Source: Antennarius striatus
Lineage: Eukaryota; Chordata; Actinopteri; Lophiiformes; Antennariidae
Direction: 5' to 3'
Length of the DNA: 64,000 bases
Assembly (NCBI RefSeq): GCF_040054535.1
Contig: NC_090789.1
Coordinates: 632,697-696,696, forward strand
Shown here: in pieces, positions 1 to 64,000 of the stretch
Layout: every line of letters starts with the position of its first letter
How positions within the stretch are numbered: the first letter of the stretch is position 1
Program-made: the position numbers and the translations under genes
Notes under the pieces: model-generated
What the model was told of the DNA's origin: nothing
What the model saw: the letters and a program-made list of their open reading frames with translations, nothing else
Databases searched by the model: none

Positions 1-1
1 C

Positions 2-34
2 CGCAAGTTCCGCGCCTACCGTAGCCAGCGGTGA
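2..34 (+). CDS. Possible C-terminal end of an upstream gene (partial)
   Basis: The first bases read as an open frame of ten basic/polar codons (RKFRAYRSQR) ending in TGA, followed within 200 bases by polyadenylation signals on the same strand. This fits the tail of a + strand gene cut by the window edge. The same bases belong to a short GC-rich direct repeat (three near copies of an AGCCAGCGGTGA-type unit between 20 and 95), so the frame may be chance. No family is recognisable from ten residues. Confidence 0.25.
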   Translation, partial: RKFRAYRSQR

Positions 35-201
35 TGGGGCGGGGCTACCGGAGCGAGCGGTGATGGGGGGGGGGCTACCGGAGCCAGCGGTGACCGGGGG
101 CGGGGGCCATGCCAAGTTTACCTCAGCAGCATTTCAGGGCGTGGCCACGCCCGCTGTGTCGTTTCCTGTTTCTCCTTCAGGACCGTCTCCTGTTACATTT
201 C

Positions 202-222
202 AATAAAGTTTTTTTTAATAAA
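202..222 (+). terminator. Polyadenylation signals of an upstream + strand transcript
   Basis: Two AATAAA hexamers lie at 202-207 and 217-222, separated by a T-run and followed by a GT-rich stretch (TGTCGTTTTCTTTGTG), the usual arrangement of a vertebrate cleavage site. They suggest that 1 to about 240 is the 3' UTR of a gene lying left of the window. Confidence 0.55.
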
Positions 223-711
223 CGTGTCGTTTTCTTTGTGCTGCGTTCACACATTTAATAATAAATGTGATAAAATACAGAAAGTGTTCCACCGTCCCAC
301 CTGATGACATCATCAGGGGGCGGGACCTGTCTGTGAGGAGGAGGAGGACTGACCTCTGACCTCTGCTGGTGAGCGGCCCATCAGAACATCCGTCCAGCGG
401 TGGCGACGCTGCAGGTGATTCGGAGGCGTCCCGTCGGTGGTCCAGCAGGGGGCAGTAGCAGCTCCTCCTGCCCCAAACAGATTTAACTCCCAGATTTCCA
501 GTGACCTGAAGCGACTCTGCTGCCAAATCCTCCTGATGTCTAAAGTCACCCCCCCCCCCCGTTAATTCCCCCTCCTGTCCTCAGCGCCGGTGTGAACCCA
601 GCTGGGGGTTCTGGTCCGTCTCCACAGCCAAGAGAAGAAAACTCTTAATCCCGTAAATCCAACGTGTTTGTTTGTGGCCTGGAGGAAAAATCCCCTCAAA
701 GCAGAGCTGGA

Positions 712-985
712 CCGGGATGGACCGGATCCACCAGGATGGACCGGATCCACCGGGATGGACCGGATGCACCGGGATGGACCAGATCCACCAGGACGGACCG
801 GACCCACCGGGACGGACCGGATCCACCGGGACGGACCGGATCCACCAGGACGGACCGGATCCACCAGGACGGACCGGATCCACCAGGACGGACCGGATCC
901 ACCGGGATGGACCGGATCCACCAGGACGGACCAGATCCACCGGGACGGACCGGATCCACCAGGATGGACCGGATCTACCATCAGA
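712..985. repeat. 19-bp minisatellite
   Basis: About 14 tandem copies of a 19-bp unit (GGACCGGATCCACCAGGAC type), differing mainly at A/G positions. Because 19 is not divisible by 3 the array is open in several frames on both strands, which produces spurious ORFs. Apart from this and the next two repeats, 226-2554 shows no coding sequence. Confidence 0.9.
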
Positions 986-1439
986 CCGGATCCACCAGCA
1001 AACACAACCTGTCATTATCATCATCATCATTGATTTCCATTTCATTCGGTGGCTAATTGGTAACACTATTCAGTATTAGTCAACACAAGTTAGCATTAGC
1101 TGCTAGTTAGCTATTCTTGGTGAGGGGGGGCGCCTGAGGTGATGCTGGCTTTACGTCTCCTGGCAGACTCTCTGCTGCCAGACGGTAAACCCAGATGAGT
1201 GGAGCCGAGGTGAGGGGTGGAGCCGAGGTGAGGGGTGGAGCCAAGGTGAGGCGTGGGGGCGGGGCCTGAGCTGTAAACACAGTTTTATTTAGCAGCACAG
1301 CTGACAGGAGGCGTGGGTCCGCCCACTGCTGCTGATTATGTAAGTTCATCAGGATGGAGGCAGAGAATAATGTTAGCTTATAGCTTCTCAGTTAGCTGCC
1401 TGTAGCTAACTGGAGTAAGCTAGCACATTTAAGTAAATG

Positions 1440-1775
1440 TGTAAGCATGTTGATACACACACTGGTATAAAACAATGGTACACACAATGGTACACACAAT
1501 GGTACACACACTGTCATAAAACAATGGTACACAAACTGGTATACGCACTGGTGCGCACGCTGATATAAAACAATGGTACACACACTGGTACACAGCCTGG
1601 TATACACACTGGTACACAGTCTGGTATACACACTGGTATAAAACAATGGTACACACACTGATATACTGTACACACTGGTACACACGCTGGTCTAAAATAA
1701 TGGTGCACACACTGGTACACACACTAGTATAAAGCAAGGGTACACACACTGTTACACGCACTGGTACATGTTGAT
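1440..1775. repeat. Degenerate CA-rich minisatellite
   Basis: Irregular tandem copies of a roughly 14-15 bp unit of the type ACACACTGGTATAAA / ACAATGGTACAC, probably grown from a CA microsatellite. Confidence 0.75.
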
Positions 1776-1899
1776 GCTGTGGCCCCACCCACACAGGCTG
1801 TCTGGGCGGGGCCAGGAGGGTGATTTGTTGGGCTGCTCACAGGCGGAGCATCACTCCTCGTCCTGAACTCGTCTGGTCACACAGGTAGGAGACAAAACG

Positions 1900-2000
<101 letters not shown>

Positions 2001-2554
2001 CCTGTTTTTTGTGGGGTTTGTTCTTTATTTTCATTGGATGACGTCACCTTGAAAACGAGCATCACTGAAGTTCACTTAGAATGACTTCCTGTTTAAAGAC
2101 GAAGGACTCTGATTGGTCGGGTGTGTTTGTTTGTTGTTGTGTTGAGCTGGCGTCTCCATGGAGACCAGTGATGGTGAATAGCGCCCCCCCCCCACCCACA
2201 GGAGCAGGACTAGAACCATCTGGACTCCTGTAGTTCTTTGGGTCCCAACACCAAGGGACTGGGGGCGTTTGAATAATTAATGAACCACTGTGGGGGGTGG
2301 GGGGTTACAAACAAACAAACAAAGCAGACCTGGACAGCTAAGCCCCCAGCCTTGAACTGGGCTGAACCCGCCGTCACACCTCCAGCTGGTATTAGCCGCG
2401 GCTGATTGGCTTACTGAGATTACCCAGAGGCCTTTGCTCTTTTGACAGCATCTGCTTCTCTGGGCTGAAGCGTGGGCCAGGACCAGGATCAGGATCCAGA
2501 GGGATACGCAGCTCTCAATCAAGAACCTCCAGCACCCCCCCAGCAGCAGCAGCC

Positions 2555-5024
<2,470 letters not shown>

Positions 5025-5176
5025 GAGGCCCCGCCCCCACAGACTCCGCCTCCATCCGCCGACCCCCCCACAGGTGTGGGCGTTGACCTGTCACACCTCC
5101 AGGGTCTCTGTAATGTTCAGTCTGTAGCTAACAGGTTAGCCGCTACGACGCGTGTTTTTTTATCTGACTAGTGATC

Positions 5177-5182
5177 AATAAA
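5177..5182 (+). terminator. Polyadenylation signal of the recoverin gene
   Basis: AATAAA lies 153 bases after the stop codon. A second AATAAA at 5590-5595, beyond a CT/GG-rich low-complexity stretch (5395-5545), could serve a longer 3' UTR. Confidence 0.7.
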
Positions 5183-5701
5183 CGCCAGGGGGGGAGGGGC
5201 TAAAGCTACTGATGATGTGTTAGCAGCTGGGTCACGATGGGTTCTGGTGTCATGTGACCTCCTGTAGGTTCTGTTCATGTTTGTTTCTATGGATCCTGCT
5301 GGTCTCTAGGGGACCGGACCCTGTTGTCACTTCCAGCTCACTTCCTGTTGTGGCCCCACCCCCAGGGACCCGGCTCAGACCTGGTTCCAGGTCTGGACCG
5401 GGTCTAGGTTCAGGTCCTGGTCTGAGTCCCGGTCCAGATTCAGATTCTGGTCCTGGTTGGGGTCTAGATCTGGGTACAGCTCTAGATCTTGGTTCAGGTC
5501 TAGATTCACTTCCAGATCCAGATCCAGATCCTGGTCCAGACCTGACAGTAGGTTTGATCTTGTGTTGGTCTGATCAGAACGGATCCATCAATAAACCCTG
5601 AGCCGTCAGAACCGCTCCTGTCTGTGTGTCACCCGAAACCAGGGTCAAAGGTCATCCCTCCGGGAATGATGTCATCACTGCGACCAGTAGTGATGACATC
5701 A

Positions 5702-6016
5702 TCAGAACAGGGAGGGAGGAAGGAGGGAGGGAAACAAGGGAGGAGGGAAGGAAAGAAATGAGGAAGGAGGGAAACAAGGAAGGAAACTAAAGAAGGAAGG
5801 AAACAGAAATAAGGAAACAGGAAGGAAAGAAGGAAGCATGGAAGGAGGAAAAGAGGAAGGTGAGAAGGAAGGGAAACAAGGAAGCAAATAGGAAAGGGAG
5901 GAGGGAAAGGAGAAAAGAAGGAAACAGGAAGGAAAGGAGGGAAACAAAATGGGAAACAAGGAAGTAAACAAAGGAAGGAAGTAAACAAAGGAAGGAGGGA
6001 AACAAGGGAGGAGTCT
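5702..6016. repeat. Polypurine GGAAGGAGGGAAAC-type tract
   Basis: About 300 bases of almost pure A/G on the + strand, built of shuffled GGAAGG, GGAGGGAAAC and AAGGAAA words. Polypurine mirror-rich tracts of this kind can form triplex (H-DNA). All ORFs across it are S/F/P-rich artefacts. Confidence 0.85.
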
Positions 6017-6275
6017 CTGTGTTTACATATTAAAATGTTTTGTGATAGCTCCGCCTCCTTCACCCATGTGTTACCAAAACAAACAAACAAACAAACAACA
6101 CACTGACCTGAGGCCTGTACCATGAAGCTGGATTACAGCTTAGATAACTTCAGGCTTAACCCTGGCTTTTCGGTACCATAGAGGTGGCTGACTTTCTATC
6201 GGGCTACGTTGTCGTGGTAACCTATGCTGAACACCTAACCTGCTCCGGAGCAGGATAAGTTCAGGATAAGATCAG

Positions 6276-6666
6276 CAGGTATAACAGCCCCACCTACTGA
6301 CCAATCAGAGCTCAGCAGGTATAACAGCCCCACCTACTGACCAATCAGAGCTCAGCAGGTATAACAGCCCCACCTACTGACCAATCAGAGCTCAGCAGGT
6401 ATAACAGCCCCACCTACTGACCAATCAGAGCTCAGCAGGTATAACAGCCCCACCTACTGACCAATCAGAGCTCAGCAGGTATAACAGCCCCACCTACTGA
6501 CCAATCAGAGCTCAGCAGGTAGAACAGCCCCACCTACTGACCAATCAGAGCTCAGCAGGTAGAACAGCCCCACCTACTGACCAATCAGAGCTCAGCAGGT
6601 ATAACAGCCCCACCTACTGACCAATCAGAGCTCAGCAGGTATAACAGCCCCACCTACTGACCAATC
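6276..6666. repeat. 40-bp tandem array inside the Harbinger-like element
   Basis: About ten nearly identical 40-bp units (each contains ATAACAGCCCCACCTACTGA and CCAATCAGAGCTCAGCAGGT). The only common difference is TATAAC versus TAGAAC, so expansion is recent. Each unit contains CCAATC, a CCAAT-box word. Confidence 0.92.
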
Positions 6667-7193
6667 GGTTCTCCTGAAAACGGGCCGTCCGTTCCCTGAG
6701 AACCCGGTGGATCTCGGGTCACAGCTTGTGTGCAGAGCGCTCAGGCAGAGAGAATATTTAGGGATGGCTGTAATCCGGTGGGATTGGCTGAACAATGACT
6801 GTAGAAAGGTAGAGGTTTTGGGGGGAGGGGTTACATTACATCTGTCAGCTGCTGGAGCCTCACATCAGGAATGGAACGCACCCCAACCACGCGCTGACAG
6901 CCCCCCACAGTGTGCATTGACCTGAGGGTCTTTGAGACAGTTAATATATTTCTGAGTGATGTTGGTCATTATTATGATGTCCTGAAATCCCTCGTTGGAC
7001 GGGTTACAAGAAAGACACAGATAGAATGTCATTGATCAATGATTTGTTTCAGTAAATCATGGATTGATTGATTGATTGATCGGTACTTTAATGTATTGTG
7101 TTGGCGATGCTGAAAACCTGTGAAGAACACAGTACGTAGAGCTGTTCATAAGGTCACGGGGCTACGATCACATGTCATAACCAAACATGTGGT

Positions 7194-7505
7194 TCACACA
7201 CACATGTATGAACACACACATGTTACTGTAGTCAGATACACAAGTGCATCATAGTGGGGCAGTAATATTATAATGGCACTAACTTCCTCATTGACGCAGT
7301 CGGCCATGTTTTCCCAGAGATCCTTGCTCCGTTTGGCAGCTGCAGCTGTGTTGCTGTTTACCTGGATTATTGATTTGTATTGATCGTATTTATTAATTAT
7401 TATTGTTCGCTCCTCCGTTGTGAAATATGCGTCTCGGGCCGGTTTGTTGCATGTTTGTGATTGGTCGCATGCAGCAAACTCCGCCCTTTTTATGTGAGCG
7501 CGCAC
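7194..7505 (-). pseudogene. Myb/SANT-like domain ORF of a Harbinger element
   Basis: A 103-residue frame includes YFTTEERTIIINKYDQYKSI and NTAAAAKRSKDLWENMADCV. These are the three-helix Myb/SANT-like motif (spaced aromatic residues, then the NTAAAAK...W...A..VN signature) of Harbinger-associated Myb proteins in fish. The domain sits about residues 27-75. The downstream part is not recognisable and the frame stops early, so this is read as a remnant lacking the rest of the protein. Confidence 0.6.
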
Positions 7506-7974
7506 AGATCTAAAGTGGACAAGTCTGGATTGAATTAGTGAGTTGATAGCCGGCTTTATGGTACCGAAAATCTGGAGGGTGGATGTCTGGGTAAGTGAAG
7601 CCAGATAAGGAAGAGGAAGCCTGACTAGGTTAATCCAGCTTTATGGGACGGGACTCTGGTGACCGTTGACAGGTGAGTGGAGGCTCCTCCTCCTCAGGTG
7701 AGAGGGGCGTCGGCCTCAGATGGTTAATCTGGCGGTTTGTCTGGATTACCAGCGATAGCATTAAACCCACCTCAGGCTTAACCCCCAGATAACCGCCGGA
7801 TTATCAGAACAGAACCTCCAGACTTTAATCATCTCATCCTGAAGTTAAGCTCCTCCCACCACCAGATGTTCCACACCTGGGCGGAGCTGGCGGGGAAGGG
7901 GAGGGGCTTTCAGAGGGTGTGGGGGGGTTAATAAAGGCTCCAGCTTCACCAGTTGGTTTGTGTTCATATGAAGA

Positions 7975-7980
7975 TTTATT
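7975..7980 (-). terminator. Polyadenylation signal, gsg1l2-like gene
   Basis: TTTATT on the + strand (AATAAA on the - strand) lies about 860 bases beyond the stop codon of the gsg1l2-like gene. It would give a 3' UTR containing the 24-bp C-rich minisatellite. It is the first plausible signal on that strand. Confidence 0.4.
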
Positions 7981-8160
7981 TGAAACACAAGTCAAACCCC
8001 CGCAGCCAATCAGCTCCTAGGAGAGCCTCCCCCTCAGCCAATCACAGGGCACCACACAGAAAACAGACAAATCAAATCACAAGAAAATACTTTAAAGATC
8101 TAAAATCGCAAGAATTCGAATCTGCTGATGTCCAACAGCTGCTGAGGTCCCTGAACGCAT

Positions 8161-8830
8161 CACAGTGAACCCCCCCTGAACGCATCACAGTGACCCCCCC
8201 CTGAACGCATCACAGTGACCCCCCCCTGAACGCATCACAGTGACCCCCCCCTGAACGTATCACAGTGACCCCCCCCGAACGCATCACAGTGACCCCCCCC
8301 TGAACGCATCACAGTGACCCCCCCCGAACGTAACACAGTGACCCCCCCCGAACGCATCACAGTGACCCCCCCCCCTGAAAGCATCACAGTGACCCCCCCT
8401 GAACGCATCACAGTGACCCCCCCCTGAACGTAACACAGTGACCCCCTCCCGAACGCATCACAGTCACCCCCCCCCCCCCCCTGAAAGCATCACAGTGAAC
8501 CCCCCCTGAACGCATCACAGTGAACCCCCCCCTGAACGCATCACAGTGAACCCCCCCCTGAACGTATCACAGTGAACCCCCCCCTGAACGCATCACAGTG
8601 AACCCCCCCCTGACCGCATCACAGTGAACCCCCCCTGAACGCATCACAGTGAACCCCCCCCTGAACGTATCACAGTGACCCCCCCCTGAACGTATCACAG
8701 TGAACCCCCCGAACGTAACACAGTGACCCCCCCGAGCACATCACAGTGACCCCCTCCTGAATGCACCACAGTGATCTGCCCCCCCGAACGCATCACCCTG
8801 ATCTGCCCCCCCCAAACGCATCACAGTGAC
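8161..8830. repeat. C-rich 23-25 bp minisatellite in the gsg1l2-like 3' UTR
   Basis: About 27 copies of CCCCCCTGAACGCATCACAGTGAC with variable C-run length (6-14 C). The array reaches to within a few bases of the stop codon at 8837. On the sense strand it is G-run rich (GGGGGGTCACTGTG...), so the RNA could form G-quadruplexes. Confidence 0.92.
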
Positions 8831-8836
8831 CCCCCC

Positions 8837-12383
<3,547 letters not shown>

Positions 12384-13625
12384 GGCGGCGTCTGGACGGG
12401 AACCCGCCGGACGAATCAGATCAGGACACCGTCCGGCCGCCGGCCAATCAGGAGGATCCGAGGAGCCGGGGGAGGAGTCCAGAGGGGCGTCCGGTGAGGT
12501 GGGCGGGGCTGAGACGTATTCATGAAGGAGGAGACGGAGGGATTAGGGGGGCTGGCGAAGTAGAACAGAGGTCAGAGTTCGAGTGCAGGGGGCGGGGTTT
12601 GAGGGAGGGGCGGAGTCAAGGAGCGGTGGTTTAATCGCTCTCAGCGAGGAGGAGACAGATGTGCAGGAGGAACTCAGCCCCGCCTTCTTCCTGATGTCAC
12701 GGGCGCGGCCAGAGGCGTGGCAAGTCTCCTGTCTGAGGTGAGGCTCCGCCCCTCTTCCATCGCCACTCGCCGCGTTCCGGTCCGGTTGGCCGCGCCCAAA
12801 TACGCCGATCACGACGACCACCTGGAGAGGCAACACACACACTAGTCACTAACACACACACTACTAGTGACACACTGATCGCTTCGCTGTACGAACCTGG
12901 ACTCTGTCGGATGTATCAGTGAAGCCCCGCCTCTCCGCTGATGCGTTTGCTCACGTTTGGGAATCCTGTCGTTGTTGTGAACACCTGAAGGAGGCGGAGT
13001 CTGGGTTAATCAAACAGATGACATCATCACACACGTAGAGCAGATGAAGGATCACATGACTACTCACGTCCTAAAGGCGGCGTTTACCCATTATCCCTCG
13101 CTTCCTCCTCGTCCTCGGATCAGATGGAATCTTCCCTGGGGGGCGTCTGATCGGATAACTCCGCCGCCGTTCAGGAGCAGCTGGATGAACTGAACGCCGT
13201 CGACGAGCGCTCCCCTCACCGGGTTGGGGATGCGCCGCCTCCTTTGGCCCCGCCCCCGACGGGGACTCCTTCACCTCTCCTCCTCATCGTCGCCCCCGCC
13301 CAGATTCCCTCCTAATCCCCCCCCGTCCATCTGCTGCGTTCCGGCACTATACGGTTCCTGATCACCATCATCTCTCCTCCGCTGTGGATGTGACCCATGA
13401 CCTCTGACCTCACACTGATTACTTTGACAGGATGTATAGATCAGATTAGAGGCGTGAGGCTTGTTTACGGTCCGGCAACTAAACCCCGCCCTCCTCAACA
13501 GCTGGACGCCATCCTGATCCCACGGCTGGTGATCCGTCACGCCAAGCATACGTGTTTCCTGTTTACATCTTGTTTATATATTAATTACATCCTGTTGACA
13601 CCTGAATCTTGATTTGAATGCTTGA
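12384..13625. other. Upstream flank of the gsg1l2-like gene; no gene seen
   Basis: GC-rich sequence just upstream of the gsg1l2-like start (12384-12800) may hold its promoter. The several open frames here lack family similarity or splice logic. CA-type words occur at 12830-12870. Nothing else is recognised. Confidence 0.5.
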
Positions 13626-13629
13626 TTGT

Positions 13630-14165
13630 GGACACTGACACCTGTGTCCCAGAGATGTCTGACTGTGGACACTGACACCTGTGTCTGAGACACGTTTGAC
13701 AGTGAACACTGACACCTGTGTCCCAGAGACACGTTTGACCGTGGACACTGACACCTGTGTCCCAGAGACACGTTTGACCGTGGACACTGACACCTGTGTC
13801 TGAGACACGTTTGACAGTGAACACTGACACCTGTGTCCCAGAGACACGTTTGACTGTGGACACTGACACCTGTGTCCCAGAGACACGTTTGACTGTGGAC
13901 ACTGACACCTGTGTCTCAGAGACACGTTTGACTGGACACTAACACCCGTGTCTGAGACATGTTTGGCTGTGGACACTGACACCTGTGTCAGAGACACGTT
14001 TGACTGTGGACACTGACACCTGTGTCTCAGAGACACGTTTGACTGTGGACACTGACACCTGTGTCCCAGAGACACGTTTGACTGTGGACACTGACACCTG
14101 TGTCTCAGAGACACGTTTGACTGTGGACACTGACACCTGTGTCTCAGAGACACGTTTGACTGTTC
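13630..14165. repeat. 39-bp minisatellite
   Basis: About 14 copies of a unit containing GTGGACACTGACACCTGTGT and CAGAGACACGTTTGAC. Because 39 is divisible by 3 the array gives long repetitive frames on both strands. A lone copy of the same unit lies at 26330-26366. Confidence 0.95.
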
Positions 14166-14291
14166 TGGACACAGATGTTCTAACGTCTGACTCTGGATCA
14201 ACTTCCTGCTTTCATTGTTTGTCTCCCCCTGGTGGTGACAGAAGGACCCTGCAACAAGGACGGGTTGGTTTTGCGGCCGGGGCGACACAGA

Positions 14292-14345
14292 ACCAGGAGA
14301 ACCGGGAGAACCAGGAGAACCAGGAGAACCAGGAGAACCAGGAGG
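14292..14345. repeat. 9-bp GAACCAGGA repeat
   Basis: Six copies of a 9-bp unit of the type AACCAGGAG, downstream of the epsin stop codon and possibly in its 3' UTR. A - strand AATAAA lies at 14358-14363. Confidence 0.8.
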
Positions 14346-14617
14346 CGTTTCTGTCGTTTTATTTCTCCGCTGGACGTTACAACACAACACGACCTCAGGT
14401 TACACACAATGAACTCTGGGTAGCAGCATTCGTCAACAACCAGCTCCTCGGTCAGGTCTCTATGGTTACTGACCTGAATCAACAGCCAATCACCTGCTGA
14501 ACCAGTCTGATGATGTCACTGCCACATCAATAAATAACCAATAAATAGATCAATAAATATTCATGAGTAGATCTGATGTACAGAATAGTTCAAGACTTGT
14601 CTGTGACGACTATTTAC

Positions 14618-14619
<2 letters not shown>

Positions 14620-14668
<49 letters not shown>
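14620..14668. repeat. (CA)n microsatellite
   Basis: About 24 CA units. The flanks 14170-15116 hold no coding sequence that can be supported. Confidence 0.95.
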
Positions 14669-14670
<2 letters not shown>

Positions 14671-15116
14671 GGACCAGCTGATCCAATAGAATGTCAATGA
14701 TATATATCTATAATGTTTTTCTTTTACATTTTGAGGTGGGGGGTGGAGGGGGCTGAGCCTATCTACAGAGGAGCGCCGTTCACCAGAACAGAACCGCTGT
14801 AACTGGACCTCCTGCCGACTGGAGTGTTATGTATATTTCATAACGTCTCATAATGAGATCATAAAAGCAGGTCAAAGCGTTAGCGCCGTGTTGCTAACGG
14901 TTAGCATGTTCATGCTAGCTATTATCGCATGCTAATCAGGACTGAAACCCTTTGGTTTGAGTCTCATGTCTTTAACAGCTGAAACACGGTTTGATACTGT
15001 TGTCGGACGGCAGAAGTTACCATGGATACCCCCCCCCCCCCCCAGGAATGAAGGTACCTGAAGCAGTTTCCTGGTTGGGGGGGGGTCTGTTTACCTGACA
15101 GGAGCACCTCAGATGT

Positions 15117-18100
15117 TCAGAACAGGACCGGATTGTTCCCGTTCCCCGTCTGATCGGACCCCAGGAAGAGGTGCGGCTGGAAGGGAGCTCCGCCCCCAGC
15201 CTGTGAAGGGCGGGGTCCTGTTCCTGGTTGACAACCCCCACCAAAGAACCCAGATGGACCCGTTGCTGTTCCCACTGGGAGGGGGTCTACAGAAGGATTT
15301 CCCATCAGGGATGCTGACTTCACCGTCCCGGTCCCTCCACAGGGGGGGTACGAGCCTAACCCCCCGTGTGGACCCCCTCCCAGGGGAACAATTCCAGCTC
15401 CGGACCACATGAGGGGCAACTGAGTCATGTTTAAACCAGGATGGGACGGCAGCCGAAACAGGGGGGGTCTGCCGGAAAGGTGAGCTGCACCAAAGGGAGG
15501 AGCAAGGGCGGAGCCCTGATGGTCACAAGGCGGAGCTGACATGACAGGAGGGGGCGGGGCTGTGGAGGTGCCTGGGAAATCAGAAGGAAGAGGAGGAGGA
15601 TGGGGAGGAGGTGGGGGGGTGCAGTTCAAAGTGTTCCAGCAGAGCAGAGGGAGGGGGGGTCATCAACACAACATCGACACGCAACAGCAACACGACACAC
15701 GGAACCACAGAACCCGACTGATTAATGGTGTCTAAAGACGCCCCCCCCGCCCCACCCCCACCCCATCGGAACGGTCTTTTAGGGTGGTGCGTCCGTTTGG
15801 ATCAAGCGCTCAGAAGAACTCCACACGAAGCCCCCCAGGGTGAAGCTCCGCCTCCGTCCTTACCAGCGCCTCGAGTCGGGGTGTAGACCGGGTCCACAGG
15901 GGGGCGCCGTTTGGGTTCAGAAGAAAACAGATCGTCCATGTCCACAAGCCCCGCCCCCGCCGGGCCCAGAAAGGAAGCAGTCTTTGAGCGGGTTTCCTGG
16001 TCCTGAACGGGTCGCCGTCCTGAAATCAAATAAAGGAGCGGTTCTGCTCTAAAAGGGGTTCGGTTCTGGGTCCGGGTTCGGGTCCGGGTTCAGGAGGAGA
16101 GAGAGCAGAGCGGAAGAGAGGTGTCAGTAATCTCGGTTGCTAGGCAACAGATGGTTGATGGGAAGATGGTGGCGAGATGGAGGACAGACAGTGATGTCGT
16201 TAGAACGGAGAGGACAGAACACAAGACGTGAACGGTGGGCGGGGCCAAACTGGGAAAGAGGGCATACCTGTTTCACTGGGGGTGTGGCTTGGGGCGCCCC
16301 AGGGATCTTCTTTTTTAGACGCCCCGTCTCCAAACGGGTCACCAGACGGCGGGTGCGAGGGCGAAGCGGGTGACCCCCACGCATCACTTGTGCTAACAGG
16401 AGCCGCGGCTAAGAATGGGAGCACAAGACGACGGCCAATCAGGATGCAGATAGAACCAGCAGACCAATCAGAACTCACACAAACTATCCACAGTCACTGT
16501 TGGGTAAGGGCCGTACCTGTTGCCCCCCAGGGGTCGTTGTCCGGTTTGGAGGAATCTCCAAAAGGGTCAGAATTGTCAAGGGTTGAGGAGGCACTTGCTC
16601 CGCCCCCCCAAGGATCCGCCCCGGCAGCAGGCGGAGAGCTAGCAGGTGGCACCCAGGCATCTGCACCGCCGTGGGGTGGGGTCAATGGGGGGGCACTGAA
16701 GGGATCTGAGGTGACATGTTTAGGTGAACAAGGTGGTCCCTCAAAAGGGTCGTCATTTGGGGGTGTTTGGGTAAGAAACGGGTCTTCTGTTGGTGGTGGA
16801 GAACTGACAGGGTTGTCTGTGGGGGCATTAAGGGGGTCATCTTTGGGGGCATTAAAGGGGTCTTCTTTGGGGGCAGTAAATGGGTCGTCTTTGGGGGAAT
16901 TGAAAGGGTCATCTTTCGGGGCATTAAAGGGGTCGTCTTTTGGGGCATTAAAGGGGTCGTCTTTTGGGGCATTAAAGGGGTCATCTTTCGGGGCATTAAA
17001 GGGGTCGTCTTTCGGGGCATTAAAGGGGTCGTCTGTGGGGGCATTAAATGGGTCGTCTTTAGGGGCATTAAATGGGTCGTCTTTGGGGGCATTAAATGGG
17101 TCGTCTTTGGGGGCATTAAATGGGTCGTCTTTGGGGGCATTAAATGGGTCGTCTTTCGAGGCATTAAAGGGGTAATCTTTCGGGGCATTAAAGGGGTCGT
17201 CTTTCGGGGCATTAAATGGGTCGTCTTTTGGGGCATTAAATGGGTCGTCTTTGGGGGAATTAAATGGGTCGTCTTTATGGGCATTAAATGGGTCGTCTTT
17301 GGGGGCATTAAATGGGTCATCTTTCGGGGCATTAAATGGGTCGTCTTTCGGGGCATTAAATGGGTCGTCTTTCGGGGCATTGAATGGGTCGTCTTTGGGG
17401 GCATTAAATGGGTCGTCTTTCGGGGCATTAAATGGGTCGTCTTTCGGGGCATTGAAGGGGTCGTCTTTGGGGGCATTAAATGGGTCGTCTTTCGGGGCAT
17501 TAAATGGGTCTTTTTTCGGGGCATTGAAGGGGTCATCTTTGGGGGTATTAAAGCGGTCGGGTTTATCTTCTGAGGCTTTGAAAGGGTCTGGGTTCTTAAC
17601 AAACGGGTCTTCTTCAGACTTAGTTGGAGCCCCCCAAGCATCGCTGCTGGCTGCTGCATCTTTGGGGCCTCCCACTGCTTCTGGCTCCGCCTCCTGGCTC
17701 TCTGTGTTTGCTCCGCTCCCCCAAATCGCCTCCTTCACGGTGGTTTCTTTACCAGCATCCTCCCATTTCAGCTCGTCCTCGCTCATCCCGGCCTGGAACA
17801 TTAAAACGTACCATTAGTAGGGTGGGGGAGGGGCACCAAACCCAAAACATCGGATCCAGCTCATTTTTGTTGACAATAACGACTTATGAACATTTCAACT
17901 TACGAACATTTCAACTTTCAAACAATTCAACTTAGAAACATTTCAACTTACGAACAATTCAACTTGCAAACATTTCAACTTTCAAACAATTCAACTTACA
18001 AACATTTCAACTTACGAACAATTCAACTTACGAACATTTCAACTTTCAAACAATTCAACTTAGAAACATTTCAACTTACGAACAATTCAACTTGCAAACA

Positions 18101-19313
18101 TTTCAACTTTCAAACAATTCAACTTACAAACATTTTAACTTACGAACAATTCAACTTACGAACAATTCAACTTACAAACATTTCAACTTTCAAACAATTC
18201 AAATTACATACAATTCAACTTACGAACAATTCATCTTATGAACAACCTCTCTAAACTGGCTGTTTTTCGTGGGTCGAGGACTTCCTGTCCTGTCCTGGCC
18301 GCGTACTCACCCTCCTCACTGCTTCCTTCTTCTCAGCTTCCTGTTTGAGTCGCTCCTCCTTGCGAGCGGCGAAGGAAGCGGTCAGGTCGGCCACCGACGG
18401 GATGTTGTCCAGTGACGGGAGGCCCGAGGCGCCGGGAACGTAGCACGGTTTGTAGCTGGGATCCTTGATGGTGTCGGCGGACGAGGCTGATGGGGGGGGA
18501 CGACAAGATGAGACACGCACCAAACTGAAACGGAGGGACTTCCTGTCAGAAGCGCTCACCAGTAGAACCCTTTGAGGTCTTCTCTCTGGTTTTGACAGCA
18601 AAGTCTCGCTCCTCCTTCAGCTTCTCGTCGTCCTCCATGAGCACCAGGACCACTTTGGCTTTTTCCCTGACATTTGCACCCTGGGAGAGAGACGCTGGTC
18701 AACAAATCAAACACTCCCTAAACACACCTGACAGCAGACGTGAACTCGGTTTGGGTCCATGAGTCCAAACAGCACCTGGTCTTTGCCGTCTTTCTCCACG
18801 AAGCGATACTCCGTCAGCGCTTTGACGATGTAGATGTTGTCCTTCATCTTCAGCAGCACGCGATCGTCTCCCGTCTTCAGCAGGTACTCCAGCAGCGTCA
18901 GCGACTGAGGCCAGCGGAGGACCACAGGATACAACATCTTAATGACGCCTACAGGCGTAAACGGGGCGTATCCATGGCGACGATTTGACCTGGGTTACCT
19001 TGTGGATGTGCCTCCAGTTTCTGTCGTCTTTCAGGCGCTTCCAGAGCATTGTCATGATCTCGTTGCAGGCGACCACGTTGTAGGTGAGGTCAGAGAGGTC
19101 GGCCATCTGGGAGCTGGAGGGACCCCAGGGGTCGTTAGAGGTCGCCTCCCGCACCTGAAAAAAAAAACACGACCAGGTACGAGTCGCACTTCAGGACCCC
19201 ACCACCAGGTGGCGGAGGGATACATCCGTGAGACCGGACCTCACCTTGACCTCGGCCTCGGAGTAGTTCTGGACCAGGTTCTTCAGCTGTCGCCTCAGCA
19301 TGGAGGACGTCAT
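15117..19313 (-). CDS. Epsin-family ENTH adaptor with an expanded DPF repeat
   Basis: Nine coding exons in transcript order: 19313-19245, 19154-18999, 18904-18776, 18680-18560, 18486-18311, 17792-16517, 16408-16268, 16019-15864 and 15571-15117; 892 residues. Residues 1-155 are an ENTH domain (LRRQLKNLVQNYSEAEVKVR, then EATSNDPWGP). Phosphoinositide-contacting residues R8, K11, R25, N30, R63 and the later His are kept, with one residue deleted in the loop and Lys replaced by Arg. A charged helix follows (AARKEERLKQEAEKKEAVRR), with no recognisable UIM. Exon 6 (about 425 residues) is a low-complexity AP-2 binding region with about 35 DPF/DPW motifs. The epsin-conserved block FLGPAGAGLVDMDDLF is in exon 8. 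The tail ends GNNPVLF where epsins end NPFLL. Family role: PIP2-dependent membrane bending and AP-2/clathrin recruitment. The ENTH is about equally far from EPN1-3, so no paralogue is named. Confidence 0.9.
16826..17560 (-). repeat. In-frame 24-bp coding minisatellite, (NAPKDDPF)n
   Basis: About 30 tandem 24-bp units in exon 6 of the epsin each encode an octapeptide NAPKDDPF. Nearly all changes are conservative or outside DPF (NSPKDDPF, NAHKDDPF, NAPTDDPF, NAPKKDPF). Only a few alter it (DYPF, DDPL, DNPV). No unit carries a stop or frameshift. Synonymous differences between units (for example GGGGGC versus CGGGGC on the + strand) show the array is not a single recent burst. Confidence 0.96.
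17880..18235. repeat. 15-bp minisatellite in epsin intron 5
   Basis: About 24 copies of a 14-16 bp unit alternating AACATTTCAACTTAC and AACAATTCAACTTTC. It ends 75 bases before the epsin exon 5 donor. Confidence 0.92.
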
Positions 19314-19406
19314 GGCGTCTGGTGGGGGGGGGGGCAAACCACCGGGATCTGATCCAGACACAACAATGATGAAAACACCCCCCAAAAACACACAGTCACA
19401 CGTCAG

Positions 19407-19408
<2 letters not shown>

Positions 19409-19455
<47 letters not shown>

Positions 19456-19487
19456 CACACACACACACACACACACAGACACACACC
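19409..19487. repeat. (CA)n microsatellite in epsin 5' intron
   Basis: Interrupted CA tract just upstream of the first coding exon. It is followed by a (GT)n tract of about 28 units at 19628-19685. Confidence 0.93.
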
Positions 19488-19627
19488 TTTATTGAATCGT
19501 AGTCTCTTGTCGAAGACACCTGGATTTGTGCGGGTGGGGGCAGTCGTCTCAGTGGGGGGGCATCCTGGGCTCCTAACTGCCTCGGCTGGGACGAGATGTG
19601 AGAAACTGAGGAGGGGGCAGAAAAGAG

Positions 19628-19687
<60 letters not shown>

Positions 19688-20114
19688 TCAGCTAATCACT
19701 GCGCAGACACAGATCCTCTTTAGCTAGGCTAGAAACATGCTAAGCTATCAGCTAGCTAGAACCCTGGGGCTGTTGGGACATTTAACTGCCTCCGGTTGAG
19801 ACCGGGGCTTTCTTCACGACGCGTGTGTTCGGGGGTGACCCGCGGGTGACCCCCTGTGACCCGGTGGTGACCCCCGGTCGGTCAGGAGGCGTTCGGGTGG
19901 ATTTCAGCACCGCGGACAGCGACCGAGGCTCCGGCCGTCACCTCCGGTAACGGAGCGCCGTGATTAAACCGTTAAAATCCGCTCCAGCTTCACTCTTTAA
20001 AGCTTCAATAACAGCTGAAGCTCACCAGGAGCCGATCCCGGATCGATAATCACATCAGCTGGCAGTCGGTTCGATCATTAAATGTGTGTTTAAAGGCAGA
20101 AATAAATGACTTAC

Positions 20115-20170
20115 GTCGTCAGGGATCTTCGAGGAAACGCGGCCACTTCCGCTTCCGCTGGTTCAGCTCC
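20115..20170 (-). other. Putative noncoding first exon and promoter of the epsin gene
   Basis: On the - strand a GTAAGT donor begins at 20114, preceded by GC-rich sequence with tandem ETS-type words (CGGAAGCGGAAGTGG). The coding start at 19313 is preceded by an acceptor (CACCAG), so a 5' noncoding exon is expected. The 5' limit given is approximate. Confidence 0.55.
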
Positions 20171-20771
20171 TCTAGACCACGCCCATTTGTTTATTTATTA
20201 GTTTGTTTATTTATTTATTTGTTTGTTTATTTAGACTGTAAACTCAATTTTTTTGTTCTCAATCCTTCATCGTTTCATCCTAAAATTATTCTGTAGTTAA
20301 GTTTGGTGTAAACGTTTGAAAAAGGAAACATCAGAACCGCGTCAGAACCGGGACTTCCGGTTGTTTATATATACAGTACTCTCAAAAAATTATGAAATAT
20401 TCCACTTTTTTATTTATTTTATCATATAATTCTGACTTTATTCTCATGATTTTCTTATTCTATTCTTGAAATATTAATTTTCTTAAATTTAATCGCCCAA
20501 GACTATAGTCATTGCTAATATTATTACTATTATAATTTTTATAATTTTATTATCATAAGTAGTAGTAGTAGTAGATGTAATAGTAGTAGGAATAGAAGTA
20601 GTACTATTACTTTTTTCTCCCAGGAAATTGTGCATTTATTCCTGTAATATTTTTATATATTTTATTGTAAAATTCTGACTTTATGCTCGTAGTGTTTTGA
20701 TTTTATTCTTGAAATGCTACTGAAATGCTATTTCTGTTATAAATTGGTCTGGACACCTATTATTATTTTTG

Positions 20772-20811
<40 letters not shown>

Positions 20812-20987
20812 TTTATTTTACGCAGTAAAAAGTAGAGCTTTTTGACATGAAGCTGAATTAATTCATTTATTTCTCTTTTTCATGCCGGACTCCAGACCCG
20901 GGGCGTCTCTCCGGTTCTGCCGGTTCTGACGCGTCCGGTTGTTTGACTCCAGCAGAATAAATGAGTCACAGCCGGTAACGACTCAAG
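20171..20987. promoter_or_regulatory. Shared intergenic region between epsin and NECAP; YY1 site at the NECAP start
   Basis: The two genes are divergent with roughly 0.8 kb between their 5' ends. The middle (20370-20870) is AT-rich with TTATTA and TAGTAG microsatellites and repeat-like words (TCTGACTTTATTCTCATG). The NECAP start lies in CAAGATGGCGGCCG, a consensus YY1 element overlapping the initiator ATG, typical of TATA-less housekeeping promoters. Confidence 0.5.
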
Positions 20988-23117
20988 ATGGCGGCCGAGG
21001 GCGAGTACGAGTCCATCCTGTGCGTGAAGCCCGATGTCAACGTTTACCGGATCCCGCCGCGCGCTTCGAACCGCTCCTACAGGTAAACCTCACCGGGACC
21101 GGCCGCCGGTGGGAAATAAACGTTAACGGTGTTCGGTGCGGCTCGGTGCGCGCGCGTCACCATGAGATCGGCTCACACCGGGGATGAGACACCGGTGGTT
21201 CCGTTACCGGAACCAGCATGTGCTCCCGCCCGAACCGGGCTTTGTTTATTCGTTGTTGTTGAAACGTCAGTGACGTCATCATTCCGGGTTGCCAGGTCGG
21301 TGCCTCTCCGGTGTGTGGCGGAGATGGACCCATCTGGATCCCGGGACACAACCGGAACCGGAGGTCCTAAAGGACAGGGGTTGGGTCCTGGAGACGGAAC
21401 CGACCTGGTTCCTCTGGGCGTCCCCCCCCAGGACCGTCTTCTGTTTCTGTGTTCAGTTCTGACCCCCGTTTGTGTGCAGGGCGGCGGACTGGAAGCTGGA
21501 TGCCCCTGATTGGATGGGCCGGATGCGGATCACAGCCAGAGGGAAGGTGGTCTTCATCAAGCTGGAGGACAAGGTGTCAGGTAGGAGACCCCCACCCCTC
21601 CCGGTCTGACCCGGTCCGATCTGGTCTGACCCAGTCCCACCTGGTCCCACGTTGCCGTGCATCATTGTCCCTCCTGCCCTCTAGGGGAGCTGTTCGCCCA
21701 GGCGCCGGTCAACGAGTACCCCGGCGTCGCCGTGGAAACCGTTAGCGACTCCAGCCGCTACTTCGTCCTTCGGATCCAGGACGACAACGGTGACGTCTGA
21801 TTTAACCCTTTTTAGGTCACGTGACTAGGGGTAGGCTCCACCCCCAAGCGCTCACTTCCTGTCCGTTGCCGTGACGACCGTCTCTGTCCCCTTGCAGGTC
21901 GCAGCGCTTTCATTGGCGTGGGCTTTGGGGACCGTGGGGATGCGTTCGACTTCAACGTGGCGCTGCAGGATCATTTCAAGTGAGCAGGGATTGGCTGACA
22001 GAAGGGGCGTGATCATCAGGTGATGCGTTGCCGGGGCGACCTTAAAGGAGCTGTTTGTGTGTGTTCTGGGCGGGGCCTCCTGCAGGTGGGTGAAGCAGGA
22101 GCGTGAGATCAGCAGAAGCGCCCAGCTGGGGGAGTCAGGACCCAAACTGGATCTGGGCTTCAAGGAGGGGCAGACCATCACCCTCAACATCGGGGTAAGA
22201 ACCGGTTCTGGTTCTGGATCTCCTGTTGGAACACAAACGGAGTCCGGATCCAGTTCTGGATCTCGATCCATCCGGTCTCGATCGCTAGTCAGGTTTTAGT
22301 CTTATTTTCTCCTTGAAGTTACGTTTTCTGTATTTTCTGTCAACAGCAAGGGAGAAAGAGGGACAAGCCCCGCCCCCAACAAGGGTCAAGTGGGTTTGGG
22401 CTCCTCCCACCACCGCCTGGAGGCAAGATCGCTCCTCCTCCTTCGTCCAATCACAACACAGTCCCTCAGACGGGAGGTCCCGCCACAGGTGGGTGGAGCT
22501 CTCACTTCCTCAGGTGTGACATCTGACTCTAGATCCAGATCCGGAGTCCGGACCAGGATCATCAGGATCTGGATTCTCTAGATCTGTATTATGTGTCTGG
22601 ATCTGGATCCGAATAGTGGGTCTCTATTTCGATCAGGGTCTGGATTTGAATCCAGATCACAATCTGAATTGTGGTTCTGGATCAGGATCGTGGGTCTGGA
22701 TCCAAATCACTATCGTGGGTCTGAATCTGGATCCAGATCTGGAGTCTGGATCAGGATCGTGGGTCAAGATCCAGACCAGGATCGTGGGTCTGGATCAGGA
22801 TCTGAGTCATGGGGCTGGACCTGATCCGGATCCAGATTTTGGTTCTGAACCTGGATGCTGATAGTGGATCTGGTTCTGATCTGTTGTTGCCCTCAGGCTG
22901 CCTGCTGGACCTGGACAGCAGTAACTCCAACACGGTGCTTCAACCCAACCCGGGTCCAGACCTCTGGGGGGACTTCTCTGCCCCCACCAGGTAGGCGGGC
23001 TCAGGTGACCCGACTTTTGATCGGTTGTTCTTATTGATCAGTAATCAATAAATATTTGTCTGCAGCTCCGTTCCCCCATCACGACCCCAGGACACCGCAA
23101 ACTGGATCCAGTTCTGA
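20988..23117 (+). CDS. necap1: NECAP adaptin-ear-binding coat-associated protein
   Basis: Eight coding exons: 20988-21082, 21480-21580, 21685-21789, 21898-21979, 22086-22194, 22347-22488, 22897-22990 and 23066-23117, giving 259 residues. The N-terminal PHear domain is highly conserved: [20 protein letters not shown], then [49 protein letters not shown] and [13 protein letters not shown]. The tail has LLPPPPGGK, the LLDLDS motif, DLWGDFSAP and a terminal WIQF, the WxxF motif that binds the AP-2 alpha appendage. Family role: NECAP binds AP-2 and BAR-domain proteins and controls coat assembly in clathrin-mediated endocytosis. The N-terminal wording and tail favour NECAP1, while some core positions are NECAP2-like, so the paralogue is uncertain. 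Its divergent neighbour is another AP-2 ligand. Confidence 0.92.
22520..22870. repeat. Degenerate GGATCTGGAT repeat in NECAP intron 6
   Basis: Irregular GGATCTGGATC / GGATCGTGGGTCT words over about 350 bases, strongly related to the GATCCAGAACCAGATC repeat at 38.34-38.85 kb. Confidence 0.75.
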
Positions 23118-23694
23118 GTCCCGTCTGTCTGAGGTTAACGCCCACCCTGACCTGGAGGCGGAGACACGAGACCCCGCCCCCATCATCATCATCATCACCA
23201 GTGTGTTAAACCCGTCTCACCAGTCGTCTCCTGTGAAACTCAAGGGCTAAGTCTGACGTCACGAGTTGCCACCGCTCCTCGGGGCACCTGTGCCCCACAG
23301 CGCCCCTGGAGGCAACAAAAAGTACTGTAAAAACACTTTGTGTCAATTTCTAATGAAATTGAGTAATTATTTTTAGTCTAAATGAATAAGGTCAGTTTGG
23401 AGCGGAATGAGGATCAAAACAGCCATTTAAGTTCATTTAAAGGGTTAGCATGTTAGCATTAGCCGTGCTTTTGGGAACAAAAACACTTTAGATCATATTT
23501 AAAGCAACAGTAACTATTTGATCCGTTTTGTTGTTCCAAACATAAAAACATTCCACCGACGTGAATTAAAATGACCAACGAATGTTTACAAAGAAAATGT
23601 TTGTTTACTGCCGTGGACAGGAGCCATTAGCTAAGCTAACGCTAGCATGTGACCTGAACACCTGGAGTTTAATGTTACAATGTGGAGCTCCTAC
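23118..23694. other. NECAP 3' UTR and flank
   Basis: Downstream of the NECAP stop codon. No AATAAA was found before the Tc1 insertion at 23695, so the 3' end of NECAP is not located. No coding sequence is seen. Confidence 0.5.
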
Positions 23695-24905
23695 TACAGG
23701 TAAAAGCCAGTAAATTACAATATTTTGAAAAACTTGATTTCAGTAATTGCAGTCAAAAGGTCACAAAAACTGTGGTAAGAAAAAGTGTACAAGCGATGGG
23801 GATCACCGCGCCCTGGTCAGGATTGTGAAAAAAACCCCATTCAAAAAGGTGGGGGAGATTCACAAGGAGTGGACAGCTGCTGGAGTCAGTGCTTCAAGAT
23901 CCACCCCCAAGAGACGCTTGAAAGACGGGTTTCAACTGCCACATACCTCGTGTCAAGCCACTGCTGACCAGGAAACAGCGCGAAAAGCGTCTCACCTGGG
24001 CTAAGGAAAAAAAGAGCTGGACTGCTGCTGAGTGGTCCAAAGTCATGTTGTCTGACGAAAGCAAATTTTGCATTTCCTTTGGAAATCGAGGTCCCAGAGT
24101 CTGGAGGAGGACAGGGGAGGCACAGGATCCACGTTGCCTGAAGTCTAGTGTAAAGGTCCCACCATCAGTGATGGTTTGGGGTGCCATGTCATCTGCTGGT
24201 GTCGGTCCACTCTGTTTCCTGAGATCCAGGGTCAACGCAGCCGTCTACCAGCAAGTTTTAGAGCACTTCATGCTTCCTGCTGCTGACCTGCTCTATGGAG
24301 ATGGAGCTTTCAAGTTCCAACAGGACTTGGCGCCTGCACACAGCGCAAACTCTACCCGTGCCTGGTTTACGGACCATGGTATTTCTGTTCTAAATTGGCC
24401 AGCCAACTCCCCTGACCTTAGCCCCATAGCAAATCTGTGGGGTATTGTGAAAAGGAAGATGCAGAATGCCAGACCCAAAAACGCAGAAGAGTTGAAGGCC
24501 ACTATCAGAGCAACCTGGGCTCTCATAACACCTGAGCAGTGCCAGAAACTCATCGACTCCATGTCACGCCGCATTAATGCAGTAATTGAGGCAAAAGGAG
24601 CTCCAACCAAGTATTGAGTATTGTACATGCTCATATTTTCATTGTCATACTTTTCAGTTGGCCGACATTTCTAGAAATCCCTTTTTTGTATTAGCCTTAA
24701 GTAATATTCTAATTTTGTGACACATGGAATTTTGGATTTTCATTTGTTGCCACTTCAAATCATCACAATTAAATGAAAAACACATTTGAATGCATCAGTC
24801 TGTGTGCAATGAATACATATAATGTACAGGTTACACCTTTTGACTGCAATTACTGAAATAAATCAAGTTTTTCAAAATATTCTAATTTACTGGCTTTTAG
24901 CTGTA
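23695..24905 (+). mobile_element. Tc1/mariner element, complete ends, inactive
   Basis: A 1.21-kb element bounded by TA, with terminal inverted repeats of about 70 bases. The left end TACAGGTAAAAGCCAGTAAA matches the reverse complement of the right end (TACAGCTAAAAGCCAGTAAA), and both continue through an AATTGCAGTCAAAAGGT word. The inner part encodes a Tc1 transposase. The near identity of the repeats indicates a fairly young insertion between NECAP and rpl15. Confidence 0.92.
23747..24617 (+). pseudogene. Tc1 transposase, frameshifted and catalytically altered
   Basis: The N-terminal helix-turn-helix part (23747-24004; LVRIVKKTPFKKVGEIHKEW, then ASRSTPKRRLKDG) and the DDE part (24045-24617) lie in different frames. 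The first catalytic Asp is in MLSDESKF, the second in FQQDLAPAH. The third position is normally Glu in SPIENLW but here reads SPIANLWG, so the DD34E triad is broken. The C-terminus ends in the usual KGAPTKY. The copy cannot transpose itself, though its ends might be mobilised by a related transposase. Confidence 0.9.
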
Positions 24906-25352
24906 CTTTCCTAAATTCAGGTGCCAACAGGAAGTAAACCAGCGGATGTTGTCGCCCCCTTGTGGTTAACTTCAGCCTGCAACTAAAATAAATGATTGAT
25001 ATCGTCTGACGAATGTTGTCATGGCAACACATGAAATGTGTTTTAAACTGTTGTTTCATTCTACTAAAAAATCACTGGATTAACTTTTGATTTCATGACA
25101 AAGAATAAATCCTTTTAAAGGAACGTCTGATGTTCTGGTTTGAATTCATTGTTTGACATTTAATCTGAACAGATTCTGAAGGTTGATTCTGATCAGATTA
25201 ACCATCCAACCCGGTTCAGACCACACTTGCATGGGTTGCCGTAGCAGCCATGTAGGAGTGGTTCTAAGCTGGACCTCCACCCGCCTCCATCAGCAGGTGG
25301 GAGGCGTTCCCTCCGGATGAACGAGCCAGAGACGCGTCGCCATAGAAACACG

Positions 25353-25358
25353 TTTATT
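25353..25358 (-). terminator. Polyadenylation signal of rpl15
   Basis: AATAAA on the - strand lies only 26 bases after the rpl15 stop codon, the very short 3' UTR typical of ribosomal protein genes. Confidence 0.85.
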
Positions 25359-25383
25359 CCCTTGCTGTACAGACGGTGGCGCT

Positions 25384-26229
<846 letters not shown>

Positions 26230-26329
26230 TTATCTGCAGGTAAACAGGAAGTAAACAGGAAGTAGGTCACAGATCGGTCTGAGGCGTCCTGATGCTGCCC
26301 GACCAAATCAGCAGCTTCAAGCTAAAACC

Positions 26330-26366
26330 AGACGTTTGACTGGACACTGACACCTGTGTCAGAGTT
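26330..26366. repeat. Single dispersed copy of the 39-bp minisatellite unit
   Basis: GACGTTTGACTGGACACTGA followed by CACCTGTGTCAGAG in rpl15 intron 1 matches one full period of the array at 13630-14165, 12 kb away, with almost no differences. Confidence 0.8.
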
Positions 26367-27068
26367 CAGGTTTCACATCACAGCAGAATCTAGCTAGTTC
26401 AAAACTAGTTAGTACTAGTTGATATAAACTAGTTAGTACATAGTTAACCTATTTATTTTCTCCTTCACAAACCGGAATACATTTGTAGTCAGAGCTGAAC
26501 TTAAAGCTGGCATCAGTACTAGTCAACACAGGTTCATGTCTTTAGCACAACCTGTGACCAAACATTTAATTAACAATTGACGTCATTACAACATGACGTC
26601 ATTACAGCAAACTCCTCCATCTGTAACGTTCGGAACACAGAAGAACCGGTTTAATGCCGGGAGTCCATGCTCCTCAGTTAGCCTCCACAAGTGAAGCTAA
26701 AGCTAGCCGGCTTACACTAGCAGCTCACTTCATCACCAGCGGTTCTACAATGTTCTTCACGTTCACTCAGAAACTAAACGGAACGTTTCCGTCTGGAAAT
26801 TACAACCAGAAACCAAAGCCGGAAAAACCCGCAGGAGAACACGGTGGTTAGCCTGTTAGCATGTTAGCAGCGGCTACCGGAGCCCCGCAGCGCCCCCACG
26901 AACAAGCTTCAATCATCGTTTCTAGCAATTTGAGTGATGAAATAATCAATGCGTGTGGATCGATAAACTGTCGATAACCGATGCACTTCGTCACAGACCC
27001 GGATGGATGATAATAACGGAGGATATTCACGGATTTTGTTTGGTGTACAGAGAAGAAATCTCGCTTAC

Positions 27069-27098
27069 ATGATGGCGTACCAACCGGAAAGAGGGAGA
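27069..27098 (-). promoter_or_regulatory. rpl15 noncoding exon 1 with 5' TOP motif
   Basis: On the - strand, CCCTCTTTCCGGTTGGTACG leads to GCCATCAT and a GTAAGCGA donor (27068-27061). A pyrimidine run at the cap site followed by a short GC-rich leader is the terminal oligopyrimidine signature of ribosomal protein mRNAs. It places them under mTOR/LARP1 translational control (family knowledge). The TSS is inferred near 27090-27096. Confidence 0.75.
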
Positions 27099-27179
27099 AA
27101 AGTTCCCGGCATGCCTTATCAAAACGGCAGTGACGTAGAGCTGTAGTGTACTCATGGGAAATGTAGTCTGCGTGTGTGA

Positions 27180-27845
27180 AAATAGATTCTTTATCTTAAT
27201 TTAAAAAAACCCAAAACGTTTTCCTTACTCCAAATTTCGATTAATTTATTTTCAAAATCTGATTCCACATAAATATAATCTGATAGCGTTTAGAAACAAG
27301 AATAATTTAAATTTTTATTCCTGTGGAAAAACAATTGGTGAAAATATTTCTTTTCAAAACTCTTGGTGAGAGAGAGGACATATTGATTATAGACATAACT
27401 GCACGAATCTATACATGAATATATAATTATGTATGCATAAATGTATTTATAATTTTATTTTGTATAGTTTTCCATCGATTGTGAGGTTACACCGGCTTGT
27501 TAAAGGAGGGAAAATGCACAAAAAGATTCATCAGAAAATCTGTCACTTCTGAAGTTTTCCTTTTACCGTTACAAAAATAAATTTACATCTAAAGTCTGCG
27601 ATTAGTTTGTGTTAAAATTCCCTCTGCTGACCAGTTTGTTGAAATAATCTTATCAACGAATGTTTGCTCACAGGATATTTGTTTGACATTGTTATTACAG
27701 AATTGCTGTTGTTAAAAAAGATTGGGAAGAAAAAACAAGACTGTGAGATCGGATATTTTTACTGAAGAGAAGAAGAAAGACTAAAACATTCTTCAATATT
27801 TCCCTTGGGGATTTTTTTTGAAAAATAAATATACAGTACATATTA
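27180..27845. other. AT-rich intergenic DNA
   Basis: Between rpl15 and the repeats upstream of nr1d2; no gene, no tandem repeat and no recognisable transposon end. Confidence 0.5.
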
Positions 27846-28395
27846 TGATCCCCGAAGGGAAATTAATTATTAAATTATTAAATGTAAATTTCTCAGTTTG
27901 GCATCAGTGAAGTATATCTTATCTTTCTATTATTTAATTTTTTTACATCCCTCTTCAAAGCAGTAATGTATTGTTATTGTCAGTGTTCGTATGTTCGTCC
28001 GTACGTTCGTTAGTCCACCAAATATCTTCACAACCGTTGAAGATGGAAAGATGAAACAAAAAGCACATTTCTCAGGCAGCAAAGGAGATGAAAATGAGAT
28101 GATGACCTTGACCTTGGGAAACCTAGGTCAAGGTCAAATTTCAAATTTGTACACTAAGGAACCGGATAAAATAGATAGATTAGGGACAAGGCCAGTGTGA
28201 GTAAGACCATAGATCAAAGCTAGTGCTTTGATCTATGACAGCAGGTCAGAGCATTAGCTTTGATCTTTGCAAGTAGGTCAAGGTAAAATTTTGAATTCAG
28301 GGATGTCACAGGATGTTACAGTCTCTGACGGCCTTATGTTTGTTTTTGAAGCAAGGAAGATTCCAAAAAATATGAGATGGATGTGGATGAAATTT
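27846..28395. mobile_element. Unclassified dispersed repeat with AGGTCA and TCF/LEF-type words
   Basis: Bounded by two direct copies of GATCCCCGAAGGGAAATTAA-type words (27848 and 28423). It contains GTTCGTATGTTCGTCCGTAC-type low-complexity sequence, an inverted AGGTCAAGGTCA cluster (28103-28136) and an AGATCAAAGC palindrome (28211-28234). The composition looks like an old transposable element, but its family could not be named by eye. Confidence 0.4.
28103..28136. promoter_or_regulatory. Inverted pair of tandem AGGTCA half-sites
   Basis: TGACCTTGACCT (28103-28114) and AGGTCAAGGTCA (28125-28136) are perfect reverse complements with a 10-base spacer. Each arm is two head-to-tail AGGTCA cores; the inner core with its 5' TCA is the extended half-site (TCAAGGTCA) bound by ERR/SF-1-type monomeric receptors. 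Single cores follow at 28243-28248 and 28275-28280. The cluster lies 1.2 kb upstream of the nr1d2 start. Binding in vivo is inferred only. Confidence 0.45.
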
Positions 28396-28399
28396 TAAA

Positions 28400-28795
28400 A
28401 AAAAATTTTTATATACTGGTTTGATCCCCGAAGGGAAATTAAGAACGCACACTCTAGCTAATGATTCAAACGCATGCATACATACTGTATATATTAGTGA
28501 GTACAGGCCCCTGTATCACACACACACACAAGGGGGCCTGTAGGCATGCAGGGGAGGTAGAGTGGCAGCAGCTCCTTCTTGGTGCGCCTCAAATGAGCAA
28601 TTTTGTAAAGGGGACGGCACCTTGCTCAAGGGTGCCTTGGCAGTGCTCCAGAGGTGAGCTGACACCTCCCACTGTCAGCTCACTTCCAGGTATTTTTTTG
28701 GGGGCGGGAGCGGGAATCGAACCACCGATCTTAAATCATAGGACGACCCGCTGTACCGCCTGCTTTACCACTGAGCCACTGCCGCCCCTTTATCC
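28400..28795 (-). mobile_element. tRNA-derived SINE, reverse orientation
   Basis: Read on the - strand, the head at 28790 carries a box A-like GTGGCTCAGTGGTAAAGC and a box B GGTTCGATTCC, the internal Pol III promoter of a tRNA-derived SINE. The body contains CACCCTTGAGCAAGGTGCCG, a word common in fish SINEs and LINEs. The tail runs through a short CA tract to TTTCCCTTCGGGGATCAAAC and an A/T-rich end. There is no acceptor-stem pairing, so it is not a working tRNA gene. Confidence 0.7.
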
Positions 28796-29375
28796 CACAT
28801 TTATGAAGGGATGGAATCAAATTTTATTTTCCAGTCTTGAAGAAAATCATCACTTTTTTCTAAATTCCACAATGATACTAATGATAAAAATCATGATTAC
28901 AACTTTATTCTGAAAATCTCCAGTCGTTTTGTCCCACTTCCGCTCCGGTACCACTTCCGGCTGCACAAACCGCGTTTGATGACTAAACGCTGCCTTCACG
29001 TCCGCGCGTGTCCTGCGCGTCCGCGGGAGCTCCTCGTCCTGTGATTGGTGAAACTGTGCTACTGGGTTACGTTGACACTGGCGCGAGGCTGCGGGGGGCG
29101 GAGCCTGTGAAGTGGGTCACATGGTCGCGCCTGGCAGCCGCAGCAGACAGCATTCTCCGGAGCAGCAGAGCGCCGCCTCCGGATGAACGACGGTCCGTGA
29201 ACGCGCTCTGGAAACGAAGCGGCTCGAGACGCAGGACAGACCGGAACCGGAGCGGGTTGATCCGGGAGCGGAACGGAGACTCACCGGGACCAATCAGCGC
29301 CTCTCCGGTGGCTGACCACCCCAACAGAAACACGGCTTCAGCACCGAGGTAGCAGGCGGAGGAAAACCGACCGAC

Positions 29376-32300
29376 ATGGAGGCGACCAAAGCCGGTGAGT
29401 CCGCCCGGCCAGCTCCGGTGGTTAAACGCTTGCTAGCAGAGCAAAGGGGCAATAAACGAGTCGTTTATTGCCCCTTTGCCTGCGGTCAGGTGAAGTGGGT
29501 CAGGAGGAGCAGTGGGGCTGTTGTTGTTGCCCCTCCAGCCTGCGGTGCTCCGCTCACATGTCCCCGTCAGCCTAGCCATGTGCGCCTGTGTTTACGCTGC
29601 CCGTGCGTCGCCTCTGATTGGCCGAGCGGCGCAGTGACGTCACGATTGCATAATTTGTCCCGTCGAGCTGGTGTGGGGTCTCGCGGCGGGTCCATGTGAG
29701 CGTTCGGTCAGCGGCTCCGGTGACCCACATTCACCGGGGGGGGGGGCAGTGATGACGCGTTCAGGTCCCGTGGGATTAAATCATTTTAACAGATATTATC
29801 AGAATAAAACGTCACGTGTCGCGTTTTTTTATTTTAAATATCTTTTCCGGTCTGTTCCTCGTTTCACTGCAGAGGTTTTAAGTGTAAACATAAGTTAAAT
29901 GTTTCCAGATAAAAAAAGTTTATTTCTGTTATTCCCTAAAAGAATCGTTTCCATTTTTTTGAGTTTGACTTGAATGCAGCACATTTTCCTGATAACAGAT
30001 ATTGATCAGCTGATCAGCTGATGTTTGATGTGATGTGACCCACAGGATCACGCCTGTAAACCAGTCGTCCCAGTCTGTATCCGGTACCGGTAACTGGTAA
30101 CCGGTGACGGGTCGACTCTGAACCAGAACTCAGTGACCCACTTACAGACTGACACCATTATGGGTTCAGCCACAGGGAGGGGCCAAACTACCTCCTGGTG
30201 GTGTTATGTAACTTCCGTTACTTAATCACAGAGGATAGAAATCAGGTCAGATGAAGGAGGGGAGGGCAGTTCTCCTCCTGGGGGATGGATTGGGGGGGGG
30301 GTAACGATCAGGCCTCTTGAAGCCGGATCTTAAGAACAACTAAAGAAACCATCCAGAACCAGAAGATCACGCAGAGAACGACTGGACTGTTCATCAGTAA
30401 CGACTCGTCACCCATAGGGGGCAGCGCCGCCGTGGGGTGAACGCTGGAGGACTTCCTGTGAATAGTTTAAACACTGCAGGATTCAGACAGACGAAAACCC
30501 TCAGGCTGGTTTTATTATGAGGGTCATAAAATAAGAATAAAAAGTTAACGTCACTAAAGTCACACTTTGGGATAAAGTCCAGGTTCTGAGGACAAAATGA
30601 TAATTTTAAGAGAATTATCGGATGTTGTCGTGACTCTGTGTTGCTCAGGAATACCTTAGCTTCATCAAAGCTAAGCGTAGTGTTGTCTTTTTAGCGTCGT
30701 TTGTTAGCTTGTTTTCTGACCTGCTGGCTGTCGTTCCTCCTTCTGTCCACCAGGGGGCGTCATCGCCTACATCAGCTCGTCCGGCGCCGGCTCCAGCCCC
30801 GAGTCGTGCCACAGCGACTCGTCCAACGGCAGCTACCAGTCGTCCTCGCCCCCCCGAGGCTCCTCCCCCAGCGGTCAGCCGCCGGCTGGCCCCGCCCACC
30901 CCACTGGCCGTCGCGACCTTCCAGGAAGTCAGAAAGGCGGGCGTTCCTCCTCCTCCTCCTCATCGTCGGCTAAATGCGGCATCACCAGTAAGACAGTCGT
31001 CCTGAGCGACAGTAGACGCGGATGTTGTCGCCATGGCGACCGTAACCATGTTTGTGTCCCGTCAGAGATCAGCGGGCTGGTGCTGCTGTGTAAGGTCTGC
31101 GGCGACGTTGCCTCGGGGTTCCACTACGGCGTCCACGCCTGCGAGGGCTGCAAGGTAACACACACACACACACGGAAGCCCCGCCCCTTTAACAGGCATA
31201 GCCCCGCCCCTCACACCTGTGCCCCCCCCCACAGGGCTTCTTCCGCCGCAGCATCCAGCAGAACATCCAGTACAAGAAGTGCCTGAAGGAGGGGGGCTGC
31301 CCCGTCATGAGGAGCAACAGGAACCGCTGCCAGCAGTGTCGCTTTAAGAAGTGTCTGCAGGTCGGGATGTCACGTGACTGTGAGTACACACCTGTCCCCC
31401 CGCCTGACCCCGCCCCCTCACCTGTAAACAAACACAGGGGTAGAAGAATGATGGGAAAGATGATTTAAAGTAAACGAGTGGCGCCGGCGGCATCCCGCTG
31501 GCGTCATGGTGGAGTGGGCGGGGCTAACACATGTCGCCCCCCCCCCCAGCGGTTCGTTTTGGGCGGATCCCGAAGCGGGAAAAGCAGCGGATGCTGCTGG
31601 AGATGCAGAGCGCCATGAACAACATGATGAGCCAGACGCTCGCCGACGCCCCCTCGCAGGACGCCAGCTCCGCCCCCTCCAGCTCGCCGTCCAGCCGCTC
31701 CGACTCCAGCTCCGAGGCGGAGCCGTCCGTTGCCATGGACACCAGCCCCAGCTCCGCCTCCGACAGCGGCGAGGAGGAGGTGATTGGCTCGGTGACGCGG
31801 GCCCACCAGGAGACCTTCATGTACAACCAGGAGGCCCCGCCCCCTTCTGACGGCCAGGCGGGGCAGCGGGGGGAGGACGCCTGGAACCGCCACAACAACC
31901 TGCTCAGCATGGGGGGGCCCCCGCAGGGCCCCCAGCACCAGGAGGCCCCCAGCCAGTGTCCCTTCAGACTGTCCCGGGGTCAATCGACCAATCACTGCCC
32001 CGCCTACGCACACAGAGCTGCCAGGGCTCCGCCCACCGACTGCCCCGCCCACCGCACTCAGGGCGGGCCCCTGTGGAGGGGAGGGGACCGCATGTACCTG
32101 GTAAGAACCTCACACGCAAGGGCCCCCCAGGATCCTGGCGATGACATCCTCGTCACGGTGATGCCTCTGTCCCGCCCCCCCAGGTGTGTCCCATGAACAC
32201 GTCGGCTCAGGTGGACCCCCAGAAGTCCGGCCCCCAGGTGTGGGAGGAGTTCTCCCACAGCTTCACCCCCGCCGTCAGGGAGGTGGTGGAGTTCGCCAAG

Positions 32301-33509
32301 AAGATCCCCGGCTTCAGAGAGCTGAGTCAGCACGACCAGGTCAGCCTGCTGAAGGCCGGCACCTTCGAGGTAGGCCCCGCCCCCTGCCCCGCCCCCACCG
32401 GCGGCCCCAAACGCCACGCCCACTGACCGCAGACGTGTCCCTCAGGTGCTGGTGGTCCGCTTCGCCTCCCTGTTCGACGTGAAGGAGCGCGCCGTCACCT
32501 TCCTGGGGGGCGGGAAGTACCCGGTGGACAGGCTGCGGGCCTGGGGGGCCGGTGACCTCCTGGGCTCCATGATGGACTTCAGCGACAAGCTGCTGAGTCT
32601 GGGCCTCAGCGACGAGGAGATGAGCCTGTTCACCGCCGTGGTGCTGGTGTCAGCAGGTGGGTCCCCCCCCAGGAGGACAGACGCTAGCATGCTAACCAGC
32701 TAACCACCAGCTGCTTTGCATGTGGTCCAGGTTAAGGTTTATGCTAGCTTAGTTTAGCTGGAGCTAACATACCCAGATGTTTACCTTAGGCAGGTGCTAA
32801 GGTAACGTAGCATCAAGCTAATACCATAATATTTGTTGTGTACAGATTGTTACATGCTAGGCTATCATTTAGCTTTAATTAGCTTTGGGTAAAGCTAAGT
32901 TTTTCACCTAAAAAGCTAGCTTAGTTTACTGCAATGCTAATGATGGCAGGGTTTGAAGTAGCTATGGTCTTTCATCTCAGAGCTTAATGCCAGTTTATCG
33001 TCAAGCTAACTACCATGATTTTTGTACATATGTTTACATGCTAGGCTATCATATAGCTGTAATTTAAAAAATGTAATTAATCTAAATTACATTTGAAGTA
33101 TAAATTTAATTAAAAAAATAAAGAAATTGGGTTTGGTCAAAGCTAACAAAGTTTTCACCTTGAGATGGAAACAAGCTAGTTTAGCTTACTGTAATGCTAA
33201 TGATGACAGCTTTTGAATTAGCAAAGGTTTTTCATCTGGGGGTGTAACGCTAGCTTAGCATCCAGCTAAATCCGGCCGTGTGCTTCACTGCCGTCGCCTC
33301 CTTCCGTTCCAGATCGCTCCGGCATCGAGAACGTGAACTCGGTGGAGGCCCTTCAGGAGACGCTGATCCGCGCCCTGCGCAGCCTGGTGACCAAGAACCA
33401 CCCCCAGGAGTCGGCCATCTTCACCAAACTGCTGCTGAAGCTGCCCGACCTGCGCTCGCTCAACAACATGCACTCCGAGCAGCTGCTGGCCTTCAAGGTC
33501 CACTCCTGA
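29376..33509 (+). CDS. nr1d2: Nuclear receptor NR1D2 (Rev-erb beta)
   Basis: Eight coding exons: 29376-29394, 30754-30987, 31066-31154, 31235-31379, 31550-32100, 32184-32369, 32446-32656 and 33313-33509, giving 543 residues. The N-terminus [20 protein letters not shown] is Rev-erb specific. The DNA-binding domain has [20 protein letters not shown] with P-box [19 protein letters not shown], and the C-terminal extension [14 protein letters not shown]. The hinge is Ser/Pro-rich. The ligand-binding domain ends [19 protein letters not shown] and lacks helix 12, as in all Rev-erbs. Both haem ligands are kept: the Cys in VCPM and the His in NNMHSE. Role: haem-dependent transcriptional repressor of the circadian clock acting on RORE sites through NCo[13 protein letters not shown] and the tail match NR1D2 rather than NR1D1, and the rpl15/thrb neighbours agree. 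Teleost a/b copy not determined. Confidence 0.95.
29441..29479. other. 39-bp perfect palindrome in nr1d2 intron 1
   Basis: Arms 29441-29459 and 29461-29479 are exact reverse complements of 19 bases around a single central G. It lies 46 bases after the 5' splice site of intron 1. Each arm contains CAATAAAC or its complement, so a polyadenylation hexamer is present on both strands within the potential stem. Confidence 0.9.
29813..29818. promoter_or_regulatory. Canonical E-box in nr1d2 intron 1
   Basis: CACGTG in the context GTCACGTGTC, about 440 bases inside the gene. Rev-erb genes are classical CLOCK/BMAL1 targets through such E-boxes (family knowledge); use of this one is inference from position. 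Confidence 0.4.
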
Positions 33510-33813
33510 AGGCCCTCCAGCACCTGACATAAACTATCAGAGGACCTGGAGGCCACGCCTCCCACCGAAACCACACCTCCACCTCTACGCTCCTCCCACA
33601 GGGGGCCCCGCCCCCATCGTCTGATGAACTCAAAGGAGAGGACAACGTGCTAACAGAGGAACATTTCGTTAAATATTCCGTCTAACTTAATGGTCGTGTT
33701 GAGTTTGTGTAAACCGGTGCGATGCTAACGCGATGCTAACGCGGGAACATCTGTATAAAAAGAAACCAACGTCAGAGTTTTAGGTTGCTATGGAAACAGC
33801 ACCAGTCGGTCAG

Positions 33814-33819
33814 AATAAA
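33814..33819 (+). terminator. Polyadenylation signal of nr1d2
   Basis: AATAAA lies 305 bases after the nr1d2 stop codon. A longer 3' UTR reaching 34.4 kb cannot be excluded. Confidence 0.55.
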
Positions 33820-35205
33820 CTCTCTATTACTGTTAATTAGCTTGATTAGCATGTGTCGTAGGAGTTCTAGCTAAAAACGTCGAAGCTTTGTTAGCATTAG
33901 CCAGGCTAGCCGGTGACCTTTCTGCTGACCTCACGCTAAACCAGCAGACGTTTGTGTTCATATTGAATCAACATGAGAAAACGCTGACTCAAGAGGGTTT
34001 TTCCGGGGGTGGGGGGATGGGCGAGGGGGGGGGGGTATATTATGTTCCTGTACTGTAGGGCGCCCGGCCCGCGTGACGGAACATCACACTGATCGTTCTG
34101 GTGTGTGTGTGTGTCTAGAAGCACTTCTCTGTAAAGTAGCTGGTGTATTTGGCATTCATGGTGCAATACGTGATTTAATTTGAGCCGTGTATTGATGGGG
34201 GGGGGGCTATAGGGGAGTCCCCCCCCCGACCTGACGCGGTTGTGTACATGCTTTAGCTGAGATCTGACTGTAAAACATGTGATTGTTCTCAGTGGGTGGC
34301 GGCTGGCGTGTTTGTGTCGCTTCTGTCGTCGTGTGTTAGCATGTGTTAGCACATGCTAGCGTGGTTCTGTTTCTGTGAAAGGTTTAGATTTCTATATAAA
34401 GACAGACGATCGTAAACGACTGTAAGGATGAAAATATATATAAACAGATTTTATAAACTCATTCGTCTGTCTCTCATTTCACCCAAACACAATTTAATTA
34501 GCATTCAGTAAGCTAGCTTAGCTCACGGAAACAGGAGTAGCTAACAGGAGTTTAAACACTGCAGGAGTAGCTAAGCTTAGCATACTTAGCATATTTATAC
34601 AGATTTAAAGTTGATAATTTATGTACAAACATTAACGGAGCTGATTGTTTAGCTTAGCATTTACAGTATTGTGTCTTAGCACACATGTCATCAATATTAT
34701 GAACTCCGAATGATAAGGGCTAGCAAAGTTTAGCATAAAGCTAATTTGCTATTGTTCTCAGCTGTCTCTTCATGCTAGCATCTACGTTACGCATCGGGAA
34801 ACTACTTCCTGTCGGCCATTTTTTTACTGGGAAATATAAGAAAACCAGAACGTGACCACATTAACCCGAAGAGGAAGATAGACGGAGTATAAGTACACTG
34901 ATTTAGAAATAGTGTCATTTTGTGAAATATTCAAATACCTTAATTTCAGATTTTAATTTTCAGGAGCTTTAAACAAGAATTGTCAACATTAAAACAAAAA
35001 TATTGAAATAAAACTTGAAATTAATGTAATTAGGGAATTTCACTGGTTGAAATAAATTATGGAGAAACAAGGAAGACACACAAGGATGAATGTCCAGGTC
35101 ATAAATGCTGCGTGCAGCTAAGGTTAGTTTAGCTTCTATACATCCATCCATTGTCATGTAGACATCTCCTGCACTCATTCGCTTTGATCATGTCTTTTGG
35201 GTTTT
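33820..35205. other. nr1d2 3' flank
   Basis: Sequence between the nr1d2 polyadenylation signal and the repeat at 35.2 kb. It is rich in GCTAGC/TTAGC words scattered across this genome and has poly-G runs at 34025 and 34200. No coding frame is supported. Confidence 0.45.
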
Positions 35206-35700
35206 AGATGTTAGAGCTAAAGTTAGCTAACTTTACACCAGACTTTCATGGATGACCTCAGCAGACGAGCTGGATGAGGTCGTCTCGTCGACGGCAACTA
35301 AACCTGCTTTGATGTCTGTTTTTCGAGTAACGTTTTCAAATTTTAGATGTCAAAGTTAAGGTTGACCAACTAGCTACTGATTGAACGGTCATGACTTAGT
35401 AGACGATCTGGATGATTGTGGTCATCTCGTCCACAGCAATGTGCCCGCTTTGATGTCTTGGATTTTTGACCAAATCCTGTTTTCCAGTTTCAGACATCAA
35501 AGCTAAAGTTAGCTTACCTCAGCTATTACAGCAAACTTTCAAAGCTAATTGTAGTAGACGAGACGACTGTGGTAGTCCGGTCTGTATCCTTTTACCGGCT
35601 TTGATGTCTGGATATTTTTATCATTGTTTTCCAGTTTTAGTTCAGTCATTAACTTTTTAAAGACGTTAAAGCGAAAGTTAGCTAACTTGTGCTATTACAT
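35206..35700. repeat. Degenerate tandem repeat of about 120-150 bp
   Basis: Three to four diverged copies share GCTTTGATGTCT, GTTTTCCAGTTT, GACATCAAAGCTAAAGTTAG and GTCATCTCGTCCACAGCAA-type words. The core GACATCAAAG is the same as in recoverin intron 1. Confidence 0.55.
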
Positions 35701-35916
35701 CCAACTTTCATGGCTAACCTTAGCTGGTAGTAGCCAACATAGCTAATGTCAGCCACCATTACTAACTTATCATTGAATCACTGCGGCTGAGACAGTAGGT
35801 GGCGCTGTTTCCTGTCTTAACTTGAACCCCGGTTCCTTCAAAAACCGTCAAAACACCAAGACGACAGCAGAAACAAAGAAAACGCAGCGACAGCAGAGAA
35901 TTCTCTCAAAACCATC

Positions 35917-35922
35917 TTTATT
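35917..35922 (-). terminator. Candidate polyadenylation signal of thrb
   Basis: AATAAA on the - strand (within GACAATAAAGATG) would end a 3 kb thrb 3' UTR. An alternative - strand AATAAA is at 36353-36358. The nr1d2 and thrb 3' ends would then be about 2 kb apart. Confidence 0.35.
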
Positions 35923-38335
35923 GTCCAGAGCCGGTTCACGTCGGATGCGATCAGCATCCGCTCCAGGTCCTCCAGGTGGGCGGAGCCACGTTTCAAGTTT
36001 GATGTCGAGTGCAAATCCCTCGTCCAGCCTGACGGGTTCCAGAAGGTGTGAACGGGCGAACTAGAAGACACTGAGACACGAGGACAGACGTGTTGGCGTG
36101 GACGACGGGTCCTGACGCTGGGCGGAGTCTTTGAATGTGGAGCCATGCTAGCGTCGTTGTGACGCTCAAGTCCGGCCGCAGGTGGCGCTGTTGACATTGT
36201 ACGAATACACTGAGTGTTTTAATATTATCCTCTTGCTCATTGTTCTTTTTTTTAAAACATGAGGAATTTCCGAACAAGAGATGCGAAAAAATGTCGTTTT
36301 CATCGTACGCGAACAACATCCGTAAAAAAATCTGCACTGAAAATATACATCCTTTATTCCTTTGTACGGTAAAATAGCTTTTCTATGGTGCACCTCTTGT
36401 TATTGGTTCTGAGTAACCTAGCAACAACTCGTGGGAGGGGCGACGCGCCGGTGCCGCTCCAGAACATCCCTTGTACCGCCGGTTAGCATCGGCCATGCTC
36501 ACACGCACCCACAAATGACATCACTGATGACATCACCGATGGTATTCATGGCAGGGGGTTAGGTGAAATAAATAACTTCCAGTTAGCCCCGCTAACTAGC
36601 TAGCATCCAGATAATTCACCTGGCTGATGCTGTTGCCATGGTTACAGCTGCCCTAATTATTAATTTTACATTCAAGTGAAAAAGAAAATGTTTGAAAAGC
36701 GTTTGGTTGTGTCTCCACAGCTGTTAGCATGAAGCTAACGGAATGCTCACTCCTTTCCCTGAAACTGCAAATAAAGAAGTTTGCTTGTGTTAGCATGTTA
36801 GCATGCTGGCTAATGTATGTGTGGAACCAGTAAAATGACTTAACTGCTAGCATAACTGATCAATGTAGCACTAAGGGTTAGCTTCCCTGGCTAAACCGTA
36901 GCAGGTTAAGCTACTAATTTAAATATCAAATGGAATTAAAGGACCACACCGACCTGGGTCACGAAGAAGAGGTGCATTCTGGATCTTCCCTATACCTGAC
37001 CGCCAAACTGGAGGGGGCGGGGCATGGGTCAGGTGACCTACACTCCTTCGTGCGACCCGTTTTGTTCCAGGCACGTGTGAACATGGCCAGCGGTTCTCGT
37101 TGGGACAGTTCCAACTGGGCGTGGCCCGGGTGTCCACCGGGTCGCCGCCGCCCGGACGCCGCTGTAAGCCCCTCCCTCTGATTGTCTGTGCATTTGAGTG
37201 TGAACAGTTTGTGAGGTGAGAGTGAGGTCTGGTTCATTCAAACACTGCAGCAAATCTATTGCTTCAATAAAAGGCATCACTTCACAGAAAAAAACAGGAA
37301 CACAAGCTGCTCGGAGGAGGAGGGCGGAGCTCCAGGAAGCCACAGGTACGTGTGTCACGTCGCTAACGCTAACAGAGGGGCGTTCCAGAACAGCAGAAGA
37401 ACGTAGCGGCTAAACCCCCCCAGCAACGCTCCGTGGACCCACCTGCGACCCCAGACCTGGACACGCCCCCAGATCCAGGTGCGCATACTGTACATACATT
37501 AGCATGTAGCGCACCTGTCCAGCTAGCGGTTAGTGTGTGCGCTAAGAGATTTCGCGTCAATAAAAACAGAGTTCAATCGGCTCAACGCTCTGTAGCACCA
37601 TGACAACGGCTCGTCGCGCGGCTTCCTGTGTGTCCGGGGTCATGTGCAGTGGGGCGCGACATGTGCTAGCTAGCTAGCGTCGGTTGGGACGGAGGAGCAG
37701 TCGCGGGGGTTTGGCACAGCGTCGTCGCGCCGACAGCAGTTTGCTATGATTGTCTTGTCATTGTGTGCTTTAGTTTGGCCCCGCCCAGCCTTCGGGCGTG
37801 TCATGTGACGCCGCGTTCCCCTCGCTGAAGGAGCGGCGACGCCTCCGCAAACACGAAAGGTGTGGGGGTGTGGCTGTGACGGCCAATCAGGGCGATGAAG
37901 GAGGGAACGGGGGCCCTGAACCAGCTGAGGAACAGGCGCAGTACCACCAGAGGGGGGTGGGGGGCAGCGTTGAGCCTCGGCCGTCTACGTTAATTAACGG
38001 GCCGCTGCCGCTAACGCTAGCGACGTCGTGTCAGTCATTCCTCCGCCTTTATTTGCTCCGACATGCCTTGAATGCAACGTTAGCGTGATGCGTGGCTAGC
38101 CCGTTAGCCGCGGTTCTGATGGGTCAGTTCACAGTATGATGGCGGGGGGGGCGACTACGTGATAATTTACACGGGTCCGGGTAAGTTGGGCTGCAAGGGG
38201 CGGGGCTAACTTTACAATCATCAACAGACGCACAAAAGAATCTACAGTAAAGTTAAAACCACAACAACAACAACAACAAACAAACAAATTAAAGAGGCCA
38301 AAATAAACCTCTATTCACATGGACTCGCGCAAGAG
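35923..38335 (-). other. Probable thrb 3' UTR / convergent intergenic region
   Basis: No coding frame is supported. CAAACAAACAA microsatellite at 38262-38290; several GCTAGC-type words. Open frames near 36.0-37.4 kb show no family similarity. Confidence 0.4.
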
Positions 38336-38339
38336 GAAT

Positions 38340-38850
38340 GGGTTCGTCCAGAACCAGAACCACAGCCAGATCCAGATTCAGATCTGGAACCGGAATAGGA
38401 TCCAGATCTGGAACTGGAACCAGGTTCCGGAACCAGATCCAGATCTAGAACTGGAATCAGAATCAGAGCCAGATCCAGAACCAGATCCAAAATTAGATCC
38501 AGATCTAGATCCAGAACCTGAACCAGATCTAGAACCAGAACCAATTCTAAAACCGGAACCCGATCCAGATCCAGCAGTAGATCCAAAATCAGATCCAGAT
38601 CCAGAACCAGATCTAGAACCAAAACCAGAACTGGAATCAGATCCAGATCTAGAACTGGAATCAGATTTAGATCCAGAACCAGATCCAAAATTAGATCCAG
38701 ATCTAGCTCCAGAACGTGAAAAAGCTCTAGAGCCAGAACCAGATCTCGAACCGGAACTCAATCCAGATCCAGAACCAGATCTAGAACCAAATCCAGAATC
38801 AGTAATGGAACCAGATCCAAAATCTGATCCAGAACCAGAACAGGCTAATC
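38340..38850. repeat. Degenerate GATCCAGAACCAGATCTAGA minisatellite
   Basis: About 500 bases of 6-bp-based words (GATCCA, GAACCA, GATCTA) in higher-order 18-36 bp combinations. It lies 100 bases beyond the thrb stop codon, hence in its 3' UTR, and is followed by (CA)n at 38915-38957. The SGSGS/EPDPE frames across it are artefacts. Confidence 0.9.
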
Positions 38851-38912
38851 TACGGAATGACGAGACGTTCAGGAGGTTCAGGATCAGGTGACGGGTCTTC
38901 TGCTGGCTCCAC

Positions 38913-38959
<47 letters not shown>

Positions 38960-38969
38960 AATCCATTGG

Positions 38970-45090
<6,121 letters not shown>

Positions 45091-45442
45091 GATGGCGGAG
45101 CAGCAGGACCATCAACCCCCCAGGGAAACGTCCGAATGAAGCGGCGTCGGGCTGCAGACGGCGGTCCAACCGTGCCCCGCCCCTGGCTCCGCCCCCGGCC
45201 CCGCCCACACGCATGACGACGCAGCGCGTTAATCTGACAATCCCAGACAGCGGTGAAGTCCCAGATTAAGCCTGGATTCTGATAACATCAGAGAAGGTTC
45301 CAGAAGCACGGCCCTGACCTCTGACCTCTACGGCCCAACGGAGGCCGGCTCTGATTGGTTGAAACCAAAACTCATCTCTAATTACTAAGAGACGCAGAAA
45401 CATCTTCAAACGTGGACATAATTCAAGATCTCACTTAAACCC

Positions 45443-45521
45443 GGATTAATTGATCCCGACATGAAGCCGTATTGATCATGTGATCAATACGTCCCAGACG
45501 TATTGATCACATGATCAATAC
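45443..45521. promoter_or_regulatory. Candidate OTX-ONECUT element upstream of TR-beta-2
   Basis: GGATTA (OTX/CRX core, 45443-45448) abuts ATTGATC (ONECUT core ATTGAY, 45449-45455). A nested palindrome follows: arms 45469-45492 and 45498-45521 are perfect 24-base reverse complements with a 5-base spacer, and each arm is itself GTATTGATCA-TG-TGATCAATAC. Five ATTGAT cores thus occur within 80 bases, 353-431 bases upstream of the TR-beta-2 ATG. OTX2 and ONECUT1 are the known joint activators of vertebrate thrb in cone precursors; activity here is inferred. Confidence 0.55.
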
Positions 45522-46137
45522 CAGCCTTCTGCCGGATTCATGATTAACATCGTCCGAGCCGAAGCCCACAAACAAATTAAACCATCAAATGTGTGCTAGC
45601 GATGCTAATCTGAAGCTAAGAGAACACTTCCTGCTGGGGGAGGAGCTACAGGGCCTCCAGCCAATCACGTCACTCCTGTGTTTGTTGTTCTGGTCGGTTC
45701 TGGTTCGGTTCTCCAGGAACACAAAGCTCTGCCCTGTTTCCATCACGCACACGTCTTTATCTTGATCTCCTGAAGATCCGTCCCTCACTGGGTCGCCGTG
45801 GTAACACATGGCGGGTCGCCGTGGTAACACATGGTGGCGGAGCGATGCGTGCCGCTCGGGCTCTGAAATCCCTGCTGGTTGCTCCAAGTTGAACCCTGAA
45901 CCGGGCGCCGCCGGCACGACACCTCCAGGAGAAGATCAATACGGAACGGGATTATGGAGGGGGGGCAGCAGACCCCCCCCCGGAGGAGGAGACGCCTCCG
46001 TCTCCTACAGCGAGGAGGACCTGACCCCCCTGTGGAGGTCCAGAAGTTTATCATCAGAAGAATCAGACCGGAGAACCTGGTCCAGAACCAGAACCTCCAG
46101 GTCTCCATTCTGGTCCAGGTCTACAGGTCTGCCCCCG

Positions 46138-46442
46138 ATGTCCTACAGGCGTGTGTCCTACAGGCGTGTGTCCTACAGGCGTGTGTCCTACAGGCGTGTG
46201 TCCTACATGCGTGTGTCCTACAGGCGTGTGTCCTACAGGCGTGTGTCCTACAGGCGTGTGTCCTACAGGCGTGTGTCCTACATGCGTGTGTCCTACAGGC
46301 GTGTGTCCTACAGGCGTGTGTCCTACAGGCGTGTGTCCTACAGGCGTGTGTCCTACAGGCGTGTGTCCTACAGGCGTGTGTCCTACAGGCGTGTGTCCCA
46401 CAGGCGTGTGTCCTACAGGCGTGTGTCCTACAGGCGTGTGCT
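46138..46442. repeat. 15-bp minisatellite
   Basis: About 20 copies of TCCTACAGGCGTGTG, nearly identical (two TACATGC variants and one CCCACAG). The 15-bp period gives long pentapeptide frames in all six frames. The + strand reads CTACAG before each unit, a serial array of acceptor-like words. Confidence 0.97.
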
Positions 46443-46659
46443 CTCCCTGGACGTCTCATTAATTAAACTAATGAACTCTTAATTATTGTATCAGTAATCG
46501 ATTTGAAATGAGTTCAACTCTCGTCACCATTTTATTCAAACCGATGAAATTAATAATAATAATTTAAGTCTTTGGAGGTCATTTTATTTTCTTGACTCAC
46601 CTGTCTATTTAAATAAATGGATAAAGTGAAACTAACCTGATAGAAAGTCAATCACAAAA

Positions 46660-46885
46660 GGAGATAAATATAAAATGAATTTAGAAAAAACATCAAATAA
46701 ATACAGAATAAATGTAGAATAAATTTTGAATATATGTAGAATATAGAATAAATGTTGAAAAAAATATAGAATACAGATGAAATACAGAATAAATGTAGAT
46801 TAAATATAGAACATAGAATAAATGTAGATGAAACATAAATTAAATATAGAATAAAGGCAGAACGTATAGTAAATGTAGAATAACT
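46660..46885. repeat. Degenerate AT-rich AATAAATGTAGA repeat
   Basis: About 15 imperfect copies of ATAGAATAAATGTAGAAT-type words. 46443-46660 is AT-rich without recognisable features. Confidence 0.7.
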
Positions 46886-47025
46886 AAAGTATTTCTCACG
46901 TCAACCCCGCCCACAGATGGGAGGTCTTTTCGCTGCGTCTGATTGGTTCAATCTGTACGACTGCAGAAGAGAGATTTCAACATTTATAAAGAATAAAATC
47001 CCAACAGAACCTCCAGTGGGTCGAG

Positions 47026-47292
47026 CGCGTGTTCCTCTACATACGTGTTCCTCTACATACGTGTTCCTCTACATACGTGTTTCACTGCATACGTGTTTCA
47101 CTGCATACCTGTTTCACTGCATACGTGTTCCACCGCGTGCGTGTTTCACCGCGTACGGGTTTCACTGCATACAATTTTCACTGCATACGTGTTCCTCTAC
47201 ATACGTGCTCCTCTACATACATGTTTCACTGCATATGCGTTCCACTATATACGTGCTTCACTACATATGTTTTCCCCTCCATACGTGTTCAT
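47026..47292. repeat. 16-17 bp minisatellite (CTACATACGTGTTCCT type)
   Basis: About 16 copies alternating CTCTACATACGTGTTC and CACTGCATACGTGTTT. It is followed by (CA)n at 47338-47409. Confidence 0.9.
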
Positions 47293-47334
47293 CATGTGTT
47301 TTTCTGATGTTTCTAATCCTGTAATCCCGTTGCG

Positions 47335-47407
<73 letters not shown>

Positions 47408-47948
47408 CAGTTAAATCACACTCAGCGACTTAAACCTGTCATCCGACTCATGTCGCAGTGACACGTATGACCATTAGCTCCACGGCTAATCACATTAGCT
47501 GTGGAACATGAGACGAACACGTTCCATCTCCTGGGACTTTCTCTTTTCTCATTTTAACAAACACTGAAGACAGAATAAAATACGGTTATCTGTCACTTAC
47601 ATGCTGCTAATGTGTTAGCATGTTAGCGAGGTGTGACGTCATGTAAATGAACACACAAACACTGGACTGACACATCAGTAATACATGACTCCCTACCGTC
47701 TAAATGTTATCCCACCAGAAGAATGAATCAAACCACTGTCTCACACAAACCCTCCACACCAGCAGGAGGCGCAACGCCTCCACTGAAACAGGAAGTTGTC
47801 GCTTACAGGCAGATTGAACAGTGAACCAGTTATCAGTCACTTCACAGCGTCAGAGACTCCGTGTCACACCTGGACAGGAGCGCCGGGTCGACGTTTTCAC
47901 AGTCAGCTTCTGCTGTCCCTCCCACATAGTCATGTGACACTTCCTGGA

Positions 47949-48893
47949 CTGTTTCACCGCGTGAACCTGGACTGTTTCACCGCGTGAACCTGGACTGTTT
48001 CACCGCGTGAACCTGGACTGTTTCACTGCGTGAACCTGGACTGTTTCACTGAATGAACCTGGACTGTTTCACTGTGTGAACCTGGACTGTTTCACCGCGT
48101 GAACCTGGACTGTTTCACTGAATGAACCTGGACTGTTTCACTGTGTGAACCTGGACTGTTTCACTGCGTGAACCTGGACTGTTTCACTGAATGAACCTGG
48201 ACTGTTTCACTGCGTGAACCTGGACTGTTTCACTGTGTGAACCTGGACTGTTTCACCGCGTGAACCTGGACTGTTTCACTGAATGAACCTGGACTGTTTC
48301 ACTGTGTGAACCTGGACTGTTTCACTACGTGAACCTGGACTGTTTCACTGAGTGAACCTGGACTGTTTCACTACGTGAACCTGGACTGTTTCACTGTGTG
48401 AACCTGGACTGTTTCACTGTGTGAACCTGGACTGTTTCACTGCGTGAACCTGGACTGTTTCACTACGTGAACCTGGACTGTTTCACTGTGTGAACCTGGA
48501 CTGTTTCACTGCGTGAACCTGGACTGTTTCACTGCGTGAACCTGGACTGTTTCACTACGTGAACCTGGACTGTTTCACTGAGTGAACCTGGACTGTTTCA
48601 CTACGTGAACCTGGACTGTTTCACTGTGTGAACCTGGACTGTTTCACTGCGTGAACCTGGACTGTTTCACTGCGTGAACCTGGACTGTTTCACTGAATGA
48701 ACCTGGACTGTTTCACTGAATGAACTTGGACTGTTTCACTGTGTGAACCTGGACTGTTTCACTGCGTGAACCTGGACTGTTTCACTGAATGAACCTGGAC
48801 TGTTTCACTGCGTGAACCTGGACTGTTTCACTGCGTGAACCTGGACCGTTTCACCACGTGAACCTGGACTGTTTCACTGCGTGAACCTGGACT
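47949..48893. repeat. 23-bp minisatellite with palindromic core
   Basis: About 41 copies of GTTTCACTGCGTGAACCTGG plus ACT. Each intact unit contains TTCAC-NNN-GTGAA. Variation is concentrated in the central bases (CGCG, TGCG, TGTG, TACG, CACG, TGAG); the flanks are almost invariant. Confidence 0.96.
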
Positions 48894-49790
48894 ATGTATA
48901 GATTGCTTTTAGTTATTATTTAGTTTAGTTGTTTTGTTATAGATTGTTTATTAGTTATCGATTATTTTTATTAGTTAGGATTATAGTTAAAGATGGTTTT
49001 ATTCCTTGAAAATTACTTTTTTCAGTTATAGTTCATAGTTTTGTTTGAGTTATTTGTTTTTAGCAGGTATAAATAAACTCCATCCGCCCCTCTGGACCCC
49101 CCCCGAGGTGTGTGCGTTCACAGGTTGCGTTGGATTAGCGGTTCCATTCATCGCCGTGACGACACGCAGCACCAGGCGCACAATCTGGTGTGAAGACTTC
49201 CTGATACCAGTTTAACTCCGGGCTGAGGTGAGTCCTAATCCCGTTAGTGTGACTCCTGGAGTCCAACAATCTGCTGTCTGAGTCTGAGGACAAAAAACAT
49301 TTCATTTAATCCCAATCAAAACACGTCGTCCTGAATCCCCCCAGGTTTTAAACACTAATACTAAGATACTAAACGTCTGAGACATCAGAGCAAAATAATA
49401 TAACATCTGTCTACAAACCCTACAGAGGAATATTTATTGTTTTTTTGATTTATGTGAGTTTTTTTGTCATTTTCATTCAAATTTTTTATTTAATTTTCAC
49501 TAAACTTTTTGAAATGTAAGATTGGAAATGAATTAGAAATTGTAAAAAAATAAGTTTTAGAGACTCAGTCATGAATTTTCAATTTATTTTGAATGTTTTG
49601 AGAAAAAAATGATAATTGTTAATTTTATTTTTGATGATGCATATTAAAGTAAAATTCTATTCATAAGAATAAAAAAATAAGTTTTAATGACTGATTTTTT
49701 TTAGGTTTTGAAGAATTCTGTAAATTACAAGTTTGTTTACATTTAGAACATCTGAACTTTGACCCCACGTGGGGAGGTTCATTATTACAG
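48894..49790. other. AT-rich noncoding DNA
   Basis: TTAGTTATTAGTT-type words (48900-49060) and AT-rich unique sequence; no gene seen. Confidence 0.5.
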
Positions 49791-49794
49791 CTGG

Positions 49795-50080
49795 ACCAGT
49801 TATACTAGTTATATAACATATATGTACTAGTGATACTACTTTATACTAGTTATATAACATATATGTACCAGTGATACTACTTTATACTAGTTATATAACA
49901 TATATGTACTAGTGATACTACTTTATACTAGTTATATAACATATATGTACTAGTGATACTACTTTATACTAGTTATATAACATATATGTACTAGTGATAC
50001 TACTTTATACTAGTTATATAACATATATGTACCAGTGATACTACTTTATACTAGTTATATAACATATGTACTGGTGATAC
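49795..50080. repeat. 41-bp AT-rich minisatellite
   Basis: About seven near-identical copies containing TTATACTAGTTATATAACAT and ATATGTACTAGTGATACTAC; high homogeneity suggests recent expansion. Confidence 0.94.
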
Positions 50081-50577
50081 GACTTGGAGCAGAGGTATCT
50101 CCAGACTTGCACGCGTCCGCCGGTCGGATCAGAACCGACAGGTTGGTCCACTAACCCTCCGTCTGCCGAGTCAGCTGTTGCGTCTGCTAATCTGAAAGCG
50201 AGTTGGAACGCGGCCGAGAGAAACCTCACCGGTCCAGGTTAGAGGAGTGGACCCGACGCCCCTGATGCAGGGGCCACATGTGAACCTCTGTCCTCATGGG
50301 GGGTTCAGATGGACGGATCAGATCCAAGGTCACGTGGGGGTCTGGGATCGGGTCACATGATCGGATCTCCTGACGGTACTGGTTCGATTCTAGTCCTCAG
50401 ACTCTGATCTAGTCCGGCACGATGGACGGCTACTGGTCGCCGTTGGCAACAGGTTCACCATGATGTCATCACCGTTATTGTTAGTTCCGTTAAAGTAAAC
50501 AACAACAAAAAAACAAACAAACATTCAAATCCAGAAACAACCGAAGAGAAGGCTGAAGAGTTTAGTTTGGAAAGAAA

Positions 50578-50735
50578 ACAAGACGAACGGAGGAGGAAGA
50601 GGAAGAGGAGGAGGAAGAGGAAGAGGAGGAAGAGGAGGAGGAAGAGGAGGTGGAAGAGAAGGAGGAAGAGGAGGTGGAAGAGAAGGAGGAGGAAGAGGAA
50701 GAAGAGGAGGAAGAGGAGGAGGAAGAGGAGGAGGG
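50578..50735. repeat. Polypurine (GGAAGA/GGAGGA)n tract
   Basis: About 155 bases of pure A/G on the + strand; serine- and arginine-rich ORFs here are artefacts. Confidence 0.92.
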
Positions 50736-51038
50736 TATTACCGTTGCCGGCCTCATCTTTCCAGGGGGGGGGACTTTCTGACGGCTCTAAAATAGACGGA
50801 GAGGAACTTTAAAACCAGCAGCTGCTGATCCACCCTCACCTCCAGCAGGTCAGAGAACCAGAAACCGGTTCAAACCGGTTCACACCAGTTCACATTGGTC
50901 CCACCTGGAGCGAACCGGGTGGGGAGGGGCAGGGGGCGGGGCAGGGGGCGGGGCTCACCTGACATCCTGGTGGGCTTCAGGGCCACGGCGTCATCCTCAG
51001 AGCCTCAGACGACCAGGAGAGACCTGGAGACACACAGA

Positions 51039-51061
51039 CGTCAGTGTGTGTGTGTGTGTGT

Positions 51062-51102
<41 letters not shown>

Positions 51103-51237
51103 TGTGTGTGTGTGTGTGTGTCTGTGTGTGTGTGTGTGTGTCTGTGTGTGTGTGTGTCTGTGTGTGTGTCTGTGTGTCTGTTTGTGTGTGTCTGTCTGTA
51201 TGTGTGTGTGTGTGTCTGTGTCCGTCTGTGTGTGTGT

Positions 51238-51269
<32 letters not shown>

Positions 51270-51270
51270 C
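51039..51270. repeat. Interrupted (GT)n microsatellite with CT interruptions
   Basis: About 230 bases of GT repeats broken by regularly spaced TCTG. The interruptions show internal periodicity, so the tract grew by block duplication. Confidence 0.95.
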
Positions 51271-54185
51271 GACATCTAGTGGCCACACAGAGAACAGCAG
51301 GTCGGGCCTGAGGACGTTTGTTCTCCAGAGAACCCGAACAAACTGTTGTTATTGACATAATTCTTCCTAATTTAACAGAATCAAATTAATTTTCATTAAA
51401 ACTTATTTAGAAGTGTGTCTTGGGGGCGTGTCTTGGGGGCGTGGCCAAAAACTTCCTACACTCTCTGACCCTACAGCTCCGGCATGTGAACCAATCAGAA
51501 CCCGGACCCTGCAGACGGGACCTGACCCTCAAACCTCGCCCGGGTCACAGGAAGAACTTTAGGTCCCTTACTGATGACATCATCAGTGGGGTCCGTGACG
51601 GACCTGGACCTCCTGACCTCTGGCTCTGAGGTCGTGGGGTTTTATCTAAAGATCATGTCCCCCCCCCCCCGGTAATTCTGATCGGAGCGGCGCCATCATA
51701 TTCATGAACCCGCGGCGGCGTCGGGTTCTTATTCTGCCCACATGGCGCTCCGGGTCGCCATAGCAACGAGACACCGAGCCGGAGATGGAGCAGATGTTCA
51801 TGAAAGAATTCATGACCAGACAGACGGGGGCCCAGGGCCGGGCTCTGATCAGATCAATAGTCAATATCGGTTTGGTTCCACTGATCGGACTAAAGTTGTG
51901 GTTCTATTTCTGATGAGGACCGGGTCGAGGCCTCTGATTGGTTCTTACCAGAGGAAGTGATGTCGGGTCAGCACCGGAGCTGCTGAGCTCCTAGAGGGAC
52001 ACACCTGGGAAACACACGAACCCGTTAGCCAATCACAGTCCAGCTGAGCCCCAGGGGGCGGAGACACCAGCACTACGTGTTGCCATGGTAACACAGAGCG
52101 AGTCGGTCCATTGTGGTCCCGTTCCTGTGAGGTGATTCAGGGTGGGGCCACCTCCGCTCGGATGGGACAAGTCTCCGCCCCTTTCTGACCTCCTAAGCCA
52201 ATGAGGAAGTACTCTTCACCCATCATTCAGTCGATCAATCGATCACATTGATTAGTTTGCTTGATGGTGAACCATTTGTTTACCTCTCTCTCCGGTAAAC
52301 AACTGAGGTAAACAACTGTTGTCTCAAACCGACGGCGTCTGCTTCAGACGTGTTTTTGTGTTTTTGCAAAAGACGGAGATAAAAAAGGTCTAAAAAACTC
52401 CCACTGACTCGATAACTCTGTTGCCATGGCGATTTATATTTGAGGACGTGACGCATATTTTAATCCTCCGAAGGTTCCAGAGCGGCGAGCTAAAAGTAGG
52501 AGCGGTCAAATCCAACGTGAGGCGCCCGTTTGTCCCGAGTGATCCTGAACCTAACGCCGTGTTTCTAGCAAGTACTAACCAGTACTAACCAGTGTTACTG
52601 TTACTAACCAGTACAAGCAAGGAGTAACCAGTACTAACGATTACTAACCAGTACTAGCGAGCACTAGTCAGGAGGACGAAGCTCCGCCCCTCTGGCGCTG
52701 CAGTTCATACGCCCCGGCAGCAGGTGGCAGCGTAACCACGGCAACGCCCCCAAAGAATCAGCTGATCCGTGTCAGAGGCGTGTTCATGAACACGAGTCTC
52801 ACGTTGTTTTCTTCTTGTTTTGTTTGCGTACACAAATAAGGCGGGAAGTAGCGCAGCGGTGACATCATCGTGGTGGGAGGAGCCAGGTCTGGAGGAACGG
52901 CGGCGCTTTTCAAACGTTTCCAGACGCTCAAAACGTTGTTGTGTAAACAAAGCCCCAAAAGACAACAACATGAAAATGTTTGTTTATAAATGTTTGTTGT
53001 TTATTTATTTGTAACTTCCTGTTTTCCTTTAAATCTCTCGTCTTTCATTCGTCGATTCTTTCTGGGACGTTGCGTTCAGGTGAAATCGGATTCTGGGATT
53101 CTGCAGATGAACAAACATTTTATGCATCATCATCTGACGCAACACATGCAGACGGGCCCCCCCCAGCCCCTCCCAGCCCGTTGGAGGGGGGGGTCACATC
53201 AGGACGCGCTGAGATGCGTTCAGGGTCAGGAGGAAAATCCGACGAAAGAGAAAGAAGAAAAGATTCGCTGCTGACAGGAAAGAAAGCACCGTCATCCCGT
53301 CTGCCACCCCCCCCAGAACACCCACTCACCCCCCCACTTCAAAAGTGTGCACCCATCCTGAGCCGACAGAGCTCCAGATCGCTGCAGTGCATGCTGGGTA
53401 AGAGGACAATTCAGGACACATGCAGGGATTTTAAGGATACTGCAGTAAACCGTTCAAAAAAAAAGATGCAGGGGGGGCGGTGGGGGGGGGCAGGGTAGGG
53501 GGGCGGAGCCAAAAACACTGAGGATCTGATGGGGGAACTTTATCCTGATAAATATAAGGATGTTTGATTTGATGCTGCAGACGTGAGGAAGATGAAGAGG
53601 AGGAGGAAGAATTTAATGAAACGTTAAATCAGCTGCAGCGAAGAAACCAAAATGTTTACAATTTATTTATCATTTATTTTGAATTCATTGATAATTTATT
53701 GATCAGTTGTTTCTGTTCGTGTATAAAAGGAGATCAATTCTGATGAACAAACGTTTCTTAAATTATTCCGATTAAAATATTTTCATTTCTTTTATTCTCG
53801 TTTGACATTAAATCAAGTCTGACGTCTGGGATGACATTGATCGACTGATTAAGTCATCAACCTGTTTCCTATTATTCAACATTTGACAATTAAATTCCAC
53901 AGATTTAAATGCCAATAATTGATTTTCTATTTAAAGTACAGAATTTAAATTAATCTGAATCCGTAGTAGTTTTAAACGGATTTGTTTTCTATTATTATTG
54001 ATGAACCCCGATGAGCTGATGTGGGACTATTTCCTGATGGTCTGGTGACTGCTGGCGGAGGGATTATACTGTAGTAACCGACGGCGTTCCGCTGAGCGTA
54101 TCCCTCCTCTGCAGGAAGACGAAGAGGAGGAGGAGGAGGATGACGCTCGTGAAAAGTCTGCACCTCGTTTTGCTGGCAAAACTAA
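51271..54185. other. Noncoding DNA upstream of thrb
   Basis: No exon recognised. A short ACTAACCAGT repeat lies at 52568-52670. Unique AT-rich sequence occupies 53500-54000. Whether TR-beta-1 leader exons lie here cannot be decided from sequence alone. Confidence 0.45.
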
Positions 54186-54355
54186 TAATCAGAACCACAA
54201 ACGGTTAACCAGTAACTGTTAATGAGTAACCATTAACCAGTACCCTTAACCAGTACCCATTAACCAGTACCCCTTAACCGTTAACCAGTACCCCTTAACC
54301 AGTATCCCTTAACCAGTATCCCTTAACCAGTACCCCTTAACCAGTAACTGTTAAC
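54186..54355. repeat. 15-16 bp TTAACCAGTACCCC repeat
   Basis: About ten copies; related in wording to the ACTAACCAGT cluster at 52.6 kb. Confidence 0.85.
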
Positions 54356-54934
54356 CGGCCCGTCACTGACGACAGTTCAGAGCCTCTCGGGGTCTTTGAA
54401 CGCACCACATTGTAAAACACTTGAATGTTTTCCGTGTGTCGTTCAGGGCCCCTCGAAAAAACGAGCGCCGGCAGGAGACAGGAGCTCCACAAGGCGAACC
54501 GGAAGCGTTCTTCCCGCTGGATTTCCCAGACAGCCAGGAGGCGGGGTGATGGAGGCGGGGCAGTAGCGCCGCGGCAACGCTCTGGGAGAACCAGAAGTTT
54601 CTTGCCAGGAAAGCAAGAACAATTCCGGATCTGATGCCAACGGAGACGGAGTGAGAGCCTCATGTGGAGACGATTCTCCTGAGGAACGTCCAGCTGGATC
54701 AGGTCCCCAGGTTCTCCAGGAGCCCCCCAGACCGTCCCTGTTTCCACGGTGACATCACTCTAACCGGTGACCCGGACCGGATTCAGGACTGGATCTGAAG
54801 GATCCACGACCAGTTAAAAGACTGGGTTAGTGAGACACCCAGCAGCAGCCGTGACAACCAGACGCACCTAAACACACCACAAAGACGACAGCCAATGAGC
54901 AACGACCTGCTGAGGACAGAAGCCTCAGAAGGTT

Positions 54935-55115
54935 TTAAACTAGTCTTGAGGTGTTTTAAACTAGTCTTCTGGTGTTTAAACTAGTCTTGAGGTGTTTTAA
55001 ACTAGTCTTCGGGTGTTTAAACTAGTCTTGAGGTGTTTTAAACTAGTCTTCTGGTGTTTTAAACTAGTCTTCTGGTGTTTAAACTAGTCTTCTGGTGTTT
55101 AAACTAGTCTTCAGA
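54935..55115. repeat. 21-bp minisatellite
   Basis: About nine copies of GGTGTTTTAAACTAGTCTTC. The core TTTAAACTAGTCT is also the core of the array in the gsg1l2-like gene at 9.5-10.2 kb. Confidence 0.92.
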
Positions 55116-57440
55116 CAGATGTGCTCATTGCTTCGGGGCGGATCCTGTTTGCGGTGGACGGGTGGGTGTTAGCTGTTAAACCGGTTTGTGTGTCAGTCAG
55201 CAGCCAATCAGAGTCCAGAACAACCTTTGTGTTGTGATGCGTTCATGAACCCTTCTCGAACGTTGCGAGTCAGAGCGTCAGGATGAGTCATGGAGGCGTG
55301 GCTAACAGTCCTGTTGTTGTTAGCCTCCTGATAAGCTCCTTCTGCAGCCATGTTGGCTCCTCCCCCTAATTAGCATAAACAGCTATTCTCATTAGCATTC
55401 GTGTTAATCTGACCAGTCGGAACCCCATCAAAGCTCCGTGTGAGTGATGATGTCATCGGTTCCAGACTGACCTCTGAACTCGTGGGCGGAGCCAGAAATG
55501 CCCTGTGTGGGTTCTTCATGAGAACGAACACAACCGGCTCCCGGACGCCAGGGGGCGGAGCCAAAGCCTCCCCAGCTTCAGTCCTGATGAACGATGATGT
55601 CATCACCATCATCATCATGATCACAAACTGAGGCGCCGCCGCCATCGAGAGCGAAACAATGCAAAATGAGGACTGCTGAGTCATGACGGAGAGAGGAGTG
55701 AGTCAGCAAAAACGACCAGAGGAGGCAACAGATGGAGGGGGGCGGGGCAAATCGCCACGGCAGCCAAACTGTTACGTAACGGGCCGCAGTGCTTCAGAGC
55801 GACGACACAGCAGCGTCCAGTTTGGTGAGGGGGGGCGGAGCTTATTCCAGGGGCCTTCAGTGGCTCCTGACCAGCAGAGGATTACGTAACGCCGCCCGTC
55901 TTAAAATAAAGATCTCCTGTTGTCTCCCTCTTCATCGTCCCCTCCTCTTCTTCATCGTCCCCTCCTCTTCATCGTCCCCTCCTCTTCATCGTCCCCTCCT
56001 CTTCATCGTCCCCCTCCCTCCAGACGAATGAGGGACAGCTACAGTGATTTTATTAGAATCAGCCAATCAGCAGCCGTCCCAGCGTTCAGACACAGAAACA
56101 ACACCTGAAGACAGCCGACCAATCAGATCGTCAGGCTGTCGCCTCGTGAGCATGCTAGTGGTAGCTACAGGCTAACGTGTAAACAACAACAGCCAACATC
56201 CAATGCCGATCTGGCCCCGCCCATGACCCCCCCCTGGCACTCACTGGGGCGGAGCTGCAGGACTCCTCCGACCAATGGCGACCATCTGTCACCGTGACAA
56301 CGGTGACTCCTCCAAAGTCAGCTGTAGGACAGAACGGTGATGTCATACGTGGCAGGTCAAAGGCCACGCCCCATTCAGGTGTCAATCAAAAAGGTGACGG
56401 TAAACAAAGCTATAAACAAACAAAAGTGTAAACAAAGGTGTGTTTGGGGCGGAGCTGAGACCTGTCAATCATCAGCCTCTACTAACCAGTGGCGGTCGTC
56501 CCGCCTCTGCCCGCTTAAGCCCCACCTCCCTCCCCGTTTGGGTTAACTCAGGATTTAATAAACAAAGACGAGAACCCGACGTCTCTGGTAGAAGTTTGAC
56601 AGAACACCTGAACCGTCTCCTAGCAACCGTCTCTAAGGCTCAACCGTGAGTCAACCCTCGGACGCCTCCTCTGATTGGTTCTTGATCAGAACTCCACAGC
56701 GAGTCAGAGTTTGATGACGACGCGGTCGAAGAAAAAAACAACAATGTTTTTCTCACACGTTTCCTGAACAAACAAACAAACAAACAAACACGTCGCCCCC
56801 GTCAGCCCGTTTCAGACGTACGTTTCACCAATAAGCTGCTCTATTTGAAAACAACCAGTCTGGACGAGAAGGAGGCGGGACTTACCTGTACAGGAGACAC
56901 AGGTGTCACATGAGGCAAAGGTCCAATAGGAGTCACAGGAGGCACAGGTGTGATCGAGACACAGGTGTCAGGTTCATCATCGGCCACATAGAAGAAGAAA
57001 GAATGACGTCAGTTTAAGCTGCTGTGATGCGTTCACTGACATCACCAACACCTGGATGACATCATTCAGACCACGCCTCTCACGCTGCGTTCAGGGTGCA
57101 TCAGAAATTAAGAAAACATAGGCTGTCTTGATCCGATGACCTCCGACCCTCAAAGTGTTCCAACAGAAACAAACGTGGCCGACCGGGTCAACAGGTTCCA
57201 GCCCCCCCCCCAGGACCCCCACCACCAGCTGAGGTCCGCCAGACGGTCCTGAAGCCCAGCGTGTCGACTGGTCCTGCTTCAGCTTTAAATTCTGGTCAGG
57301 AAACCCAGAAGGTCGGTCCTGAGAGGCGGGGGCCGGGGGCCCGACGGCACCCCCTCTTTAAATCTGTATGCAGCACCAGGACCCCAGCCTCCGACCGCGG
57401 GGGCCCCGTCCCCCAGAAGAGTCAGGAACCAGAACCGTCT
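55116..57440. other. Noncoding DNA
   Basis: A short CTTCATCGTCCCCTC repeat lies at 55928-56012 and an (AAAC)n tract at 56768-56790. No exon could be supported. Confidence 0.45.
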
Positions 57441-57445
57441 GATCT

Positions 57446-57620
57446 GTCACTAGTTACAATAACCAGACATTACTAATCAATCAGTAGTTATAATAACCAG
57501 ACATTACTAATCAATCAGTAGTTATAATAACCAGATATTACTAATCAATCAGTAGTTATAATAACCAGACATTACTAATCAATCAGTAGTTATAATAACC
57601 AGACATTACTAATCAATAAC
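57446..57620. repeat. 35-bp minisatellite
   Basis: Five copies of a unit containing AATCAATCAGTAGTTATAAT and AACCAGACATTACT. Confidence 0.93.
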
Positions 57621-58547
57621 TGATGTTTGTAGAACTGACTTCAATGTTTTGAGAGAAACCTGAACAAACCGTGAATTTGATCCGCGTCCCTGGGGGGGCG
57701 GAACCAGAACCGAACCACTGATCACATGCCGGTGGTGGAGGGGGTGTGTTCCAATTCAACCACCCCCTCATTGCTCCGTTACCAAGGTGACGCAGAGGGA
57801 GGGGACCCAAACGGGTCAGGAACCAACTCCGTCCACCATGAACCAGAACCCGGTCTGAAACCGCCTGAGACCAGATCACGTGACTACAGACAAGGTCATG
57901 TGACAGACTACTTCCTTGTTTCTTCTTTGCTGCACCTGAAGGTCACCTCATGGGGGGGTACTCACTCTGCTTCTGGTTCTAACGTGGAGGGCAACGCCCC
58001 GCCGCCGTTTCTCCTGCACCATCAGACGCGCGGCGTCGACATCATGGCAGAAAAACAAGCCAGTCTGACGACTTCCTGTCTGTCCTCACTTCACTTCCTG
58101 TCAGGCAGAGAGGGGGCAGGAAGTGCCACAGCCGTAAAGGCGGTTCTTCACACAACTCCGCCTCCTTCCTCCATGTGGCGTTGTGGTTCGGGGCCCCTTT
58201 GGTTTCCAGACCCGTGTCTCTCGATGCCCCCCCCCCCCCCCATCTCTCGCCCTAAAGAGGAACTACGACTCCGGTCGAGGATTTCTCCTTCCTGAGACCG
58301 ACCCCCGACGCCCCAGAACGTTGTTTCATGACTCACCACCTTTGACCCGAGTACAGGCCGCGCCTTCAACGCACCGCCAACATGTGGCGAGCGGCGTCGC
58401 GCCCCACGACGGAGGGAATCCTGATCAGGATCATCCGAGTCGGCTGTTTCTTAATCACGATCAAAGCTCCAGAACCGGTTTCCCCGGTTACACAGGAACC
58501 CTTTGATCTACAGCCTGTTTACACAACACCTCACCGACACCTGAGAC

Positions 58548-58803
58548 GTTAGCACCACCAGCTAACCGTCACGCTAGCACCACCAGCTAATGTCCCATTA
58601 GCAACACCAGCTAATCGTCCCACTAGCACAACCAGCTCATTGTCTCGCTAGCAAAATCAGTCAGTAGCCTCGGTAGCACATCCAGCTAACCTTCTCGCTA
58701 GTGCAACCAGCTAATCTTCCTTCTAGCACAAGCAGCTAATCGTTTCGCAAGCACAGTCAGCTAATAGTCTCACTAGTACAAGCAGCTAACGTCCTGCTAA
58801 CAC
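58548..58803. repeat. 31-bp minisatellite interrupted by a transposon
   Basis: About eight diverged copies of GCTAGCACAACCAGCTAATC-type units. Two further copies lie at 59631-59675 on the other side of the inserted element, so one array was split. Confidence 0.85.
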
Positions 58804-59630
58804 ACATGTGGCCAACTCAAGGCCCGGGGGCCAAATGTGGCCCTCCACATCACTTTATGTGGCCCACGAGAGCAAAAAAGGTCAAATTAAAGGATTTATG
58901 TTAGAACAGAGAAACAAACAAACATGTTTTTTCTGTCTAACTGTAATGTTTGGAACTAGAATCAGTCAGAAATTCAGTTATTTAACATTAAGGAGTAGTT
59001 ACATTTAGTTACATTACACTGAGTTACATTTAGTTACATTTATTAGTTACATTAAGGAGTAGTTACATTTAGTTACATTACACTGAGTTACATTTAGTTA
59101 CATTTATTAGTTACATTAAGGAGTAGTTACATTTAGTTACATTACACTGAGTTACATTTAGTTACATTTATTAGTTACATTGAGGAGTAGTTACATTTAG
59201 TTACATTACACTGAGTTACATTTAGTTACATTTATTAGTTACATTAAGGAGTAGTTACATTTAGTTACATTAGAGTTACATTTAGTTACATTTATTAGTT
59301 ACATTAAGGAGTAGTTACATTTAGTTACATTACACTGAGTTACATTTAGTTACATTTATTAGTTACATTAAGGAGTAGTTACATTTAGTTACATTACACT
59401 GAGTTACATTTAGTTACATTTATTAGTTACATTAAGGAGTAGTTACATTTAGTTACATTACACTGAGTTACATTTAGTTACATTTATTAGTTACATTGAG
59501 GAGTAGTTACATTTAGTTACATTACACTGAGTTACATTTAGTTACATGTATTAGTTACATCTGGTCCTTTAGAGGACAGCTGTGATGCTGATGATGTGGC
59601 CCCCAGTGAAGATGAGTTTGACACACCTGA
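58804..59630. mobile_element. hAT-like MITE with an amplified interior
   Basis: Left end ACATGTGGCCAACTCAAGGC pairs imperfectly with the right end, reverse complement TCAGGTGTGTCAAACTCATC; both share GGGGGCCA-type words just inside. The flanks GCTAACAC (58796-58803) and GCTAGCAC (59631-59638) could be an 8-bp target duplication, the hAT length, but the host array supplies that word anyway. No transposase. Confidence 0.6.
58990..59555. repeat. 64-bp tandem array inside the hAT-like MITE
   Basis: About nine copies of a 64-bp unit made of TTACATTTAG and TTACATTA words plus AAGGAGTAG; one copy (near 59265) lacks the CACTG word. The unit is itself built from a shorter TAGTTACATT repeat. Confidence 0.95.
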
Positions 59631-59675
59631 GCTAGCACAAGCAGCTAACCGTCCTGCTAGCACAAGCAGCTAACT

Positions 59676-61271
59676 GTCCCCTCCAGCTCCAGATGGGGGC
59701 CAGCAGCTGCCCTCTGACCGGCTGACGGTTCTCCAACAGCTGCCCCCCCCATGAACAGAACGCTTGTTCCACCGGCGGTCGGGACAGTTGCCGCAGCGCC
59801 CCAGGGCATCATGGGACACAAGCAGCGTTTGAAAATGAATGCAGACACGAGATGAGAGCGATCACACGACCCCGTTCTGGAAGCCGGGGTTGACAGGTCA
59901 AAGGTCAGCAGACGTTCTTCACCTCGTCAGGACGGCCAATCAGAGCGGCCGTGATCACAGAGAGATGTGATGTCATCAGCACCACGCTGTGGACACGCCG
60001 CGTTCACACGCGTTCACACCGGGTCGATCCAGATTCTGGAGGCGTCGCCCCAGAACGACCCTCAGAGAACCCGACTCACATTAACGACCGACGTTTCAGT
60101 CACCGCGGATCACTGACAACAAACACGCCACCAGAACACGTCAGCCTGAAGCTACGTCGCCATAGCAACCGGCACCAATCCCATCAGAGACCGGATCACA
60201 CCTGAGACCAGATGTGAATGTAAAAGAGGCCCGAATCAGATTTAAGAGATCAGATTCTGATTTTGATGTAAATCTGATTTGTGTCACATGACGTAAACAA
60301 AGTGACTTCAGTCACTTCGGTGTGGTGACGTGATTGGTTCCGGCGTGATCCCACATCAGATCCCGACGTCGTCAGTGTGAACGGTTCCTGCTGATGGTGT
60401 GAACCGGTTCCTGCTGACGGCGGCGGCGTGAACGGTTCCTGCCGTCCACCACGTCAGCCTGACGCCTCCATCGGATCCCGTCTCGTCATCGGATCTTTTC
60501 TCCTCGGATGCTGCCCCCCCTCCCCACAGAGCCTGGTGGCGTTGCCGGTTCTAACGGGACCCGGCTGGACGTTCCGGGTCCTCTTCCTCCTGCTCTCCCT
60601 CCCCAGGCGTGATCGGGGGAACGGACTCCGGATGAAACTGGCCTCACCAGCCCCTCAGACTCACCGCGGTGACGAGACGCTTCCTCCCGTCAGACGAGCG
60701 CCATCCCCGGTGGGCGTCGACCACGAGAGCTGGCGGTGGGCGTCGACCCGGAGAGCCGCCGCCCGCTCACGCTGCAGCCGTCCGTCGCCCCCCCAGCCTC
60801 ACATGGCCCCCGTCCAGCAGGTCGACTGTTGCTGCTGCGCGTTGAGATGTTCTCCAGCAGCAGAGCAGCGACCTTAAATACCCTCAGCTCAGCGCCGCGC
60901 TGCCTTCACGGCCGGCTGGGAAAATCCTGCGTCAGTGGGGGGGGGGCTGAAAAAGGAATGGGGCGGTTTGTGCTGTTTTTTTGGTAGAAAGTGAGGCGGG
61001 CTCAAACACGAATGTGGGGGGGTGTTTATCTGGGGGGGGGGTGAATCATATCTACAGGACTGAAGCCCAGGATATTCTAGATTCTGTTCGGGTGTCGGAC
61101 GTCTGCTGGTTGGTTGTGGGTCGTGACCCCGCCCCCAAAGCGAATCATCAACGAACAGAATATCTGTTGTTCTTGTGCTATAAATAAAGTTTTTTTTTAT
61201 TTTTCAAACCACCTTCTCTCCTCTGGTTGTGAAAAATAAAAAAAGGGGAAAAAAAAGCTTTAACCCCCCCC

Positions 61272-61309
<38 letters not shown>

Positions 61310-61925
61310 GTTTGTCCCACCGCCCCTGAACGCATCTCCTCCTGCGGGACAAACACGCGGCTGTAAAAACAGCTGAACGTTGAACCCGCGTGAGCGCGGG
61401 GGGGCCTCCACGCGGGCCGGACTCGGCACGCGGGCCGGACCCCCTCCTCTTTTGCCCCCGCCCCCCCCGGGGGGGGGGGGTAAACAGACGGTGCCGACTG
61501 GAGAACCGGGGCAGAACCCGCCGGACGGGTTCCGGGATGAACGCGACGCAACTCCCATGAACCCACAGCGGCCAGATGTGACGCGCGGACGGAACCTCGT
61601 GTCCGACGCGTTCCCACAATCCTTTGCTCGGTCCAGTTTGTCCCACAATCCAGAACCAATAAAGTTTTTTTGTTTTTTTTAGCGTCAATTCTGTCAGATT
61701 AAAGTTTTGCGCCAAATAAAAAAAACGTCCCGATTGATCAATTTGTCAGATTAGGGAGGGGGGAGGAGGGGGTGGGATCGGAGAGGTGGGGGCAACAACA
61801 AAACACGACTGGAGGCATTTGGAGCGGAACTGGTTCGAATCCCGCGGCCGCGTTGACGGGGACTACTTTCCTTCCGCGGATCAACATGTCCACGGGTCGT
61901 GACGTGTCTCCACTTACCGCGTTCA
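59676..61925. other. GC-rich noncoding DNA
   Basis: No exon is supported. (CA)n at 61273-61308. Poly-G/C runs near 61480. Open frames reflect high GC. An AATAAA-rich stretch (61184-61195, 61659-61664) may contain transcript ends on the + strand. Confidence 0.4.
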
Positions 61926-62602
61926 GCTCGTGAGGTTAGTCCCGGCGCGCGCGCATTCCCGTGGACCCGGTGGGCTTCACCCGGAACGACCCGGGGGGGG
62001 GTGTGGGGGGAGGCGCGGAGGGATGGCCCGCGGGCCGCGCTGACAGGCGGGGATCACACGCACATCCGCGGGACCGAACGGCCTCGCCCCGCTCCGGACC
62101 GGAGGTTCTGCTGCAGATGGCGGCTGGTCGCTCCGGTAGGCTCCGGTAGGCCGGACGACCGGAAACACTCGCACCGCCTACCGATCGGTCGCGCGGCTCC
62201 GAGCCTCGACTCGTCCAATCCCGTCGGGCTTTGCGTTCCGACACTTAACAAGTTTGATCCGACAGATGATTAACCCGACGGACCTATCGATCAGCTGTTT
62301 CCGGGGGGCGGGGGGCGGAGCTTAATACCTGGGGGGGGCCCCCACGTGTGCGCGCTCCGGTTCACGTGTGTGTCTTTATTTACATTGATGTTGTTTACAT
62401 TTTGTTTTTATTCAAACCCACTTTCGCGTGAGTCGTGATGCGTTCGCGGCCGCAGTAAATGTGAGCTCCGAGCTGTGGAACACCGCGGGGGTGGAGACCA
62501 TCCTGTTCGAGTCTGAGGCTCCGGGCGGGGGCATGCAGGTCTGCCCCCCCCCCCAAAGGTGTTTGTTAAACTTTATTTACGAGCTGAGATGAAGAGGAGG
62601 AG

Positions 62603-62689
<87 letters not shown>

Positions 62690-62899
62690 GGTCTAGCGGT
62701 TCCAGCAGCTTCTGGTTCTTGTGGAACTGGTTCTGCGGTGCCTTCAGGTGAATGATCGGCGTGGGGGTGGGGGACACCTGGCGTGCGTGGTTACCTCAGA
62801 TTCCCCGGCGCCGCCCCCCTCCACCTGACACCAGCTTCGCCCCCGAGCTGAGGCCGTTTGACTTGGCCGGCCTCCAGCTGGGCGACAGGTCGGGTCCGG
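61926..62899 (+). CDS. Possible 5' end of an unrecognised gene
   Basis: A CpG-rich region (61840-62230) is followed by an ATG at 62117 in the YY1-like context CAGATGGCGGCTG. Candidate exons 62117-62135, 62456-62538 and 62800-62899 (or ending 62888) join in one frame through GT-AG borders. They read MAAGRS, VNVSSELWNTAGVETILFES and EAPGGGMQ, then IPRRRPPPPDTSFAPELRPF and DLAGLQLGDR. Consistent phase across three exons and amino-acid-like composition are the only support. I do not recognise the family. Start given as the CpG-rich region; later exons would lie beyond the window or are unseen. Confidence 0.3.
62605..62688. repeat. (CA)n microsatellite
   Basis: About 42 CA units, within a candidate intron of the unrecognised gene. 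Confidence 0.96.
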
Positions 62900-63167
62900 G
62901 TGAGGGTTGGTGTTCCACCGACGGCCGACACGACACGCCGTGGGGGCGGAGTCTGCAGCCGCGGCTTCACCGGCGACTGCAGTGACATGAATCCGACTGA
63001 GCACACCAAGGTCACCCCCCCCCTGCACCTTTAACGAGGTGGGGCTGAAAGCTGCAGGACCCGAGCACCAAACGGGGCCCTGAACTCATCACCTGTGACG
63101 GACACACACCTGGGGGGAGGTTTTGTTTGAAGGGCGACAGACATGACAAACAGTGAGGGACACAAAC

Positions 63168-63241
63168 ACCACCGGGGTGGGTGCCACACCGGGGTGGGTG
63201 CCACACCGGGGTGGGTGCCACACCGGGGTGGGTGCCACACT
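63168..63241. repeat. 17-bp minisatellite
   Basis: Four to five copies of CACCGGGGTGGGTGCCA. Confidence 0.92.
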
Positions 63242-63712
63242 CCAGAACCTGCCGTGTCCCTGCAGGAGGAAGGTGGTGGGTTTGTGTGTTCTGGGTTGGG
63301 CTGAGGGGGTGGAACCTGGTGTGGATCTGGATCCAGGACATGCGATCCAGATCCACACGTCAAGCTGCTGATCACAAATGGATTTCTCTACTAGTCATGT
63401 GACCAGAAGAACCAGAAGTCCTTTCTGGTTCAGGTCCAGAACCAGGATCCAGATCCAGATTGGGGTCCAGTGAACTCGTCAGGCTGTGAAGTGACGATCT
63501 GACCGCTAGAGGGAGCGCTGTCCCCAAACACTGACGAACACATGGAGACGCTGCCGAGGCCAGAAACACAGAAATAATACAACCAATAGAAATTAATAAG
63601 TAAATACATAAAAAGTAGACAACATACATGCATTTATAGACATATGCAGATATACACATATGTATTAATAGTATATATATGTGTATATATTGTATGTATA
63701 TATTTTATATAC

Positions 63713-63717
<5 letters not shown>

Positions 63718-63784
<67 letters not shown>
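63718..63784. repeat. (GT)n microsatellite with AT-rich flank
   Basis: About 33 GT units preceded by TATATATGTGTATATA-type sequence (63670-63717). Confidence 0.95.
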
Positions 63785-63786
<2 letters not shown>

Positions 63787-63789
<3 letters not shown>

Positions 63790-64000
63790 CAGTGCACCTT
63801 CACGCATTCGTGCATCAACACTCGCGACTTCACTCCTTGGCGGATTTTTGGTCGGCAGTCACGTGATACCATACGTGCATTCTATTGGCTGACGGCAATC
63901 GGAAGTGCGCTACGTTCTGTGAGTCTCAGACTTACCTGAGAAACAAAAGCTCTTTAAACAGCCTATCAGAGTGTGTTAAAGGTAATACAGATAGAAGGTG
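63787..64000. mobile_element. Possible end of a pogo/Tigger-like element, cut by the window
   Basis: TACAGTGCACCTTCACGCAT begins at a TA and continues as CG-rich GTGCATCAACACTCGCGACT and GGCGGATTTTTGGTCGGCAG. This wording resembles termini of fish pogo-type elements. Only one end is present, so the call is tentative. Confidence 0.35.

Follow-up and report, generated by a model that had tools for sequence, protein, structure and literature searches.

A divergent epsin-family gene of Antennarius striatus with a minisatellite-encoded DPF array: a candidate membrane-AP-2-clathrin tether

The window, a 64-kb stretch (C14:632697-696696), was analysed together with the genome it comes from (548 Mb in 42 contigs). 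Nine exons on its minus strand were joined by hand into a predicted gene with a single open frame of 892 residues and GT-AG boundaries at all eight introns. Exon 1 (19245..19313) supplies the ATG and the start of an ENTH domain (helix-0 region), and resembles epsin 1h0a from residue 1. The domain continues through exons 2 (18999..19154) and 3 (18776..18904) and ends in exon 4 (18560..18680). Exons 1-4, once joined, match Pfam ENTH (PF01417) at 3.9e-48, and the closest solved structure is the rat epsin ENTH 1h0a (E 5.9e-64). Exon 5 (18311..18486) encodes a linker at the position of the paralogues' UIMs, with no UIM recognised in it. Exon 6 (16517..17792, 1276 bp; acceptor ...ttccag, donor gtacgg) is rich in DPF and contains the array; it coincides exactly with the DPF-rich exon of an ENTH-domain gene proposed in a preliminary description of this DNA. 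One DPF and one DPW follow in exon 7 (16268..16408). Exon 8 (15864..16019) carries an epsin-like block, SFLGPAGAGLVDMDDLF, with the clathrin-box-like sequence LVDMD, and exon 9 (15117..15571) a C-terminal tail without NPF that ends in NNPVLF-stop.

A 16-bp minisatellite (17882-18237, about 22 copies) with a higher-order 64-bp period sits in the intron immediately upstream of exon 6. Elsewhere in the window, Pfam matches mark an EF-hand protein (2396-3037), which we take to be recoverin-like, a GSG1-like protein (12141-12542), ribosomal protein L15 (25387-25815) and a nuclear-receptor zinc finger (30720-31283), all usable as synteny anchors for finding orthologues. A 231-aa open frame on the plus strand (23922-24617) with DDE_3 and HTH_Tnp_Tc3_2 matches is a piece of a Tc1-type transposase.

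The array (16806..17549, minus strand) comprises 31 in-register 24-bp units with the consensus NAPKDDPF, agreeing with the "about 30" described earlier; DPF is intact in 28. TRF reports a period of 24, 31.2 copies, 90% matches and 0% indels (16810-17559, score 1108). The three remaining units end in YPF, DPL and NPV, and two of these losses fall in the array's last two units. In the predicted protein DPF occurs 35 times and DPW 4 times, one DPW belonging to the ENTH sequence NDPWGP. Outside the ENTH this leaves 38 motifs (35 DPF, 3 DPW; about 35 had been estimated), with 28 in the array and 10 elsewhere, the latter near the ordinary epsin count. Successive motifs are separated by 5 residues in 26 of 37 gaps and by 4 residues, the shortest spacing, once. 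The longest exact repeat inside the array is 71 bp. Autocorrelation of unit variants peaked at a lag of 7 (p = 0.012 among 12 lags), which is not significant as higher-order structure once all 12 lags are allowed for. Both the TRF score and the coding-frame synonymous bias described below place the array beyond chance.

A 168-nt array DNA query matched only the array locus genome-wide, in a search that skips simple repeats. The corresponding protein query gave at least 144 matches among the 150 of 793 candidates that were scored, five of them inside the array. No second DPF array was seen in six further matched stretches (L034-L039, two overlapping), which held only unrelated low-complexity repeats. 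One of these, L037 (C1:1182500-1186500), consists of short repeats and has three different frames that stay open for 801-923 codons, an example of long open frames that arise from repeat DNA and do not indicate a gene. No report of a comparable array in an ENTH protein was found in the literature, within a scope outside subscription journals and protein databases.

Pfam matches identify six ENTH genes in the genome, of which C16 carries two and C9, C14 (the window gene), C13 and C10 one apiece. By resemblance, the C9 and both C16 genes may be named epsin 1/3/2-like, and the C13 and C10 genes CLINT1-like. Identity of the window ENTH to rat epsin 1 and the three epsin-like paralogues was 58.6-61.8%, compared with 79.7-93.5% among those four. 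At 30 ENTH columns that are invariant in the four, only the window protein differs. The PI(4,5)P2-contact positions are identical to rat epsin 1 in nine of ten cases, the tenth being K69 to R; the residue list is said to be that of Ford 2002. Three ENTH-internal intron positions are common to the window gene and the C9 epsin-1-like gene, and in both C16 genes the ENTH occupies a single uninterrupted frame. Given the pairwise identities and the intron positions shared with C9, the window gene appears to be a fast-evolving, divergent epsin-family paralogue. Because the SFLGP-clathrin-box match to C9 is weak (E = 0.026), homology of the tails would lean on position and order together with that short block. 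ENTH scans of viral contigs (4 pattern stretches) and genome contigs (30), collections that contain no fish genomes, returned no relatives of the window gene.

Two usual epsin features were tested for and not found. Paralogue tails were read from 10-kb stretches of the C9 and two C16 genes, and UIMs are evident in all three. A local HMM found nine UIMs there (E <= 4.7e-7), although eight of these nine were used to build it and so are not an independent control; over the whole window locus, introns included, its best match had E = 13. Pfam UIM matched three of four paralogue segments below its cut-off (E 0.0014-0.0093) and did not match the window segment. A loose regular expression gave a single UIM-like hit in exon 6, the degenerate KETTVKEAIWGSG, whose glycines would speak against a UIM helix. 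NPF is absent from all 892 residues. It is present in the tail frames of the C9 and C16:14.5M paralogues, and none was seen in the C16:9.2M stretch examined. Compared by eye, the C-terminus reads NNPVLF in the window protein, TNPFLL in C9 and NPFL in C16:14.5M. The clathrin-box-like LVDMD lies at residue 714 (exon 8), by a consensus we take to be that of the clathrin box; a second match, at residue 130, is inside the ENTH. The gene was therefore called "an epsin" too readily: to judge from these motifs it is probably not a full epsin, although an ENTH, a clathrin-box-like motif and traces of an epsin tail remain.

The absence of stops and frameshifts had been taken as a sign of selection on the array. 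The array is indeed open, but this is weak evidence, since the 24-bp consensus is open in four of its six frames; the substitution pattern is the better evidence of coding. Each departure from consensus, defined by position and base, was scored once, so that a variant copied from unit to unit adds nothing to the tally. Across 28 core units (32 positions minus four edge units), 7 of 14 possible synonymous types occurred in the coding frame and 8 of 58 nonsynonymous (Fisher p = 0.0065), while the five non-coding frames gave p from 0.25 to 0.94. This comparison of unit differences, proposed in the preliminary description, thus shows nonsynonymous types to be depleted. Counting every cell, the core units hold 32 synonymous and 10 nonsynonymous differences (pN/pS 0.075); taking all 31 units in register, the figures are 42 and 15 (ratio 0.086). 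With 31 units in the TRF register the coding-frame p was weaker (0.023), and one antisense frame reached 0.055. Transition weights of 1, 2, 4 and 8 gave 0.0066, 0.016, 0.032 and 0.048; transitions make up 5 of 15 observed change types, consistent with a weight of 1. Fifteen arrays entered the control test: the exon array, ten skipped for a period not divisible by three, and four non-coding controls. None of 24 control frame tests gave p < 0.05, though only one array, of 21 bp (9476-10248, 32 units, 11 change types), varied enough to be informative. Under-representation of nonsynonymous changes in the coding frame implies at least weak constraint on the encoded peptide.

Whether that constraint acts on the motif itself bears on the strongest alternative, in which the gene is real and the array has grown neutrally, by slippage drift that a disordered tail tolerates; the ~10 scattered motifs would suffice and the extra 28 matter little. 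That most differences spare DPF stands as a count, with DPF kept in 27 of 28 core units, but it does not extend to selection on the motif: nonsynonymous types number 1 of 22 in DPF and 7 of 36 in the spacer (p = 0.14, not significant). Neutral growth fits this lack of a significant difference between DPF and spacer, the loss of DPF in edge units, and a window dense in minisatellites (127 rows of TRF output over the 64 kb, the one in the adjacent intron included). The supply of slippage is ordinary here, because the window is minisatellite-rich and fish genomes vary widely in tandem-repeat content (1.7-21%; PMC2688266). What is unusual is in-frame retention with a synonymous bias, and it is the depletion of nonsynonymous changes, with the near-complete retention of DPF in the core, that counts against neutral growth and makes it a possible but doubtful account.

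The likely partner of the array can be judged against published motif rules. AP-2 uses single DPFs of Eps15 with a KD of about 200 uM; their spacing is unimportant and binding grows with their number (PMC4921775). Clustered appendages hold multivalent ligands much more strongly than the single sites would if added together (PMC5694535). The muHD of FCHo1, by comparison, binds three DPFs set close together, at about 3 uM (PMC4921775). That of SGIP1 has a high-affinity site for linkers of 2-3 residues and a low-affinity site for two DPFs with a 5-residue linker, and muHD binding also depends on the linker residues (PMC4731787). DPF peptides are also ligands of the POB1 EH domain (PMC2238750), and epsin tails are described as binding clathrin, AP-2, EH proteins and actin (PMC4161027).

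These rules also frame a second alternative, that the array is mainly a ligand of FCHo1/2 or SGIP1 muHDs, or of DPF-tolerant EH domains (POB1/REPS), in the manner of an Eps15-like pioneer scaffold. Its 5-residue spacing equals the linker of the SGIP1 low-affinity site (PMC4731787), an agreement of 26 of 37 gaps in count only, and binding of DPF peptides by POB1 (PMC2238750) points the same way. Against this, high-affinity muHD sites call for linkers of 2-3 residues (PMC4731787, PMC4921775), the FCHo1 complex structure having spacers of 3 and 2, and no gap of that length occurs among the 37 between successive motifs. By these rules 5-residue spacing would be better matched to avid binding of AP-2 than to a high-affinity FCHo/SGIP1 interaction. 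The array may still bind muHDs weakly and some EH domains, but a main role there is improbable, and AP-2, the target first suggested, is the best reading of the published rules (PMC4921775, PMC4731787). Least probable is that the array is non-functional as read, through misassembly, exon skipping or decay of the gene: the fast-evolving ENTH would fit a dying gene, but exons are open throughout with canonical splice sites, the coding frame shows a synonymous bias, and with a longest exact repeat of 71 bp long reads should place the units uniquely.

We favour, with a probability of roughly 0.58, a protein-coding, divergent epsin paralogue that acts as a membrane-AP-2-clathrin tether through its DPF array. 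If expressed, the protein would be held at the plasma membrane by its ENTH through PI(4,5)P2, as the conserved contact residues suggest. Its disordered tail would present some ten scattered DPF/DPW motifs of the ordinary kind and, 5 residues apart, 28 more in the slippage-grown array. Since each array DPF could weakly take one AP-2 alpha-appendage, the array would gather many AP-2 complexes by avidity on PIP2 membrane, and the clathrin-box-like motif would connect them to clathrin. Lacking UIMs and NPFs, the protein would be disconnected from ubiquitinated cargo and from EH networks of the Eps15/intersectin type. It may thus be a high-avidity clathrin-coat tether instead of a cargo adaptor, and the array could alter coat nucleation or condensation.

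A broader version is more tentative: the gene could belong to a vertebrate branch of the epsins in its own right, one that has lost cargo (UIM) and scaffold (NPF) binding and become a dedicated AP-2 concentrator, with valency set by minisatellite copy number. If so, valency may change rapidly from one species or individual to the next, giving clathrin-coat initiation an avidity dial that is genetically tunable. The gene would also be a case in which the valency of a trafficking adaptor could depend on DNA repeats of a hypervariable type. Whether motif number alone accounts for the action of AP-2 appendage ligands is usually addressed by engineering the tails of Eps15 or epsin; a near-perfect array of fixed spacing, in a protein that otherwise has no cargo or EH motifs, would be a natural and clean reagent with which to ask it.

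Among known systems, the window protein shares with epsins 1-3 (EPN1/2/3) the ENTH, a DPW/DPF tail, an SFLGP..LV[DN][LM]D block and, for the C9 gene, three ENTH intron positions. It differs in lacking a recognised UIM and any NPF, and in the dominance of DPF over DPW. The motif excess over ordinary epsins noted in the preliminary description holds within this genome, where the C9 epsin-1-like paralogue has 7 DPW in its tail frames and the window protein 38 AP-2-type motifs. CLINT1/epsinR, which associates with AP-1/GGA, also has an ENTH (PDB 1xgw, E 4.5e-40), but the window ENTH is clearly nearer epsin 1 (217 versus 140 bits). An epsin-family member without UIMs is described in Dictyostelium in the cited text (PMC4161027). 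Pfam recognised no EH domain or coiled coil in the two non-array parts of the window protein. A 22-residue Eps15 query taken from PMC4921775 had no match in the same genome, a failure that is uninformative on whether Eps15 is present. Eps15/Eps15R resemble the window protein in having a DPF-array tail, theirs binding the AP-2 alpha appendage by avidity; human Eps15 is given 15 DPF in the source cited (PMC2238750). Unlike them, the window protein is without a high-affinity muHD-type cluster, and it joins an ENTH membrane-binding domain to DPF motifs at a regular 5-residue spacing.
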